A stretch of DNA of 64,000 nucleotides from Gemmatimonadota bacterium (GTDB lineage: Bacteria; Gemmatimonadota; Gemmatimonadetes; Gemmatimonadales; Gemmatimonadaceae). Positions 1-64,000 of the stretch are shown one piece after another. The position numbers were made by a program, and so were the translations under genes. Position 1 is the stretch's first letter; every line of letters begins with the position of its first letter. The notes under the pieces were generated by a model. That model was not told the DNA's origin, made no database searches, and saw only the letters and a program-made list of their open reading frames with translations. The DNA is taken from contig JAQBYI010000009.1 of NCBI GenBank assembly GCA_027622655.1, forward strand, positions 1-64,000. Direction: 5' to 3'.

Positions 1-45
1 TTGGCGGGATTCACGCTCTAGTATCGAGACACCACCTGATGTTTT

Positions 46-114
46 TCAACTAGATCTGGGACTTACCCACGGATACTCCGTGCCGCAGGTTGGGCAGAGC
101 TTCTGATCGCTCAC
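46..114 (-). pseudogene. 22-codon ORF with half a zinc ribbon, probably a gene remnant
   Basis: A GTG codon overlaps the stop of the FHA gene (GTGA) and opens a 22-residue frame containing 'KLCPTCGTEYP', then 'WVSPRSS' and a TGA. The CPxCGxxYP knuckle is the usual N-terminus of larger zinc-ribbon, kinase or phosphatase proteins that continue with a second CPxDG or CxxC half. Here the second half is missing, and stops close the other two frames soon after. The coupling suggests a second cistron of the FHA operon that was truncated. It could also be a chance ORF; only the motif and the overlap support it. Confidence 0.35.
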
Positions 115-1217
115 AGGCTCTCCACACGCATGGTCTGATCGCCGATCAGCAGTTTCTGACCGACCTTCACCGGCTTTTCGCCGCGCACCGAAACGGCAAT
201 GCCGTTGCGGCTGCCGTCATCGATCACGATGAACTCCATATCCTCGCTGCGAATCTCGGCGTGCTTGCCGCTCATCGTCTGGTCGAAAGGAAACACCCAG
301 TCGCCCTCCTCGCGCCCGATTTTGATCGACCGGCCGGGCGAAAGATGACACGTGTCGCGTGCCGAACCGTCGGCGCGCAGCTGCGCGATCACCGCAACGT
401 CGGCGTTGGGCGTGAGCGATCCGAGCCGGCGTGTCTGGTCAGCTTCCGGCGGGTGCGGCCCCGGATAACCCAGCCGGCGGAAGCGGAGGATCTGCGAACC
501 GATGAGAATCGTGTCGGCGTCCTGAAGCCGGTAAGGCGCGTCGATGTACAACCACGTGCCGTTCCGTGAACCAAGGTCGCGGATGTAGAGCAAGCCGTCG
601 CGAAACGAGAACTGCGCGTGCATGGGCGAGAGGTACGGATCCTTCGGAAAGCGAAAATCGCCGTCAATACGGCCGACCGTCATCTCGTCGTGATCGAGGG
701 CGAACGTCTGCTTGATGGTGCCGGAGTCGTCGATGATCGCGAGTGAGGGAGTTGAGGCGCCGGTCTTCTTCGCGCTGTACGCGGCCGTTCCCTTCGTCGC
801 AGGAGGCGCTTCGGTGGACGTTGCGACCCGCGCACCGCATTTCGCGCAGAACTTGTCCACGCCGCGTTTCACGGACGTTCCGCAGCTGGCGCACTTTGAC
901 CCGGTTTCAGTAACCGGCGCGACGCGAACGCCGCATTGCGGGCAGAACGGAAGGTCGGGGTCGATCATCTGGCTGCATCCCGGGCACGCCCTCAAAATCC
1001 CTCCATTCGGCTTGGCCGTGCTTGAGACTCGCACGTCCGGAACGGCTTTCCCCTTCGACGATCGGGCATCCTGCACGCTCGGGTCGCCACCGCCAGGATT
1101 GGTAATCTCCGCTATGGATATGACGCGCGCGCCCCCCACAACGATTGGCTTCCCGCAATCGATGCAGAACTTGGACTCCCCGTCATTGTCGCGGCCGCAA
1201 AATCCGCAGCGATCCAT
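111..1217 (-). CDS. Triple zinc-ribbon, double FHA-domain protein
   Basis: The 368-residue protein is cytoplasmic, with no signal peptide or membrane segment. Three four-cysteine ribbons are visible: C4/C7/C18/C21, C78/C81/C92/C95 and C109/C112/C124/C127. Two FHA domains follow, at about 165-250 (MTVGR, SPMHAQF, DLGSRNGTW) and about 285-366 (IKIGREEGDW, SGKHAEI, DDGSRNG). FHA domains bind phosphothreonine, so this is probably an adaptor reading out Ser/Thr kinase signalling. No kinase is adjacent, but one lies at 35.5 kb. It is transcribed divergently from the amidase gene across about 100 bp. The partner and pathway are unknown. Confidence 0.85.
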   Translation of the reverse strand: MDRCGFCGRDNDGESKFCIDCGKPIVVGGARVISIAEITNPGGGDPSVQDARSSKGKAVPDVRVSSTAKPNGGILRACPGCSQMIDPDLPFCPQCGVRVAPVTETGSKCASCGTSVKRGVDKFCAKCGARVATSTEAPPATKGTAAYSAKKTGASTPSLAIIDDSGTIKQTFALDHDEMTVGRIDGDFRFPKDPYLSPMHAQFSFRDGLLYIRDLGSRNGTWLYIDAPYRLQDADTILIGSQILRFRRLGYPGPHPPEADQTRRLGSLTPNADVAVIAQLRADGSARDTCHLSPGRSIKIGREEGDWVFPFDQTMSGKHAEIRSEDMEFIVIDDGSRNGIAVSVRGEKPVKVGQKLLIGDQTMRVESL

Positions 1218-1318
1218 TACTCGCTCCCGCCCGCTGAACGGTTAGATGAACCCGAATCGCGCATATAGATGTGGACTTAGCTAGCGGCTAGACGAACGAC
1301 CGCCTATGCTAACCGGAA

Positions 1319-3316
1319 ATGCCATTGCTGCAACGTTTTCTGAGGTTGTCGCTTGCGGGTTGGATGCTCGGGTGCGCACCGCTTCCGAATCGGGGCGCGC
1401 CGCTGGATCCGGCGCCGGCCACAGCGGCGCCGACCGCTCCGGATCCGCGCTCCGGCGCGGATCCGTTCCGCCTGACTCCTCCGGACTCGCTCGTATTCGA
1501 ACCGCGCCCGCCACGACCGGCCGGTGGATTCGGCGCCGACACGCAGCCGGCGGTACGTCTCGCGCTGGACGGCCGGCCGCTCGAACCGGCTGTTCCCGGA
1601 GTACTGCCCGAGATCGCTCAGGTCGATGGCGACCTGGCCATCAGGGTGACGTATCCGCGCCCTCGTCAGGTTATCAGCGTTCGCGACTCGACCTTTCTAT
1701 TCGGCTCGGTTGGATCGGGGCTCGCACAGCTCACGATCAACGGCGCCGACGTGCCGGTTTACCCGAACGGCTCGTTTCTCGCCTGGCTCCCGTTTCCTGA
1801 GGGCGACAATCCGCGATACGAACTTGTCGCTTCCCGGAACGGCGGCAGTGCAACGGCGAGTCTCGAAGTCGCAAAACCAGCCGTATCAACGCCGCTCCGC
1901 GAAACCGGTCGTCTCGTTGTCGATCGCGTGAGTGCGAGTCCAGACAGCGGACTTCGTATGCGCGGCAGTGAACTCGTGCGCGTTTCGATTCGTGCGCCGT
2001 CGAACGCGCGAGTCACGGTGCGGTTCGCCGACGGGCGATCGCGCGCGCTCACTGCGGCCGCGCGAAGCCAGAACTATCGACTCGACGTTCCTGCACGCCT
2101 GCTCGTCAGGCCCGCCCGCATCGTCGTCGCGCGTGGGAGCGAATCGGTGGCCGTGCCCGTTGCGGCGGTAAAGGTCGTCGACAACGAAACGCCCGTGTTT
2201 GTCGAACTGCTCAATGCCAATCTGGATGCCAAAAGCGACACCGACGCCGTTGCCATTGTCCGCCCGACGCCCGGCGGAACGTACAAGTGGTTCCTCCATC
2301 CGGGCACGGTGCTTGAGACCACGGGTCAGCGGCCCGGCTGGTTGCGCGTACGTCTTGATGATGCCCTGGACGCGTGGGTGGAGGCGAGGTACACCGCCCC
2401 ATCGAATCAGACGGTGCGTTCGCGGCGAACCGCGTCGAATGCGCGAGTGGTCGCTGCGGAACGCTGGAGCGACGTCCGTATCCCGCTTGGCGAGCCGACC
2501 GCGTATCTGGTCGAACAGAGTCGAGATGTCCTCGTCCTCACCCTGTACAACGTCACTTCGGCGATCGACATCGTCAATTTTGCGACGAACGATCGTACTG
2601 TACGGGACGTCACGTGGGAGCAGGTTTCGACCGATCGCGTGCGAGTCACCGTGCACCTGCGGCATGCCGCCTTCGGCTATCTCGCGCTGTGGGACAACCG
2701 CACGTTCGTGTTGAGGGTACGACGCCCGCCCGACGTGAATCCCGATCGCCCGCTCGCAGGGCGCGTCATTGCAGTCGATGCCGGCCATCCGCCAACGGGA
2801 TCGACAGGGCCGACCGGGCTATTTGAAGGCGATGCAGTGCTTGAAGTGGCCCGCGCGCTCAAGCCGATGCTTGAGCGCGCCGGCGCGACCGTCGTGATGA
2901 CGCGAACCGAAGCCGGCCCCGTGCCGCTTGGCGACCGGCCCATCATTGCGCGCCGCGCCGATGCCGACGCATTGGTCAGCATTCATCTCAACGCCCACGG
3001 CGACGGTGTCAATCCGTATCGTACCAGCGGAACCGGTACTTACTTCTTTCACGACCAGGCCGAACCACTCGCCCGCGCCGTGCAAAGAGGCATGGTGCGC
3101 TGGATGGGCCTTCGCGATCTGGGAATCAATTACGACAACCTCGCGCTCGCGCGGCCAACGTGGATGCCGTCAATTCTCTGTGAAGGCGCCTTCGTGATTC
3201 TCCCCGACCAGGAAGCGGCGTTGCGAACAGAGGAGTTCCAATCCAGATACGCGATCGGAATTCTGGAAGGCCTGGAGAACTACTTCCGTACTCTCTCGCC
3301 GCGCTCCCCCCAATGA
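1319..3316 (+). CDS. N-acetylmuramoyl-L-alanine amidase (Amidase_3) with SH3-like region
   Basis: This is predicted to cleave the amide bond between MurNAc and the stem peptide in the periplasm. The N-terminus is hydrophobic and ends 'GWMLGC', a plausible though imperfect lipobox. An SH3-like stretch lies near residues 300-355. The Amidase_3 domain occupies about 480-660 and shows the zinc/catalytic signatures VDAGH, LFEGDAV, VSIHLNAH and CEGAFVI. At 665 residues it is longer than simple amidases because of the large non-catalytic N-terminal half, probably for wall or substrate binding. The stop codon overlaps the start of the next gene (ATGA), so the two are likely translated together. Confidence 0.88.
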   Translation: MPLLQRFLRLSLAGWMLGCAPLPNRGAPLDPAPATAAPTAPDPRSGADPFRLTPPDSLVFEPRPPRPAGGFGADTQPAVRLALDGRPLEPAVPGVLPEIAQVDGDLAIRVTYPRPRQVISVRDSTFLFGSVGSGLAQLTINGADVPVYPNGSFLAWLPFPEGDNPRYELVASRNGGSATASLEVAKPAVSTPLRETGRLVVDRVSASPDSGLRMRGSELVRVSIRAPSNARVTVRFADGRSRALTAAARSQNYRLDVPARLLVRPARIVVARGSESVAVPVAAVKVVDNETPVFVELLNANLDAKSDTDAVAIVRPTPGGTYKWFLHPGTVLETTGQRPGWLRVRLDDALDAWVEARYTAPSNQTVRSRRTASNARVVAAERWSDVRIPLGEPTAYLVEQSRDVLVLTLYNVTSAIDIVNFATNDRTVRDVTWEQVSTDRVRVTVHLRHAAFGYLALWDNRTFVLRVRRPPDVNPDRPLAGRVIAVDAGHPPTGSTGPTGLFEGDAVLEVARALKPMLERAGATVVMTRTEAGPVPLGDRPIIARRADADALVSIHLNAHGDGVNPYRTSGTGTYFFHDQAEPLARAVQRGMVRWMGLRDLGINYDNLALARPTWMPSILCEGAFVILPDQEAALRTEEFQSRYAIGILEGLENYFRTLSPRSPQ

Positions 3317-6300
3317 TTCAGTTGCAGTTGCCGTTCCCGTATCCGGCGAATCCGTCAGTTCCGCGTTCATCCGATTCTCCGGTAGAGCCGAGACGCCGGC
3401 TGATCACACGAATCCTTCGGCACCCAAGAACCCGTCGGGCCGCTTACGCCATCGCGGGAGTAACGCTCACCGCGTCGTCGGCGCTCGCGCAGGTCGCCCC
3501 GAACCTCCACTGGCAGACGATCCCGACCCAGCACTTCGAGATCGTCTTTTCTCCCGGGCTCGAAGACGTTGCGCGCCGGGCCGGCGGCTCAGCCGAGCGC
3601 GCGTACGAGTTGCTCGCGCGCGAACTGCACCCGCCGCGCGGGCGCATCAGCATTGTCGTCGCGGACAATCTCGACACGTCGAACGGTTACGCGTCAGTCT
3701 TCCCCACGAATCGCATCGTCATCTACGCGCGCCCGACCGTTGATGCCAACTCGCTGAAATTCATCGACGACTGGGTCGACCTCGTCATCACGCACGAACT
3801 TGCGCACATTTTTCATCTCGACCGGTCGCGCGGGCTCTGGCGGCTGGGACAGGCGATTTTCGGACGCAATCCGTTTCTCTTTCCGAGCACGTACTCGCCG
3901 AGTTGGCTCTCGGAAGGCATTGCGGTGCATTACGAGACCAAGCTCACCGGTGCCGGGCGTGCCATCGGCACCGATTTCCGGGCGATCGCGCGTGCTCACG
4001 ACATCGCCGGAACCGCGCCCGGTGCACACGAACTTTCGGCTGCCTCGCCGATCTATCCGCTCGGCAATGTCGCGTACGCCTACGGTACGCCACTCGTCGA
4101 GGCAGTAGTGGCGGCGGGCGGCGAAAACTCCATGCGCACATTCATTGACCGTAGCGCCGGACAGATCATTCCGTTCCTGCTGAACACGAATTCCCAGAGC
4201 GCGTTCGGCGTGTCGTTCGACCGCGCCTTCAGAGCGTGGGCCGATTCGGTCCATCGTACGTCGGAGAGTCTCGTGCTGCGGGTTCCACCGGTCGCGCCAA
4301 TCGCAGGTGGCGGGTGGTTTTCGGTGCGGCCGCGCTGGCTCGATGGTCAGACGCTCATCTGGGCTGGTGCCGACCCCAAGTCCGTGCCGTCACTGCGCCA
4401 GGTGAACGCCGGCGGCGGCGACGTACGCTCCGTTGGCGTACGCAACTCGAACGATGTCACGACTCCACTTCCCGGCGGCTGGCGGGTGTTCGCGCAGCAG
4501 GAGTACACAGGTCCGTATTCACAGCGCACCGACTTGTGGATTGAGCGTGATGGCAGTGCACGGCGCCTTACGGACGGCGCCCGTCTGACGCAGCCTGACG
4601 CGCGGCTGTGCGGGGATGAGGCGCCGGCCGGAGACGCGATGCCCGACGTATGCATCGTTGCGGTGCAACTTCTGCCGGGCGTTGCGCGACTGGTGCACGT
4701 CCGCGCCACGGCAACGTCCACGGCAACGTCTACGGACATCACGCCGCTCACCGAAGCGTCCGCAGCGAGCCTTTGGACTGAGCCACGATGGTCGCACGAT
4801 GGAATGCGCTTCGTGGCCACTCACTGGGAGCGCGGCGGCACGAGCGAGATCGGTGTCTTCGATCGCACGGGCACGCCCCTCACGATCTTTGGCCGTTCGC
4901 GCGCTGTGAACGGATCGCCCGCTTGGGGCGTTGGCGATACGACGATCTTTTTCACGAGCGACCGGAGCGGGCGCTCTGCTTTGTATCGCGCCAACGTTGC
5001 TACCGGTGCGCTCGTGCTCATCGCGGATTCGCCGACCGGACTCTTCGACAACGAGCCGTCGCCCGACGGATCACGGCTCGCGACATTCGTGCTGGGGTAC
5101 GACGGGCTCAGCGTCGCGCTCGTCGACGCCAACGCGGCCGGCACGCCAGCCGATTCCACGAGCGTCCTGCCGCCGTCCAGCGCGCGAGCCCTCGCCACCA
5201 CGGACGCGCCGGTTGGCTCGTATTCGGCGTGGCGCAGCATGTTGCCGCGCTATTGGACGCCGACGCTTGAGGATGGCTACGACGGTGCGTATCGCTTCGG
5301 TCTTCTCTCGAGTAGCTCCGATCTTGTCGGTCGTCACGCGTGGCAACTTTCTGCCACGCACGATGCCAAGCACCGCGAGCCGGAGTTCGATGTGAGCTAC
5401 GATTTTGCCGGGCTGGGCACGCTGGTAATCTCGTTCGCCGTTTCGCAGGCGTGGGACCATCCCGGCGTTGTTGATTCAGCGCGCACGGTGGTCCTTCCGA
5501 TCGAACGCCGCCGTCAGTTCGCGACAATTGCAACGACATTCAATCGTCGCCGCGTTCGCAATGCCTCCGCACTCACCGTGGGTGGCACGTACGAGTGGCG
5601 GGATTTCCGCGCTCTGGACGACGTGCCGTTCTCGCTCCTGCATCCGAGCGACCGCGCGTCGTTGGCCAAGGTCTACACGTACAACTCGGCGTTTGCCTCC
5701 GTGGCGTTCACCAACGCGCGTCATCCGTACCTCGCGCTCGGTCCCGAGAACGGATTCAGCGCGAACGCAACCGTGCGCCAACGCTGGCGTACCGGCGCGG
5801 CCAGCGAGACGCGCGCGACGAGCGTGATTGGCTCGCTCTCGGCGTATCGCGGTATCGATTTCGGTGGGCGCATGCATCACCTCATCGCGGTGCGCGTCGC
5901 AGGTGCAACCGTGAACACCACGTCCGCGACCGACTTCTCCGCGGGCGGCGGCAGTGGGAGCATCGTTCAGGTCGCGCCCGGTGTGAACATTGGCGAAGGG
6001 CGACGCACGTTCTTCGTGCGCGGCTTCGCGCCCGAGTCGCAAACCGGCAGTCGTGCGCTCGGCGCGAACGTGGAATACCGCATTCCGATCGCGCTTCCCG
6101 TTCGCGGACTCGGCGCACTGCCGGTGTATTTCCAGCGTCTATCGGCCGCGGTGTTCGCCGACGGGGCTACCGCGTGGTGCCCAACGGGTTCGACCGCGTC
6201 TCCGATTTGCCGCACAGCCACGCCCCGCGAGTGGATGGGGAGCGCTGGCGCGGAGCTGCATCTGGACGCGGCGGTGCAGTATGACTCGCCATACCGCCTG

Positions 6301-6390
6301 AGAGTGGGGCTGGCTGTGCCGACTGTGGGCCGAAGGTTCTTCGGCAGTTCGAGTGTTGCGACGTACGTAACTGTGGGGCTGCCGTTCTAG
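3313..6390 (+). CDS. Exported gluzincin metalloprotease - beta-propeller - outer-membrane barrel fusion
   Basis: The 1025-residue protein has an unusual long N-terminus with a hydrophobic segment near 43-60 (signal or anchor). A peptidase-MA-type domain carries H161-E162-x-x-H165 and a downstream S200-E201-G202, the typical third ligand. A TolB/WD40-like propeller follows at about 330-640 (repeats such as 'EPRWSHDG' and 'NEPSPDG'). The C-terminal about 350 residues look like a D15/surface-antigen barrel and end in 'TVGLPF', a terminal aromatic typical of outer-membrane proteins. I infer an outer-membrane-anchored protease displaying its catalytic and propeller domains. The start is set by the ATGA overlap with the amidase gene. 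The substrate is unknown. Confidence 0.75.
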   Translation: MIQLQLPFPYPANPSVPRSSDSPVEPRRRLITRILRHPRTRRAAYAIAGVTLTASSALAQVAPNLHWQTIPTQHFEIVFSPGLEDVARRAGGSAERAYELLARELHPPRGRISIVVADNLDTSNGYASVFPTNRIVIYARPTVDANSLKFIDDWVDLVITHELAHIFHLDRSRGLWRLGQAIFGRNPFLFPSTYSPSWLSEGIAVHYETKLTGAGRAIGTDFRAIARAHDIAGTAPGAHELSAASPIYPLGNVAYAYGTPLVEAVVAAGGENSMRTFIDRSAGQIIPFLLNTNSQSAFGVSFDRAFRAWADSVHRTSESLVLRVPPVAPIAGGGWFSVRPRWLDGQTLIWAGADPKSVPSLRQVNAGGGDVRSVGVRNSNDVTTPLPGGWRVFAQQEYTGPYSQRTDLWIERDGSARRLTDGARLTQPDARLCGDEAPAGDAMPDVCIVAVQLLPGVARLVHVRATATSTATSTDITPLTEASAASLWTEPRWSHDGMRFVATHWERGGTSEIGVFDRTGTPLTIFGRSRAVNGSPAWGVGDTTIFFTSDRSGRSALYRANVATGALVLIADSPTGLFDNEPSPDGSRLATFVLGYDGLSVALVDANAAGTPADSTSVLPPSSARALATTDAPVGSYSAWRSMLPRYWTPTLEDGYDGAYRFGLLSSSSDLVGRHAWQLSATHDAKHREPEFDVSYDFAGLGTLVISFAVSQAWDHPGVVDSARTVVLPIERRRQFATIATTFNRRRVRNASALTVGGTYEWRDFRALDDVPFSLLHPSDRASLAKVYTYNSAFASVAFTNARHPYLALGPENGFSANATVRQRWRTGAASETRATSVIGSLSAYRGIDFGGRMHHLIAVRVAGATVNTTSATDFSAGGGSGSIVQVAPGVNIGEGRRTFFVRGFAPESQTGSRALGANVEYRIPIALPVRGLGALPVYFQRLSAAVFADGATAWCPTGSTASPICRTATPREWMGSAGAELHLDAAVQYDSPYRLRVGLAVPTVGRRFFGSSSVATYVTVGLPF

Positions 6391-6403
6391 TGAGGAGCTT
6401 GAG

Positions 6404-6448
6404 CCTCACCTCTCACGTCCTCCTCACTCATCACCCAACCTCCTCACC
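6404..6448 (+). promoter_or_regulatory. Pyrimidine-rich leader tract before the gamma-carbonic anhydrase gene
   Basis: Immediately 5' of the TTG start is a run made almost only of C and T with A spacers, containing repeated CTCCTCAC-like words. There is no purine-rich Shine-Dalgarno sequence. Similar tracts precede three other genes in the window, always on the sense strand. The function is unknown. Confidence 0.5.
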
Positions 6449-6943
6449 TTGATCCACCCCACCGCTTTCATCCACCCATCAGCCGTCGTCCTCGGTAATG
6501 TCTCCCTCGGCGCCTCGGCCAGCATCTGGCCCTGCGCGGTGCTCCGCGGCGATACCGATCGCATCGAGGTTGGCGACGAGAGCAATGTCCAGGACGGCGC
6601 AGTCATCCATTGTGACGACGGCGTCCCGTGCATCATCGGCAAGCGCGTGACCATCGGGCATCGCGCGGTGGTGCACGGCGCGATCGTTGAGGACGGTGCG
6701 CTGATCGGCATCGGTGCGATCGTGCTGAACAACGCCCGCATCGGCGCCGGGTCGCTCATCGGCGCGGGCGCGGTGGTGGCCGAGGGCGTGGTGATTCCGC
6801 CACATTCATTGGTGCTCGGGGTACCCGGCAAGGTGAAGGGGCCGTTGACCGACGAGCAGCGTGCGCGTGTTGCGCACGGATACGAAGCGTACGTTGCGCT
6901 CGCGGCCCGGCATCGCGCCGGTAGCGTCGAACGCCATGGCTGA
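6449..6943 (+). CDS. Gamma-class carbonic anhydrase-like left-handed beta-helix protein
   Basis: The 164-residue protein starts at a TTG codon ('MIHPTAFIHPSAVVLG'). It consists of hexapeptide repeats forming a left-handed beta-helix, as in YrdA/CaiE/gamma-CA proteins. Candidate zinc-ligand histidines are in 'VIHCDDG' and 'IGHRAVVHG'. Length and architecture match single-domain family members. It probably binds a metal ion and may hydrate CO2, although many relatives have no proven activity. There is no signal peptide, so it is cytoplasmic. The next gene's reading frame overlaps its 3' end. Confidence 0.88.
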   Translation: MIHPTAFIHPSAVVLGNVSLGASASIWPCAVLRGDTDRIEVGDESNVQDGAVIHCDDGVPCIIGKRVTIGHRAVVHGAIVEDGALIGIGAIVLNNARIGAGSLIGAGAVVAEGVVIPPHSLVLGVPGKVKGPLTDEQRARVAHGYEAYVALAARHRAGSVERHG

Positions 6944-6956
6944 GGTAGTGAACGGT

Positions 6957-7355
6957 ATGATGCGACGGTTTTCAGTTGTGGCTGCGACCCTGGCGGTTGG
7001 CCTCGTGAGTTCTTCGTGCGCCAAGTCGCTCACCGATCCCGGCTTCGCGTGTACGGCAGTCGCGATCGCGGGGGTCTATGTGACCGTTCAGGACCGGTTG
7101 ACCGACTCGCCTCCGCCGTTCACCGGCCTCTGGGCTCGCGCGCGCGATGGAACGTACGTGGACTCGACTACGATGTCGTTCCCGAGTTCGGTGGTCGGCG
7201 CTGTGAGTGTGCCGCTCGCGTATGAGCGTACGGGCACCTACACCGTAACCGTTCACGTCGATGGCTATCAGGAATGGGAGCGCACGGGCGTCGTGGTGAC
7301 GGAAGATGAGTGCCACGTGATTCCGGTGAGCCTGAACGCGCGACTCGACAAATAG
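6957..7355 (+). CDS. Small lipoprotein with carboxypeptidase-regulatory-like fold
   Basis: The protein has about 132 residues. The preferred start is ATG 6957, which gives 'MMRRFSVV', a hydrophobic segment and 'LVSSSC', a typical lipoprotein cleavage region. ATG 6936, which overlaps the upstream stop codon, is an alternative. The mature part contains a beta-sandwich pattern ('YTVTVHVDGYQEWERTGV', then 'HVIPVSLNARL') like transthyretin/CarboxypepD_reg domains. It is probably anchored in the envelope. The function is unknown. Confidence 0.7.
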   Translation: MMRRFSVVAATLAVGLVSSSCAKSLTDPGFACTAVAIAGVYVTVQDRLTDSPPPFTGLWARARDGTYVDSTTMSFPSSVVGAVSVPLAYERTGTYTVTVHVDGYQEWERTGVVVTEDECHVIPVSLNARLDK

Positions 7356-7377
7356 CACAGGCAGGGATCTACTGCCG

Positions 7378-7538
7378 AACCGCGGAGATTCGCAGAAAGC
7401 AGAGGCGAGATTCGCGGATACAGCAACTGCAACGTCATTGGATCTGCAACGACAGCGTGGCCGCGAGCTGTCGTTCCCCAGTCTTTGCAGTTGCCGTCTC
7501 CGCGAATATCCGCTGTTTGTCCGCGAATCTCCGCGGTA
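7378..7538. repeat. Long imperfect inverted-repeat element
   Basis: The left arm, 7378-7432, begins 'aaccgcggagattcgc' and ends 'gcaactgcaa'. The right arm, 7485-7538, is its near reverse complement. Inside, 7448-7456 and 7467-7475 form a perfect 9-bp hairpin. Within the arms the core CCGCGGAGATTCGCGGA is partly repeated. The same core recurs in inverted pairs at 43.2-43.5 kb. The arms could fold as one long cruciform or RNA hairpin. No coding frame explains it. Confidence 0.7.
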
Positions 7539-8120
7539 GCGTAGTTGCGGTGTCTGTTACCACTGACGGCCTTTCTCCGTCTTTTGGATGTCTCGTGTAT
7601 CGAGGCAACTAGCGGAGCGGAGCGGAGACCGATTAGTATTGATGAACCCGCCCGCGGGACCGGAGATTTTCCGGCAACCTTCGGGCGGGTCGTCGTCTCC
7701 GCGAGTAATAAGTCGTTGAGACAGAATGACTTGGCGCTGGTGCTTGTGTGGGCCGATGGTGGCGCTTATCTGGGCCAATTGCCGCCAGTGACCCTGACCG
7801 CATTCGGACGACTGTTCACAAATCCACTGTTTCGTAACTGTGACTTTATCTCGGAAAGCTGTTGCTATGAAACGAGTTACGAAGTGCTGGCGCGGATACA
7901 CGACTGCCCATAGCTTCACCCCCCTCGACTGATGTCTGGCAGCGCCTAGCTCGATGAGCGTACCGCGCGCCTCAAAAACTGAAATACGAAAGCCGTTCCA
8001 TCTCCATAAGAAGTACCGCCTGATCGTCGGAGCAGTTGTTCGTTGTTGTACCGCTTTACTCCGCGATCGCGCACCTGCGCTCACGCCTTCCTTCTTCACC
8101 GCAGCTGACACAGTCGAGAA
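7539..8120. other. Non-coding gap before nrdJ with nested hairpins, AT-richer
   Basis: I find no convincing gene here. A perfect 9-bp inverted repeat (7646-7654 with 7682-7690) encloses a 5-bp hairpin (7660-7664 with 7670-7674). A second 9-bp inverted repeat joins 7831-7839 with 7875-7883. From about 7830 to 8060 the base composition is visibly more AT-rich than the rest of the window. I looked for a cobalamin riboswitch before the B12-dependent enzyme and did not recognise a B12 box. Confidence 0.45.
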
Positions 8121-10631
8121 ATGCCAGAGAACACCGTCCCCACTTTGCCTACCGCGCCCGCGTCACTCTCCGCGAACGCGCGAATCGTCCTCGAAAAGCG
8201 CTACCTCGTTCGTGACAAGACCGGGAAGCCGACTGAAACAGTCGAGGAGATGTTCTGGCGTGTGGCGACTACCGTGGCCGATGCAGATCGGCGCTACGGC
8301 AAGACCGACAGCGAAGTCAACGCGACGGCCACCGCATTCTATGAATTGATGACGCAGCGCCGGTTCGAGCCCAACTCGCCGACGCTCATGAACGCCGGTC
8401 GTCCGCTAGGGCAGCTGTCGGCGTGCTTCGTTCTTCCGGTCGAAGACGCGCTTTCCAATGGAAGCGCGGGTATCTACGATACGCTGCGCAGCATGGCCCT
8501 CATTCATCAGAGCGGTGGCGGCACGGGGTTCTCTTTTTCGCGTCTCCGGTCGCGTGGCTCGATGGTTCGCTCCACGACGGGTGTTGCCTCCGGGCCCGTG
8601 AGCTTCATGAAGCTCTACGATGCCTCAACCGACGCGGTGAAGCAGGGCGGTACGCGTCGTGGCGCCAACATGGGCATCCTGCGCGTCGATCACCCGGACA
8701 TTCTTGAGTTCATTTCCTGCAAGGAAGACCTGACGCAGATCGTGAACTTCAATATCTCGGTCGCGATCACGGCGAGTTTCATGAAGTCGCTTCACGCCGA
8801 GGCCGATTACGACCTGGTCGACCCGGTCACGAAGAAGGTCACCGGTCAGCTGAACTCGCGCGTTGTCTGGGAAAAGATGATCGACGGCGCGTGGCGCACC
8901 GGTGAACCCGGCGTCTTTTTCATCGACGAAGCCAATCGCTACAACCCGGTCCCACAGCTCGGCGCCTACGAGGCGACGAACCCCTGCGGCGAACAGCCGC
9001 TCCTTCCATATGATGTCTGCAACCTGGGTTCGGTGAACGTCGGGTACTACGTCGAGAAAGGAAAAATGAACTGGGCTGCCTTCGCCAAGGACATCCACCT
9101 CTCTACGCGGTTCCTCGACAACGTCATTGACGCCAACAAGTATCCGTTGGCGGAAATCGATTCGCTCTCCAAGCGGATCCGCCGTATCGGCATTGGCGTG
9201 ATGGGCTTCGCCGATGCGCTCGTGCGACAGGGCATTGCGTACGACACAACCGAAGGCGTGGAGTTCGGCCGGAAGGTGATGGAGTTCCTCGACGTCGAGG
9301 GCAAGAAGGAGAGCGCACGGCTCGCCGAAGAGCGCGGCGCGTTCCCCGAGTGGGCGAGCAGCATCTGGGGACCGGATGCCACGTGCGCGCGTGATGCGGA
9401 AGGGAAGCGCATCCGTCCCGAAGCCAAGCTCCGCAACTGCAACGTCACCACCGTCGCGCCGACCGGCACGATTTCCATCATCGCCGGCTGCTCGTCAGGC
9501 CTCGAGCCGCTTTTCGCCGTTGCGTTCATGCGCAATCAGGCCGGCGCGATGATGCCCGACGTGAACGAAGATTTCGTTGGTATCGCCAAGAAAGAAGGGT
9601 GGCACAGCGACGAGCTGATGGAGCGCATCGCCAAGACCGGGCACGTCAACCACAAGGAAGTGCCGGCCAAGTGGCAGAAGGTGTTCATCACCGCGAATCA
9701 CATCGCCCCCGAGTGGCACATCTGGATGCAGGCCGCGTTCCAGGAGAATTGCGACTCGGCTATTTCCAAGACGACCAACTTCGCGCACACCGCCACGAAG
9801 GAAGACGTCCGCCGCATCTATGAACTCGCGTACAAGACGCACTGCAAGGGCGTCACCGTGTACCGCGACGGTTCGCGCGACAATCAGGTGCTCTCCACCG
9901 GCGCCACCGAAGGCGCCGCCGACATTCGCAAGACCGGCGAGATGCGCGTGGAGTCGGCCGATCTGCACGAGGCCATCACGACGCTCACGTCGGAGAACGA
10001 CCGGCTCAAGAAGCTCTTGTTCGACGCCGAAGCTGAGAATCTTCAGCGGCGCCAGAAGCGCTCACGTCCGGACACGCTCCGATCTACATCTATTAGAAAG
10101 GAAACGCCGCTCGGCGTGATGTTCGTCCACATCAGCGAGGACGACAAGGCGCAGCCGTTCGAGGTTTTCATCAACCTCGGCAAGGCCGGCGGGCCCGCGA
10201 TGGCCGACGCCGAAGCCATCGGCCGCCTCATCTCGCTGGCGCTCCGCTCCGGCATTCCGCTCAAGGAAGTGCACCGCCAGCTGCGTGGCATCTCGTCCGA
10301 TCGCGCCGTCGGACTCGGCCCGAACAAGGTAATGTCGCTTCCCGACGCCGTTGGACTCGCGCTCGAAGAGTGGATGCGCGCCAAGCACGGGATCCAGCAG
10401 GAACTGCTTTCGCAGCCGATGTCCGAGACCGGCTCGTTCACGCCCCAGGACGCACTCCGGCCAGTCAGTGTGACTGTGGCCGGCGGCGAGCAGGCCGCTG
10501 CGCAATATGAGTCTGTTGAAAACTCGGGCGGTCAGGCGTTCATTGGCACGTGCCCGGATTGCGGGTCGCAGCTGGAGTTCGCTGAGGGGTGTGTGAAGTG
10601 CCACGTGTGCGGGTACAGCGAGTGCGGGTGA
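8121..10631 (+). CDS. nrdJ: Class II adenosylcobalamin-dependent ribonucleotide reductase
   Basis: The enzyme reduces ribonucleotides to deoxyribonucleotides using a cobalamin-generated thiyl radical and needs no oxygen. The 836-residue sequence contains the family hallmarks 'QSGGGTGFSFSRLR', 'NPCGEQPL', 'CNLGSVNVG', 'VAPTGTISIIAG' and 'GVTVYRDGSR'. A TSCPD-type domain follows near 650-760, and a C-terminal zinc-ribbon-like tail has CPDCG...CVKCHVCG, likely the redox-active or metal-binding tail. No small subunit (NrdB) is nearby, as expected for class II. It is cytoplasmic and monocistronic, with a terminator-like hairpin about 60 bp downstream. Confidence 0.97.
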   Translation: MPENTVPTLPTAPASLSANARIVLEKRYLVRDKTGKPTETVEEMFWRVATTVADADRRYGKTDSEVNATATAFYELMTQRRFEPNSPTLMNAGRPLGQLSACFVLPVEDALSNGSAGIYDTLRSMALIHQSGGGTGFSFSRLRSRGSMVRSTTGVASGPVSFMKLYDASTDAVKQGGTRRGANMGILRVDHPDILEFISCKEDLTQIVNFNISVAITASFMKSLHAEADYDLVDPVTKKVTGQLNSRVVWEKMIDGAWRTGEPGVFFIDEANRYNPVPQLGAYEATNPCGEQPLLPYDVCNLGSVNVGYYVEKGKMNWAAFAKDIHLSTRFLDNVIDANKYPLAEIDSLSKRIRRIGIGVMGFADALVRQGIAYDTTEGVEFGRKVMEFLDVEGKKESARLAEERGAFPEWASSIWGPDATCARDAEGKRIRPEAKLRNCNVTTVAPTGTISIIAGCSSGLEPLFAVAFMRNQAGAMMPDVNEDFVGIAKKEGWHSDELMERIAKTGHVNHKEVPAKWQKVFITANHIAPEWHIWMQAAFQENCDSAISKTTNFAHTATKEDVRRIYELAYKTHCKGVTVYRDGSRDNQVLSTGATEGAADIRKTGEMRVESADLHEAITTLTSENDRLKKLLFDAEAENLQRRQKRSRPDTLRSTSIRKETPLGVMFVHISEDDKAQPFEVFINLGKAGGPAMADAEAIGRLISLALRSGIPLKEVHRQLRGISSDRAVGLGPNKVMSLPDAVGLALEEWMRAKHGIQQELLSQPMSETGSFTPQDALRPVSVTVAGGEQAAAQYESVENSGGQAFIGTCPDCGSQLEFAEGCVKCHVCGYSECG

Positions 10632-10692
10632 TGATTAGCTGATCTGATCGCGGCCCTGCGCCGCGATGCCGAGAGAAGTGACACGAACCAGT

Positions 10693-10730
10693 CCGGGCTG
10701 CTCGCGCAATGCGTGCAGCCCGGTTTCGTT
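10693..10730 (+). terminator. Intrinsic terminator after nrdJ
   Basis: A perfect 9-bp stem (ccgggctgc with gcagcccgg, 10693-10701 and 10715-10723) has a 13-nt loop and is followed by 'tttcgtt'. Confidence 0.7.
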
Positions 10731-10768
10731 CTAGCGAGTAGTGTGGCCAACGTCAAAAAGGAGAACAC

Positions 10769-10966
10769 ATGCCTCAGAAGAGAATGACCCCTGGGTCAAA
10801 GGCTCCGGCATCGGCACAATACGAGATCCTTGGCCCCCGCGGAAGCCGAACCGGTGAAGAACGCACAGTCGTGCGTGGTGAGCCATTGCCTCCGACGCCG
10901 AAAGCGGGAGAGACGTATCGAATCGCTGATCGCACCAAGAATGCGTCCGGCAGGAAGCGGCGCTAG
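10769..10966 (+). CDS. YjzC-like small protein
   Basis: The 65-residue basic protein has a strong ribosome binding site (AAAAAGGAG, 6 nt before the ATG), the clearest in the window. The opening 'MTPGSKAPASAQYEILGP' and the ending 'AGETYRIADRTKN' resemble the small YjzC family known from Bacillus (FKPGxKAPxxGxYxEIG). The role of that family is not established. It is preceded by the nrdJ terminator and followed by a GC hairpin, so it is probably its own transcription unit. Confidence 0.7.
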   Translation: MPQKRMTPGSKAPASAQYEILGPRGSRTGEERTVVRGEPLPPTPKAGETYRIADRTKNASGRKRR

Positions 10967-11227
10967 GCACGCCGCGGGGTCGCGTGAGCGGCCCCGCGAC
11001 GACCAGGACGGGCGCTGACGACGTGTGGGTGCATGGCAATCCCCGGGAAAGGTGGGCGGTACACGGTTCTGCTACATATGTGCTTACCCCCGGCGCCGGT
11101 CGAAGCATCACCGTCCCGTGCATAAGCGAGCTTGCCCGCTCGATGCGGTCAGGCCGCCAGCCGATTTGGGCACTCCTGTAGCGAGTTTCGATTCCAGCTT
11201 GCGTGAATCGAATGAACGTGGCACATT
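10967..11227. other. Gap between the YjzC-like gene and the toxin-antitoxin pair
   Basis: The only structure I see is a 7-bp hairpin (10973-10979 with 10992-10998, cgcgggg/ccccgcg) just after the YjzC-like stop. It could act as a terminator but lacks a T-run. Short frames here show no recognisable protein. A weak promoter-like pair (TTGCGT at 11199, CACATT at 11222, spacing 17) precedes the antitoxin gene. Confidence 0.4.
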
Positions 11228-11244
11228 ACACGGTGTCATGACAC
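11228..11244. promoter_or_regulatory. Candidate operator of the RHH antitoxin
   Basis: A perfect 12-bp palindrome, GTGTCATGACAC (11233-11244), lies 13 bp before the antitoxin ATG. It overlaps a second one, ACACGGTGT (11228-11236). Ribbon-helix-helix antitoxins usually repress their own operon by binding such sites. Binding here is inferred. Confidence 0.55.
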
Positions 11245-11257
11245 TCGACTTCACTCT

Positions 11258-11575
11258 ATGACCAAGAAACCATCGCGCGTCGGCGAACCCGTGCAGGTCT
11301 ACCTCAACGACCGTGACCGGGCGCTCCTGGACAAGCTGTCTGACCGGGCAGCGCTACCCAGGTCGGAAATACTGCGGGTGGCCCTGCGCCGGCTCGCATC
11401 CGACCTCCCCGGCGCAACCAAGGTCGGCATGGCGCTTCCGGCGCTGATTGGCGCGCTCGATGATGCCACGGACGTGCCCGCCGACCTCGCAGCTCGGCAC
11501 GACGAGTATCTCTATGCCCTTCCGGTGGCGAAGCGCAAAGTTGGCGAACGCAAGGCGGGGCGCTCCCGCAAGTGA
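11258..11575 (+). CDS. Ribbon-helix-helix antitoxin of a VapBC-type pair
   Basis: The protein has 105 residues. After 'MTKKPSRVGEP' comes a beta-strand 'VQVYLND' and two helices (RDRALLDKLSDRA and PRSEILRVALRRLASD), the CopG/MetJ-type DNA-binding fold. The C-terminal tail, rich in K and R, probably wraps and neutralises the toxin. The last bases overlap the toxin start (GTGA), the standard arrangement for coupled synthesis. It likely represses its own promoter through the adjacent palindrome. Confidence 0.8.
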   Translation: MTKKPSRVGEPVQVYLNDRDRALLDKLSDRAALPRSEILRVALRRLASDLPGATKVGMALPALIGALDDATDVPADLAARHDEYLYALPVAKRKVGERKAGRSRK

Positions 11576-11982
11576 TCCGCGCCGCAATCGACACCAGCGC
11601 TCTGCTCGCGCTGGCGAGTTCGCGCGATCAATACCACCGGCGCGCCGTCGCGATCGAACAGCGGTTCAGAAAAAAGGGTGGTCGCTGGCTCGCGACAACG
11701 CTCGTGCTGGCTGAGTTGCACGGGCATCTCCTGCGCCGGATCGATCCGCAACCGGCGCGCCGCGTTATCAGCGCGCTGCTCGCAGACCCAGTATTTGAAT
11801 GGCACGACTCAACAGCTGACTTGGTGGAGGCCGCAATCGAGCGATGGATTGTCGGTTTCGCCGATCAGCGATTCTCCCTCACAGACGCCGTGACATTTGA
11901 ACTGATGCGCGCTGAGCGCGTGAACAAGGCCTTCGCGTTTGACCAGGACTTTGTGACCGCCGGCTTCGAATTGCTGCCCTGA
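11572..11982 (+). CDS. PIN-domain toxin, VapC-like ribonuclease
   Basis: The 136-residue PIN domain is predicted to cleave RNA with divalent metal. The acidic quartet can be read in order as 'IDTSALLAL' (D8), 'LVLAELHG' (E near 46), 'SLTDAVTFELM' (D near 104) and 'FAFDQDF' near the C-terminus. Length and order fit VapC toxins. It starts at GTG overlapping the antitoxin stop. The specific RNA target cannot be predicted from sequence. Confidence 0.85.
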   Translation: MIRAAIDTSALLALASSRDQYHRRAVAIEQRFRKKGGRWLATTLVLAELHGHLLRRIDPQPARRVISALLADPVFEWHDSTADLVEAAIERWIVGFADQRFSLTDAVTFELMRAERVNKAFAFDQDFVTAGFELLP

Positions 11983-12069
11983 GTCGCGTCCCGCTTGCAC
12001 TCGTTTTCGCTGCGCCGTACCGTTGATGGAACGTAGTACCGCCCCGATCAACAATCTCGGAGAATCGCC

Positions 12070-12993
12070 ATGTCGTTGACCCGCCGTGACTTCCTCGCCA
12101 GTTCCGCCGCCGCCGCCGCAGTCGGCGTGCTCGTACCGCGACATCTCGCCGGCGCGTGGCAAGGTCAGGCCCCGTCACCGGTTTTCACTCCGATTCGCCG
12201 CAACGTCGGCTACTTCACGATGCGCGGAGGCACGATTGGCTACCTCGTGAATCCCGGCGCCGTCGTCGTCGTGGACAGCCAGTTCCCGGCAGAGGGGAAA
12301 GCGTGCCTCGATGGACTCAACACCCAGTCGAGCGGCCGCGGCGTGGACTTCCTTATCAACACACACCATCACGGCGACCACACGGCGGGCAACATCTCGT
12401 TCCGCGGCGCAGCCAAAAAAGTCGTCGCGCAGACGAAGGCCGCCGAGCATATGCACAATCCGCCGGGTGCCCAGCCACCGACCGACCAGCTCTATCCCGA
12501 CACGACGTTCACCGATTCGTGGTCGGCCGACGTCGGCGATGAGCGCGTCACGGCCAAGCACTACGGTCGCGCCCACACGAGCGGCGACGCCACGATCACG
12601 TTCGAGCGCGCGAACGTGGTGCATATGGGCGACCTGCTGTTCAATCAGCGCCATCCGGTTGTCGACCGCGCCGCCGGCGCGACGCTGCGCGGCTGGATGT
12701 CGGTGCTCGACGGCACTGCCCGCGACCACAGCTCCGACACGACGTACATCTTCGGTCACGCGAACACCGGGCTCCCTGTCACTGGCAATCAGAGCGCCCT
12801 CGGCAACTTCAGGGACTACATCGGAGCCGTACTGGAGTTCGTCGACTCGAACATCAAGGCCGGCCGGTCGCAGGAAGAGATTCTCGCGATGCGCGATCCG
12901 CTCAAGGGATTTGAGTCGTACGGGCGGTTCGGGACGGCCAACCCGCGCGATATTCTCACGTGCGCGTACGAGGAGATCACGACGGGCTTGTAG
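12070..12993 (+). CDS. Tat-exported metallo-beta-lactamase-fold hydrolase
   Basis: The 307-residue protein begins with a twin-arginine signal, 'TRRDFLASSAAAAAVGVL'. The MBL zinc motif HHHGDHTAGN lies near residues 99-108, with later ligands in 'HTSGDATI', 'HMGDLLF' and 'FGHANTG'. It resembles SoxH/quinoprotein-relay-type MBL enzymes rather than true beta-lactamases. Export through Tat implies that it folds with its metals before reaching the periplasm. A purine-rich GGAGA lies 7 nt before the ATG. It is a single gene, convergent with the S9 peptidase. The substrate is unknown. Confidence 0.82.
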   Translation: MSLTRRDFLASSAAAAAVGVLVPRHLAGAWQGQAPSPVFTPIRRNVGYFTMRGGTIGYLVNPGAVVVVDSQFPAEGKACLDGLNTQSSGRGVDFLINTHHHGDHTAGNISFRGAAKKVVAQTKAAEHMHNPPGAQPPTDQLYPDTTFTDSWSADVGDERVTAKHYGRAHTSGDATITFERANVVHMGDLLFNQRHPVVDRAAGATLRGWMSVLDGTARDHSSDTTYIFGHANTGLPVTGNQSALGNFRDYIGAVLEFVDSNIKAGRSQEEILAMRDPLKGFESYGRFGTANPRDILTCAYEEITTGL

Positions 12994-13071
12994 CAGGCAG
13001 CCGTTCTCAGCAGAACACTTCGAGCAGCACGCCCGCGCCCGCGGCGCCGAGCAGCAAGGACAGCGCGCGCC

Positions 13072-15171
13072 CTACGGCACCGGCAGCGGCGCCGGCTTCC
13101 GGTACTTGTCGAACCACTCGATGGTGTAAGCAGCCTTGGTGATGAGATTGCTTCCGCGTTCCGCGAAGTTGTGCGCCGAGTCGGGAATGCGCAACATTGC
13201 CGTCGGCACTTTCCGGATCTTGAGCGCGCCGTAGAACTGCTCGGCTTCTGAACTCGGAGTACGCCAGTCCTGCTCGCCCGTCACCATCAGCGTCGGCGTC
13301 GTGACGTTGCCCACGTAGGTGAGCGGCGAGCGTCGGCGATAAGGCTCGGGATCTTCCCACGGCATCTTGCCCATCCAATAGCGCGCAAAGAAGGGCAGTG
13401 CATCGGCGGTGAGGACGAAGCTCTCCCAGTTAATGACTGGCTTGGCCACTACGGCTGCGCGGAAGCGCGTGGTGTGACCGATGATCCAGGCCGTCAGCAC
13501 GCCACCGCCGCTTCCACCGGTTACGAAGAGACTGTCGGGATGGATGTACCCACGCCCGATCAGGCTGTCGACACCGGTGATCAGGTCGTCGTAGTCGTGG
13601 TTCGGATAGTCGTGATGGATGAGGTTGCCGAACTCCGCGCCGTAGCTCGTGCTTCCGCGCGGGTTGGTGGAGAGGACGACATATCCGTTGGTCGCGTAGA
13701 GCTGGTAGTCCGCCGAGAAGCGCGCGCCGTAGTTGGCAAACGGGCCACCGTGAATCTCAAGGATGAGCGGATACTTCTTGCGTGGATCAAAGTCGGCGGG
13801 CTTGGTGATCCATCCCTGGATTCGGCGTTGGTCGTAGCTCGACCTGTACCAGATCTCCTCGACCGTAGCCGGCTGCTTGTTTGCCCACAGATCATCGTTG
13901 AGGCGCGTGAGTCGCTGCACGGGCGCGTTCGCGCTTCCGACGGCGACATCCGCGGGGTGATCAGTGCCCACGAGAGTGAAGGCAAAACGACCGTCGTTCG
14001 CAATGGAGTATGAACTTCCACCGTACGGCCGGTCGATGGAGAGGCCACCGAGGCGATCGGCCACGTTTTTCAGACTTCCTGAGAGCGGTACGTACGCGAG
14101 GCGCGTGTCGCCGAGGTCGTCGTACTGCACGTAGAGGCCCGTACCTTCGCGGTTCCAGACGGCGCCGGCGAGATCGCGGTCGAGGTTTGGTGCCAGCGTG
14201 CGGCTCCCGCTTCCGTCGCGGTTCATCACGTAGAGATGCGTGATCTCGTAGCCTTGCTCGTGATCATCGTTGCCCGAATACGCGATGAGCTTGCCGTCGG
14301 GCGACACTGCCGGCGAGAAATCGGGGCCCTGCCTGCGAGTCAGCTGGGTGATGCTGAGGTTCGAGAGCGACACTTCGTAGATCTCGGACTCTTGCGGTTC
14401 GTACTCGCCGCCGGCCCGGCGATTGGCCGAGAAGACGATGCTCTTGCCATCGGGCGCCCAACCGGGACCGCCATGATCGTACGGCCCGTCGGTGACCTGC
14501 CGTGGCGTGCCGCCCTCAGCTGGAACGACGAAAATGTGGCGGTAGCCTGGGCGCGTGTACCCGCTGCCGTCGGCGCGGTAACTCAGTGACTCGATGAACT
14601 TGACCGGCGGTCCCCAATCGGCGCCGTCGGGAGGCGAAGGGAGACCTTTCACGAACGGCGCTTGTACGGTTGGAACGAACATCGTGAACGCGATCGACTT
14701 GCCGTCGGGCGACCAACTGACTGCGCCCGGCGAGTCAGCGAGCTTGGTGAGACTGGCTTCCTGACCTGAGTCCATCCACCGCACGAAGATCTCAGAGTTG
14801 CCTTCCACCGACGAGACGTAGAGAAGGCGCGTGCCGTCGGGCGACCAGCGCGGTGAGCCCGCGTTACGGCCCGGTTCCATGAGGGCGCGCAGCTCGCCGC
14901 CGTCGGTGTTGACGATCCAAAGCGCCGAGCGCTGAACGTCCTTCATTATGTCGTAGCCCGTGCGGCCGAAGACGACGCGCTTGCCGTCGGGGGAGATCTG
15001 CGGATCGCGTGCCCACTCGAGATCGAAGACGTCGCGGTAGGTGAAGCGATTGGCGTTGGGCGCCTGCTGCGACAGGAGCGCGGCCGGACCGAAGGAGATG
15101 GCGAGCACAGCCAGAAGAACGGCGCGCGTCGCGGTTCGGGTCAGCGTGCTGGGGCGTGACATGAGGGACAT
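13072..15171 (-). CDS. Secreted S9-family prolyl oligopeptidase (acylaminoacyl/dipeptidyl peptidase type)
   Basis: A 699-residue product is obtained from ATG 15171, which has GGAG upstream and gives a good signal peptide; the longer open frame to 15264 adds an unlikely N-terminus. A TolB-like beta-propeller (repeats like 'SPRWSPDGTRL' and 'AVSWSPDGKSI') occupies about 40-410. The alpha/beta-hydrolase domain follows with Ser554 in GGSGGG, Asp635 in GEQDWRTP and His667 in DSAHNF. It is predicted to be a periplasmic serine peptidase degrading short peptides. It is divergent from a PadR regulator, which could control it across the 171-bp gap. Confidence 0.92.
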   Translation of the reverse strand: MSLMSRPSTLTRTATRAVLLAVLAISFGPAALLSQQAPNANRFTYRDVFDLEWARDPQISPDGKRVVFGRTGYDIMKDVQRSALWIVNTDGGELRALMEPGRNAGSPRWSPDGTRLLYVSSVEGNSEIFVRWMDSGQEASLTKLADSPGAVSWSPDGKSIAFTMFVPTVQAPFVKGLPSPPDGADWGPPVKFIESLSYRADGSGYTRPGYRHIFVVPAEGGTPRQVTDGPYDHGGPGWAPDGKSIVFSANRRAGGEYEPQESEIYEVSLSNLSITQLTRRQGPDFSPAVSPDGKLIAYSGNDDHEQGYEITHLYVMNRDGSGSRTLAPNLDRDLAGAVWNREGTGLYVQYDDLGDTRLAYVPLSGSLKNVADRLGGLSIDRPYGGSSYSIANDGRFAFTLVGTDHPADVAVGSANAPVQRLTRLNDDLWANKQPATVEEIWYRSSYDQRRIQGWITKPADFDPRKKYPLILEIHGGPFANYGARFSADYQLYATNGYVVLSTNPRGSTSYGAEFGNLIHHDYPNHDYDDLITGVDSLIGRGYIHPDSLFVTGGSGGGVLTAWIIGHTTRFRAAVVAKPVINWESFVLTADALPFFARYWMGKMPWEDPEPYRRRSPLTYVGNVTTPTLMVTGEQDWRTPSSEAEQFYGALKIRKVPTAMLRIPDSAHNFAERGSNLITKAAYTIEWFDKYRKPAPLPVP

Positions 15172-15342
15172 CTCCACTCCGGGGATTGGAAAGACGAGTG
15201 CATCGGAAAGGTCCCGCGGCGGAGGGCGAATCGCCAGTCCGTGGCGGTCGAGCCTGAAACTCAACCCTTTTCGGTCTCGTCGTGTCTAAATACCCGGACG
15301 GCACATTTGCGATTCGGCCGGCGGCTCCCACAGGAGAACTGA

Positions 15343-15672
15343 ATGAGCGTTCTCGAATATCACGTCCTGCTCGCACTGGCCGGCGGGCCACTCTACGGAT
15401 ACGCCATCCAGGATGCCATCGCGGCGGAGTCATACGGCACACAGACGCCGCGCGCCGGTTCGCTGTACAGGGTGCTGGCCCGGTTGCTGGCCGACGGTCT
15501 CGTCAAGGAAGCCGACATGCCCCGCGAGACGCCGGCGCATCCCGGGCACGAACGGCGCTACTACGCATTATCCGGCGCGGGCCGGAAGGCGCTCTTGGCC
15601 GAAGCCCAGCGCCTCAAGCGTACGGCGAGCGTCGCCGAGCGCCGACTAGGCACTGCGCAGGGCCGGTCATGA
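15343..15672 (+). CDS. PadR-family transcriptional regulator
   Basis: The 109-residue winged-helix repressor has 'LEYHVLLALAGGPLYGYAIQDAI', 'GSLYRVLARLLADGLV' and 'RRYYALSGAGRKAL', the standard PadR signature. AGGAG lies 8 nt before the ATG. In related genomes a PadR gene of this kind commonly precedes a large permease of the acidobacterial duplicated orphan permease (ADOP) type with an ATGA overlap. The overlap is preserved here but the permease is truncated. It may still regulate itself or the divergent peptidase. Confidence 0.9.
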   Translation: MSVLEYHVLLALAGGPLYGYAIQDAIAAESYGTQTPRAGSLYRVLARLLADGLVKEADMPRETPAHPGHERRYYALSGAGRKALLAEAQRLKRTASVAERRLGTAQGRS

Positions 15673-15830
15673 GTGGGCTGATGAAAGCGGTACTCGTACG
15701 ACTGGTGCGGCTCTTTCCCGCAGCGTTTCGCGAACAGTTCGGCGCGGATATGACCGAGCACCTTTGCGAAGCCGATGTGTACCACGCCGCTGATGTACAT
15801 GCACACCGTACGCACGGAGCGCGGGCCCGT
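15669..15830 (+). pseudogene. 5' remnant of an ADOP-type ABC permease gene
   Basis: An ATGA overlap with the PadR stop opens 'MKAVLVRLVRLFPAAFREQF' followed by 'GADMTEHL'. This matches the conserved N-terminus of large PadR-linked ADOP permeases (basic helix, LFPAxFRExxGxxM). After about 30-50 codons the resemblance ends. No transmembrane segments follow, and the next gene, leuB, runs on the opposite strand from 15920. I infer a deletion that removed nearly all of an about 800-codon gene. The open frame continues antisense to leuB only because of base composition. Confidence 0.55.
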
Positions 15831-15919
15831 TTCACGTCCCGGCAACCGCCCGGGTCTTGCCCCTTGCGGAACCGGCTGCACCCACCGCTTGTGCGCGGAG
15901 GATTGCATTGCGACACGAG

Positions 15920-17023
15920 TCATCTGGCCGGCGTGAACGCGCGCAAGACAACGGCATCGCCGAATTCGCCGGTCGTACACGCAGCGCGCCCCGCCGCTGG
16001 CAGGTCGGGGGTGCGCCAACCCGCGTCGAGCGCATTGTCCACAGCCGCCTCGACCGCGCACGCCTCCTCTTCGAGCCCAAGCGAATGTCGAAGCAGCATG
16101 GCCGCCGAGAGCAGCGCCCCGACCGGGTTCGCGATTCCACGCCCGGCAATGTCGGGCGCCGATCCGTGCACCGGCTCGTACAGCCCGCGGCTCCGCCCAT
16201 CTACTGACGTTGCACCGAGCGATGCCGACGGAAGGAGCCCCAGCGAGCCGGCGAGTACGGCGGCCTCGTCGGTGAGAATGTCACCGAAGAGATTCTCCGT
16301 GACGACGACGTCGAATGCAGACGGCGTCCGTATCAGCTGCATCGCGAAGCTGTCCACGTATGCGTGCTCGAGCGTGAGAGCGGGGAACTCGTCGCGCATC
16401 ACGCGCGTGACGGTACGGCGCCAGAGCCGCGACGTCTCGAGCACATTGGCCTTGTCCACCGAAGTCACACGACCTCCGCGCGACGCGGCGATCGCGCCGG
16501 CAACCCGCGCCACGCGCTCAATCTCTGGTGTGGTGTACGCACATTCGTCGACGGCGCGTTCACCATCGGTTCCGCCGTGCTCGACACGTTTCGCACCGAA
16601 GTAGATCCCGCCGGTCAGCTCGCGCACGAACATGATGTCGGTGCCCGCAAGCACGCTCGGTTTGAGTGGCGTGGCGTCGAGGAGCGACTTGCGGGCGCGC
16701 ACGGGCCGAAGGTTTGCAAACGTCCCCATTGCGCCGCGGAGGGCAAGGAGTCCTTGCTCCGGCCGTACGGAAGCGGCAGGATTGCTCCACTGTGGGCCTC
16801 CGACGGCCCCGAGAAAGACGGCGTCGCATTCGGCGACGAGCGCGCACGTTTCGTCAGGGAAAGGCGAGCCGGTGGCATCAATTGCCGCGCCTCCGATCAA
16901 TCCCTCACGAAAATCAAAAGCGTGTCCCCACTGCTCGGCCACGGCTCTGAGCGCGCGAACGGCTTCGCGAGTGACTTCCGGGCCGACACCGTCGCCGGCG
17001 AGGACGCCAATAGTCGCCATCAT
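15920..17023 (-). CDS. leuB: 3-isopropylmalate dehydrogenase
   Basis: This enzyme oxidatively decarboxylates 3-isopropylmalate with NAD in the third step of leucine synthesis. The 367-residue sequence has 'DGVGPEVTREAVRAL', 'FLGAVGGPQW', 'NLRPVRARKSLL', the acidic metal loop near 'DSFAMQLIRTP' and the cofactor motif 'EPVHGSAPDIAGRGIANP'. It is the last gene of the minus-strand ilv-leu operon and its start overlaps the leuD stop by 4 nt. No obvious terminator follows the stop codon. Confidence 0.96.
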   Translation of the reverse strand: MMATIGVLAGDGVGPEVTREAVRALRAVAEQWGHAFDFREGLIGGAAIDATGSPFPDETCALVAECDAVFLGAVGGPQWSNPAASVRPEQGLLALRGAMGTFANLRPVRARKSLLDATPLKPSVLAGTDIMFVRELTGGIYFGAKRVEHGGTDGERAVDECAYTTPEIERVARVAGAIAASRGGRVTSVDKANVLETSRLWRRTVTRVMRDEFPALTLEHAYVDSFAMQLIRTPSAFDVVVTENLFGDILTDEAAVLAGSLGLLPSASLGATSVDGRSRGLYEPVHGSAPDIAGRGIANPVGALLSAAMLLRHSLGLEEEACAVEAAVDNALDAGWRTPDLPAAGRAACTTGEFGDAVVLRAFTPAR

Positions 17024-17694
17024 GGGCGGTATCTGCGGCTTCGCCGCACGCCGCCGCCGCGCCAGCTTCCACTGCTGGCTTCGTCAAACGTGGCGGTAAA
17101 CTCCGGCGCTCCGCGTTCCCACGACGTGATCTCGCGCTCAGCAGCGAGGAGGTAGTCCAGTTCGTCGATTCCTACAGTGAGGCAGTGCCTGACGAAGCGA
17201 TCGATTTCGAACTGCTCAGGGCTCGCATTCGCCACCTGGAGTGACCGCTCAACGAGATCAACGGTCACTTCAGTATCGGGTTGCGATGTCACTGCTCCGA
17301 CGAGTCGGGCGTGCGCGTCGCTGTCGACGGCGATCGTGAGGAGCCCGTTCTTGTGCGCGTTGTTGCGGAAAATGTCGCCGAACGATTCGGCGATGATGGC
17401 GCGAAAGCCCCAATCTATCAGTGCCCACGGTGCGTGTTCGCGGGACGAGCCGCAGCCGAAGTTCCGTCCCGCGACGAGTACCCGTGCCCCCACTGCGTCA
17501 GGAGCGTTCAGCGGAAAATCAACGCGCGGCGCGCCGGCAGCGTCGAGCCGCCAGTCGGCGAACGCATAACGGCCGAGTCCAGTACGTTCGGTCGTCGTAA
17601 GGAAGCGCGCCGGAATGATCTGGTCCGTGTCCACGTCGTCGCGAAGCAGAAGCACGGCGCGCGACCGAAACGTGCAGAACGCTTCGCCGCTCAT
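17020..17694 (-). CDS. leuD: 3-isopropylmalate dehydratase small subunit
   Basis: The 224-residue swivel-domain subunit pairs with LeuC to isomerise 2- to 3-isopropylmalate. Its signatures are '[15 protein letters not shown]' and '[17 protein letters not shown]'. The start ATG 17694 overlaps the leuC stop (ATGA). The upstream extension of the open frame, to 17889, runs through leuC in another frame and is not real. The C-terminus is about 20 residues longer than the E. coli protein. Confidence 0.95.
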
Positions 17695-19088
17695 GCGAGA
17701 CTTCTCGGGTCGGCAATCTCGCCGCGCACGGCGCACGCAGCCGCCGTCACAGGGCTCGCGAGCAGCGTCCGCGCACCTTTGCCCTGCCGTCCTTCGAAAT
17801 TGCGGTTGCTGGTACTCACGACGTACTCGCCCGGCCCGGCGCGGTCGGCATTCATCGCGATGCACATCGAGCAGCCGCTCTCGCGCCACTCGGCGCCCGC
17901 CGCGCGAAACACTTCGGCGAGTCCCTCACGCTCGGCTTCTCGCTTCACGCTCTGCGAGCCGGGCACCACCAGCACCCGCACATTTGGCGCTACCGTGCGT
18001 CCGCGGAAAATCGCGGCAGCGTCGCGCAGGTCGGAAATGCGCGAGTTGGTGCAACTGCCGATGAAGACGACGTCCACGCGGTGGCCCAGGAGGCGGCTAC
18101 CGGGCTCGAAGTTCATGTAACTCAGCGCACGATTGATGCCGGCGGCATCCGGACCGCCGTTCGGGACGGGAAGCGTACCGTCGATGGGGATCGACATCCC
18201 GGGATTCGTTCCCCACGTGATCATCGGGGCCACGCCGGACATATCGAGCGACACGGTCCGGTCGAATCGCTCGTCGTCGTCGCGCCGGAACGCACGCCAA
18301 CGGCCGACGGCGGCGTCCCACGCGGCGCCGCTTGGCGAGAACGGCCGGCCCGCAAGCCACGAGATGGTCGTATCGTCGGGCGCGATCATCCCTGCGCGAG
18401 CACCGGCTTCGATGCTCATGTTGCACACCGTCATGCGCCCTTCCATCGGGAGGGCACGAATGACCGCACCGGTGTACTCGATCACGTGGCCGGCGCCGCC
18501 TCCGACGCCGACCTTCGCGATGATTGCAAGCGCGACGTCCTTTGCCGTGACGCCTGCGCCGAGCGTTCCGTCCACGCGCACCTCCATCGTGCGCGCGCGC
18601 CGCTGGAGCAGGCACTGCGTGGCGAGTACGTGAGCCACTTCGGACGTACCGATGCCGAACGCGAGCGCACCAAACGCACCATGCGTGCTCGTGTGGCTGT
18701 CGCCACACACGATGGTCATTCCGGGTTGCGTGAGTCCAAGCTCGGGGCCAATGACGTGCACAATCCCCTGCCGCTCGTGACCGAGCGCGTAGAGCGGTAC
18801 AGCGAACTCCAGGCAATTCTCCTCTAGTGTCGCCGTCTGCGCCGCTGCGTCAGCAGCAACCGGTAATCCGCCGTCGGCGGCGCGCATAGTCGGTGTCGCG
18901 TGATCCATGGTCGCGATGGTGCGATCTGGGCGGCGCACGCGAAGGCCACGCGATCGCAGTTCTGTAAACGCCTGCGGCGATGTGACTTCGTGCACGAGGT
19001 GGAGATCAACGCCGAGAACCGCAGGCGCGTCGCCCTCGGCGCGCACGACATGCGAGTTCCAGATACGATCGAACAATGTGCCGCTCAA
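17691..19088 (-). CDS. leuC: 3-isopropylmalate dehydratase large subunit
   Basis: This 465-residue aconitase-family subunit carries a 4Fe-4S cluster. Cluster cysteines are in 'FIGSCTNSR' and 'CSMCIAMN', and the substrate loop shows '[24 protein letters not shown]'. The length matches bacterial LeuC. The start is a TTG overlapping the leuA stop (TTGA), giving '[10 protein letters not shown]'. The reading frames of leuA, leuC, leuD and leuB are linked by 4-nt overlaps throughout. Confidence 0.96.
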
Positions 19089-20374
19089 GTGCGTGCTCCT
19101 ATCTGTCCAGTGGCGGCTGCGCGGACGGCATCGCAGCGAAGAATGAGTTCGATGTCACGATCGTCGAGCGTCTTCTTGCGGTCGGCGGCTTGTTTGAACT
19201 GGCGGAACGCGACCTCGATCTGGCGCTCGCCGAGCGTGTGCCCTAGCGCGGCAATGTGCTTTCGGAATGCGTGCCGGCCGGAGTGCTTGCCGAGTACGAG
19301 GTGCGCGCCCGTGAGCCCCAGCGACTCGGCGTCGAGAATCTCATACGTGCGGCGGTGCTTGAGGACGCCGTCCTGGTGGATCCCCGATTCGTGGGCGAAC
19401 GCGTTCGCGCCAACTATGGCCTTGTTCGGCGGCACGGCGACGCCGACGCATTCCGCCACGACTCGTGAGGCTTCACCGATCTCGGCGAGCTTGATGCCTG
19501 TGGACACACGGTGCACGTCGTGCCGCGCCGCCAACGCTACCACGACTTCCTCGAGGGCAGCGTTCCCCGCACGCTCACCCAGCCCGTTGAGCGTGCATTC
19601 AACCTGGCGGGCGCCAGCACGAACACCGGCAAGTGTGTTGGCGACGGCGAGTCCCAGATCGTCGTGGCAGTGGGTCGAGATGACGGCCGAGGGCCGGTCT
19701 GGCGGGGCAATCGAACTCAGGCTCTGCGTCTGCGCATCGAGTGTGGCGAAGCGCTGGACGATGGTAGCGATCAGGTCGGCGTACTCTTCGGGCGTTGCGT
19801 AGCCGACAGTGTCGGGAATGTTCAACGTCGTGGCGCCGGATTCGACTGCCGCTGCCAGTACCTCCAGTAGATATCCGCGGTCGGACCGCGTCGCGTCTTC
19901 GGGAGAGAACTCCACGTCGGTGCAGAGCGAGCTGGCGTACGCCACCATTTCGCTCGTGCGGCGCAGCACGGCTTCGCGCGTGCTCGCCAGCTTGTGGTGG
20001 ATATGAACGTCGGATGTCGAGATGAACGTGTGAATACGGCTGCGGCTGGCGTGCGCCACAGCCGATGCGGCACGCTCGATATCGGCCGGAATCGTGCGCG
20101 CGAGTCCGCAGATCACCGGCGCGCCGGCATTGCTTCCCACGTCAGCCGCAATCGCACTCACCGCCTCCCAGTCGCCGTCCGACGCAGCGGGAAAGCCGGC
20201 TTCGATGATGTCGACGCCAAGGCGACCCAGCATCCGGGCAACACGCAGTTTCTCGGCCGATGTCATGGAGCATCCCGGCGCCTGCTCGCCATCGCGCAGG
20301 GTGGTGTCGAACACCAACGCGCGCGCAGAAGCCGCTGTGTTTGCGGAATCGGCAGATCGCCCGTTCAACGTCAC
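19085..20374 (-). CDS. leuA: 2-isopropylmalate synthase lacking the regulatory domain
   Basis: This enzyme condenses acetyl-CoA with 2-oxoisovalerate, the committed step to leucine. The TIM barrel shows '[18 protein letters not shown]', '[15 protein letters not shown]', the metal motif '[14 protein letters not shown]' and '[14 protein letters not shown]'. The 429-residue product ends after the linker subdomain ('[18 protein letters not shown]'). It lacks the C-terminal LeuA_dimer domain, about 100 residues, that binds leucine in typical 510-570-residue enzymes. The truncation looks native, because the stop overlaps leuC's start. The GTG start lies 1 nt after the sigma-factor stop. It is expected to be leucine-insensitive. 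A citramalate or homocitrate synthase is less likely given leuCDB downstream. Confidence 0.9.
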
Positions 20375-20375
20375 G

Positions 20376-20966
20376 TCAGATGCCTTCTGGCGCCTTGAGT
20401 CGCGCGCGCAACAGGAGCAGTCCGCGATGGATCTGCGTCTCGACGGTCTTCACTGCGACGCCGAGTCGCTCGGCGATCGCCGAGGGGCCAATCCCTTCCT
20501 GCCAGCGGAGCCGGCACACTTCACGCTGCCGCGCAGGCATGTCGGCCAGTGCCGCCGCGAGTGCTGCTCGGAGTCCGGGGTGGCGCTCGTGCTCGTCGTT
20601 GTCGTCGTTCTCACCGGTACCGTGCGGGAGGTCGTCGCGGTGAACCGACTCGGCCCAGCGGCGATGCAACGTTTCGCGCGCGACCCAGTCGAGCGCCCGG
20701 TTGCGAGCGGCGCGCACCATATAGCCGCGAACGTCACCATGTACGACGAGCCGGTCACGCGTGTTCCAGAGAGTGAGGTAGACGTCGTGTACGAGTTCGG
20801 CCGCCGTCTCGCGCGATTTGACCACGCCGAACACGACGCGCTGCAGCTGCTCCACGTGGCGCGCAAAAAGCGTTTCGAACGCGGCAGGATCGCCGGCGCG
20901 CAACGCCGCGACCAACGCGGCGCTGTCTTCGCGCTTCTCGTCGCGCACGCGTTCGCTCACAATCAC
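20376..20966 (-). CDS. ECF-type sigma-70 factor inside the ilv-leu operon
   Basis: The 196-residue protein has region 2 at about 20-90 ('[20 protein letters not shown]', '[13 protein letters not shown]', '[14 protein letters not shown]') and region 4 at about 130-190 ('[18 protein letters not shown]', '[20 protein letters not shown]'). An acidic, Asn/Asp/Glu-rich linker separates them. The start is GTG overlapping the ilvC stop (GTGA), and the stop is 1 nt from leuA's GTG, so it is translated as part of the operon. No anti-sigma gene is visible. It could direct transcription of biosynthetic or stress genes elsewhere in response to amino-acid supply; the target promoter is unknown. Confidence 0.88.
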
Positions 20967-21988
20967 GCGCCGCCGACGCCCGGCTGAACGACACGCGGCT
21001 GTACGAACGGCATCATCTCACGCAGCGTGACTCCCACGCGCTCGATTCCGTGCTCCACGTCCGCACTGCGGGCAGCCTTGAACCACGGGCGCCCGGCCGC
21101 GTGCTCCTTCATCCACCCGTTGGCGAACGATCCGTCGCGGATCTTGGCGAGCAGGTCTCGCATCGTCTCACGCGTGTCTTGGGTGACGATGCGCGGACCG
21201 GCGACGTAATCGCCGTACTCGGCAGTGTCACTCACCGAATAGCGCATGTAGTTGAGCCCACCTTGATACATCAGGTCGACGATCAGTTTCAGTTCGTGAA
21301 GGCATTCGAAGTAGGCGACCTCGGGCTGGTAGCCCGCGTCAACCAGCGTTTCGAAGCCGGCCTTCACGAGGTGCGACACGCCCCCGCAGAGCACGGCCTG
21401 CTCGCCAAACAGGTCTGTCTCGGTTTCCTCGCGGAACGTCGTCTCGATCACCCCGGCGCGCGTACAGCCGATGGCGCGCGCGTACGCGAGTGCGTCTGCC
21501 ATCGCGTGACCGGTCGCGTCCTGTGCCACGGCGACCAGCGCCGGAGTTCCGCCACCCTGCGTGTAGAGTTCGCGCACGCGATGACCGGGTGACTTTGGCG
21601 CTACCATGCTGACGTCGACGCCTTCGGGTACGGGAATGAACCCGAAGTGCACGTTGAAGCCGTGGGCGAACATCAACGTGTTGCCCGGAACGAGCGCAGG
21701 CTGAATCTCTTCGGCGTACACGGCGGCCTGCGTCGTGTCCGGCACGAGCAGCATGACGATGTCAGCCGCGGCCGAGGCGGCCGCAACGCTTTCAACACGG
21801 AAGCCGGCCGACGCTGCTTTTGCACGGCTGCAACTGCCTTCGTGTAATCCGATGATCACGTCAACGCCGCTGTCGCGCAGGTTCTGGGCGTGCGCGTGGC
21901 CCTGGCTACCGTATCCAATCACCGCAACCGTGCGTTTTTCGAATCGCTTCGGATCCGCGTCGCCGTCGTAGTACATGCGCGCCGTCAT
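20963..21988 (-). CDS. ilvC: Ketol-acid reductoisomerase, class I
   Basis: This enzyme catalyses Mg-dependent alkyl migration and NADPH reduction of acetolactate in valine and isoleucine synthesis. The 341-residue protein shows '[16 protein letters not shown]', '[10 protein letters not shown]' (cofactor-specificity loop of the NADPH type), '[10 protein letters not shown]', '[15 protein letters not shown]' and the metal-binding C-terminal knot with '[13 protein letters not shown]' and '[18 protein letters not shown]'. The length is that of short class I enzymes. Its start overlaps the ilvN stop by 4 nt and its stop overlaps the sigma-factor start. Confidence 0.96.
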
Positions 21989-22362
21989 CGGGATTCGTCT
22001 CCTGGTGCGCCGTCGGCCTGCGCCCTGTAGAGGTACGCGCCGTGCTCGGCGAGCAATGCGTCAGGGTGGGCAGCGGATTGAGTTTCCGGCCACGACGTTG
22101 ACGAGCCAACGAACGCGCCCGCCGGCATTCGCGCGGTGACGTCGCGAACCGAGATGACCTCGACTAGCGACCCGAGGTGCCGCGCGACCGTCGGCGCCTT
22201 GCCAGGGTCAACCGTCAAAGTCATCTGCAGGACGCCCGGCGTTCCCGATGCTGCGAGCGTGAGCGACGAGACGTTCACTGAACCGCGCCTGAGCAGCGAC
22301 GATGCGCGGTGCAGGCCGGCGGGTCCGTCCTGAAGAAGTACTGAGAGTGTGTGCTGGTTCAT
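21985..22362 (-). CDS. ilvN: Acetolactate synthase small (regulatory) subunit
   Basis: The 125-residue protein has an N-terminal ACT domain ('[20 protein letters not shown]' and '[10 protein letters not shown]'), the valine-binding fold of the AHAS regulatory subunit. The second domain found in about 160-residue homologues is not recognisable. The last about 45 residues look unstructured, so it resembles short IlvM/IlvN forms. The ATG at 22362 follows an 89-nt pyrimidine-rich gap after ilvB, and the stop overlaps ilvC. Confidence 0.88.
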
Positions 22363-22451
22363 ATCGATAAGGAGTGAGGTGTGCTGAGTGAGGTGGACGA
22401 GAGGTGTGAGGCGTGAGGAGGACGAGAGGTGTGAGGAGTGAGGTGGGCCGG
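22363..22451 (-). promoter_or_regulatory. Pyrimidine-rich intercistronic tract between ilvB and ilvN
   Basis: Read on the minus strand, this is an 89-nt C/T-dominated stretch with repeated CCTCAC, CTCCTCAC and CCTCTCGTCC words, ending at the ilvN start without a good Shine-Dalgarno. It breaks an otherwise overlapping operon. It is the same sequence style as the tracts at 6.4, 62.2 and 63.3 kb. Confidence 0.5.
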
Positions 22452-24149
22452 TCAGGCGGTGAGCATTTGGCCGATCGAGTTGCCGGCCGGTACCATCGGA
22501 AAAACATTCGCTTCGCTTTCGACGCGAAAATCAACGACCACGCAGCCGTCGTGCGCCCACGCGTCGGCGACGGCTCCCGCCGCGTCCTCCGCGCGTGTGA
22601 CGGTGATGCCGCGAATGCGATGCGCCTCGGCCAGGAGCGCGAAGTCCGGGCCGCTGAGCGGTGTGCCGCTGTAACGGCGGCCGTTGAAGAGTTCCTGCCA
22701 CTGCCGAACCATTCCCAGGTAGCCGTTGTTGATGACGGCGATCTTGACGTTGCGCAGGTCTTCCTGGCGCATCGTGGCGAGTTCCTGGTTCGTCATCTGG
22801 AATCCCCCGTCACCGCAAATCACCCAGATGGTCTCATCAGGGACGGCAAGCGCTGCGCCGAGCGCGGCCGGCACGGCGAATCCCATGGTGCCCGCACCGC
22901 CGCTGGTGATGTGCGTGCGTGGCCGGCTCCAGTCGATGAGCTGCGCCGCCCACATCTGGTGCTGGCCCACGTCGGTCACCACACGCCAATCGTGGCGGGC
23001 GGTGAGCGCCGCATTGAGCGCTTCGTACACATCGTGCGGCATCAACGGGGACGTGCGTTCGCGCTTGGCGTATGCCTGCCGCGGCCGGTGAGTTTCACGA
23101 AGTGCGGCGATCTCCGCCAACCATGTATCGGTTGCGAGCGGTGCGAAGTCGACAAGCATCGCGGCGAGCACCTGCCGCGCATCACCGATTACGGCGGCAT
23201 CGACGCGCACCAGCTTGTCTATCTGAAGTGCGTCGATGTCCACATGAATCACCCGTGCGCGCGGCGCGAACGTGCACGCTTTGCCCGTGACGCGGTCGTC
23301 GAAGCGCGTCCCCACATTGAGCAGCACGTCGCACGCCTGGATCGCGCGATTCACGTGAACCCATCCGTGCATTCCCGGCATGCCGAGTGCAAGCGGATGT
23401 TCTGCAGGAAAGGCACCAAGTCCGTGCAGCGTGGTGACCACCGGAATGCGGCCACGTTCTGCGAGCGCAAGCAGTTCGGCCGCTGCGCCTGCCTGCACGA
23501 CGCCGTTGCCGGCGAGAATCAGCGGGCGTTTGGCTTCGCGCAGGATTTCCATCGCAGCGCCGATTGAATCCGATGACGCCGCGCGTGCCGGCTGATAACC
23601 TGGGAGGTTCATCGGCACGTCCCAGTCCGGCGTGACGGTCGCCTGCTGTGCGTCCTTGGAGATGTCCACCAGCACGGGGCCTGGGCGGCCGCTCGTCGCT
23701 ATGTGAAACGCCTCGGCCATCACTCGCGGAATCTGAGCGGCGTCGGTGACGAGGAAGTTGTGCTTCGTGATCGGGATCGTTACGCCGGTGATATCGACTT
23801 CCTGGAATGCATCAGTACCGATGAGTGCATGCGCGACCTGGCCGGTGATGGCGATGAGTGGTGTGCCGTCCATCCACGCGTCCGCGAGCGGCGTGACGAG
23901 GTTCGTTGCGCCGGGGCCGCTCGTCGCAATGCACACGCCTACGCGCCCACTCACGCGCGCGTATCCCTCGGCGGCGTGCCCGGCCCCTTGTTCGTGGCGG
24001 CAGAGCACGTGGCGCAGCTGGTCGCGGTATTCCCAGAGCGCGTGGTAGACCGGCATGATCGCGCCGCCCGGAATCCCGAAGAGCACGGAGACGCCCTGGC
24101 GCACGAGCGCCTCGCAGACGATTTGAGCCCCCGTGCGTGTGTTTGTCAC
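22452..24149 (-). CDS. ilvB: Acetolactate synthase large (catalytic) subunit
   Basis: This thiamine-diphosphate enzyme makes acetolactate or acetohydroxybutyrate, the first common step to branched-chain amino acids. The 565-residue sequence shows 'LFGIPGGAIMPVYHAL', the catalytic glutamate in 'CRHEQGAGHAAEGYARVSG', 'ATSGPGATNLVTPLADAWMD' and the ThDP motif 'ICGDGGFQMTNQEL...NN'. The GTG start overlaps the ilvD stop (GTGA). FAD-binding central-domain features are retained. Confidence 0.95.
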   Translation of the reverse strand: MTNTRTGAQIVCEALVRQGVSVLFGIPGGAIMPVYHALWEYRDQLRHVLCRHEQGAGHAAEGYARVSGRVGVCIATSGPGATNLVTPLADAWMDGTPLIAITGQVAHALIGTDAFQEVDITGVTIPITKHNFLVTDAAQIPRVMAEAFHIATSGRPGPVLVDISKDAQQATVTPDWDVPMNLPGYQPARAASSDSIGAAMEILREAKRPLILAGNGVVQAGAAAELLALAERGRIPVVTTLHGLGAFPAEHPLALGMPGMHGWVHVNRAIQACDVLLNVGTRFDDRVTGKACTFAPRARVIHVDIDALQIDKLVRVDAAVIGDARQVLAAMLVDFAPLATDTWLAEIAALRETHRPRQAYAKRERTSPLMPHDVYEALNAALTARHDWRVVTDVGQHQMWAAQLIDWSRPRTHITSGGAGTMGFAVPAALGAALAVPDETIWVICGDGGFQMTNQELATMRQEDLRNVKIAVINNGYLGMVRQWQELFNGRRYSGTPLSGPDFALLAEAHRIRGITVTRAEDAAGAVADAWAHDGCVVVDFRVESEANVFPMVPAGNSIGQMLTA

Positions 24150-25891
24150 GCGGGCACCTCGGTCACCGCGTTTTGCGTGCGCGCTGCGACTGACCCGTTC
24201 TGGGAGGGCACCTCGAGTACGGCGCCCCGCGCCGCATTCGTCACGAAATGGACGTACCGCGCGAGCCAGCCGCGGCGTGCGGCAGGCGTACGGGGCAAAA
24301 AGCGGGCTCGGCGTTCGGCCAATTCGAACTCATCAACCATGAGCGACATCGTATTCTCCGCGACGTCGATGTCGATTCGGTCGCCGTCTTCCACGAGCGC
24401 AATCGTGCCGCCTTCGGCGGCTTCCGGTGATACGTGGCCGATGCAGAGCCCGCGCGTACCGCCGGAGAACCGGCCGTCGGTGATCAATGCGACCTTGTCG
24501 CCGAGCGGCATTCCCTTCAGGTAGCTCGTCAATGCGAGCATCTCTCGCATTCCCGGGCCGCCGCGTGGTCCTTCATTCCGGACGACCACCACATCGCCGG
24601 CCTGAATCTTCGACGTGCGAGCCGCCTCGAGCGCCGCGTCTTCCGACTCGAAAACGCGCGCAGGCCCGCTGAAACACATTTCGTGCTGCTCCACCGCGCC
24701 CACCTTCACCACGGCTCCTTCGGTGGCGAGGTTGCCGAATAGCGCACAGAGCGCACCACGCGCCGAGTGCGGGCGATCGATGGGCCGGATGCAATCCGGG
24801 TTCGAGTTTCTGACACCGCTCAGGTTTTCTCCGAGCGATTTGCCGGTGACAGTGCGCGCGGACGTGTCGATCAGCCCGGGCTCGCGCAAAAGTTCGGCGA
24901 GGATGGCGGGGACCCCGCCCGCAGCGTGAACGTCCTGCATGTGCCACTGCTGGTCGCCGTCCCACGCGGGCGAGACCTTGGTGAGGTGCGGCACTCGCCG
25001 CGCGACCTCGTTGATTCGTTCCAGCGGGTATTCGATTCCGGCCTCGCGTGCCAGCGCGAGGACGTGGAGCACGGTGTTGGTCGAGCCGCCCATCGCCACG
25101 TCGAGCGCCATCGCATTGTCGATCGCGGCGGGCGTAACGATGTCGCTGAACCTCGTTCCCTCGCGCACCATACTGACCAGTGCCGTGGCCGCGGCGCGCG
25201 CGAGATCGAGACGCGTGGGATCGGTCGCCAACAGAGAGCCGTTGTACGGAAGTGCCACGCCAAGCGCTTCGCACAGGCAGTTCATCGAGTTGGCCGTGAA
25301 CATCCCGCTGCAGCTTCCGCAGCTGGGGCAGGCGAACGTCTCGAGTTCCTCCAGGCGCGCGTCATCAATCAGGCCGGCGGCGTGCTGGCCAACGCCCTCG
25401 AACACAGAGATCAGGTCGATCTTCTTGCCGGCCCGGTCCACGCCGGCCTTCATCGGTCCGCCGGAAACAAAGACTGTCGGCACGTTCGCCCGCGCCGCGC
25501 CCATCAGCATTCCGGGCACGATCTTGTCGCAGTTCGGAATGCAGATCATACCGTCGAAGCAGTGGGCCACAACCATCGTTTCGACGCAGTCGGCGATCAG
25601 CTCACGCGATGGGAGCGAGTAGTGCATTCCGGCGTGGCCCATGACGATGCCGTCGTCCACGCCGATCGTGTTGAACTCGAACGGAAGACCGCCGGCCGCA
25701 CGTATGGCGTCCTTGACGACGCGTCCGAACTCCTGCAGGTGCACGTGTCCGGGGACGATGTCCACGTACGAGTTGCAGACCGCGATGAGCGGTTTGTCCC
25801 AATCGGCGGCACTGTGGATCTGCCCCGTGGCGCGCAGGAGCGCGCGGTGGGGAGCCCGTTCAATGCCACGTTTGACTGTGTCTGATCGCAA
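24146..25891 (-). CDS. ilvD: Dihydroxy-acid dehydratase
   Basis: This enzyme dehydrates dihydroxyisovalerate and dihydroxymethylvalerate using an Fe-S cluster. The 581-residue protein has 'RSDTVKRGIERAPHRALLRA' at the N-terminus, 'NCDKIVPGMLMGAARANVP', 'CPSCGSCSGMFTANSMNCL' (cluster cysteines) and 'TDGRFSGGTRGLCIGHVSPE'. The start is the TTG at 25891. The assignment rests on the conserved MRSDxxKxGxERAPHR beginning, and no ATG lies in frame nearby. It lies directly downstream of the ilvL-like leader and terminator, so it is the first structural gene controlled by that attenuator. Confidence 0.95.
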   Translation of the reverse strand: MRSDTVKRGIERAPHRALLRATGQIHSAADWDKPLIAVCNSYVDIVPGHVHLQEFGRVVKDAIRAAGGLPFEFNTIGVDDGIVMGHAGMHYSLPSRELIADCVETMVVAHCFDGMICIPNCDKIVPGMLMGAARANVPTVFVSGGPMKAGVDRAGKKIDLISVFEGVGQHAAGLIDDARLEELETFACPSCGSCSGMFTANSMNCLCEALGVALPYNGSLLATDPTRLDLARAAATALVSMVREGTRFSDIVTPAAIDNAMALDVAMGGSTNTVLHVLALAREAGIEYPLERINEVARRVPHLTKVSPAWDGDQQWHMQDVHAAGGVPAILAELLREPGLIDTSARTVTGKSLGENLSGVRNSNPDCIRPIDRPHSARGALCALFGNLATEGAVVKVGAVEQHEMCFSGPARVFESEDAALEAARTSKIQAGDVVVVRNEGPRGGPGMREMLALTSYLKGMPLGDKVALITDGRFSGGTRGLCIGHVSPEAAEGGTIALVEDGDRIDIDVAENTMSLMVDEFELAERRARFLPRTPAARRGWLARYVHFVTNAARGAVLEVPSQNGSVAARTQNAVTEVPA

Positions 25892-25903
25892 TCGAGAGCC
25901 CGG

Positions 25904-25937
25904 AAAAGAAAAGGCCCCCTCTTTCCCAGAAGGGGCC
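25904..25937 (-). terminator. Attenuator terminator before ilvD
   Basis: On the minus strand, GGCCCCTTCT and AGAGGGGGCC form a 10-bp stem (one G-U pair) with a 5-nt loop, followed by TTTTCTTTTCC. It ends 13 bp before the ilvD start, so termination here would prevent expression of ilvD and downstream genes. Confidence 0.85.
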
Positions 25938-25939
25938 GA

Positions 25940-25985
25940 CCTCGATTTTCGAGGCGCCTCTCCCGGGTGATTCGGGAGGGGCGCC
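25940..25985 (-). promoter_or_regulatory. Leader hairpins of the ilv attenuator
   Basis: Directly after the leader stop, 25985-25973 and 25965-25953 form a 13-bp stem with one weak pair (ggcgcccctcccg/cgggagaggcgcc). A second perfect 6-bp hairpin, CCTCGA-TCGAGG (25954-25940), overlaps its last two bases. The downstream arm of the first hairpin can also pair imperfectly with the 5' arm of the terminator, a possible antiterminator. Confidence 0.65.
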
Positions 25986-25994
25986 GGTGCTGCG

Positions 25995-26096
25995 TTACAT
26001 CAGTGCTGCCGGCCCTCGCTCCCCTGCGCTAATAACCACCACGACAAGAATCGCGATGGTAAGAAGGGGAAGGAGAAGTCGGCCGAAGAGTCGCAT
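25995..26096 (-). CDS. ilvL: Branched-chain-amino-acid-rich attenuator leader peptide (IlvL-like)
   Basis: A 33-codon ORF runs from an ATG that overlaps the prephenate dehydratase stop (TGATG) to TAA. Residues 7-22 read LLLPLLTIAILVVVVI: 13 of 16 are Leu, Ile or Val, including four consecutive valines. The remainder is ordinary (start MRLFGR, end GERGPAALM). Strong hairpins and a U-tract terminator follow immediately, then ilvD. This is the architecture of enterobacterial ilvL attenuators: starvation for charged tRNA stalls the ribosome and allows read-through. The peptide itself probably has no function. A tiny membrane protein is the alternative reading. It was too short for routine gene calling. 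Confidence 0.8.
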   Translation of the reverse strand: MRLFGRLLLPLLTIAILVVVVISAGERGPAALM

Positions 26097-26668
26097 CAGA
26101 TATGTAGACGGGTGGCGGTTGGAATACCCCTACAAGCTATCAGCAGGAACTCCGTGAAATTATCGGCACGATCTTCGATTCCCTTCGTAAGGACTGCAGC
26201 TCTATAGATGTGGGCGGCCGCGGCCGACGCGATCACTGCGTCTGCTGCGAGGTGGCCCAACATCAGGTCCCGCACGGCGCCTCCTGTGTCGGACACCTCC
26301 ACCGCGACGCATTCGGGATGGGCCTCGAAGAACCGTGTGCACTGGCGAAGCGCCACCGGATGCGAGGCCACCCTCCTTAGAGTGGCGGTCGGCGTCCCCG
26401 GCCGCGCGATGAGGCATTGCTCGACGGGATACATCAACTGGCCGAGGATCGTGAACGGCTCGGAGAGCGCCCGCTCGGAGTTGTCGTACACCGGCCCGGC
26501 AATCGTGTTGTGAACCGGCACTACCCCGCGCTCGGCGCGCCCCGAGGCGACAGAGGCAAACAGCTCGTCGAACGACTCGCAGCTCAGCAAGTCAGCGTCT
26601 GCTCCGACGAGTTGCCTTGCCGCTCCCTCGCTGAATGAGCCGGGAGCGCCCTGGATCGCGACCATCAC
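26096..26668 (-). CDS. pheA: Prephenate dehydratase without ACT domain
   Basis: This enzyme converts prephenate to phenylpyruvate, the last committed step to phenylalanine. The 190-residue protein contains 'AIQGAPGSFSEGAARQL', 'GVVPVHNTIAGPVYDNSERAL' and a C-terminal 'DNFTEFLLIA', where families usually have (N)xTRF; the Thr is kept and Arg is replaced by Glu. The about 80-residue ACT domain that binds phenylalanine in most bacterial PDTs is absent. The start is GTG 26668 or ATG 26665, after a 73-bp gap. Its stop codon is shared with the ilvL-like leader start, so translation of pheA feeds into the leader. Confidence 0.88.
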   Translation of the reverse strand: MMVAIQGAPGSFSEGAARQLVGADADLLSCESFDELFASVASGRAERGVVPVHNTIAGPVYDNSERALSEPFTILGQLMYPVEQCLIARPGTPTATLRRVASHPVALRQCTRFFEAHPECVAVEVSDTGGAVRDLMLGHLAADAVIASAAAAHIYRAAVLTKGIEDRADNFTEFLLIACRGIPTATRLHI

Positions 26669-26741
26669 GCGAGGCCAACCTGTCGGGGCCGCGTTTCCGT
26701 TCGCGCTTCGGTGCGCAACTCGCTGCCCGCTTCGGAGCGCG

Positions 26742-27041
26742 TCACGGCTCTGAACCCTGCGAGCGCCGGGTGATCGTGATGATCCGCCAAAACAAATCGC
26801 GCACGTCCTCTTCAGGGAGTGCGGCTTCGCGCGCCCACTCGCCGGCCCGCCGAACTACGCGTGCCTCCTGCGGCGGATCGAGCACCGGCAGCCCCGCGGA
26901 GCGTTTTGCCGCAGCGATCACCGCAGCGGCGTTGAGGCGTTCGGCGATCAACCGGACAATCGTGCGGTCGACTCGCTCGACTTCGTTTCGCGCCGCGACG
27001 AGTTCGGCGGACGACGGCGCTCCTGCGGTGGAGTCGTTCAT
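26742..27041 (-). CDS. aroQ: Chorismate mutase, AroQ class
   Basis: The 99-residue all-helical protein rearranges chorismate to prephenate. Its opening helix 'ARNEVERVDRTIVRLIAERL', the 'VIAAAKRSAGLPVLDPPQEA' segment and 'LFWRIITITRRSQ' match monofunctional AroQ enzymes. It overlaps the DAHP synthase stop (ATGA) and precedes prephenate dehydratase, so the three steps DAHP synthase, mutase and dehydratase are encoded in order. There is no export signal, so it is not the secreted AroQ-gamma type. Confidence 0.88.
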   Translation of the reverse strand: MNDSTAGAPSSAELVAARNEVERVDRTIVRLIAERLNAAAVIAAAKRSAGLPVLDPPQEARVVRRAGEWAREAALPEEDVRDLFWRIITITRRSQGSEP

Positions 27042-28114
27042 ATGGCACCGTGTGCTGCGGGCATCATTTGGGCTGGCCGTGCGGCCGGCATGCGTCGCCC
27101 AATGGCGGCGGCGATCGGCGTGGCGGCACGCATCAACGCGTCGAACTCCGTGAGTGTCAGTGCTTGTTCACGATCGGATTTCGAGAGCTCCGGCTGCGCG
27201 TGTACCTCCACCATCAGGCCGTCCGCACCGGCCGCGATCGCTGCGAACGAGAGCGCCGGTACCAGTGCGGCGTCGCCGGCCGCGTGGCTCGGATCTACGA
27301 TGACCGGCAAATGCGTTTCGCGTCGAAGCACCGGTATAGCCGCAATGTCCAGTGTGAATCGCGTGCTCGTCTCGAAAGTACGGATTCCGCGTTCACAGAG
27401 AATCACGTCGGCGTTGCCGCGCGCCATGATGTGCTCGGCAGCGAGAAGGAATTCGCTGATCGGCGCCGCCAACCCCCGCTTGAGGAGCACCGGCCGGCCG
27501 ATCCTGCCGAGTTCGGCCAGTAGCGCGTAGTTCTGCATGTTGCGTGCGCCCACCTGAAGTACGTCTGCGTACTCGGCCACGACGTCGACGTGTCGCGTGT
27601 CCATCACTTCGGTCACCACCGGGAGGCCGGTCTCGCGGCGGACCTGCGCAAGCAGTTCGAGCCCTTCCACGCCCATGCCCTGAAACGCGTAAGGAGACGT
27701 GCGCGGTTTGAACGCGCCGCCCCTGAGCGCAGTGGCTCCGCCGCGGCGTACGCCGCAGGCGGCGTCGCGCAGGAGATCGAGACGTTCGACCGAACACGGC
27801 CCCGCGATCATCACGAGTGCTGCGCCGCCAACTACCGCGTCTGGCGCGCTCCCAATTCGAATGGGCGTCGTGTGCGAGCTACCGGCGGCATCGCGTGAGA
27901 CCAGCCGATATGGGCGCGACCACGACGCGACTGATTCGACATCTGGATCTGCGCGCCATGCGTCCACATCCGCACCGCTGGCATCGCCCGCGCACGCAAC
28001 AACCGTGCGCGTGTCACGGTACACGACGTGCGTGCGAAGCCCGCGTCGCTCGATCCGCTCGCGGAGCGCGTCTACTCGCGCGCGGGGCATGCCTGCTCGT
28101 GTCATGATGACCAT
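27038..28114 (-). CDS. aroF: DAHP synthase, type I-beta with N-terminal ferredoxin-like domain
   Basis: This enzyme condenses phosphoenolpyruvate and erythrose 4-phosphate, the entry to the shikimate pathway. The 358-residue protein has an N-terminal ACT/ferredoxin-like region (about 1-80) as in Thermotoga-type enzymes. The KDO8P/DAHP TIM barrel follows with 'VMIAGPCSVE', 'RGGAFKPRTSPYAFQGMG', 'QVGARNMQNYALLAELG', 'CERGIRTFETSTRFTLDI' and 'VIVDPSHAAGD'. The N-terminal domain probably binds Tyr or Phe. The ATG at 28114 has GGGAG upstream and sits 20 bp after an intrinsic terminator, so expression depends on read-through of that attenuator. Confidence 0.92.
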   Translation of the reverse strand: MVIMTRAGMPRARVDALRERIERRGLRTHVVYRDTRTVVACAGDASGADVDAWRADPDVESVASWSRPYRLVSRDAAGSSHTTPIRIGSAPDAVVGGAALVMIAGPCSVERLDLLRDAACGVRRGGATALRGGAFKPRTSPYAFQGMGVEGLELLAQVRRETGLPVVTEVMDTRHVDVVAEYADVLQVGARNMQNYALLAELGRIGRPVLLKRGLAAPISEFLLAAEHIMARGNADVILCERGIRTFETSTRFTLDIAAIPVLRRETHLPVIVDPSHAAGDAALVPALSFAAIAAGADGLMVEVHAQPELSKSDREQALTLTEFDALMRAATPIAAAIGRRMPAARPAQMMPAAHGAI

Positions 28115-28134
28115 CGGTCTGAACTCCCAGGGGC

Positions 28135-28164
28135 AAAAAAAACGGCCCGTCGTTTGACGGGCCG
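28135..28164 (-). terminator. Attenuator terminator before DAHP synthase
   Basis: On the minus strand a perfect 9-bp stem (CGGCCCGTC with GACGGGCCG), a 4-nt loop and eight consecutive T form a textbook intrinsic terminator. It lies upstream, not downstream, of the gene it would control. Confidence 0.92.
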
Positions 28165-28223
28165 CAGAGGAAACGAAGTGTGCTGGTCAGCTACGCGCGC
28201 ACAAAACTCCGCTCTGGGCCCGT
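28157..28223 (-). promoter_or_regulatory. Antiterminator of the Phe attenuator
   Basis: Leader RNA ACGGGCCCAGAG (28223-28212, codons 17-20 of the leader peptide) is complementary to CUCUGCGGCCCGU (28169-28157): 12 base pairs with one bulged C. The second segment includes most of the terminator's 5' arm, so the two structures exclude each other. An earlier segment UUCCGC (28248-28243), just before the Phe codons, can pair with GCGGAG (28212-28207), giving the classical 1:2, 2:3, 3:4 topology. Confidence 0.75.
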
Positions 28224-28271
28224 GTGGGGTCCAAAAAAGAATGCGGAAGTAAAGAGGGCGCGGCGTGACAT
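28191..28271 (-). CDS. pheL: Phenylalanine-rich attenuator leader peptide (PheL-like)
   Basis: A 26-codon ORF (ATG to TAG) has Phe at positions 7, 11, 12, 13 and 23: 'MSRRALFTSAFFFGPH' then 'TGPERSFVRA'. It is followed by a perfect terminator and precedes the DAHP synthase, chorismate mutase and prephenate dehydratase genes, whose end product is phenylalanine. Ribosome stalling at the FFF codons would cover the segment just upstream and free the antiterminator. This matches enterobacterial pheL logic. No convincing Shine-Dalgarno is seen, which is the weakest point. It was too short for routine gene calling. Confidence 0.82.
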   Translation of the reverse strand: MSRRALFTSAFFFGPHTGPERSFVRA

Positions 28272-28377
28272 TGGAGGCGAGAGTCTATCGGTCCCGACGC
28301 GGCGAGTCAAGCGGGGCACGGCTTCAGAACCATTGGCACCGGCTGCACTCCCGGCCGGGGAGGCGTACTTTCGTACC

Positions 28378-30099
28378 ATGACACGAACACTGGAGAATCA
28401 CGTGCGCAGCTCTGCACTCGCAACCGCAACACTCCTGGCGGCCGCGCTGGCCTCGGCCTGTACTGCCCGCGACATGTCGAGTTCCAACGATGTTGCCGCC
28501 CGCCTCGCGCGCTACACCACTGTCCCGCTGGTCGTCGATTCCTCGGCGCTCACACCGAAGGAACGGCAGATGCTGCCGATCCTGATGGACGCGGCGCATA
28601 TGATGGACCCGATCTTCCGTATGCAGGCTTACGCCAGCTACGACTCGTTGATGCTGGCGACCGCCGATTCCAACACGCGCCGGCTGATTGCCATCAACTA
28701 CGGACCGTGGGACCGGCTCGACAGTGAGACGCCGTTTGTGCTCGGCGTCGGCGCGAAACCGGCGGGGGCCAATTTCTACCCGGCCGATATGTCGAAGGCT
28801 GAGTTCGAAGCGGCGATCGGAGCGGGTACCAAGGCGCGCGGCGATTCGCTGAAGGGACTCTACACGCTCGTGCGCAGAGGTACAGGCGCGGCGGGCGGTG
28901 CGATGGGCGGTGCGATGGGCGGCGATCCGGGCGGCGCGCTAGATGCAGTGCCGTATCACGTGGCGTTCAAGTCGTACCACGAGGCGGCCGCGGCCAAGCT
29001 GCGCGAAGCTGCCGTGCTCGCCGAGGACGCGGGGCTGAGGCGCTATCTGACGGCACGCGCAGAGGCACTCCTTACCGACGACTATCGCGCGAGTGATTTG
29101 GCCTGGATGGAGATGAAGTCCAATACCCTCGACATCATCATCGGCCCGATCGAGACGTATGAAGACGCACTCTTCGGCTACAAGGCGGGCGCCGAGGCGT
29201 ACGTGCTGATCAAGGACAAATCGTGGAGCGCGCGACTCTCGAAGTACGCCGCGATGCTTCCGTCGTTGCAGCGTGGCCTTCCGGTTGCGGATGCGTACAA
29301 GCGCGAACGGCCTGGGACGGAGTCGGACCTGAATGCGTACGACGCGGTCTACTACTCCGGCGAAGCGAATGCCGGTGCCAAGACAATCGCCATCAACCTC
29401 CCCAACGACGAAGAAGTGCAACTCGCCAAGGGGACGCGGCGCCTTCAGCTCAAGAACGTGATGCGCGCCAAGTTCGACAAGATTCTGATTCCGATCGCTG
29501 ACGAACTCGTCGCGACCGATCAGGTCGGACTGATTCACTTCGACTCGTTCTTCGAGAACACGATGTTCCACGAGGTGGCGCACGGGCTGGGTATCAAGCG
29601 CACTCTCGACGGCAAGTCCACCGTGCGGGAAGCGCTCAAGGAACGCGCGAGCGCCCTCGAAGAAGGGAAGGCTGACATCCTCGGCCTCTACATGGTGCAG
29701 GCGCTCAGCGAGCGCGGCGAGCTCTCAGGCCAGAACGCGGAGTCGAACTACGTCAGTTTTCTCGCCGGGCTGTTTCGCTCGGTGCGTTTCGGCGGCGGTG
29801 ACGCGCACGGTCGCGCCAACATTGCCGCGTTCAACTTTCTCGCAGAACAGGGTGCGTTCGCCCGCGATGCGACAACCGGCCAGTACCGCGTGGACTTCGC
29901 CAAGATGCGTGCTGGCATGAACGCGCTCACGGCGACGATTCTCACGCTGCAAGGCGACGGTGATTACGCCGGCGTCGGAAAATTTCAGGAGCAGTACGGA
30001 ACCATTTCGGCGGAGTTGCAGGCCGACCTCGACCGGCTCGGTACGAAAGGGATACCGGTGGACGTCGTCTTTGAGCAGGAAAGACGGGCGACGCCGTAA
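28378..30099 (+). CDS. Lipoprotein Zn-peptidase of M49-like (dipeptidyl-peptidase III-related) type
   Basis: The 573-residue product starts at ATG 28378, which gives a lipoprotein signal 'TLLAAALASAC'. The longer open frame starts inside the divergent leader region and is rejected. The zinc motif is H398-E399-V-A-H402 in 'FHEVAHGLG', with the third ligand in 'EEGKAD' (428-433). The spacing and the EExxAD form resemble the M49 family, although DPP III itself uses HELLGH, so this is a distant branch. It was probably membrane-attached after export and is predicted to act on peptides. It is divergent from the pheL/aro operon. Confidence 0.75.
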   Translation: MTRTLENHVRSSALATATLLAAALASACTARDMSSSNDVAARLARYTTVPLVVDSSALTPKERQMLPILMDAAHMMDPIFRMQAYASYDSLMLATADSNTRRLIAINYGPWDRLDSETPFVLGVGAKPAGANFYPADMSKAEFEAAIGAGTKARGDSLKGLYTLVRRGTGAAGGAMGGAMGGDPGGALDAVPYHVAFKSYHEAAAAKLREAAVLAEDAGLRRYLTARAEALLTDDYRASDLAWMEMKSNTLDIIIGPIETYEDALFGYKAGAEAYVLIKDKSWSARLSKYAAMLPSLQRGLPVADAYKRERPGTESDLNAYDAVYYSGEANAGAKTIAINLPNDEEVQLAKGTRRLQLKNVMRAKFDKILIPIADELVATDQVGLIHFDSFFENTMFHEVAHGLGIKRTLDGKSTVREALKERASALEEGKADILGLYMVQALSERGELSGQNAESNYVSFLAGLFRSVRFGGGDAHGRANIAAFNFLAEQGAFARDATTGQYRVDFAKMRAGMNALTATILTLQGDGDYAGVGKFQEQYGTISAELQADLDRLGTKGIPVDVVFEQERRATP

Positions 30100-30104
30100 A
30101 GCGC

Positions 30105-33100
30105 ATGCCAGTGAGTCCGCGAGTTCGCGGTGCAGCTGTCGCCCTCGTTGGAATCGGCGCGGTCGCCACGGCTGTGGCGCTCTTTCCGCGCGCATTCCCG
30201 ACCGTCGCCCTCAATAACACCCTCACGACGTCAATCGCGCTCGCTCGTGCAGACTCGTTCTTCTCGGCGCACGATCTCGCTCCGGCAGCAACCCGGCGTG
30301 CTACCCGATTTCGTTCAGACGACTCGCTGCTCACATATGTAGACCTAGCGGCGGGCGGGACGGACTCGGTAAACGCCATCGTGCGCGGGTCCGATGCGGC
30401 GCTCTTCGTGTGGACGGTGCGTGCGTTCGAGCCCACCGACGTGCACGAAGCACGGGTGGATATCGCCCCCGACGGCCGCATCATCGGATTTCAGCGCAAG
30501 TTGGCCGAGTCTGACACGCTACCTGACGTTGGGGCTGACTCGGCGCAGACGCTCGCGTTGCATGTGATGACGAACTGGCTGGGCGAACCGCCCAGTCGTT
30601 GGACGCTTGCGACGTCGAGTTATGAGACGCGCAAGACCAGTGAAAGGGTGGACCGTACGTTCACCTTCGAGCGCACCGACCGAATGATCGGCGCCGCGCC
30701 GCTCCGGCTCGACGTTGTCATTGCGGGCGACCTGCCGGTGCAGGCGCGACCGTATGTCTACATCCCCGAGTCATTCAACCGTCGCTACGACGAAATGCGC
30801 TCGGCGAACGAACTACTCTCGCTCTTCTCGACCGTTGGCACGTTCGCGCTGCTGTTCCTCGGTTTCTGGGCGATCCGAAAACACTCGCGTGCGGGCGATA
30901 TCCGTTGGAGGGAGCCGATCATTGTCGGCGCTGTGATCGGCGCGTTTCTCACAGCCGCCGGCGTGAACGGACTCGGTGCACCCTGGTTCGCGTACGACAC
31001 CGCCATGCCGGCGGGGATCTTTCAGGCGATAGTGCTCGCGACGGCCGTGGCTGGTGGAGTGCTGACCGGTGGCGTCGTGACGCTCACGCTCGCCGCGGCG
31101 GAGGGAGCCACGCGGAGCGCATTTCCGGAGAAGCTTGATTGGTGGGCGCTCTGGCGTGTTCGTGGAACGCGCGAGGTCGCGGAACAGGTGGCCGGCGGCT
31201 ATGTCGTTGCTGCAATCGCCCTCGCCTACGTTGCCGGGTTCTACGTCGTGACGCGCGGGCTGTTCGGCTGGTGGGTACCGAGCTCGCTGTTCGACGATCC
31301 CAATCAGATTGCGACTCCGGCGCCGTGGATAACCGGCATCGCGCTTTCGTTGCAGGCGGGCGTGTGGGAAGAAGCCCTCTTCCGCGCGCTTCCGCTCTCG
31401 CTCTTTTCGCTCTGGGTGGGGAATCGCCCGCATCGCGGCTGGTGGCTGGCTGGCGGCGTGGTGGCGACGGCGCTCGTGTTTGGATTCGCGCACTCGAGCT
31501 ATCCGTCGTGGCCGCCGTACTCGCGTGGCGTGGAGATTTTTCTCGACGCGTGCTTCTGGGGCGTGCTTTTTCTCCGCTTTGGATTCCTCGTCACGGTGCT
31601 GGCGCACTTCGCGTACGATGTCGTGCTCTTCAGCCTGTTCGCGGCAACCGGGAGCGCGCCGGAGTATAGAATCGCCGCCGCCGTCGCGACGCTGGCATTG
31701 CTGGCCCCGGCGATTGCGGTTGCGTGGAAGGCCTTCCGCCAAGGCGGACTGACTCCAACGCCACACGATGCGCGCTTTGGCGCCTGGAAACGGGCGGAGC
31801 CGGCCGTCGTAACAGCGGAGGCCCCGGTGCCCGCGACTATTGGAGCAATGTCGGCGCGGTCACGTCAGCTCGCAGTGCTCGCGGCCGTGGCAGCCTTGGC
31901 CCTTGCGATTGGCGTACCGAGAAAGCCGGTGCGCGGCCCGCAGTTCACGGCTGGTCGAGCGGTGGCGCTCGCAGTCGCCGATTCGCTCGTTGTGGCGCGG
32001 GGCGTATCGACGGAGGGCTGGCGTCGGCTCACGGCAACGGCGTCGGACACCGTGGCCGGATGGCCGCGTTTTCTCACGGACAACGACTCCGACAGCCTGG
32101 CTCCGCTGCTTGCGCCAACGTACGCCGTTCCGGCGTGGTGGGTCGTTCGCTACGTCCACACGGAGGGAACACTCGCCGACCGCGCGGAAGAGTGGCGAGT
32201 GCGCGTCTTCCCCGACGGCCGGCCGCTGGACGTACGACACATCGTGGCCGACAGCGCTCCCGGCGCCGCGCCGCCTCCCGACTCCGCGCGACGTATCGCA
32301 CGTCTCGCACTCGCGCGAGCCGGTATCGACACGCTTCGCCTGCGCGAAGTGACCTACGAAGAAACGCAGCGCCCCAACCGGCGCGACGCAACCGTGACGT
32401 GGACGGACACTACCGTGCCGCTGCCGGCCGGGGCGTCTGCGCGCGCGTGGGTGACGCTCGCGGGCACCGACGTACTAGTCGCGCGCCGCGGAGTCGAGCT
32501 TCCGGAAGCGTTTTACAGATCGGAGCGTGAGCGTTCGACGCGTACCCTCGCGATCGCGGCGCTCTTTGGCGCCTTGCTCTTTGGCACGCTGGTGACGGCG
32601 ATCATTTTCGTGGGCCGGAAACGCGAACGTGTGGTGACGGACCGCGTCTTCGGCTCCGTCACGGCGCGAGCGGTTCTCGCCGTCCTCGCGGCTACGACCT
32701 TCGCATCTTCGCTCAACTCATGGCCCGCCATGATTTTCAGCTACGACACGTCGGCGCCGTGGTCCACGCACTTGACCGAGGCGGTCCTGGGCGTCGCGCT
32801 CTCGTTGTTGGCTGCGTTGATGCTCGTCGGGATCTGGATGCTCATGGAGATGCTGCGCACGCGCGCCGGCATTCGTGCGTGGCCCGAGGCCGGCGCCCCC
32901 GCCGCGCGTCGCGATGCGATGGTGGCCGGCGTAGGACTGGGCGCGGTGTTCATGGTCAACGGGCTGCTGCCGTCCCTTGCGGGTCGGACTCCGGTGGCGG
33001 GCGAGCCGACCACGTCGCTCAACGACGTGTTTCCGTTCATCGATAGCGTGCTGGCGATACCCAGCGGCGTTGCGGTGATGGTGTCTGTCACGGCGATTCC

Positions 33101-33470
33101 GCTGCTCACCATTCTTGCGCTGTCGCGTGAGCGTCGCACGCGCTGGTTGCTTGCGGCTCTGTTCTTGGCCCTTGGCGTCGGTATCGTCGCGCCGAACGCA
33201 ATGTCGGCGCGCCTGGACGGATTTGGAGCGACCGAAGCATTGCTATCGGTGGCTACCGGGTTGACGTATGTACTCGCACTGCGATGGTGGGCGCCGCGCG
33301 GAGCGTTTACGTGGCTCGTGGCGGCATTGACGGTCGAGGTGTGCCGCCAACTGCGTGACGCGACACATGCCGTCGGTGGTGCGGAGCTTTCGTCGGCGCT
33401 CCTGGCGCTGGTCGCGGCGATGGTCGCAATAGCCTGGGTGGCGCGCCAAGCACGAGCACAGCGCGGGTGA
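30105..33470 (+). CDS. Internally duplicated CPBP (CAAX-type) intramembrane protease
   Basis: The 1121-residue polytopic protein lies 5 nt after the M49-like gene. Residues about 1-560 consist of an N-terminal helix, a soluble ectodomain and a membrane domain with E422-E423-x-x-x-R427 ('VWEEALFRAL') and a histidine in 'FAHSSYPSW', the CPBP glutamic-protease motifs. Residues about 575-1121 repeat the layout: ectodomain ending 'GVELPEAFYRSERE' (compare 'YVYIPESFNRRYDE'), then 'FSYDTSAPWSTHLTEAVLG' (compare 'FAYDTAMPAGIFQAIVL'). The second copy shows no EExxxR. I infer one active and one degenerate protease half. The substrate is unknown. Confidence 0.8.
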   Translation: MPVSPRVRGAAVALVGIGAVATAVALFPRAFPTVALNNTLTTSIALARADSFFSAHDLAPAATRRATRFRSDDSLLTYVDLAAGGTDSVNAIVRGSDAALFVWTVRAFEPTDVHEARVDIAPDGRIIGFQRKLAESDTLPDVGADSAQTLALHVMTNWLGEPPSRWTLATSSYETRKTSERVDRTFTFERTDRMIGAAPLRLDVVIAGDLPVQARPYVYIPESFNRRYDEMRSANELLSLFSTVGTFALLFLGFWAIRKHSRAGDIRWREPIIVGAVIGAFLTAAGVNGLGAPWFAYDTAMPAGIFQAIVLATAVAGGVLTGGVVTLTLAAAEGATRSAFPEKLDWWALWRVRGTREVAEQVAGGYVVAAIALAYVAGFYVVTRGLFGWWVPSSLFDDPNQIATPAPWITGIALSLQAGVWEEALFRALPLSLFSLWVGNRPHRGWWLAGGVVATALVFGFAHSSYPSWPPYSRGVEIFLDACFWGVLFLRFGFLVTVLAHFAYDVVLFSLFAATGSAPEYRIAAAVATLALLAPAIAVAWKAFRQGGLTPTPHDARFGAWKRAEPAVVTAEAPVPATIGAMSARSRQLAVLAAVAALALAIGVPRKPVRGPQFTAGRAVALAVADSLVVARGVSTEGWRRLTATASDTVAGWPRFLTDNDSDSLAPLLAPTYAVPAWWVVRYVHTEGTLADRAEEWRVRVFPDGRPLDVRHIVADSAPGAAPPPDSARRIARLALARAGIDTLRLREVTYEETQRPNRRDATVTWTDTTVPLPAGASARAWVTLAGTDVLVARRGVELPEAFYRSERERSTRTLAIAALFGALLFGTLVTAIIFVGRKRERVVTDRVFGSVTARAVLAVLAATTFASSLNSWPAMIFSYDTSAPWSTHLTEAVLGVALSLLAALMLVGIWMLMEMLRTRAGIRAWPEAGAPAARRDAMVAGVGLGAVFMVNGLLPSLAGRTPVAGEPTTSLNDVFPFIDSVLAIPSGVAVMVSVTAIPLLTILALSRERRTRWLLAALFLALGVGIVAPNAMSARLDGFGATEALLSVATGLTYVLALRWWAPRGAFTWLVAALTVEVCRQLRDATHAVGGAELSSALLALVAAMVAIAWVARQARAQRG

Positions 33471-33519
33471 CCGGATTCGGCACTGGTGCGTGCGCCACTG
33501 CGTCGAGAGTTTTCCCGCC

Positions 33520-34479
33520 ATGTCATACACACCTGTAATACGCGACTGGCCCGCCGACCGCGCTATTCTGATCGTCCACGGCATTGGCAACACGCAGACC
33601 GGTGGCGGTGAAGAAATCGAGGCGGCCGTGCGCGCGGCGCTGGGCCCCGACGCCGATTCGATCGCCATCTATCAGCTCTACTACGATGGCATCAACGACT
33701 GGTTTGCCGGCAAGACGCAGGCGGCAGCCCTGATTTCGAAGTTGGTTGGCAAGTTCCGGCAAAGCGAGCAGAATCAGGCGCTCGCCGATACGCTCGCCGA
33801 CTATGCCGGTGACGTGCTCTGGCCGGTGATGAGCGTGTCCGCACGCGTAGCGGTCCGTTCGGCGTACATCGCGCAGCTGCAGCAGGTCGTCAACGACGGG
33901 GTTCGCTGTGGCCACGCTCCGGCCCAGCAACGGCTGACGATCATCACGCACTCACTCGGCTGCTTTCACACCTATGAAGCGCTGCACGAAATCAGCCGTC
34001 AATCGAGCTATAAGCTGCAACCCGGCACGCACCACGTGCGCTTTGAGAACGTCATTTCGATGGCGTCACCGGTTCAGCTCATTCGCTCGGTGGCGGGTGC
34101 GATGGGCGCCGCCGTCCCCGATCGGACGACACTGACGACGCTAAGCGACGCCGGGCTCTCGCTGCCCGAGCAGAAGCGGCTCGACGGCGTGGTGGTACCG
34201 AGCGCGAAGCGGTGGATTTCCATCGCGGGCGACCTTGACCCGGTGGGCGGATACGCGCTCCGAAAAAGACTCGCTTGGGCGTACGCGGACATACCCGGAC
34301 AGCTTTCCCTGATTGATCAGGAATCTGCCGTGACGATCGCGAATGGCGACGACCTCCGTACGGCTCTCCACGCGTCATTGCGTACAGGAAAGGCGCCAGC
34401 TATCGCGCCCAACGACCCGCATTCGTGGACAGCCTATGTGGGGCGTCATGCGGATGACATCAAAGGGTGGGTGGCATGA
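33520..34479 (+). CDS. Alpha/beta-hydrolase-like protein
   Basis: The 319-residue product starts at ATG 33520, giving 'MSYTPVIRDWPADRAILIVH'. The strand 'ILIVHGIGN' and the nucleophile elbow 'IITHSLGCFHTYEAL' (Ser near 148) indicate a lipase-like alpha/beta hydrolase. No signal peptide is apparent, so it is likely cytoplasmic or non-classically located. Asp and His partners cannot be assigned confidently; 'GDLDPVGGY' may hold the acid. Its stop overlaps the next gene (ATGA), suggesting the two act together. The substrate is unknown. Confidence 0.65.
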   Translation: MSYTPVIRDWPADRAILIVHGIGNTQTGGGEEIEAAVRAALGPDADSIAIYQLYYDGINDWFAGKTQAAALISKLVGKFRQSEQNQALADTLADYAGDVLWPVMSVSARVAVRSAYIAQLQQVVNDGVRCGHAPAQQRLTIITHSLGCFHTYEALHEISRQSSYKLQPGTHHVRFENVISMASPVQLIRSVAGAMGAAVPDRTTLTTLSDAGLSLPEQKRLDGVVVPSAKRWISIAGDLDPVGGYALRKRLAWAYADIPGQLSLIDQESAVTIANGDDLRTALHASLRTGKAPAIAPNDPHSWTAYVGRHADDIKGWVA

Positions 34480-35429
34480 ACGCGCTCAACCGGGCCGCAC
34501 GGCACTCTATTCGATTGGCGACGATCGGCGCGCTGGCTGCAGCCGTTTTGGCTGTCACGCCCGCGCGCATCGTTCAAGCTCAACCAACGGTCAGCGAATC
34601 GTCGTTGTTCGATTCGCTCGTTTTGGGGGCGCGTACGCTCGTTGAGGCGGCGCAGTTGCCACTCGGTTCGCCGTACCCGCCGCTCATCGTTCGGCACAGC
34701 GCGACGCTCGCCCGATTTGCCAGCGGTCGCGAAGGCATCTCGCTCGCCGCGGCCGCGCATTGGAAGCCGGAGCGGCACGCCTCCTCCGAGCGTGCCGCCA
34801 AGGTGGCCGCGCTCGATTCCCTGGTGGATCTCGTCAGCGAGTGCTGTTTAGCGGTAGCCGCTGTGCTCGAATCGACGACCGCTGATGTCGTGGCCGCGCG
34901 CGACCTCTTCGTCAGAGTAGGGGCCGATCAGCGGAGCCAATCGCAGGCTCTGCTGCTGGCCAACCTCAAGGAGTTCGAAAAGAAGTTCGGACCGACCGCA
35001 CCGAAACTGAACATCGTTGAAGTCGGGCTCAATTACGCTGCGCAGCGACTTGCCGCGTTTCGTCCCAACGCGCGCGGAGGTCCGAGTCCGCTCGAGTTGG
35101 TGGCCTCGTACGTACCTGACTATGTCGCCACGGTGGACGGCAATGCGCGCGTGGTCACCGCGGCAGAAATCGGCCTCAGGTACTACTTCGTTGGCGAGGG
35201 GTGGGGTCCGTTGGATGGCGGCGGCATGCTCAGGCCAGGGCACACGTCTCTTGGTCTGGCCGTGGCCGGAGCGAACGATGGCGCGTTGCAGTCGGTTTGG
35301 CGTGGCGAGCCGCGCTTTGGAGCGTTCGTGGCATGGGGGAACATCAAATTTGCCGTCGTTGGGCTGGGCGGTGATGCGCAGCGAATTCTGCTCTCGCGCC
35401 AGTTCCAGAAGATTCCCTGGGTTTTCTAG
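34476..35429 (+). CDS. Exported protein of unknown function
   Basis: The 317-residue protein has a signal peptide (about 1-35, ending near 'RIVQAQ'). I do not recognise a family. The first part is predicted helical; the last about 120 residues are glycine- and beta-rich and end 'QKIPWVF' with a terminal Phe, as in outer-membrane proteins, though it is too short for a full barrel. It is coupled by ATGA to the hydrolase gene, so it may be that enzyme's envelope partner. Confidence 0.6.
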   Translation: MNALNRAARHSIRLATIGALAAAVLAVTPARIVQAQPTVSESSLFDSLVLGARTLVEAAQLPLGSPYPPLIVRHSATLARFASGREGISLAAAAHWKPERHASSERAAKVAALDSLVDLVSECCLAVAAVLESTTADVVAARDLFVRVGADQRSQSQALLLANLKEFEKKFGPTAPKLNIVEVGLNYAAQRLAAFRPNARGGPSPLELVASYVPDYVATVDGNARVVTAAEIGLRYYFVGEGWGPLDGGGMLRPGHTSLGLAVAGANDGALQSVWRGEPRFGAFVAWGNIKFAVVGLGGDAQRILLSRQFQKIPWVF

Positions 35430-35474
35430 CAGCGGTACATCGCGGGCACTCCGATTCCGGGCTACGTTAGCTTG

Positions 35475-37406
35475 ATGGTAGTGCAGGACACTCCGCAGTA
35501 CGACCCCATCTTCCTCTCCTTCCAGCTTGCGCTGGCGGGGCGGTATTCGATTGACCGCGAACTCGGGCGCGGCGGAATAGGCATCGTGTACCTCGCGCGC
35601 GAGGTACACCTCGATCGGCCCGTGGCCATCAAGTTGCTCCCTCCCGACCGCGCCGCAGACGGCACCCTGAAAGAGCGGTTCCTGCGCGAGGCGCGTCTGG
35701 CCGCGAAGCTCTCACATCCGAACATCATTCCGATTCACGCCGTCGACGAAGTTGGTGAGTTCGTGTTCTATGTGATGGTGTATGTGGACGGTGAGACGCT
35801 GGCCGACCGGGTTCGCACGCGAGGTCCGTTGTCGGCGTCTGATGGTATCCGGGTGCTTCGTGAGGCGGCCTGGGCCCTTGCACACGCACATTCGCATGGC
35901 CTTGTGCATCGGGACGTGAAGCCGGACAATATTCTTCTCGAACATCGAACGGGTCGAGCGCTCGTCGCTGACTTTGGCATTGCCGCGGCGGCGGGCGCGA
36001 TCGCTGCCGACGGCGTGAGCGGCACACCAGAGTTCATGAGCCCGGAGCAGGCGCTGGGAAAGGAGCTCGATCCGCGAAGCGACATCTATGGACTGGGCGC
36101 CACGGCGTTCTACCTGTTTTCCGGACGACTCCCGTTCGAAGGGCGCACGGCGACTGAAGTTCTCGCAAAACACGTCACCGAAGCGGCGCCACCGCTCGGT
36201 TCGCTCGGGATATCGGTGCCGCGGAAGGTCGCGCTGATCATTGACCGTTGCCTGGCCAAGGAACCCGAGCATCGGCCGGCGAACGCTGACGCGCTAGCCG
36301 AACAGCTGGGCGTGGCGCTGGAGCAACGGCGGGAGCTGCCAGTCGCGTTGCGCGCATTCGTCAAGCGGAATGGGCGACTGGATGGCGGTCTTTCGCTGCT
36401 GTACCCCACAGCCCTCCTCGGTGCGTCCATCGGATTTTCGAATTTGTTCGGTGTCTGGGCCGGCTGGGCCCTGTTCGGAGCCGGGATGACACTGGCGCCA
36501 TTCTCGTATTTCGCGCACGCCGCGCGCCGGTTTTCTCTGCTGGGATTCGCGCACGACGATCTTGCTCCGGCCTTCAAGAGCGAGCTCGAGCAATCGCGCG
36601 AGGAACTGGCCGTGGAGCAGAGCCGCGAACCGTCGCGGCTGGAGAAAGTCCTGAAGAGCGTGGCGATTACCACGGTACCGATCGCCGGTCTGAGCCTGGT
36701 CGCATTGCTCGCCTTCCAGATCATCGACTCATCGCTACCTCGGGCGACGTACAGGTTGGTGGAGCGGATCCTCGTTACAACGTGGATCGCCATTGGACCG
36801 CTGGCGACCGTGTCATCTATCTGGTACGGAATGCTGGCTACGCGCCGCCGCGACATTGATACCGAGTTCTGGCACAAGATATGGATGGGGCGCATCGGCA
36901 AGTTTGCGTTCGCGGTCGCACGCAAGCTCATCGGCAACCGTACCGTTGGAAGCGCCATTACCCACCGCGCCACTGAGCTCTCGCTTGGCATGGCCGCAGA
37001 GCAGCTTTTCGATACGCTCCCCCGCGAAACGCGAAGTGCGCTCGGTGACCTTCCTGCGGTACTCAAGCGACTGCAGGCGGACGCGCAGACGCTTCGTCGC
37101 CACCACGACGCGCTGCAGGACGCACTCAACGACGCAGGCGACGCTTCCGCAGCGCCGGAATACGCAGATGTTCGATTGACTCGCGACGCGATCAAAGGCA
37201 AGCTTGGCGATGCCGTGGGCGCGCTCGAGACCATAAGGCTCAACCTCCTTCGGCTGCACGCGGGCTCAGGCACAGTCGAAGGACTCACAACCCACATTGG
37301 CCTCGCCGTCGAGGTGTCTGCCGAAGTTGACCGATTGCTCGCCGCAAAGGCCGAGGTCGAGCGCGGACTCGCATTCCCACGGACAATCGCGAGCACGCCC
37401 GCGTAG
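35475..37406 (+). CDS. Membrane Ser/Thr protein kinase
   Basis: The 643-residue protein starts at ATG 35475. The Hanks-type kinase domain covers about 25-290: 'GRGGIGIVYLA', 'VAIKLLPP', catalytic 'HRDVKPDNIL', 'VADFGIA', activation-segment 'GTPEFMSPEQ'. Beyond it are hydrophobic pairs near 315-355 and 400-450, then a soluble helical tail (about 490-640). Catalytic residues are intact. There are no PASTA or propeller sensor domains; the tail may be the sensory or oligomerisation part. The FHA protein at the left edge could be a reader of such kinases, but no link is shown here. Confidence 0.9.
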   Translation: MVVQDTPQYDPIFLSFQLALAGRYSIDRELGRGGIGIVYLAREVHLDRPVAIKLLPPDRAADGTLKERFLREARLAAKLSHPNIIPIHAVDEVGEFVFYVMVYVDGETLADRVRTRGPLSASDGIRVLREAAWALAHAHSHGLVHRDVKPDNILLEHRTGRALVADFGIAAAAGAIAADGVSGTPEFMSPEQALGKELDPRSDIYGLGATAFYLFSGRLPFEGRTATEVLAKHVTEAAPPLGSLGISVPRKVALIIDRCLAKEPEHRPANADALAEQLGVALEQRRELPVALRAFVKRNGRLDGGLSLLYPTALLGASIGFSNLFGVWAGWALFGAGMTLAPFSYFAHAARRFSLLGFAHDDLAPAFKSELEQSREELAVEQSREPSRLEKVLKSVAITTVPIAGLSLVALLAFQIIDSSLPRATYRLVERILVTTWIAIGPLATVSSIWYGMLATRRRDIDTEFWHKIWMGRIGKFAFAVARKLIGNRTVGSAITHRATELSLGMAAEQLFDTLPRETRSALGDLPAVLKRLQADAQTLRRHHDALQDALNDAGDASAAPEYADVRLTRDAIKGKLGDAVGALETIRLNLLRLHAGSGTVEGLTTHIGLAVEVSAEVDRLLAAKAEVERGLAFPRTIASTPA

Positions 37407-37449
37407 GAAGACGCCGGTCGCACCGCACACCTTCACCAACAACGACCCT

Positions 37450-38817
37450 ATGACACGCCGCCTCATTGCCATCGCCGCGCTGATTCTTTCCATCGCGCCT
37501 GCCGCGCGTTCCCAGTCGCTCGCTGACCAATATCGTGCCACTACTGATCGCATTGCGGCGGCCGCACTTTCCGACAGCGCGGCCTGGAACCGCATCGCCG
37601 AGCTCACCGAAAAGTTCGGCAGCCGCTTCAGTGGTTCGCAGAGCCTCGAACAAGCCATTGACTGGATCATCGATCAGATGAAGTCCGATGGCCTGAGCAA
37701 CGTGCGCGGTGAGCCCGTGATGGTGCCGCGCTGGATTCGAGGCGAGGAGTCGGCGAGCATGGTCGCGCCTCGCATGCAGGACCTGCCAATGCTCGGGCTT
37801 GGCGGGAGTATCGCGACGCCGGCCGGCGGAATCACAGCGGACGTAATGGTCGTGACGTCGTACGACGAGCTCACGAAACGCGCGGCCGAAGCACGGGGCA
37901 AGATCGTGCTGTTCAATGTTGCCTTCACCACCTACGGCGAAACCGTCCGCTATCGCGGCGGCGGCGCAGTAGCGGCCGCCAGGGTAGGCGCAGTGGCTTC
38001 GATGATTCGTTCAGTGACGCCGTATTCACAGCGCACGCCGCATACCGGCGGAATGGCATACGACTCGACGGTCACCAGGATTCCGCACTTCGCCATCACG
38101 CCCGAGGACGCCGACATGATTGCGCGTTTCATCGCGCGGGGCGAGAAGGTGCGCGTGCAGGTGAAGATGTCGGCGCATTTCCTTCCCGACTCGCCGTCGC
38201 GCAACGTGATGGGTGAACTCACGGGCCGGGAGCTTCCCGACGAAGTAGTGGTGATGGGTGGACACATTGACTCGTGGGACGTGGGCCGTGGCGCAATGGA
38301 TGACGCCGGCGGCGTCGTGGCGGCATGGGAAGCGCTGCGCATTCTCAAGCGGCTGGGCCTGCAGCCGCGCCGCACGATCCGCGTAGTCGGGTGGACCAAC
38401 GAAGAGAACGGAATGCGCGGCGGAAACGGATACCGCGATGCGCACCGCGCGGAGCTCGAGAATCACGTACTGGCGATGGAATCCGATGGCGGCGTGTTTC
38501 GTCCGCTTGGTTTCGGATTCACCGGGTCGGATGCCGGATTCGCCGTGGTGCAGCAGGTGGGCGCATTGATTGAGCGCGCGGTTCCGGGTTCGGGTGCGAT
38601 CACGAGGGGCGGCGGCGGTGCCGACATCGGGCCGATCATGGCGCTCGGCGTGCCCGGAATGGGATTGAACGTGGACGGAACGCGCTACTTCTGGTATCAC
38701 CACACCGACGCCGACACGGTGGACAAGCTCGATCCGAAAGAAGTCGCGCAGTGCGCTGCGGCAATGGCCATCATGGCGTACGTGGTGGCCGACATGCCGC
38801 AAAAGCTTCCGCGGTGA
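37450..38817 (+). CDS. Secreted M28-family zinc aminopeptidase
   Basis: The 455-residue product starts at ATG 37450 with a signal peptide 'RLIAIAALILSIAPAARSQ'. A PA-like inserted domain spans about 100-230. The M28 zinc motifs are 'GGHIDSWDVGRGAMDDAGG' (His and bridging Asp), 'TNEENGMRGG' (catalytic Glu pair) and a C-terminal 'YHHTDADTVD'. It resembles carboxypeptidase Q/PGCP-type enzymes. It is predicted to be periplasmic or extracellular and to release amino acids from peptides. Its stop overlaps the next gene's GTG start. Confidence 0.9.
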   Translation: MTRRLIAIAALILSIAPAARSQSLADQYRATTDRIAAAALSDSAAWNRIAELTEKFGSRFSGSQSLEQAIDWIIDQMKSDGLSNVRGEPVMVPRWIRGEESASMVAPRMQDLPMLGLGGSIATPAGGITADVMVVTSYDELTKRAAEARGKIVLFNVAFTTYGETVRYRGGGAVAAARVGAVASMIRSVTPYSQRTPHTGGMAYDSTVTRIPHFAITPEDADMIARFIARGEKVRVQVKMSAHFLPDSPSRNVMGELTGRELPDEVVVMGGHIDSWDVGRGAMDDAGGVVAAWEALRILKRLGLQPRRTIRVVGWTNEENGMRGGNGYRDAHRAELENHVLAMESDGGVFRPLGFGFTGSDAGFAVVQQVGALIERAVPGSGAITRGGGGADIGPIMALGVPGMGLNVDGTRYFWYHHTDADTVDKLDPKEVAQCAAAMAIMAYVVADMPQKLPR

Positions 38818-40136
38818 TTCGGCGCGCGGGGGCGATCGCGCTTGCGCTCGCCCTCGCACTTCCACCGCTTCGCGGCCAGACCGGCGAGCCGTTCGTTGTG
38901 CGGCCGTCGGCCACGCCGTGCCTTGTGGTGCGCAGCGCCCCGCGGTCGGACGCGGTGCCGCTCTCGTGCATCCTGGCCGGAACGGCGGTCAGCGCCGACT
39001 CCGCCGTGCCATTCTGGCGACGCATCCGGATGCCTGACGGGACGATCGGTTGGTCGGCCAAGAAGTTTCTCGGTGCACCTTCTGAAGCGGGGATTGCACC
39101 GCTGCCGGCGGCGGGCGGCGCAGCCGGACCGACTACCCCCGCCAGCATTCCGGACAGCGCGTGGCTCGAGATTCACGTCGTTGACGTCGGGCAGGGCGAC
39201 GGAATCTGGATCTCGACCTGGGACGACGGTGTGCCGGACAATGGCCGTTTCGAGGGCCGCAACATCGTGATCGACGGCGGGCCTGACGCCAGCGATCAGC
39301 GGAATGAGTTCCTCAAGTACATCCTCCCCCGCGCTCACGACGGCGCGGTAATCGACGCCCTCATCGTCACGCATCCACACAACGACCACTATCCCGGCGC
39401 GCGCGGTATCGTCGCGCACTTCGACGTTTGCGATTACTACGACCCGGACACACCCAACGGCCCTGACTTCGAGCGTTTCATGCACGAAGTCGGCGCCGCA
39501 ACGTGTCGCGGTGACCCCGTTCGGCTCCGTCGCGGGTTTCCCAACTTTGGCCGTCCCGACTGGGGGAGCGAACTGGGCGTGGACTTTCTCTGGAGCGGTC
39601 CGATCACGGCTGGCGCGCCGGGCATGGGATCGGGCGGCACGCGCATCAACAATGCGTCCGTCGTACTCAAGCTCACGTATGGAACGCAGAGCTTCCTCTT
39701 CACGGGCGATGCCGAGGGCAAAGAGAGAGCCGACGACCCCGAGCGCCCGCGCTACGCCGAGGCGTTGATGCTAGCAGATTCTGCCGTCGCGTCGAAGCTC
39801 AAGTCCACACTCATCAAGGTGGCGCACCACGGAAGCGAGACGTCGAGCACGACGCCGTTCATTCGGGCTGTGGACCCACGGTTTGTGATCGTGTCGTCGG
39901 GCCGACGCGCGTACAGCGGCACGTTTCTCCCTGACTCTGCGACGCTGCAACGGTATTGCGCGCACAACTCACAGATTCGGATCTATCGTACCGACCAGAA
40001 CGACGCTGCCGAAGGGCGAACAACCACAACCGACGCGGACGCCGATCACATCGTGATTCGTACGAACGGGACCGTGACTGTGGTCCAGGCCTACTCGGCG
40101 GGCCAGCCCTACGACCCGGTCGCCTGCGGGCCGTAG
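38814..40136 (+). CDS. Exported ComEC-like metallo-beta-lactamase-fold protein with SH3-like domain
   Basis: The 440-residue product starts from the GTG overlapping the peptidase stop (GTGA). A hydrophobic signal (AGAIALALALALPPLRGQ) precedes an SH3-like domain (about 30-90, 'RIRMPDGTIGWSAKKFLG'). The MBL domain has 'VVDVGQGDGIWIS', 'VTHPHNDHYPGA', 'FLFTGDAEGK' and 'VAHHGSETS', the signature of the soluble domain of ComEC/Rec2 without its channel. It is probably an extracellular hydrolase of nucleic acid or another phosphate ester. It is distinct from the Tat-exported MBL protein at 12 kb. Confidence 0.82.
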   Translation: MIRRAGAIALALALALPPLRGQTGEPFVVRPSATPCLVVRSAPRSDAVPLSCILAGTAVSADSAVPFWRRIRMPDGTIGWSAKKFLGAPSEAGIAPLPAAGGAAGPTTPASIPDSAWLEIHVVDVGQGDGIWISTWDDGVPDNGRFEGRNIVIDGGPDASDQRNEFLKYILPRAHDGAVIDALIVTHPHNDHYPGARGIVAHFDVCDYYDPDTPNGPDFERFMHEVGAATCRGDPVRLRRGFPNFGRPDWGSELGVDFLWSGPITAGAPGMGSGGTRINNASVVLKLTYGTQSFLFTGDAEGKERADDPERPRYAEALMLADSAVASKLKSTLIKVAHHGSETSSTTPFIRAVDPRFVIVSSGRRAYSGTFLPDSATLQRYCAHNSQIRIYRTDQNDAAEGRTTTTDADADHIVIRTNGTVTVVQAYSAGQPYDPVACGP

Positions 40137-40352
40137 GCGTGAGGAGTAACCGTGGTCGCTTAGGGCGCCGGAGCGGGGTTGTCGCCGAGGCGCGGGGAGC
40201 GAGGAGCTAGGTGCGCGTGGTGAGAGCGACCCGTAACTTTCCCGGTCGTTGAGCTGTATTGAACAGGAGAAACCGGGGCCGGGTACTGTGTGTCCAAACC
40301 TGACCGGACCCCCGGGCATCAACCGTCCAACTTTCGGAGTTATTTCGTGAAT

Positions 40353-42104
40353 ATGCGCATCATTCGGTCAGTCGCTGTACTGGCTATCATCATCGGCGCA
40401 GGCGACGCCGTGGCCCAGACTTCCGCAGACTGGTCTGTGCTGGAGCGTGCCCGCACCAACACGGCCAAGCCGACGTCCACAGCGATTTCCGTTGACGACC
40501 TCCGGTCGCGTCTCTTCATTTTCGCTGACGACTCGATGCGCGGTCGCGTGCTCGGTGACCGCGGCAACGTGATGGGTACGAACTACATCGCTGCGGAGCT
40601 CAAGCGACTTGGACTCGAGCCGGCCGGCGAGAACGGGACGTACTTCCAGACTGTCCCGATCGTGGAGCGTGCCTTCAACGAGGCGTCCGACGTGCGGGTG
40701 GGCGCCAGGAAGCTTGAGGCGTGGAAGGACTACTTGATGCGCGACCAGGGTGCCGGTCAGCGCTCGATCGACGGCGTGCAAACGGTGTACGGCGGAGTGT
40801 TTGGCGTTCAGTCGCAGATGATTTCGCCTGCGGCGGCCGCCGGAAAGGTCGTGATCGTTTCGACTCAGCCGGGTGAGAACGGAAGCGGCATTCAGGGACT
40901 TCCGAATCGCGGGCTGGTAGCCGCCTATTTCGAGCACGCGGCCGCCGTAATGGTCATCGGCGTCGAAGCGCTTCCGCCCGGCTCGATTGCCGCGTACAAG
41001 CGCCCGACGGGCGGCATGAAGCAGGACGACCCGACGCCGGTCGTGTCGTACTTCTATATCAATGCCGACGCGGCTCGCGCGGTGTTTGGCGGTGATTTCG
41101 CCGGGCTCGCGCCCGGCACGGTGGGAACGTCATTCACGGGCAATGCTGCGTTCAATGAAACGCACGCTCGCGATTTCCTGGACAATCCGGCGTACAACGT
41201 CGTGGGAATCATCCGCGGTTCGGATACGGCCTTGCGCAACGAATACGTCGCGATTGGAGCGCACAACGATCACGTCGGCACCGATCCGGAGCCGGCTGTA
41301 CACGATTCGACGTACGTGATCAATCATCTCTTTCGCAAGCAGGGCGCCGATGACGCACCGCCAAACCTCTCGGGCGGCGACGTCGCGCGCGTAAACGCGA
41401 TACTCGCCGACATCCGCAGGAAGACGGGCGGCGCCTCGGCGCGGATTGACTCTGTTTACAACGGAGCGGACGACGACGCTTCCGGTTCGATGAGCGTGCT
41501 CGAGATGGCAGAGTATTTCGCGGGTCAACAGGTGAAGCCGAAGCGCTCTATGCTCTTCATCTGGCACGTAGGCGAGGAAGCGGGGCTGTTCGGGTCAGAG
41601 TGGTTCACCGACCATCCAACGGTTCCGCGCGAGTCCATCGTCGCTCAACTGAACATGGACATGGTCGGCCGCGGCGACGCGAGCGACATCACTGGCGTGA
41701 CCAAGGAAGGCGCTCAGATCAGCGGTAGCGACAGCTACGTGCAGCTGATCGGTTCGCGCCGGCTCTCGACCGAACTCGGCGACCTGGTGGAGAAGGTCAA
41801 CACGACGAAGATGCACAAGATGGCGCTCGACTACTCGCTCGACGCCGACGGCCATCCGCAAAACATCTATTGCCGCAGCGATCACTATTCGTACGCACGG
41901 TACGGCATCCCGGTGGTGTTCTTCACGACCGGTGGTCATGCAGACTACCACCAGCTCACCGACGAGCCGCAGTACATCAACTATCCGCACATGCAGAAAG
42001 TCGCGAATTTCGTGAGGGACGTCGCGATTGAAGCGGCCAACCTCGACCATCGTCCGATGGTAGACAAGCCGAAGCCCGATCCCAAGGGCGCATGCCGCCA
42101 GTAG
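40353..42104 (+). CDS. Secreted M28-family peptidase with PA-like domain, paralogue 1
   Basis: The 583-residue product starts at ATG 40353 with signal 'IIRSVAVLAIIIGAGDAVAQ'. After 'LRSRLFIFADDSMRGR' and a PA-like region come 'AIGAHNDHVG', 'NGADDDASGSM', 'HVGEEAGLFGSEWF', 'NMDMVGRGD' and 'YHQLTDEPQYINY', covering all M28 zinc and catalytic positions. It is closely related in layout to the 51.8-kb gene, sharing strings such as 'IFADDSM' and 'YFQ...P'. It is probably an envelope aminopeptidase. A 216-bp gap with no evident gene precedes it. Confidence 0.9.
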   Translation: MRIIRSVAVLAIIIGAGDAVAQTSADWSVLERARTNTAKPTSTAISVDDLRSRLFIFADDSMRGRVLGDRGNVMGTNYIAAELKRLGLEPAGENGTYFQTVPIVERAFNEASDVRVGARKLEAWKDYLMRDQGAGQRSIDGVQTVYGGVFGVQSQMISPAAAAGKVVIVSTQPGENGSGIQGLPNRGLVAAYFEHAAAVMVIGVEALPPGSIAAYKRPTGGMKQDDPTPVVSYFYINADAARAVFGGDFAGLAPGTVGTSFTGNAAFNETHARDFLDNPAYNVVGIIRGSDTALRNEYVAIGAHNDHVGTDPEPAVHDSTYVINHLFRKQGADDAPPNLSGGDVARVNAILADIRRKTGGASARIDSVYNGADDDASGSMSVLEMAEYFAGQQVKPKRSMLFIWHVGEEAGLFGSEWFTDHPTVPRESIVAQLNMDMVGRGDASDITGVTKEGAQISGSDSYVQLIGSRRLSTELGDLVEKVNTTKMHKMALDYSLDADGHPQNIYCRSDHYSYARYGIPVVFFTTGGHADYHQLTDEPQYINYPHMQKVANFVRDVAIEAANLDHRPMVDKPKPDPKGACRQ

Positions 42105-42141
42105 TCTGCGGATAGTTCCTCCCACCGGGCCGATCGCGCGC

Positions 42142-43134
42142 GTGCGGGCGACGTGGTGTGCAGTTGCGCTGGGCGTGGTTTGCCTGGCGACAGGGCCGGC
42201 AGCCGCTCAACGGCCGACGGCCCTGCGCGTTGGCGCAGACAACGACGCGTTCAACTTCTGGCTCCCTCCATGGGAACGCACTGATCACGAATACACGAGC
42301 GGGGTGCGCGGCAGCGTCGACTACGACGGCCCCTCGCCTGTTCTCAGGCGACTATTGTCGTCGGTTGGTGCAGCCTGCGCACCCTCAGAGTGCGCGCAGC
42401 ATTCATTCACGCTCGGTCAGGCCATTTTCACCGGTTTCGCGGCCGATACGTCCGGGCCTGCAGGTGCCACGGCGGGCGCCGGGGCGAGGTCGCTGGCTGC
42501 GCGTCCCAATGCCGGTTGGCTCTACGTGCAGGCGAGTGAGCGTGATTCCGTAGCGTCTGTGGCAACAGAGTACTCGATCGCGATCGGTATCGTCGGGCCG
42601 CCCGCGCTCGGTGAGGCAATGCAGCAATTCTTCCATTCATTCGGCCGTGAGTTTCAGCGCCCGGTGGATTGGAGTCGCCAACTCCCGTTCGAACCCGGAT
42701 TTGTCGCCCGGTATACGCGCACGTCGTATGCTCGAGCGTGGGTGGACGACGGAACGTGGCGAGCCGTTCCATATACGTCACTCGGCGGCGCAGTCGGCAC
42801 GATTCTCACCGAAGCGGCGGCCGGTGCAGGGGTGCAAGCGAGCGTGCGGATTCCGGGGTCCGAAAAGCGCTGGTATGTACCCTTTGTCGATGTCACTGCA
42901 AATGGTCGCGCCCGCGGGGTCATTCGCGACGAGTTTCTCGACGGCGCGCTTTTTCGAGCGAGCGAGCGCGTCAAGCGGAAACCGTTCGTCTTCGAGAGGA
43001 CGTTTGCGGTCGCGTTGACCTGGCAGCAGCTCACGCTTGGATATCGCGTGAATCACACCGGCCGCCAATACACCACGCAGAGTCAGGCCACGAACTGGAG
43101 TTCGCTGACGGCCGAGTGGCGACTGAGTCGGTAG
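42142..43134 (+). CDS. LpxR-like outer-membrane lipid A deacylase
   Basis: The 330-residue product starts at a GTG, followed by signal 'ALGVVCLATGPAAA'. The N-terminal 'RVGADNDAFNFW', then 'TDHEYTSGVR' and 'QFFHSFGREFQRPVDWSRQL', match the LpxR/DUF2219 barrel family, whose catalytic Asn, Asp, Thr and His lie in these segments. LpxR removes the 3'-acyloxyacyl group from lipid A. Presence of this gene implies a lipid A-bearing outer membrane. The C-terminus 'SLTAEWRLSR' is a barrel strand. Activity is inferred. Confidence 0.8.
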   Translation: MRATWCAVALGVVCLATGPAAAQRPTALRVGADNDAFNFWLPPWERTDHEYTSGVRGSVDYDGPSPVLRRLLSSVGAACAPSECAQHSFTLGQAIFTGFAADTSGPAGATAGAGARSLAARPNAGWLYVQASERDSVASVATEYSIAIGIVGPPALGEAMQQFFHSFGREFQRPVDWSRQLPFEPGFVARYTRTSYARAWVDDGTWRAVPYTSLGGAVGTILTEAAAGAGVQASVRIPGSEKRWYVPFVDVTANGRARGVIRDEFLDGALFRASERVKRKPFVFERTFAVALTWQQLTLGYRVNHTGRQYTTQSQATNWSSLTAEWRLSR

Positions 43135-43220
43135 GTCCAGCCACAGCCCATCGCAGGGCCATAGTTCTCGGAATGAATCGCATCGCACTCTCGGCGTGCG
43201 CGCTTCAGGTACTACTGCGC

Positions 43221-43478
43221 AACCGCGGAGATTCACGGAGTGCGGTGCGGAGATTCGCGGAAACGACAGGAACAACAACGCAGGGAATTGGGGAACGGCT
43301 GTTCAGGTGCGCCGCAGTGGTCGCGGATTATTGAGTCAGTGCCGGGTTCGGTCGTGGATGCTGTTGTGCTTGCCGTTGTTCCCGTTGTTCCTGTTGTTCC
43401 TGTTGTTCCTGTTGTTCCTGTTGTTCCTGTGTCCGTGGTGTTTCCGACGTTCGTCCGCGAATCTCCGCGGTTCGGCAG
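43221..43478. repeat. Inverted-repeat-bounded non-coding element, second copy
   Basis: The left end, 43221-43262, carries two direct copies of the CCGCGGAGATTCGCGGA-like core. The right end, 43452-43478, carries its reverse complement continuing 'ggttcggcag'. The same core in the same inverted arrangement bounds the element at 7378-7538. The interior differs and contains a minisatellite. I see no transposase and no clear target duplication. Confidence 0.65.
43375..43428 (+). repeat. Six-copy 9-bp minisatellite (gttgttcct)
   Basis: Six tandem units of gttgttcc(t/c) lie inside the 43.2-43.5 kb element. Frames through it give Val-Val-Pro or similar repeats, which I do not consider coding. Confidence 0.85.
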
Positions 43479-43502
43479 TAGGACCGTCCCTGTTCCGACG
43501 CT

Positions 43503-43571
43503 GGCGACGCCAGGCGACGCCAGTCGACGCCAGTCGACGCCAGTCGACGCCAATCGACGCCAGTCGACGCG
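43503..43571 (+). repeat. 10-bp tandem repeats with GTCGAC palindromes
   Basis: Six full units of cgacgccag(t/g), from 43505, plus a partial unit end 42 bp before the DUF1028 start. Successive units create GTCGAC palindromes every 10 bp, one helical turn, so the sites lie on one face of the DNA. Confidence 0.85.
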
Positions 43572-43612
43572 CGCCGGGGGATAGATTGGCCAAGCCCCGA
43601 TGAGGAGATCCG

Positions 43613-44680
43613 ATGCGCAAGTCCGAGCTGGTCAGCGGTGCAGGATTGATTGCGATGCTGGCGTTGTCGCCTCAGGTGTCCGGAGCGCAGCAGCCATACG
43701 AGTGGCGCGACTCGCTCGTCTTTCACACGTTCTCCATCGCGGCCATTGACCCGCGCACCGGCGAAGTCGGCGTCGCCGTCACGACCCGCGTGCCGTGCGT
43801 TGGCAACGGCGTGCCGTGGGTGCGCAAAGGAATCGGTGCGGTTGCCACTCAGGCCAGCACCCGCACCGAATACGGCAACGAACTCCTCGACGCGATCGCG
43901 GCGGGCGAAGCGCCCGATGCCGCACTCAAACGACTCCTCGCCGCCGACAGCAGCTTCCAGGCACGACAGGTTGGTGTGATCGGAATGGACGGCCGTACCG
44001 CGCAGCATACCGGAACCCGGCCGAACGCCTGGGCGGGTCACCGCGCGGGCACCAACTACGTGACGCAGGGCAACGTGCTCGTCGGCCCCGAAGTCATCGA
44101 CGCCGTTGCGCGATCGTTCGAGGCAACGGAGGGGTCCCCGAGGCATCTCGCCGACCGGCTGATTGCCGCGCTCGACGCGGGCCACGAAACGGGCGGTGAC
44201 AAGCGGCACGGCAACCGGCAATCCGCTGCCGTGATCGTCGCCGATTCCCGGCCGGGTACGTCGCGCCGCGCCGACGGTGTCACCGCTAACATCAACGTGT
44301 GTGAGAACGCCGAGCCCGTTGCCGAGTTGCGCCGCATCTACGACAACATTTCGCAGACGCTCGGCTACCGCACGCTCCAGCAGTATTCGGGCGGCGACGT
44401 GGTGCAGTTGAAGGTCATGCTCAACGCGCTCGGCTTTTACCAAAAGGGTGCCACCGTCGATCCGCGCGCACCTGGCGCCAATCAGTTCACGCCCGAGACG
44501 GTGACGGCGGTCGATCAGTTTCGAGCGAGCGAAAAAATGGGCACCCCACAGACAGGCGGATCTCCGGCAGGGCTCGTCGATAGTGAAACGGCCGCGCGCC
44601 TCTGGGCGGCGCTCGAGCGTGCCGGCAAGGCGAACGATGTCAGGCGGGCCCTGCTCGATTTGACTGCGGTTCGGCGATAA
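43613..44680 (+). CDS. Exported DUF1028 Ntn-hydrolase-like protein with peptidoglycan-binding-like tail
   Basis: The 355-residue protein has a signal peptide ending near 'VSGAQQ'. The DUF1028 domain (about 35-230) shows 'HTFSIAAIDPRTGEVGVAVT', 'GIGAVATQASTRTEYG', 'IGMDGRTAQHTG' and 'GNVLVGPEVIDAV', a fold of the Ntn-hydrolase superfamily. The C-terminal about 80 residues ('VVQLKVMLNALGFY', 'FTPETVTAVDQFR') look like the peptidoglycan-binding domain found on longer DUF1028 proteins. It is predicted to act in the envelope; the substrate is unknown. AGGAG lies 8 nt before the ATG. Confidence 0.82.
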   Translation: MRKSELVSGAGLIAMLALSPQVSGAQQPYEWRDSLVFHTFSIAAIDPRTGEVGVAVTTRVPCVGNGVPWVRKGIGAVATQASTRTEYGNELLDAIAAGEAPDAALKRLLAADSSFQARQVGVIGMDGRTAQHTGTRPNAWAGHRAGTNYVTQGNVLVGPEVIDAVARSFEATEGSPRHLADRLIAALDAGHETGGDKRHGNRQSAAVIVADSRPGTSRRADGVTANINVCENAEPVAELRRIYDNISQTLGYRTLQQYSGGDVVQLKVMLNALGFYQKGATVDPRAPGANQFTPETVTAVDQFRASEKMGTPQTGGSPAGLVDSETAARLWAALERAGKANDVRRALLDLTAVRR

Positions 44681-44768
44681 GGTTCGACCGGGTGTCCCGC
44701 TGGAGCGGGACGTCCGGGTTGGCTACCTGTTCACTCGCTGGCGACTTTCACGACCGGAACGGTCCAAA

Positions 44769-46313
44769 ATGGAACGACGCGATTTTCTGAGCGACGTGGC
44801 GATGTACTCGGCGCTGTGCACGGGCCTCCCCAATGCGTGGCGCGTGACGGCGCGGCCGAGTCTCGCCGGCGACCCGTTCACCCTTGGCGTGGCGTCCGGA
44901 GACCCGACGCCGACCGGTGCGATGATCTGGACCCGGCTCGCACCAGAGCCGCTCGATCCTGACGGCGGAATGGGTGGGCAGCGCACGAACGTGGCGTGGG
45001 AGGTCGCCGAGGACGAGCAGTTCGCGCGCATTGTGCAGAAAGGCCGCGCCACCTCCGTGCCCGAACTTGGCTACTCGGTGCACGCCGACGTTTCGGGGCT
45101 CGCTAGCGATCGGTGGTATTTCTATCGCTTCACCCTGCAGAACGGGTCGAGTCCGGTGGGTCGGCTGCGCACCGCTCCGGCGGCTGGCGTGATGACGCCG
45201 CTGGTATTCGGATTCGTCAGCTGTAACCACTACGAGCAAGGTTACTACACGGCGTTCGACCACCTCGCTCGCGAAGGCCAACTCGATCTGGTAACACACC
45301 TCGGCGACTACATCTACGAAACCACCGGCGTGGACGGGCGAACCCGCAAGTACGCAAGTTCCGAAGTGCGAACGCTGGACGATTACCGGGTCCGCTACGC
45401 CCAGACCAAGACCGACCCGATGCTCCAGGCTGCTCACGCGCGGGCGCCGTGGGTTGTCACGTGGGACGACCATGAGGTGGACAACAACTACGCCGGTCTC
45501 ATTGGCGAGAACGAGATGGAATCGGAAGACCAGATGCGCGTACGTCGCGCAGCGGGATACCAGGCTTGGTGGGAGCACCAGCCGGTGCGCGTTCCTCGCG
45601 CTCGGAACTGGAGCGACCTCAACATCACCCGCAGGGTCGAGTGGGGCGGCCTTGCCGCATTCCACGTGCTCGACACGCGCCAGTACCGGAGCGATCAGCC
45701 GTGTGGTGACCGCGGCCAGCCGGTTCCGTGCGGCGATTGGGGCGATCCCACGCACACGTTGATGGGCGCGCAGCAGGAGAAATGGCTCGACGACGGAATG
45801 GCCGCGTCGCGCGCGCGGTGGCAGGTACTGGCGAACCAGGTCCGAATCATGCCGTTTGACGACAATCCCGGACCGGTCGCTCAGTACTACATGGATTCGT
45901 GGGCCGGGTATCCGGCTGCTATCGACCGACTGATGAAGACGATCGGTCGGCACGCGCCCAACCGGACAGTCGCACTCACCGGCGATATCCACTCGAACTG
46001 GGTGAACACGCTCCACACGCGGTACGATCGACCTGACGCGCCGACAATCGCGGCGGAGTTCGTCGGGACGAGCATCAGTTCCGGCGGCGACGGCGCCGAC
46101 GCCTTCGGAAGTTGGAACGACGGTACCCGCGCGGCCAATCCGCAGTGCATATGGCACAATGGGCGGCGCGGCTACGTGATGTGCTCGGTCGGGGCGGAGG
46201 AGTGGGCTACGAGCTACCGGACCGTGCCGTACGTGTCGAAAGTGGGCGCACCTATCGAGACGGCCGCCAGGTTTTCGATCCGGAATGGCAAGCCGGGGAT
46301 CGAACGTACCTGA
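44769..46313 (+). CDS. phoD: Tat-exported PhoD-like alkaline phosphatase
   Basis: The 514-residue protein begins 'MERRDFLSDVAMYSALCTGL', a twin-arginine signal, then 'FTLGVASGDPTPTGAMIWTR', the typical PhoD N-terminal domain. The catalytic domain has 'FVSCNHYEQGYYTAFDHL', 'THLGDYIYE', 'TWDDHEVDNNYAG' and 'LTGDIHSNW', the Fe/Ca ligands of PhoD phosphodiesterases/alkaline phosphatases. It is predicted to scavenge phosphate in the periplasm. No Pho box is recognised upstream. It is monocistronic. Confidence 0.9.
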   Translation: MERRDFLSDVAMYSALCTGLPNAWRVTARPSLAGDPFTLGVASGDPTPTGAMIWTRLAPEPLDPDGGMGGQRTNVAWEVAEDEQFARIVQKGRATSVPELGYSVHADVSGLASDRWYFYRFTLQNGSSPVGRLRTAPAAGVMTPLVFGFVSCNHYEQGYYTAFDHLAREGQLDLVTHLGDYIYETTGVDGRTRKYASSEVRTLDDYRVRYAQTKTDPMLQAAHARAPWVVTWDDHEVDNNYAGLIGENEMESEDQMRVRRAAGYQAWWEHQPVRVPRARNWSDLNITRRVEWGGLAAFHVLDTRQYRSDQPCGDRGQPVPCGDWGDPTHTLMGAQQEKWLDDGMAASRARWQVLANQVRIMPFDDNPGPVAQYYMDSWAGYPAAIDRLMKTIGRHAPNRTVALTGDIHSNWVNTLHTRYDRPDAPTIAAEFVGTSISSGGDGADAFGSWNDGTRAANPQCIWHNGRRGYVMCSVGAEEWATSYRTVPYVSKVGAPIETAARFSIRNGKPGIERT

Positions 46314-46446
46314 CACGGCGCCCCCTCTCAGGGGGGCCAGCAAAAAGGCGGACCAAATCGTATGTTCTCTAATGAATGAGCCGGGACGCCCCGTCAGGCG
46401 CCGTATTGCCCGGTACGTTGAGTTCACACCCCTATCCATTCGCCAA

Positions 46447-49400
46447 ATGCACCGGATTATCAGCCGTTGTTCGATCGCCGTCGCACTACTGGCCGTGGTG
46501 GCCACGACGTCGAGCGCCCAGACCCTCGACTCGGCCAGCACAGCGGGACTACGCTGGCGTCAGGTGGGCAACGCCAACTTCATGGGCCGCTTGTCCGACG
46601 TGGTCGGCATTCCGGGCCCGTCCAAGACGCTCTTTGTTGCCGCCGCTGGCGGCGGAATCTGGAAGAGCACCAACAACGGGACGACGTGGCGTCCGGTGTT
46701 CGACGACAAGCGGATCATCTCCATGGGGATGCTCGCCATAGCGCCGAGCGACACGATGCAGGTGTGGGCTGGCACGGGCGAACCGAATTCGCGCAACTCG
46801 ATTGAGCCGGGCGGCGGTGTTTACAAGTCCACCGACGGCGGCATCACGTGGGCGCTGATGGGTTTGGAAAAGACACAGCACGTTGGCGGGATCGCGGTAC
46901 ATCCGACGAACCCGAACGTTGTCTATGTCGCCGCGCTCGGCGCGACGTGGAATTCGAATCCGGAACGTGGCGTCTACAAGACGTCGAATGGTGGTCAGAG
47001 CTGGCAGCTCGTGAAGTTCATCAGCGACAAGGCCGGCTTCGTGGATGTCGATCTCGATCCGCGGAATCCCGACGTCGTGTGGGCATCGGCGTGGGAGCGC
47101 GTGCGCACGCCATACTCGCTGAAGTCAGGCGGACCAGGTTCCGGCCTCTGGAAGTCGACAGACGCCGGCGCAACGTGGACCGAGGTCAAAGGCAACGGCT
47201 GGCCAGCCGGAACGAAAGGACGAATCAGGCTCGACATTGCACGGTCGAACCCAGACGTCATGTACGCGATGGTCGAGGCCGCGCGTCCTTCGGCGGACGG
47301 CAGTTTCACACCTGAGCGCAGCCCTCCGGACAACGGACTCTATCGCTCGACGGACGGTGGCCGGACGTGGGAGCAGATGAACAACATCAATACGCGCCCG
47401 TTCTACTATTCAAACGTCGCCGTGGACCCGAAGAACGCGGACCGCGTCTACTTCTCGAGCACGCAGCTGATGGTTTCCGATGATGGCGGCAAAACGTCGC
47501 AAGCTGCCGCCCAGGGCGTTCACATCGACGATCACGCCATCTGGATAGATCCGAGTGACACCGAGCGCTGGGCGCTCGCCAACGACGGCGGCATCGCCAT
47601 CACGATGGACCGGGGCGGGAATTTCATCCAGGGCCAGAATCTTCCCATCGCGCAGTACTACGAAGTCAGTTACGACATGCAGATACCGTACTACATCTGT
47701 GGTGGCGCGCAGGACAACGGTACGTGGTGCGGACCGAGCCGACGAAAGTCGCCCGTTCCGAACTCGTACTGGTACACCATCGCGGGCGGCGACGGATTTT
47801 ACTCCGCGCAGGATCCTACCGACCCGAATATCGTTTACGCCGAATCGCAGGGCGGAAACGCGTCGATGCTGAATCTCAAAACGGGCGAGCGTCGCGGTTT
47901 CTCGAAACCCAGCTGGCAGCCGCAGTATCGGATGTGGGATGATTCGATGGCGGTGATCGCCGGTGATCCGCTGAGGCCGATGTCGCGGGCCACCAGGGCC
48001 GCCGTAGACCTGCTCCGAGCGAAGCAGAAGCAGGACTCGGTTGATCTCGACATGCGATACAACTGGAACTCGCCGTTCTTCCTGTCGCCGCACAATCCGA
48101 AGGTCATCTACTTCGCCGGCAACCGGGTGCTCAAGAGCAGCGACCAGGCCATGAGTTTTCACATCGTCTCGCCTGACCTGTCGAAGAAGCTGCAGGCGAA
48201 GATGGACACGGCCAACATCTGGACGGGCGGCGTGACCGTGGACGCCACGGGCGCCGAACGGTACGGGACGATCGTCGCGCTCGCTGAATCGTACGTAAAA
48301 CCGGGCCTGCTGTTCGCCGGCACCGACGACGGCAATGTCTGGAAGTCGCCAAACGATGGAGGCGCGTGGGAGAATCTGTCCAGTCGTTTCCCTGGACTTC
48401 CCAACGAGTTGGGCGTCTCGAGGATTGAGCCCTCGCACTTTGACACACTTACGGTCTATGTCACGTTTGACAACCACCGGCACGGCGACTTTACGCCGTA
48501 CGTGTACGCGTCGAATGACGGCGGCAAGAGCTTCAAGTCGATCGCGGCCGGTCTCCCGAACGACAGTCCGGCCGACTATCTCCGCGTTATCCGCGAAGAT
48601 GTGAAAAACCCGGACTTGCTGTTCGTCGGCAGCTCGCTCAGCGTGTATTCGTCGCTCGATCGCGGCGCGACCTGGACGAAGTTTGCTTCGAACCTGCCGT
48701 CGGTACCCGTCTATGACCTGAAGATCCATCCCCGCGATGGCGAGCTGATCGCGGCAACACACGGGCGCGGGTTCTGGATCGTTGACATTACTCCGCTCCA
48801 GCAACTCACGACGAAGACGATGGCTGCGAGCGTCACGCTCTTCGCGCCGAACACGGCGTATCAGTGGGCCGAGGCGCCGACGCTCGCCGCGAGCGGCAAC
48901 GGAAACGCTCAGCTCTTCTTTGCGACGCCGAGCCCGCAATACGGCGCCGCGATTTCGTACCGGATCGGCGCCGGCCAGTCGGGAAGCGCCCGGATCTACA
49001 TCACCGACGTCACCGGCGATACGATCGCGAACCTCACCGGACCCGCCACGGCTGGCCTGCATACTGTCACGTGGGGATTCAACGGCAGCCGTCGCGTCGT
49101 GGCGCCACCGGCCGTGCTCTCGTCAGGCCAGCGTCGTGACAGCCTGCTGCGCGCCGCACGGGCGCCGACAGTGCTCGATTCGCTTCAGAAGGCGAAGTAC
49201 GACACCTCCGCGATTTCGCGCGTACGCGAGTTACTCACACCTCCGGACTCTGCCGGTGCTGCCGGTGGACGTGGTGGACGTGGTGGACGTGGTGGTGGCG
49301 GTGGCCGCGGTGCCCAGACTTGTCACATGCCGCTCACGCAGTGGGAGCCGTTCTGCGCGCGTCCCGCTGAGTCGGCCGGAGGCGGCGGTGGCGGCGGCCG

Positions 49401-49743
49401 GGGCGCCGCTGGACCGATCGGCGGCGAGAGCGCAGCGGTTCGTCGAATCTTCGATATTATCGGAATCAGGCTGACCGGCGGTGGCGGGCGGGGCGGCGGT
49501 GGCGGTGGCGGCTTCGGCGGCGGTGCAGGCGGCTTCACTGCGAGCACCGGCGACTATATGATCACGCTGGTTGTTGGCGGTCAGACGCACAAGCAGAAGT
49601 TGCGCGTAGAAGACGTCGGAGCAACGGCGGGGTTCAGCTCCTCCGGTGGCCCCTTCGGTGGTCCCTTCGGTGGTCCCTTCGGTGGCCCCGGGCGCAACAA
49701 CGAATCGGCCTCCTCACCTCTGGCGCGCGCGCTGCGCAAGTAG
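46447..49743 (+). CDS. Secreted BNR/VPS10-like beta-propeller protein with Gly-rich tail
   Basis: The 1098-residue product starts at ATG 46447 (signal 'RCSIAVALLAVVATTSSAQ'); ATG 46372 would also be possible. Asp-box/BNR repeats such as 'GGGIWKSTNNGTTW', 'GGVYKSTDGGITW', 'NGLYRSTDGGRTW' and 'VYSSLDRGATW' build two propellers over about 35-800, as in sortilin-like and 'glycosyl hydrolase'-labelled proteins. The C-terminal 250 residues contain Gly/Arg tracts (GGRGGRGGRGGGGGRG), a short beta domain and PFGGPFGG repeats. No catalytic residues can be assigned. It lies 9 bp before the cytochrome c gene. Confidence 0.82.
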   Translation: MHRIISRCSIAVALLAVVATTSSAQTLDSASTAGLRWRQVGNANFMGRLSDVVGIPGPSKTLFVAAAGGGIWKSTNNGTTWRPVFDDKRIISMGMLAIAPSDTMQVWAGTGEPNSRNSIEPGGGVYKSTDGGITWALMGLEKTQHVGGIAVHPTNPNVVYVAALGATWNSNPERGVYKTSNGGQSWQLVKFISDKAGFVDVDLDPRNPDVVWASAWERVRTPYSLKSGGPGSGLWKSTDAGATWTEVKGNGWPAGTKGRIRLDIARSNPDVMYAMVEAARPSADGSFTPERSPPDNGLYRSTDGGRTWEQMNNINTRPFYYSNVAVDPKNADRVYFSSTQLMVSDDGGKTSQAAAQGVHIDDHAIWIDPSDTERWALANDGGIAITMDRGGNFIQGQNLPIAQYYEVSYDMQIPYYICGGAQDNGTWCGPSRRKSPVPNSYWYTIAGGDGFYSAQDPTDPNIVYAESQGGNASMLNLKTGERRGFSKPSWQPQYRMWDDSMAVIAGDPLRPMSRATRAAVDLLRAKQKQDSVDLDMRYNWNSPFFLSPHNPKVIYFAGNRVLKSSDQAMSFHIVSPDLSKKLQAKMDTANIWTGGVTVDATGAERYGTIVALAESYVKPGLLFAGTDDGNVWKSPNDGGAWENLSSRFPGLPNELGVSRIEPSHFDTLTVYVTFDNHRHGDFTPYVYASNDGGKSFKSIAAGLPNDSPADYLRVIREDVKNPDLLFVGSSLSVYSSLDRGATWTKFASNLPSVPVYDLKIHPRDGELIAATHGRGFWIVDITPLQQLTTKTMAASVTLFAPNTAYQWAEAPTLAASGNGNAQLFFATPSPQYGAAISYRIGAGQSGSARIYITDVTGDTIANLTGPATAGLHTVTWGFNGSRRVVAPPAVLSSGQRRDSLLRAARAPTVLDSLQKAKYDTSAISRVRELLTPPDSAGAAGGRGGRGGRGGGGGRGAQTCHMPLTQWEPFCARPAESAGGGGGGGRGAAGPIGGESAAVRRIFDIIGIRLTGGGGRGGGGGGGFGGGAGGFTASTGDYMITLVVGGQTHKQKLRVEDVGATAGFSSSGGPFGGPFGGPFGGPGRNNESASSPLARALRK

Positions 49744-49752
49744 AGACGAACG

Positions 49753-50316
49753 ATGCGAATGAATCGAGCGGTTGCCGGGTTGGTTGCTTTTCAGGCGTTC
49801 GCCGCCTGCGCGTCAGGAGCGGTTAGCGGCGGTCCGCCAGCCGCTCCTGCAGTGGCGCCCGCCGCGGCTCCGGCGGCGACTCCGCCGCCGGCGGCCGCCG
49901 TGGTTGCGATGCCTATGCCCGTTGCCAGCGGACCGGTGACCACCCTTTCCGGTGTGTACAGCGCGCGACAAGCCACGCGTGGTGAGGCGGTGTTCCGGAG
50001 CTCGTGCCTCGAATGCCACGTCCCGACGGACTACACGGATGACGCCTTTGCGTCGAGGTTTGTCGGTGGTACCGCCTACGACATGTATGAGCAGATTCGT
50101 TCGTCCATGCCTCAGGAGAACCCCGGCAGCCTTACGAACGCGCAGTACACCGATCTCGTGGCTTACCTGTTTCAGCTCAACCGACTTCCTACGCGGGCAA
50201 TCGATATGCCCGCGGTCGTTGACTCACTCAAGGCCATCAAGGTCGAGGCGAGGCCTCCGTTCCAGCACCTGACTCAAGGAGCGCGCAAGCATCATGGATC
50301 GTCGCACATTCGTTAA
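49753..50316 (+). CDS. Exported monohaem c-type cytochrome
   Basis: The 187-residue protein has a lipoprotein-like signal ('LVAFQAFAACASG') and a long Ala/Pro-rich linker (about 20-65). The haem motif is C-L-E-C-H in 'SSCLECHVPT' near residue 87. The distal Met is probably in 'RSSMPQENPG'. It matches cytochrome c/PQQ-dehydrogenase-associated electron carriers. It overlaps the FAD oxidoreductase gene by 23 bp, so I infer that it accepts that enzyme's electrons in the periplasm. Confidence 0.88.
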   Translation: MRMNRAVAGLVAFQAFAACASGAVSGGPPAAPAVAPAAAPAATPPPAAAVVAMPMPVASGPVTTLSGVYSARQATRGEAVFRSSCLECHVPTDYTDDAFASRFVGGTAYDMYEQIRSSMPQENPGSLTNAQYTDLVAYLFQLNRLPTRAIDMPAVVDSLKAIKVEARPPFQHLTQGARKHHGSSHIR

Positions 50317-51748
50317 GGTCGCTGGCACTGGTGCTGGTCTGGTCGGTGCAGCCTCGCGCGGTGGCGCACTCGAGCCCGGTACTATCGGCGCGCCGGGGAA
50401 AGCACCGGCACAGTCGCGCGGACTGCCCGACGTCATTGTCGTCGGAGCGGGATCGTTCGGCGGATGGACCGCGCTCAACCTGCAGATGCAGGGCGTCAAA
50501 GTCCGGCTGATTGACGCGTGGGGGCCGGGTAACTCGCGGTCCACGTCGGGCGACGAATCCCGCGGCGTACGCTCCAGTTACGGCGACCGCCGTGGCGATC
50601 AGGCGGCCCAGTGGGGCGCCTGGGCCAAGCGTGCCATGGGCAAGTGGCGCGACTGGGACGCGACTTGGGGCCGCGAAATGAAGATCCAGCTCTACTTCAC
50701 GACCGGCGACCTGATGATGCGCGGCACCAACGACGCGTTCATCAGGAACAACCGTGCGATGTGGGACAAGATCGGAGCCAAGTACGACGTGTTGACCAAG
50801 CAGGAAGTGGCGGACCGCTTTCCGCAGTTCCAGATCGACGACATGGAGTACTTCCTCTACGAGCCCGAAGCGGGAATGGTGCGCGCGAGGCGCTCGTGCG
50901 AGGCCGTGGTGGGCGTGTTCAAACAGTTTGGCGGCGAGCTGCAGATCACTCGCGCCTGGCCGACCACGCAGAGCGGCGGCAAAATGGCCGCGCTCCAGAC
51001 GTCGAGCGGTGAGTTGCTGAGCGCCGGGAAGTACCTCTTCGCGTGCGGACCGTGGCTCGGCAAAGTGTTTCCCACGTTGCTGGGCCCGCGAATGCGCACG
51101 CCGATGGGTAGCGTCTACTATTTCGGCGCGCCGGCCGGGGAAAACCGGATGCAGCATCCGAATTGTCCGACCTTCAATTATCCGGGTTCCACGGGATGGC
51201 CCGCGCTGCCGGACGACAACAGTGGATTCCGGGTGCGCGCTGGCGGCGGTGCACAGGGCACGGATCCGGATATCACGGAACGGATTTTCAGCAAGGAAGC
51301 GATGCAGCGCACGGTCGATTTCGTGAACCTGCGCTTCCCCTTGCTCAAGAACGCGCCGGTTCTGAGGTCGCACTCGTGCCATTACGAGAGCGGCTCGGGC
51401 GGCAACTTCATCGTGGACAAGCATCCCGACATGGACAACGTCTGGATACTCGGCTCTGGAATGTCGGAGGGTTTCAAGTTTGGCCCTGTGCTCGGTGAGT
51501 ACGCGGCGAATCGCATGCTTTGCCAGGACAAGGAGCCAGAACTCGCGGATTCGTTCCGTATTCCCCTGCAGAAGTATGCCGTCGCAGACCAGTCTGGTTT
51601 CGGTGGTCCCGGCGGCGGTGGGCGCGGTGCGAACGCGGCTGGTCGCGGCGGCAGGGCGGGCGGCCGTGCCGCCGCTCCTGCTGGGCCGCCGCAGCCGTAT
51701 TCGTCGCGGGAAGTTTCCGGGACTTTCGGCGAGACTTCGTGTTCGTAG
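50294..51748 (+). CDS. Tat-exported FAD-dependent oxidoreductase (DAO family)
   Basis: The 484-residue protein starts 'MDRRTFVKVAGTGAGLVGAA', a twin-arginine signal. The Rossmann motif is 'VIVVGAGSFGGWTALNLQ' near 47-64. The sarcosine-oxidase-like layout continues with 'TSGDESRGVRSSYGDR', 'FACGPWLGKVFPTLLG' and 'GSGMSEGFKFGPVLGEYAAN'. It is predicted to oxidise an amine or amino acid in the periplasm. The preceding overlapping cytochrome suggests a respiratory acceptor rather than oxygen. The C-terminus carries a Gly/Arg/Ala-rich tail (GGPGGGGRGANAAGRGGRAG) unusual for the family. Confidence 0.86.
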   Translation: MDRRTFVKVAGTGAGLVGAASRGGALEPGTIGAPGKAPAQSRGLPDVIVVGAGSFGGWTALNLQMQGVKVRLIDAWGPGNSRSTSGDESRGVRSSYGDRRGDQAAQWGAWAKRAMGKWRDWDATWGREMKIQLYFTTGDLMMRGTNDAFIRNNRAMWDKIGAKYDVLTKQEVADRFPQFQIDDMEYFLYEPEAGMVRARRSCEAVVGVFKQFGGELQITRAWPTTQSGGKMAALQTSSGELLSAGKYLFACGPWLGKVFPTLLGPRMRTPMGSVYYFGAPAGENRMQHPNCPTFNYPGSTGWPALPDDNSGFRVRAGGGAQGTDPDITERIFSKEAMQRTVDFVNLRFPLLKNAPVLRSHSCHYESGSGGNFIVDKHPDMDNVWILGSGMSEGFKFGPVLGEYAANRMLCQDKEPELADSFRIPLQKYAVADQSGFGGPGGGGRGANAAGRGGRAGGRAAAPAGPPQPYSSREVSGTFGETSCS

Positions 51749-51845
51749 TTGCGTGACCGTCGGCGGCAGCCTGGCACTCGCCGCTTGCCGCCGGTCAGGG
51801 TCCGCGTTGCAGAGGTGGGGTATTTCAACTGACGGGAACTTGCGA

Positions 51846-53612
51846 ATGATCTCCAAACGAACTGTTCTTGCTGCTGCTCTGTTCACGGCGGCGGCTACGG
51901 TCTACGCCTGCGCGTCGGCACCGGTGGCGCTCAATCAACTCGGCAACCCGCCGAAGTTGGCGCCGCGTCCAACGGCCGCGCCCATCAGTGAGAGCGATCT
52001 TCGGACGCGCCTCTACATATTCGCTGATGACTCGATGCAGGGCCGTCAATACGGCCGCGTCGGCAACATGAAGGGCACGGACTACATCGCGCGCGAGCTC
52101 GCGCGCATGGGCGTCGAACCAGCCGGCGACAACGGTACGTATTTTCAGGAGATGCCGGTCGTCCAGCGCCGCTTTGCGCGGACCTCGACGCTTTCTGTTG
52201 GCGGGCGCGCGCTGCGATGGGTCGATGACTGGATTGCCACGCCGGGTACGGCCGCGCCGCGCTCGATTGACGGTGCGAAGGTGATCTTCGGTGGCGTTGC
52301 CGGCGACACGGCCAGCCGACTCACGGCGGAGCAGGCGAACGGAAAGATCGTCGTGATGCTTATTGCGCAGGGCGGTGGGCGAGGCGGGCGCGGCGGCGGC
52401 GGCGGGCGTGGCGGTAACGGGAATGCGGCGCCGAACCCATTGGCCGGCGCGGTGGCAATTGCTACGGTGAACCTCGACAACGTGAGCATGGGCGCGCGTG
52501 CGTTCGTGAACGACGATCCGCAGGGCCGAATCTCAGCGCCCGCGAGCGAACTCCGGCCGCCGAATCCGAATGAGCCGCAGACTCCGCCGCAGATTGCTGT
52601 GCAGGCCGGTCCACCGCAGGCTCAGATCCGCCTCACCAACGCCGCCGCTGCTGCGCTCCTTGGCGCGCCACTCGACGGAATGCGTGTGGGAACCGAAGGC
52701 CCAGCGGTGAGCGCGAAACTCGACTTTGTCGAAACGCCCGTGCCGCAGTACGCGCGCAACGTCGTCGGCATCATTCGCGGCAGCGATCCGGCCATGCGAA
52801 ACTCGTATGTGGCAGTTGGCGCGCATCCGGACCATGTCGGGTTCAGTCGCGATCCGGTCGATCACGACTCGCTCCAGATGTACAACGCCGCTCGTCAGGC
52901 GATCATGAACAAGGGAGGCGACCTGCACACGGCGACGCCGGCCGAGTTGGCCGGCATCAAGCTCAATCTCGACAGTGTGCGCAAGATCCGGCCGCCTCGT
53001 CTCGACTCGATTCGCAACGGCGCCGACGATGATGGTTCCGGTTCCATGGCGCTTCTCGAGATTGCCGAGGCCGTGAGCGCGATGCCGGTCAAGCCAAAGC
53101 GGTCGCTCCTGTTCGTCTGGAACAATGGCGAGGAAGCCGGACTCACCGGCTCAGCGTGGTATACGATGCACCCCACGGTGCCACGTGATTCCATCGTTGC
53201 GCAGATCAACGTGGACATGATCGGGCGCGGCAGGGCTGCGGACATCCCCGGCGGCGGCGATGACTACCTCGCGGTCATTGGCTCGCAGCGCCTCTCTGCC
53301 GACATCGGGCAATCCGTGGTGGCCAGCAACCTGAAGCAAGCAGCGCCATTCCGGCTTGATTACCGATTTGACTCCACAACGACCTGGCCGGGGTATAACA
53401 ACATCTATGGACGCAGCGATCACGCCAACTATGCCCGGTTCAACATTCCGATCGCATTCTTCTTCACCGGCCTGCACGCCGACTACCACCAGCTAACGGA
53501 TGAGCCGCAGTACATCGACTACCCGCACTACGCCCGGATCACGCAGTACATCGGTGACGTCGTTATTGACGTGGCCAACCGGGACAAGCGGCCGGCGCTG
53601 TATCGGCCGTAG
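51846..53612 (+). CDS. M28-family peptidase lipoprotein, paralogue 2
   Basis: The 588-residue product starts at ATG 51846 with a lipoprotein signal 'ALFTAAATVYACAS'. Residues 'LRTRLYIFADDSMQGR', 'AVGAHPDHVGFSRDP', 'NGADDDGSGSMALLE', 'NNGEEAGLTGSAWY', 'NVDMIGRGR' and 'YHQLTDEPQYIDY' match paralogue 1 at 40.4 kb. His-Pro-Asp-His replaces His-Asn-Asp-His in the first motif. It differs by a Gly/Arg-rich insertion (near 178-195) inside the PA-like region. It is probably anchored in the envelope. It is followed by 7 bp and then the plug-only protein. Confidence 0.9.
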   Translation: MISKRTVLAAALFTAAATVYACASAPVALNQLGNPPKLAPRPTAAPISESDLRTRLYIFADDSMQGRQYGRVGNMKGTDYIARELARMGVEPAGDNGTYFQEMPVVQRRFARTSTLSVGGRALRWVDDWIATPGTAAPRSIDGAKVIFGGVAGDTASRLTAEQANGKIVVMLIAQGGGRGGRGGGGGRGGNGNAAPNPLAGAVAIATVNLDNVSMGARAFVNDDPQGRISAPASELRPPNPNEPQTPPQIAVQAGPPQAQIRLTNAAAAALLGAPLDGMRVGTEGPAVSAKLDFVETPVPQYARNVVGIIRGSDPAMRNSYVAVGAHPDHVGFSRDPVDHDSLQMYNAARQAIMNKGGDLHTATPAELAGIKLNLDSVRKIRPPRLDSIRNGADDDGSGSMALLEIAEAVSAMPVKPKRSLLFVWNNGEEAGLTGSAWYTMHPTVPRDSIVAQINVDMIGRGRAADIPGGGDDYLAVIGSQRLSADIGQSVVASNLKQAAPFRLDYRFDSTTTWPGYNNIYGRSDHANYARFNIPIAFFFTGLHADYHQLTDEPQYIDYPHYARITQYIGDVVIDVANRDKRPALYRP

Positions 53613-53619
53613 CCACGCC

Positions 53620-55041
53620 ATGCGTCGTATGCTGACACGCGCCCGCGGCACCGCGGCGGTTATCGCGCTGGCGGCGATAGCCGCAGCCGCCCAGCCGTCC
53701 GCCGCTCAGTCGACGGGCCTTCGTGCTCCTCCTGCGCCCGGAATGGCGGCCATCGCCGGTGCAGTTGACGACTCGCTTCGCCGTGGGGCGCTGGTCGGCG
53801 CGACCGTTTCGGTCATTGGCACGAATAGGAGCGCGATCACCGACCAGGCCGGCCTCTTTCGCATCGACAGCATTCTCCCGGGCACCGTACAACTGCGCGT
53901 ACAGCACCCGTTGCTCGACTCGCTTCTCATTGTTGTTTCGACTGCCCCGTTTGCGACAATGGCCGATCGCCTTGATGAGATTGCCCTGGCAACACCGTCG
54001 CTTGCCCGTGTGAAGACCAACCTTTGCCCACGGGGCGGCTTCCGCAGTGGAGAAGCAATGCTTGCCGGCCGCGTGGATGACGCAGAGCTTGGCGTTCCGC
54101 TGCCAGACGCGTTGGTGTCGCTCGTCTATGTCGATCCAGCGACGGGTGTTGGAAACGAGCGGCTCCGGAGCGCGAGAACTGACGCCGATGGCCTGTACGC
54201 GATTTGCGGACTCCCCGAGACGTTCGATGGAACCGTGCAAGCTTCGGTGGGAGGGAATGCCAGCGCCGAGGTTCCGCTGAGCCTGGCCGGCCAACTCTTC
54301 GAGACCGCGGGCTTTGTAATCGGCTCTGCGTCGCGGTCAGACAGTGGCAACACCGGTTCGGCAGTGCTGATGGGCCGAATCATTGACGTCGCCGGTCGTC
54401 CGCTCAGCCAGGCTCAGGTGACCATCGAGGGTGGCAACGGCGTCGCACTCACCAGCGACGATGGCGCGTTCAGGCTCGATGGCCTGCCATCGGGCACTAC
54501 TATCGCATCCGTGAGAAAAATCGGCTTCGCGCCCGCGATCCGCACCGTGCATCTGCGGAACTCCCGGCCCGAATCGATGAACGTCACTATGCCGGCCATG
54601 ACGCGCACGCTCGCTCCAGTGACGATCACCGCCAAGAGGGACGAGATGCTCGATCGGCTCGGGTTCACCGACAGACTCAGGATCGGCAACCGATCGAATT
54701 TCATGTTGCCCGAGGAAATAGAAAAGCGCGAGAACGATCGGCTCACCGATCTTTTCCGAACGATCCCGGGGTTCATCATCACCCGGCAGGGTCAGAGGCA
54801 AACATTGGAGTCGTCGCGCGCCGTGAATGGCGGGCAAAGGGGTTGCGTCAACGTCTTCGTCGACCGGATGGAGTACCAGCAGCTCGACGCCGGCGACCTC
54901 GATGCGGTGTTTCCGGTCGGAACGGTCGGTGCAATCGAATCGTACCCCTCGGTGGCATCGACTCCCTCGGAGTTTTTGAGGCCGGGGCGCAACTGCGCCA
55001 CCGTAGTGATCTGGACCAGATTGAGAATCAACAGGCCGTAG
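53620..55041 (+). CDS. Carboxypeptidase-regulatory and TonB-plug protein without barrel
   Basis: The 473-residue product starts at ATG 53620 (signal 'VIALAAIAAAAQPSAAQ'). Three CarboxypepD_reg-like domains follow (about 40-110, 140-225, 250-330; for example 'AVLMGRIIDVAGRPLSQAQV'). A TonB-receptor plug-like domain covers about 360-470 with 'LFRTIPGFIITRQG', 'CVNVFVDRMEYQQLDAGDL' and 'CATVVIWTR'. The chain stops where a 22-strand barrel would begin. Such short forms recur in related genomes, so this is likely a real architecture rather than a broken gene. The role may be assembly or ligand binding at the outer membrane. Confidence 0.78.
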   Translation: MRRMLTRARGTAAVIALAAIAAAAQPSAAQSTGLRAPPAPGMAAIAGAVDDSLRRGALVGATVSVIGTNRSAITDQAGLFRIDSILPGTVQLRVQHPLLDSLLIVVSTAPFATMADRLDEIALATPSLARVKTNLCPRGGFRSGEAMLAGRVDDAELGVPLPDALVSLVYVDPATGVGNERLRSARTDADGLYAICGLPETFDGTVQASVGGNASAEVPLSLAGQLFETAGFVIGSASRSDSGNTGSAVLMGRIIDVAGRPLSQAQVTIEGGNGVALTSDDGAFRLDGLPSGTTIASVRKIGFAPAIRTVHLRNSRPESMNVTMPAMTRTLAPVTITAKRDEMLDRLGFTDRLRIGNRSNFMLPEEIEKRENDRLTDLFRTIPGFIITRQGQRQTLESSRAVNGGQRGCVNVFVDRMEYQQLDAGDLDAVFPVGTVGAIESYPSVASTPSEFLRPGRNCATVVIWTRLRINRP

Positions 55042-55168
55042 CGGAGTTCTCAACAAACCGTCTGCCTCGGGGGTACTCTATATAGTTGCAGCGCCAGTGC
55101 GGGCCCGTCCCCTGAACGCGGAGCCCAGACCGTAGTCTCCCTCCGCAACCGGTACCGCGATCTCCGAC

Positions 55169-57487
55169 GTGTTTGGCGCAATCTTTGAGTTCCTCTTCAA
55201 GTACCGCCCAGCGGTCTTCGAGCAAGGCGACCTGACGTTCGGGGCGCCCGTCTCGGTTGTGCTCATCGTACTATTGGCGGCCGCAATCGCGGTGCCGGCG
55301 ATGCTGACGTACTTCCGCGTTGGCGGAAAGAGCACGCCGCGCGACCGGGCCGTACTCACGGCGTTGCGCGTGGCCGCGCTGCTGGTACTCGTCGCGTGCC
55401 TCTTCCGGCCGATGCTCCTGCTTTCGGAGGCCGTGCCGCGCCGCAACTTCATTGGCGTACTCCTCGACGATTCCCGCAGCATGCGCATCGCCGACCGCGG
55501 CCAGCGTTCCCGAGCCGACTTTGTTCGCGACTCCCTGGGGCCGCGCTCGCGCCTGCTGGAGCGACTCAGCGAGAAGTTCCAGGTCCGACTCTTCCGGTTT
55601 GGCGGCACGTCTGAACGCACGGACAGCGCCGGTTCGCTGACGTTTGAACAACGCGACACGCGGCTCGTGGGTGCGATTGACGGCGCACGCCAGGACCTCG
55701 AGGCAGTCCCGCTTTCCGGACTCGTTGTGGTGACCGACGGCGCCGACAACTCGCTCACCGAAGTAAGCGATGCGCTGCTCGCGCTCCGGGCCCGTGCCGT
55801 GCCGGTGTTTGCGGTGGGGATTGGCAGCGAGCGTTTCGCGAGGGACATCGAGGTCCAGCGCGTCGAGGCGCCGCGTCGCGTACTGAAGGGCGGAACGCTC
55901 GTCGCCGATGTCATCGTACGGCAGAGTGGATTCGACGGCGCTACGGTGCCGCTCATTGTCGAGGACGAAGGACGAATTGTCGCGCGCACTGAAATCCTGA
56001 TGCCGGCGGGCTCCGACGCGTCACCGGTTCGCGTCACTGCGAAGCTCTCCGATCCGGGCCCGCGGATCCTGACCTTTCGGATTCCGATGCAGGAGCGCGA
56101 ACAGGTTGTCGAGAACAACACGCAAAGGGCGCTGGTTGACGTGCGCGATTCGCGTGAAAAGGTGCTCTACATCGAGGGAGAGCCGCGTTACGAAGTGCGT
56201 TTCGTTCGCGCTGCCGTCGCGGCCGACTCCAACCTCCAGCTCGTCGTCCTGCAACGGACGGCCGAGGGCAAGTTTCTCCGCTTGAACGTGGACTCAGGCG
56301 ACGAACTCATTGCAGGATTTCCAAAGTCACGAGCCGAGCTCTACCGCTATCGCGCCGTGATTCTCGGCAACATCGAGGCGAGCTTCTTCACGCACGATCA
56401 GCTCACGATGCTTGCCGACTTCGTCAGCGTGCGCGGCGGTGGGTTGGTGCAGCTCGGCGGTCGCCGATCGTTCTCGGAGGGTGGCTACGCCGACACACCG
56501 CTTGCGGACGTCATGCCTGTTGTTGTCGAAGGCGCGGCGGTGGCCGACAGCCTCACGTTTTTCGCCGACCTCGCGCCGGCGCTGACGCCAGCCGGTGTTG
56601 CCCACGCCGTGACTCAGATCGGCACCGCGCGCGTATCGGCCGCCGACAAATGGAAGACGCTTCCGGCAGTCACCTCGGTCAATCGGATCAGGCGCGTGAA
56701 GCCTGGCGCCGTCGTGTTGATTACCGGTACGGTGCCTTCGGGCGGCCGGGCCGGCCAGCCGGGCGAAACTGCCCTGCGGTATGAACAGCCGATTCTCGTC
56801 TACCAACGCTACGGACGCGGCATTGCCGTATCGATGCCGATTCAGGATGACTGGCAGTGGAAGATGGGCGCCGAAGTCGCCGTGGAAGACGAGTCGTTCG
56901 AGACGTTCTGGCGTCAGCTGCTGCGTTGGGTGACAAGCGACGCGCCGGCGCGCGTCGAGGCTCGCGCCACGCCGGACCAGGTGAATCTCCGCACTCCGGT
57001 GCAGGTTCGCGCTGTGGTTGTTGACAGCGCGTACGAGCGGCTGAATGACGCGCAGGTATCGGCTCAGGTGGTCGCACCGTCCGGCGGTCGCCAGACCGTC
57101 GCGCTCGACTGGGCGGTTGATCAGGACGGCGAGTACCGGGGCACGTTCGCGCCGTCCGAGGAAGGCGTCTATCGCGTGCGCGTAACGGCGACCACGACAT
57201 CCGGAATTGCGGCCGACACGACGTACGTACGCGCCGCGCCGCTCGACGCCGAGTACACGATGGCCGAAATGCGCCGCCCGTTTCTCCAGCGAGTGGCCGA
57301 CGAGACCGGAGGCAAGTTCTACACGGCTCAGACGGTGGGCACGCTTCCCGATGACATCGCGATGACCAAGCGCGGCGTCACCGTCGTGAACCAGATGGAC
57401 CTCTGGGACATGCCGATCGTGTTCATCGTGCTGGTCGGTCTGGTGTCGTCGGAATGGGCATATCGAAAACTCCGGGGGCTGGCATGA
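55169..57487 (+). CDS. Membrane protein with VWA-like and GATase-like domains (BatA-cluster type)
   Basis: The 772-residue product starts at GTG. Two N-terminal membrane helices (about 28-50 and 66-88) are followed by a VWA-like domain with MIDAS-like 'GVLLDDSRSM'. A glutamine-amidotransferase-like domain comes next ('AVILGNIEASFFTHDQLTM', 'VSVRGGGLVQLGGRRSF'), then beta domains and a final helix 'MPIVFIVLVGLVSSEW'. The GATase catalytic Cys is not evident. Similar proteins sit in MoxR/DUF58/BatA clusters, as here. It overlaps the next gene by ATGA. It is probably a scaffold on the periplasmic side. Confidence 0.8.
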   Translation: MFGAIFEFLFKYRPAVFEQGDLTFGAPVSVVLIVLLAAAIAVPAMLTYFRVGGKSTPRDRAVLTALRVAALLVLVACLFRPMLLLSEAVPRRNFIGVLLDDSRSMRIADRGQRSRADFVRDSLGPRSRLLERLSEKFQVRLFRFGGTSERTDSAGSLTFEQRDTRLVGAIDGARQDLEAVPLSGLVVVTDGADNSLTEVSDALLALRARAVPVFAVGIGSERFARDIEVQRVEAPRRVLKGGTLVADVIVRQSGFDGATVPLIVEDEGRIVARTEILMPAGSDASPVRVTAKLSDPGPRILTFRIPMQEREQVVENNTQRALVDVRDSREKVLYIEGEPRYEVRFVRAAVAADSNLQLVVLQRTAEGKFLRLNVDSGDELIAGFPKSRAELYRYRAVILGNIEASFFTHDQLTMLADFVSVRGGGLVQLGGRRSFSEGGYADTPLADVMPVVVEGAAVADSLTFFADLAPALTPAGVAHAVTQIGTARVSAADKWKTLPAVTSVNRIRRVKPGAVVLITGTVPSGGRAGQPGETALRYEQPILVYQRYGRGIAVSMPIQDDWQWKMGAEVAVEDESFETFWRQLLRWVTSDAPARVEARATPDQVNLRTPVQVRAVVVDSAYERLNDAQVSAQVVAPSGGRQTVALDWAVDQDGEYRGTFAPSEEGVYRVRVTATTTSGIAADTTYVRAAPLDAEYTMAEMRRPFLQRVADETGGKFYTAQTVGTLPDDIAMTKRGVTVVNQMDLWDMPIVFIVLVGLVSSEWAYRKLRGLA

Positions 57488-58521
57488 GGTTCCGCAGCTA
57501 CGACGCTGGAGTGCACGCGGCTTCGATGCGTTTCGTCGTTGGAGCTATGGCGCTCGCAGGCGTCGCGTCCGCAGTGATTCCGAGCCGACCCGCGCACGCA
57601 CAGGCGCACGTGCTGATCGTATCCGGGCTGGGCGGAGAGGCGCGGTATTCCACGCGCTTCCGCACGCTAGGCTCGACGCTGGCCGGCGCGCTCCATTCTC
57701 GCTTCGGTGTTCCAGACGCCAACATTGCCTGGCTCGGTGAGGATTCCACGTCGCGCGATCCACGTTACCGAGGGCGTTCCACCCGCGTTGGCATTGAACG
57801 CGAGGTGGCCGCGATTCGCGCGCGCGCCCGCGCGGGTGAGCAAGTCGCCGTTTTTCTCATCGGGCACGGCGCCGGTTCTGAGAGCGAGTCGCGCATCAGC
57901 CTTCCGGGCCCCGACATGAACGTGCTCGACTTCCAGCGGCTGCTTGGCGGATTCGCCGAGCACCGCGTGGTGTTTGCCAACCTGACCAGCGCAAGCGGCG
58001 ATTTTCTTCCGCTGCTGGCTGCGCCGGGCCGCGTGGTGATCACGGCAACGAAAACGTCGTACGAGCGCAATGAGTCGAATTTTGCCGAGCATTTCGTTGC
58101 CGCATTCGCCAGCGACGTGGCCGACACCGACAAGGACGACCGCGTTTCGATGCTCGAAGCGTTCACCTACGCGGCCCGCGAGACGAAGCGCGTGTACGAT
58201 GACGCGACCAAAATGCAGACGGAGCATTCGCAACTCGACGACAACGGCACGAAAGTGGGGACCGCCGAGCCGACCGGGCGCGAGGGGCAGGGCATGCTTG
58301 CGCGTCGGTACTTCTTTGATGCCCGAGCGGCGGCAGCGGTGGGTGACGTGCGGTTGAGCGCGCTCTATCGGGAGAAGTTCGCGATCGAGGAAGAGGTCGA
58401 GGGACTGCGCACCAAAAAGCAGGCCATGGACAAGGCGGCGTACGAAGCCGACCTCGAACGCGTTCTCGTGGCGCTGTCGCTCAAGTCGCGCGAGATCCGC
58501 CAAGCGGAGGGACGGCCATGA
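57484..58521 (+). CDS. Exported caspase/legumain-like protein lacking the catalytic Cys
   Basis: The 345-residue product starts at the ATGA-overlapping ATG, with a signal peptide ending near 'SRPAHAQAH'. The core 'VAVFLIGHGAGS' (His near 129) and 'HRVVFANLTSASGDFLPLL' then 'RVVITATKTSYERNESNFAE' follow the strand order of C13/C14 (clan CD) peptidases. The position of the nucleophile, normally Cys in 'ACxSG', is occupied by Thr/Ser-Ala-Ser. A helical tail (about 265-345) follows. I infer a pseudopeptidase or a non-Cys variant. It lies within the overlapping envelope cluster. Confidence 0.65.
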   Translation: MRFRSYDAGVHAASMRFVVGAMALAGVASAVIPSRPAHAQAHVLIVSGLGGEARYSTRFRTLGSTLAGALHSRFGVPDANIAWLGEDSTSRDPRYRGRSTRVGIEREVAAIRARARAGEQVAVFLIGHGAGSESESRISLPGPDMNVLDFQRLLGGFAEHRVVFANLTSASGDFLPLLAAPGRVVITATKTSYERNESNFAEHFVAAFASDVADTDKDDRVSMLEAFTYAARETKRVYDDATKMQTEHSQLDDNGTKVGTAEPTGREGQGMLARRYFFDARAAAAVGDVRLSALYREKFAIEEEVEGLRTKKQAMDKAAYEADLERVLVALSLKSREIRQAEGRP

Positions 58522-61220
58522 GGAGCGTGCTCGAAATGATCATCCGTACGCCGCGAGCCCTGCTCGTTTTCGCCATGCTGGCCGCGCTCGCGGCGCTCGC
58601 GGCGCTCGCGGCGCCGGAAAGCGCAGTCGCCCAATCGCGTGTCCTCCAGTCGCCGCGAACCGTGCCGGACGCTCGTCTCGCGGTGGCCACCGGCCGTTAT
58701 GCGGAGGCGATCGCCTTCCTCGAGAAGGTTTCCCAATCGGACCCCGCGTGGATGGACGCACAGGTCATGCTGGCGAGCACGCTCGCGCTGATCAGCCGTT
58801 TCGACGATGCGGAGCGCGTGGCGCGGGCAGCAGCGTCTCACCCCCAGCAGGGTAGGGAGGCGCTCAGTACGCTCGGCGAAGTGCTGCGGGCACGGGGCAA
58901 GCTGAACGACGCCGATTCGGCGTTTGCGCGTGCCGTGGCCGCGCACGCATCGGACAGCCTCATGGCCAGTCTCAATCTCGCCCTCCTCGACCAGGCTCGC
59001 GGACGGCGCGCTCGTGCGGACGCGGCGTTCGACCGTTTCATCGACATCTACAACACCACGGCGCAGACGCTCACGAGCCGGGAAATGCTCGCGGTGGCGA
59101 TTGCCGTACGCGAACTCGGTGCAGGTAATCCCGAGCTCTTCAAGGACGCACTGAAGGCGATGGACCGCGCCATCTCGATCGACCCTGCGAACATGGATGC
59201 CCGGGTTGCGCTCGGCGAGCTCTTCCTCGCCAAGTACAACTCGGCCGAAGCGCAGAGGACGCTCGACGACGCGCGCGAAATCAACCCGAATCACCCGCAC
59301 GCGCTGGTGGCTGATGCGGCGCGACTCGTTTTCGACGGACAGCCCGGCGCAGACTCGCTGCTCACGCGAGCACTGGCCGTGAGTCCTGAGTACGTACCGG
59401 CGCGGGTGATGATTGCCCGTAGAATGGTGGATGTAGAGCGCTACGCCGACGCGGCGCGCGAAGTCGAGCGGGCGCTGCGCACTGAGCCTACGAACGCGGA
59501 GGCACTCGGCGTCCTGGCGACGGCGCGTTACGTCGGTGGCGATCAGAAGGCGTTCGAGGAGACGCAGGCACGCGCGCTCGCGATCAATCCGCGGGACGGA
59601 GCGTTCTTCGTGGCGCTGGCCGAGGGAGTCGGCCGCGTGCGGCGCTACTCGGTGGCAGCCGATTTCGCCCGGCGGGCAATCGCAGTCGATTCCACGAACT
59701 GGAAGGCGCGCTCGGTGCTCGGAATGAACCTGATGCGGCTCGGCACGATCGCGGAGGGGCGGGCAAGTCTGGAAGCGGCATTCGCGGGTGACCCGTACGA
59801 CGTGTGGGTCAAGAACACGCTGGATCTTCTCGACACCTTCAAGAACTACGACGAGACGCGCACCGCGCACGCGACGTTCATGATCGAGAAGGCGGAGTCG
59901 CCGCTCCTTTCGATCTATCTCGCTGACCTCGCCGAGCGGGCGTACGTGCAGTTCGAAAAGCGGTATCAGTACTCGCCGCCGCAGATTCGCATAGAGGTTT
60001 ACCGCAGTCACGCCGACTTCTCCGTGCGCACCGTCGGGCTCGCGGGGCTTGGAGCGCTCGGCGTGAGTTTCGGCACGACGCTCGCGTTCGACTCGCCGGC
60101 CGCGAAGGACGCAGGACCGTTCAACTGGGCGTCCACCGTCTGGCACGAGCTCGCGCATACGTTCACGCTCGGCTCCACCGACCATCGTGTGCCACGCTGG
60201 TTCTCGGAAGGACTCTCCGTCTGGGAGGAGCACAACGCACGACCCGGCTGGGGTATGGGCGTGTCGCCGAACTTCCTCGACGCCTATCGCCAGGGAAAAC
60301 TCGTTCCCGTGAGCCAAATGAACGACGGCTTCATGCGGCCGACGTACCCGGAGCAAATCCAGTTCTCGTACTATCAGGCTTCCCTGGTCTGCGACATGAT
60401 CGTGCGCGACGGCGGGGAAAAGGCGCTGACCGCGTTGCTCGCCGAGTACAAGGCCGGGCGCACGACCGAGGAGGCCGTGCAAAAAGTGCTCGGCATGGAC
60501 ATGAAGGCGCTCGACAAGAAGTTCGATGAGTTCATGCGTCAACGTTTTGCCGGGCCGCTCGCGGCGCTGGCGGCGGAAGGGCCCGAGTACCCCTCCGGAA
60601 TGACCGCTGGCGAGTTGGCCGCGCGCGCCGACGAACTGAAGGGGAGCTGGCGCGCGCAGATGCTGGCGGGCACTGCGCTCGTTCGCGCGCGGCAGCCGGC
60701 CGTCGCCATCCGAATGTTCGAACGCGCACACGCACTCTTTCCGGAGTTCGCCGGCGGCGGATCACCCGCAGCCATGCTTGCCGACGCGTTCCTGTCGCGG
60801 GGCGACAGTGCGAAGGCGCTCCCGATGCTGAAGGCCATCGCCATGGCGGACGAGTCGTCGTACAGCGCCAACATGTCGCTGGCAGCGATCTCGCTTTCCG
60901 CGCGTGACACGACCGGGGCAATAGAGGCGCTCGAGCGCGCGATCTACATCAATCCGTTCCCCGCCGAGTTGCATCGCTCGCTGGCTACGCTCGCGGCCGC
61001 CACGGGCGATCACCCGAGATCGGTGCGCGAGCGCGAGGCGCTTGTGGCGCTCGACCCGGTTGACCGCGCGGAGGCGCTCTACCAACTAGCAATGGCGTAC
61101 AACGGCGCCGGCGATCAAGCGAAGGCGAAACGCACCGTGTTGCAGGCACTTGAGGAGGCACCGAACTTCGTGAAAGCGCAGGTCTTGCTACTGACCATTG
61201 TGGAAGGGAAGGCCCCATGA
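58518..61220 (+). CDS. Exported TPR protein with gluzincin metalloprotease domain
   Basis: The 900-residue protein has a signal peptide containing three in-frame repeats (LAALAALAA). TPR-like helical repeats cover about 50-450 and again about 700-895 ('NEADSAFARAVAAH'-type, 'AIEALERAIYINPFPAE'). Between them is a peptidase-MA domain with H543-E544-L-A-H547 and 'WFSEGLSVWEEHN', the third ligand glutamate. Architecture: TPR, protease, TPR. It is probably a periplasmic protease selecting clients through its TPR arms. It overlaps both neighbours by 4 nt. Confidence 0.85.
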   Translation: MRSVLEMIIRTPRALLVFAMLAALAALAALAAPESAVAQSRVLQSPRTVPDARLAVATGRYAEAIAFLEKVSQSDPAWMDAQVMLASTLALISRFDDAERVARAAASHPQQGREALSTLGEVLRARGKLNDADSAFARAVAAHASDSLMASLNLALLDQARGRRARADAAFDRFIDIYNTTAQTLTSREMLAVAIAVRELGAGNPELFKDALKAMDRAISIDPANMDARVALGELFLAKYNSAEAQRTLDDAREINPNHPHALVADAARLVFDGQPGADSLLTRALAVSPEYVPARVMIARRMVDVERYADAAREVERALRTEPTNAEALGVLATARYVGGDQKAFEETQARALAINPRDGAFFVALAEGVGRVRRYSVAADFARRAIAVDSTNWKARSVLGMNLMRLGTIAEGRASLEAAFAGDPYDVWVKNTLDLLDTFKNYDETRTAHATFMIEKAESPLLSIYLADLAERAYVQFEKRYQYSPPQIRIEVYRSHADFSVRTVGLAGLGALGVSFGTTLAFDSPAAKDAGPFNWASTVWHELAHTFTLGSTDHRVPRWFSEGLSVWEEHNARPGWGMGVSPNFLDAYRQGKLVPVSQMNDGFMRPTYPEQIQFSYYQASLVCDMIVRDGGEKALTALLAEYKAGRTTEEAVQKVLGMDMKALDKKFDEFMRQRFAGPLAALAAEGPEYPSGMTAGELAARADELKGSWRAQMLAGTALVRARQPAVAIRMFERAHALFPEFAGGGSPAAMLADAFLSRGDSAKALPMLKAIAMADESSYSANMSLAAISLSARDTTGAIEALERAIYINPFPAELHRSLATLAAATGDHPRSVREREALVALDPVDRAEALYQLAMAYNGAGDQAKAKRTVLQALEEAPNFVKAQVLLLTIVEGKAP

Positions 61221-62161
61221 GCACCGGGAGAAGAATGGTTATCGCCGGGGCTCCGCGTCTGGTGCGCCCAATGCGTCGTACGCTGGTAGCCCTGACGATC
61301 GTATTGTGCGCGGCCGCGTCGCTGATGCCGCCGCCAACTGCGCACGCCCAGCGTGGCGGGCGCATACCGGATCGTTTCAGAGAGTCGTTCGGCGACCCGA
61401 ACGATTTCTATACGCCGCCCGACTGGCGCGGAAATCCGCCGTACGACGGCCGCTTCACGTTCGCGCGAATCAAGTATCGCGGTTACGCGCGCTGGTCGGG
61501 CCGCGAAGGGCCCGGCTGGTCGCATGACTATCCCGACGCCGACGTGCATCTGATGAGCATCATGCGCGAGATCACGGCGGTGCGTCCGTTTATTAGCGCA
61601 GGTCCGATCGTTGGCGGTGCCATTGTGGCGCTCGATGATCCTGCGCTCTTCAAGTATCCGGTCGCGTACCTCTCCGAGCCGGGCGGGTGGTTTCCGAACG
61701 CCGCCGAAGTACTGGGTCTTCGCAACTTCATGCTCAAAGGCGGATTCGTGATCGTCGACGACTTCGGTGCCAGCGACTGGGGCACGTTCGAGTCCGCGAT
61801 GCGTCGCGTGGTGCCTGAGTTGGAGCCGATAGAACTCAAGGGCGATGAGCCCGTATTTGATTCGTTCTTCAAGGTCGACATGGCGCGCCTGCAGCAGGCC
61901 GACGGCGGTGGCGGCTTTGGCGGCGGCTTTGGTGGCGGCGGCGGGCGCCGCGGCGGGCGTGGTGAAGGGCGCAGGGGCGGCTCGTTTATCGGTTATTTCG
62001 AGAAGAACGATCCGAAAAGGCGCCTGATCGTGCTCGCGGCCTATGGACAGGACATCGGTGAGAACTGGCAATGGTCTGGTGCCGGATTCGTGCCGGTGGA
62101 TGTATCGAATGAGGCGTTCAAGCTCGGCGTCAACTTCATCATCTATGCGTTGACGCACTGA
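61217..62161 (+). CDS. DUF4159 protein with Gly/Arg-rich insertion
   Basis: The 314-residue protein has a signal peptide ending near 'PTAHAQ'. The DUF4159 domain covers about 60-310 with 'FTFARIKYRG', 'DYPDADVHLMSIMREIT', 'YPVAYLSEPGGWFPN' and 'FMLKGGFVIVDDFG', a Rossmann/GATase-like fold. A tract of about 30 Gly/Arg residues (near 232-256) splits the domain before 'SFIGYFEKNDPKRRLIVLAA'. DUF4159 genes are commonly found beside MoxR/DUF58 genes. The function is unknown. It ends the overlapping block before the pyrimidine-rich tract. Confidence 0.85.
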   Translation: MSTGRRMVIAGAPRLVRPMRRTLVALTIVLCAAASLMPPPTAHAQRGGRIPDRFRESFGDPNDFYTPPDWRGNPPYDGRFTFARIKYRGYARWSGREGPGWSHDYPDADVHLMSIMREITAVRPFISAGPIVGGAIVALDDPALFKYPVAYLSEPGGWFPNAAEVLGLRNFMLKGGFVIVDDFGASDWGTFESAMRRVVPELEPIELKGDEPVFDSFFKVDMARLQQADGGGGFGGGFGGGGGRRGGRGEGRRGGSFIGYFEKNDPKRRLIVLAAYGQDIGENWQWSGAGFVPVDVSNEAFKLGVNFIIYALTH

Positions 62162-62250
62162 TCGCCCCCTGCTCGCTCCTCACTATTCACCTGGCTCTTC
62201 GCTCCTCGCTTCCTCCTCACTCTTCGCTCGCCCTCCTCACCCAACCTTCC
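62162..62250 (+). promoter_or_regulatory. Pyrimidine-rich leader tract before the MoxR gene
   Basis: An 89-nt stretch is dominated by C and T with CTCCTCAC, CTTCGCTC and CCTCCTCAC words, and runs up to the GTG start without a Shine-Dalgarno. About 30 nt near its 3' end are nearly identical to the tract before the DUF58 gene. Confidence 0.55.
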
Positions 62251-63285
<1,035 letters not shown>

Positions 63286-63385
63286 GCCCGCGGCGGGCCA
63301 CCTCACTCCTTACTCCTCACTCTCTTATCTCCTCGCACCTCACCCATAACTTCTTCCTCACTCTTCGCTCACCCTCCTCACGCAG
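63286..63385 (+). promoter_or_regulatory. Pyrimidine-rich leader tract before the DUF58 gene
   Basis: A 100-nt gap begins with a short GGCCCGC/GCGGGCC hairpin and continues as a C/T-rich stretch with CTCCTCAC-type repeats up to the ATG. It has no Shine-Dalgarno. It is closely similar to the tract before the MoxR gene. Confidence 0.55.
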
Positions 63386-64000
63386 ATGTCCTCTCGCTCC
63401 CGTACCCCCGGCTCCGACTTCCTCGATCCCGCGATTCTCTCGCGGATCGGGAATCTCGAGTTTGTCGCGAGGCATGTCGTGGAGGGGTTCATCAACGGGT
63501 TGCACCGGTCACCGCACCTTGGCTCGTCCACGGATTTTGCCGAGCACCGGCAGTACATGCCCGGCGACGACATTCGGCGAATCGACTGGCGCCTTTTTGG
63601 GCGCACCGATCGATTCTTCGTCAAGGAGTTCGAGGCCGAAACGAACACGAACTTCCTGGTCATCGTCGATGTGTCCGCGTCCATGCGATACAAAGGCGGT
63701 ACGGGAACGGACGGGCGTGTCAGCAAGCTTGAGTACGCCTGCTATCTCGCCGCGGCACTCGCGTACTTCTCCAGCAGCCAGCGCGACCGCGTGGGGATTG
63801 CGACGTTCGACGAGAACATCGTCGACTACGTTCCGCCTTCGGCGAAGCACCTGCAGCACGTCTTGTATACGCTCGATCGCGCAAACCGCGCCGGTGCTGT
63901 TCGCACGCCGGCTGAGACGCCGGAGTCGGCAGCCACGGAAGCGGAGCGGGCGCGCGGAAAAACCGCAGTTGATCCCGACGCGCCGGCCGATCAACAGCTG
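63386..64000 (+). CDS. DUF58 protein (VWA-like), partial at the window end
   Basis: The first 205 residues are present; the gene runs off the window without a stop. 'FVEGFINGLHRSPHLGSSTD'-like text (from 'HVVEGFINGLHRS') and 'FAEHRQYMPGDDIRRIDWRL' are the DUF58 signature, followed by VWA MIDAS 'FLVIVDVSASMRY'. An Ala/Glu-rich loop begins near 175. DUF58 proteins are the usual partner of MoxR ATPases, encoded directly upstream. No signal peptide is seen, so it is cytoplasmic or membrane-peripheral. Confidence 0.93.
   Translation, partial: MSSRSRTPGSDFLDPAILSRIGNLEFVARHVVEGFINGLHRSPHLGSSTDFAEHRQYMPGDDIRRIDWRLFGRTDRFFVKEFEAETNTNFLVIVDVSASMRYKGGTGTDGRVSKLEYACYLAAALAYFSSSQRDRVGIATFDENIVDYVPPSAKHLQHVLYTLDRANRAGAVRTPAETPESAATEAERARGKTAVDPDAPADQQL

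Follow-up and report, generated by a model that had tools for sequence, protein, structure and literature searches.

In Escherichia coli, the pheL leader is a short orf with phenylalanine codons, with an intrinsic terminator ahead of the prephenate dehydratase gene and an alternative antiterminator. Leaders with aromatic codons have also been placed in front of DAHP synthase genes. The Corynebacterium glutamicum aroR leader, in which Phe-Tyr-Phe is encoded, precedes the DAHP synthase gene aroF, and phenylalanine limitation raises transcription there (Neshat et al. 2014, as cited in PMC11802643), while the uORFC-13-1 motif before aroF in Acholeplasma is predicted to be an upstream orf with phenylalanine codons and then a terminator (PMC8632094). 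For the trpL attenuator of Sinorhizobium meliloti, it was shown experimentally that the RNA begins at the leader ATG (PMC7298713). An older comparative study of Actinobacteria reported no RNA regulatory structures for phenylalanine and tyrosine operons, with tyrosine under T-boxes only (PMC1262725). Attenuation or leader peptides in Gemmatimonadota, and attenuators with tyrosine codons, were not found in the searched literature, which consisted mostly of open papers.

A sequence-only reading of a contig had proposed a pheL-like, phenylalanine-specific attenuator in front of DAHP synthase, outside the Proteobacteria. The contig does belong to Gemmatimonadota, probably Gemmatimonadaceae, but C. 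glutamicum aroR and Acholeplasma uORFC-13-1 are precedents for a phenylalanine or tyrosine attenuator before DAHP synthase outside the Proteobacteria.

The leader and its proposed switch

The element occupies 28271-28135 on the minus strand of the window, that is, the whole stretch of 64,000 nucleotides that was analysed; the leader orf, phenylalanine codons, 9-bp terminator, run of eight T and antiterminator with one bulge that had been proposed there are exact to the base. The leader peptide orf of 26 codons, MSRRALFTSAFFFGPHTGPERSFVRA (28191-28271, minus strand; ATG at 28271, TAG ending at 28191), contains five phenylalanine codons, no tyrosine and no tryptophan: codon 7 (28253-28251), the regulatory codons 11-13 (TTC TTT TTT, 28233-28241) and codon 23 (28205-28203). 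Within the orf, at codons 17-20 and starting 9 nt past the final phenylalanine codon of the 11-13 run, lies segment 2, the antiterminator 5′ arm ACGGGCCCAGAG (28212-28223). It pairs over 12 bp with one bulged G with the extended segment 3, the antiterminator 3′ arm CTCTGCGGCCCGT (28157-28169), which overlaps the 5′ arm of the terminator. The intrinsic terminator (3:4) is a hairpin of nine perfect base pairs, CGGCCCGTC-AAAC-GACGGGCCG, with the loop AAAC (28143-28164, -18.6 kcal/mol), followed by the eight T (28135-28142). A promoter, TTGACT-17-TAGACT, is predicted at 28282-28310, also on the minus strand. Its -10 element ends 10 nt before the leader ATG, there is no Shine-Dalgarno sequence, and transcripts from this promoter would have a 5′ UTR of just a few nucleotides. 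The gene on the upstream side is divergent, so that the terminator can act only within this operon's own leader; a read-through terminator of the upstream gene is ruled out for the same reason.

Neither the window, at gathering scores, nor the locus, down to E = 1, matched any Rfam model of amino-acid leaders, T-boxes or riboswitches. The pheL-like label therefore holds for the mechanism and not for the family. A phenylalanine riboswitch or T-box has next to no probability as an explanation: T-boxes do control DAHP synthase elsewhere, and one was found at an Acholeplasmatales locus (L116), but the absence of an Rfam match and a short leader made up of orf, spacer and terminator only speak against one here.

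Among the 418 short ATG orfs (10-45 aa) of the window, MSRRALFTSAFFFGPHTGPERSFVRA is the most phenylalanine-dense. Four phenylalanines in nine codons were reached by 0.5% of dinucleotide shuffles of the leader's own upstream region, and shuffling the orf segment equalled the 2:3 pairing in 2% of cases. TTT makes up four of the five leader phenylalanine codons, as against a TTC:TTT ratio of 57:11 in the neighbouring genes, and T-rich sequence alone could be the source of these codons. Single-locus figures of this size (shuffle p 0.005-0.02) are by themselves suggestive; it is the relatives that make the case compelling.

The genes under its proposed control

The first gene behind the terminator encodes a type I DAHP synthase with an N-terminal ferredoxin-like domain (27038-28114; Pfam PF00793 and PF18152; NCBIfam PRK08673, 430 bits). 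The start of the next, an AroQ-type chorismate mutase (26742-27041; PF01817), overlaps its stop codon, and the third encodes a prephenate dehydratase of 190 aa (26096-26668), all on the minus strand; Pfam and NCBIfam thus bear out the three functions originally given to the operon. The dehydratase consists of the catalytic domain only (PF00800, residues 3-178), and Pfam gives no ACT domain in it. Its nearest relatives are longer and appear to retain that domain. The ACT domain usually confers feedback by phenylalanine, and attenuation may replace allosteric control in a dehydratase that is without it. The prephenate dehydratase of G136 (L313), likewise behind an attenuator, is also short.

Positions 19085-26096 of the window hold ilvD, ilvB, ilvN, ilvC and leuA, and a second attenuator candidate was noticed on the minus strand at 26096-25904, before ilvD. 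Its leader, MRLFGRLLLPLLTIAILVVVVISAGERGPAALM, is the most Leu/Ile/Val-dense short orf in the window, its ATG overlaps the prephenate dehydratase stop (TGATG), and a terminator with a T-rich tail follows at about 25937-25913; with the phenylalanine leader it would make two attenuators in series. Similar leaders precede ilvD in the relatives L318 (SLLLVLLIVVLLIAQ) and L319 (LLLSLILSLLLIGVGLIG), and prephenate dehydratase also adjoins ilvD in two relatives from the same order (G037, G052). Because ilvD (family TIGR00110) is present in the window genome and in none of the 17 genus mates searched, the phenylalanine and branched-chain cluster looks like an accessory island or the relic of a widespread loss.

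A family of aromatic leaders in Gemmatimonadota

The loci collected came from the family of the window and from the order, class and phylum above it, the nearest DAHP synthase loci in public genomes being those of Gemmatimonadaceae and other Gemmatimonadota. Of 122 regions upstream of window-type DAHP synthase genes, 88 contain a short orf that starts with ATG and has four or more aromatic codons (Phe, Tyr or Trp) in nine, compared with 0.7% of shuffles and 0/122 on the opposite strand. These genomes have another type of DAHP synthase (about 45-50% identity), which is without an aromatic leader except for two WWW-type leaders, LNLWWWPWRNSAVG and STQWWWPWRDFAVG (L041 and L082, two genomes of one genus), which are candidates for Trp-type attenuators before DAHP synthase.

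Of 107 family leaders, 92 have a terminator at the corresponding position, at a median of 27 nt past the stop codon. Among the 78 leaders that have a promoter match with a TTGACA-like -35 element, 53 have the end of the -10 element 6-7 nt ahead of the ATG, and only 7/88 have a motif resembling a Shine-Dalgarno sequence. The prediction from these features is that transcription in the family probably starts at or beside the leader ATG and yields leaderless mRNA.

One locus before a DAHP synthase-chorismate mutase-tyrA operon (L217, G363:C110) keeps the promoter, an antiterminator-like segment and the terminator, with a leader orf that stops after three codons (ATG ATA GAG TAA); it seems to be a decayed attenuator or an assembly error. 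A specificity call from this locus was dropped, the orf picked there being spurious.

Covariation of the alternative pairings

To score covariation, the orf segment of every locus was paired with the terminator 5′ arm of that locus and with those of the other loci. The mean 2:3 pairing energy with own partners was -25.1 kcal/mol compared with -21.2 kcal/mol for permuted ones (z -10.7; not reached by any of 5000 permutations), a test that leaves phylogeny in, so that the values within terminator sequence classes (z -2.5, -4.4 and -6.5) are the safer ones. At least seven of eight nucleotides complementary to the own arm 3 were found in 59 of 74 leaders, where 25 would be expected. The 1:2 pairing, between the leader start and arm 2, was likewise better than permuted across the family (z -7.1), and the 3:4 stem shows compensatory changes, with two or more standard pair types at most positions in register.

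Across the family, the distance from the last aromatic codon to the start of arm 2 has a median of 10 nt and peaks sharply at 9-11 nt, as it should if a ribosome stalls with that codon in its A site. Such spacing, together with covariation of the antiterminator, is what a ribosome-mediated attenuator should have, as are a terminator between the leader and the first gene, present here, and an orf with cognate codons; the window leader, the translation of which is predicted, has its five phenylalanine codons before phenylalanine genes, and the arrangement recurs in relatives. When the relatives were examined in the way that the sequence-only reading had suggested, orfs with aromatic codons and terminators were found at the same place, as was covariation in the 1:2, 2:3 and 3:4 pairings, and it was the expectation of conserved phenylalanine that had to be revised, as described below for the codons.

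These comparisons bear on the reading of a constitutive terminator that sets the basal level of expression, preceded by an orf that arose by chance. The single-locus chance of 0.5-2% is not extreme and the protector helix is weak in the window copy, but about 90 diverged relatives repeat the combination of aromatic leader, terminator and complementary arm, with the spacing kept and with compensatory changes, which makes that reading very improbable.

The peptide sequence shifts with the RNA arm: TGR is found with GGCCCGT, GSPG with GGCTCCC, and RMGPG with GGCTCGTG or GGCCCGTGC. This bears in turn on a role in trans, besides the one in cis, for the terminated leader RNA or its peptide, as with rnTrpL and peTrpL of S. 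meliloti. The near-leaderless start and short terminated RNA, both predicted, resemble rnTrpL, the 5′ end of which is the trpL ATG (PMC7298713), and the C-terminal half of the peptide is alike within lineages (TGR..RR.R, GVRA). Conservation of this peptide segment has its explanation in the antiterminator arm encoded there, and the additional role is considered unlikely.

Proposed mechanism and folding

By its parts, their spacing, the covariation and the match between codons and operon, all of them read from sequence, the window element is very probably a phenylalanine-specific ribosome-mediated transcription attenuator of aroF, chorismate mutase and prephenate dehydratase. The model predicts the start site, the translation of the leader, the stalling of the ribosome, the termination and the response to phenylalanine. 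Transcription would start just before or at the leader ATG, giving an almost leaderless mRNA. With ample Phe-tRNA, the ribosome would pass the phenylalanine codons closely behind RNA polymerase, segment 2 would lie under the ribosome or fold back on the leader, the 9-bp terminator would form, and transcription would stop at the T-run. With scarce Phe-tRNA, the ribosome would halt at codons 11-13, a short way before segment 2; that segment could then pair with segment 3 ahead of the synthesis of segment 4, blocking the terminator and allowing all three genes to be transcribed. The element would be one member of a family of Gemmatimonadota leaders whose regulatory codons, whether tyrosine, phenylalanine or all three aromatic ones, fit the enzymes encoded downstream.

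A protector segment before the phenylalanine codons had also been proposed. The leader orf is indeed predicted to fold as a protector helix (MFE -31.8), but its support in the window copy is weak: folded up to arm 3, the transcript has an energy of -33.3 without a ribosome and -31.7 with a stalled one, so that protector and antiterminator appear nearly isoenergetic and the protector is the weakest and least certain part here. Across 88 leaders folded to arm 3, the mean pairing probability of arm 3 with arm 2 was 0.43 when free and 0.75 with a stalled ribosome (Wilcoxon 5e-10). For the window copy it was 0.55 without a ribosome and 0.76 with a stalled one, the latter value recurring when the ribosome was set on the stop codon; in this model, therefore, the off state may depend on kinetics or on the ribosome masking segment 2 just as arm 3 emerges. 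When the complete leader was folded, the terminator was favoured by energy even in the stalled-ribosome model, and the antiterminator must therefore win by forming first. This is how the antiterminators of known attenuators act.

Regulatory codons follow the operon

Conserved phenylalanine codons had been expected in relatives. In the closest ones the leader codons are mostly for tyrosine, because their operons end in tyrA; phenylalanine dominates where prephenate dehydratase is downstream. Core codons before DAHP synthase-chorismate mutase-tyrA operons number F46 Y168 W2 (42 leaders) and those before prephenate dehydratase F29 Y10 W4 (eight distinct leaders), a difference with a Fisher p of 3e-10 for F/Y and a per-leader rank test p of 5e-5, both ignoring relatedness; phenylalanine outnumbers tyrosine in only five of the eight dehydratase-linked leaders. 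For DAHP synthase with none of these genes within reach, the core codons are F51 Y92 W30 (37 leaders), tryptophan being present in 25 of the 37 (p 2e-9 for its presence, again ignoring relatedness). On the tree, the dehydratase operons need at least three separate changes. The pattern in these sequences suggests that the regulatory codons follow the operon: tyrosine with prephenate dehydrogenase, phenylalanine-rich with dehydratase, and mixed with lone DAHP synthase.

An attenuator that senses a general slowing of translation, or several aromatic amino acids, rather than phenylalanine specifically, would account for the mixture of phenylalanine, tyrosine and tryptophan in many family members, and codon content does not translate simply into response: C. 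glutamicum AroR, with FYF, responds to phenylalanine and not to tyrosine (PMC11802643). The window leader has five phenylalanines and neither tyrosine nor tryptophan, however, the codon type tracks the downstream gene, and a paralogue on another contig of the same genome, a tyrA operon with the leader MSTLYASYYYYAVGRHTGRTAGARRG (YASYYYYA), has five tyrosines and no phenylalanine; the broader sensing is accordingly judged improbable for this element.

The window DAHP synthase does not group with that paralogue in the tree but stands beside a genus of another family, g52; the support is moderate (81) and the branch long (1.19). A simple recent duplication of the genome's own tyrosine operon is disfavoured by this separation, and the sequences make transfer or old paralogy the likelier origin. 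The DAHP synthase-chorismate mutase operons of g52 have leaders of the SYFFFFTY- or CYFSPFTF-type. The same genus contains the nearest relatives of the window dehydratase (about 50% identity), and these have nearly pure phenylalanine leaders, MPLRSSHFCFIFFFATHSTGRDWRHARD and MPQRVSRFRFAFLFTSHETGRDWSRARD (SRFRFAFLFTS and SHFCFIFFFAT), with terminators. In G024, a DAHP synthase fragment is followed by dehydratase and a separate contig end carries the DAHP synthase start with the leader ...TGYFSYRFFWAFPDRGRG, the two pieces being presumptively joined. A mis-binned contig is not favoured as an explanation of the window: GC is even along it, and a neighbouring protein of 1121 aa is closest to those of genus mates (57-65%). 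The contamination of the MAG is 4.2%.

Candidate leaders in other phyla

In other phyla, at least four aromatic codons in nine were found upstream of 24/70 DAHP synthase genes (13% of shuffles; 11/70 on the reverse strand) and at least five upstream of 23/70 (2.7% of shuffles; 6 on the reverse strand). A terminator follows the orf in 23 of the 24 leaders, many of which are in Planctomycetes. With a background higher than in Gemmatimonadota, these sequences are a lead. Dense mixed aromatic leader orfs, most with terminators, were seen in Planctomycetes, Calditrichota, Treponema and others, for example MKRSWFRYFWFFYFTGLCPGAGGIS at L104; the other loci are L106, L107, L109, L110, L115, L120, L123, L131, L140, L146, L150, L165, L167 and L169.

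It is somewhat probable that the window element is a branch of a widespread class of DAHP synthase attenuators, leaderless in Gemmatimonadota and apparently extending to Planctomycetes, Calditrichota, Chloroflexi, Spirochaetes and Firmicutes, in which codon swaps repeatedly reset the specificity (tyrosine, phenylalanine, or phenylalanine with tyrosine and tryptophan) as tyrA or prephenate dehydratase was added to the operon. A single homologous RNA scaffold that carries tyrosine, phenylalanine or mixed codons according to the operon's enzymes is a natural experiment in regulatory reprogramming: specificity is apparently changeable by few codon substitutions while the RNA switch covaries and keeps its pairing. 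Classic attenuation would thereby be extended to a phylum for which the searched literature describes no case, and tyrosine-specific ribosome-mediated attenuators would be added.

Comparison with known systems

E. coli pheL-pheA also has a short orf with phenylalanine codons, a terminator before the prephenate dehydratase gene and an alternative antiterminator (pheL is named in PMC11802643). The window element differs in that its operon includes DAHP synthase and chorismate mutase as well, the antiterminator arm is part of the leader orf, a Shine-Dalgarno sequence is missing, the enzyme is without an ACT domain, and no Rfam leader model matches. C. glutamicum aroR shares a leader peptide with aromatic codons before DAHP synthase; it belongs to Actinobacteria and to another operon, while in Gemmatimonadota the specificity varies between paralogous operons. 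The uORFC-13-1 motif likewise combines an upstream orf containing phenylalanine codons and a terminator before DAHP synthase, but it has a ribosome-binding site, is known from one genus and environmental sequences, includes at least one phenylalanine codon and carries extra conserved structure (PMC8632094). With S. meliloti trpL the resemblance is the RNA start at the leader ATG, predicted from sequence in Gemmatimonadota and proven experimentally in S. meliloti, where the codons are for tryptophan and the gene is trpE(G) (PMC7298713). A phenylalanine attenuator is thus ordinary in principle and its mechanism of a known kind; relative to the searched literature, what is new is the Gemmatimonadota family, its tyrosine-specific members and the switching of codons with operon content, and the interest of the window element is as the phenylalanine branch of this apparently undescribed, codon-reprogrammed family.
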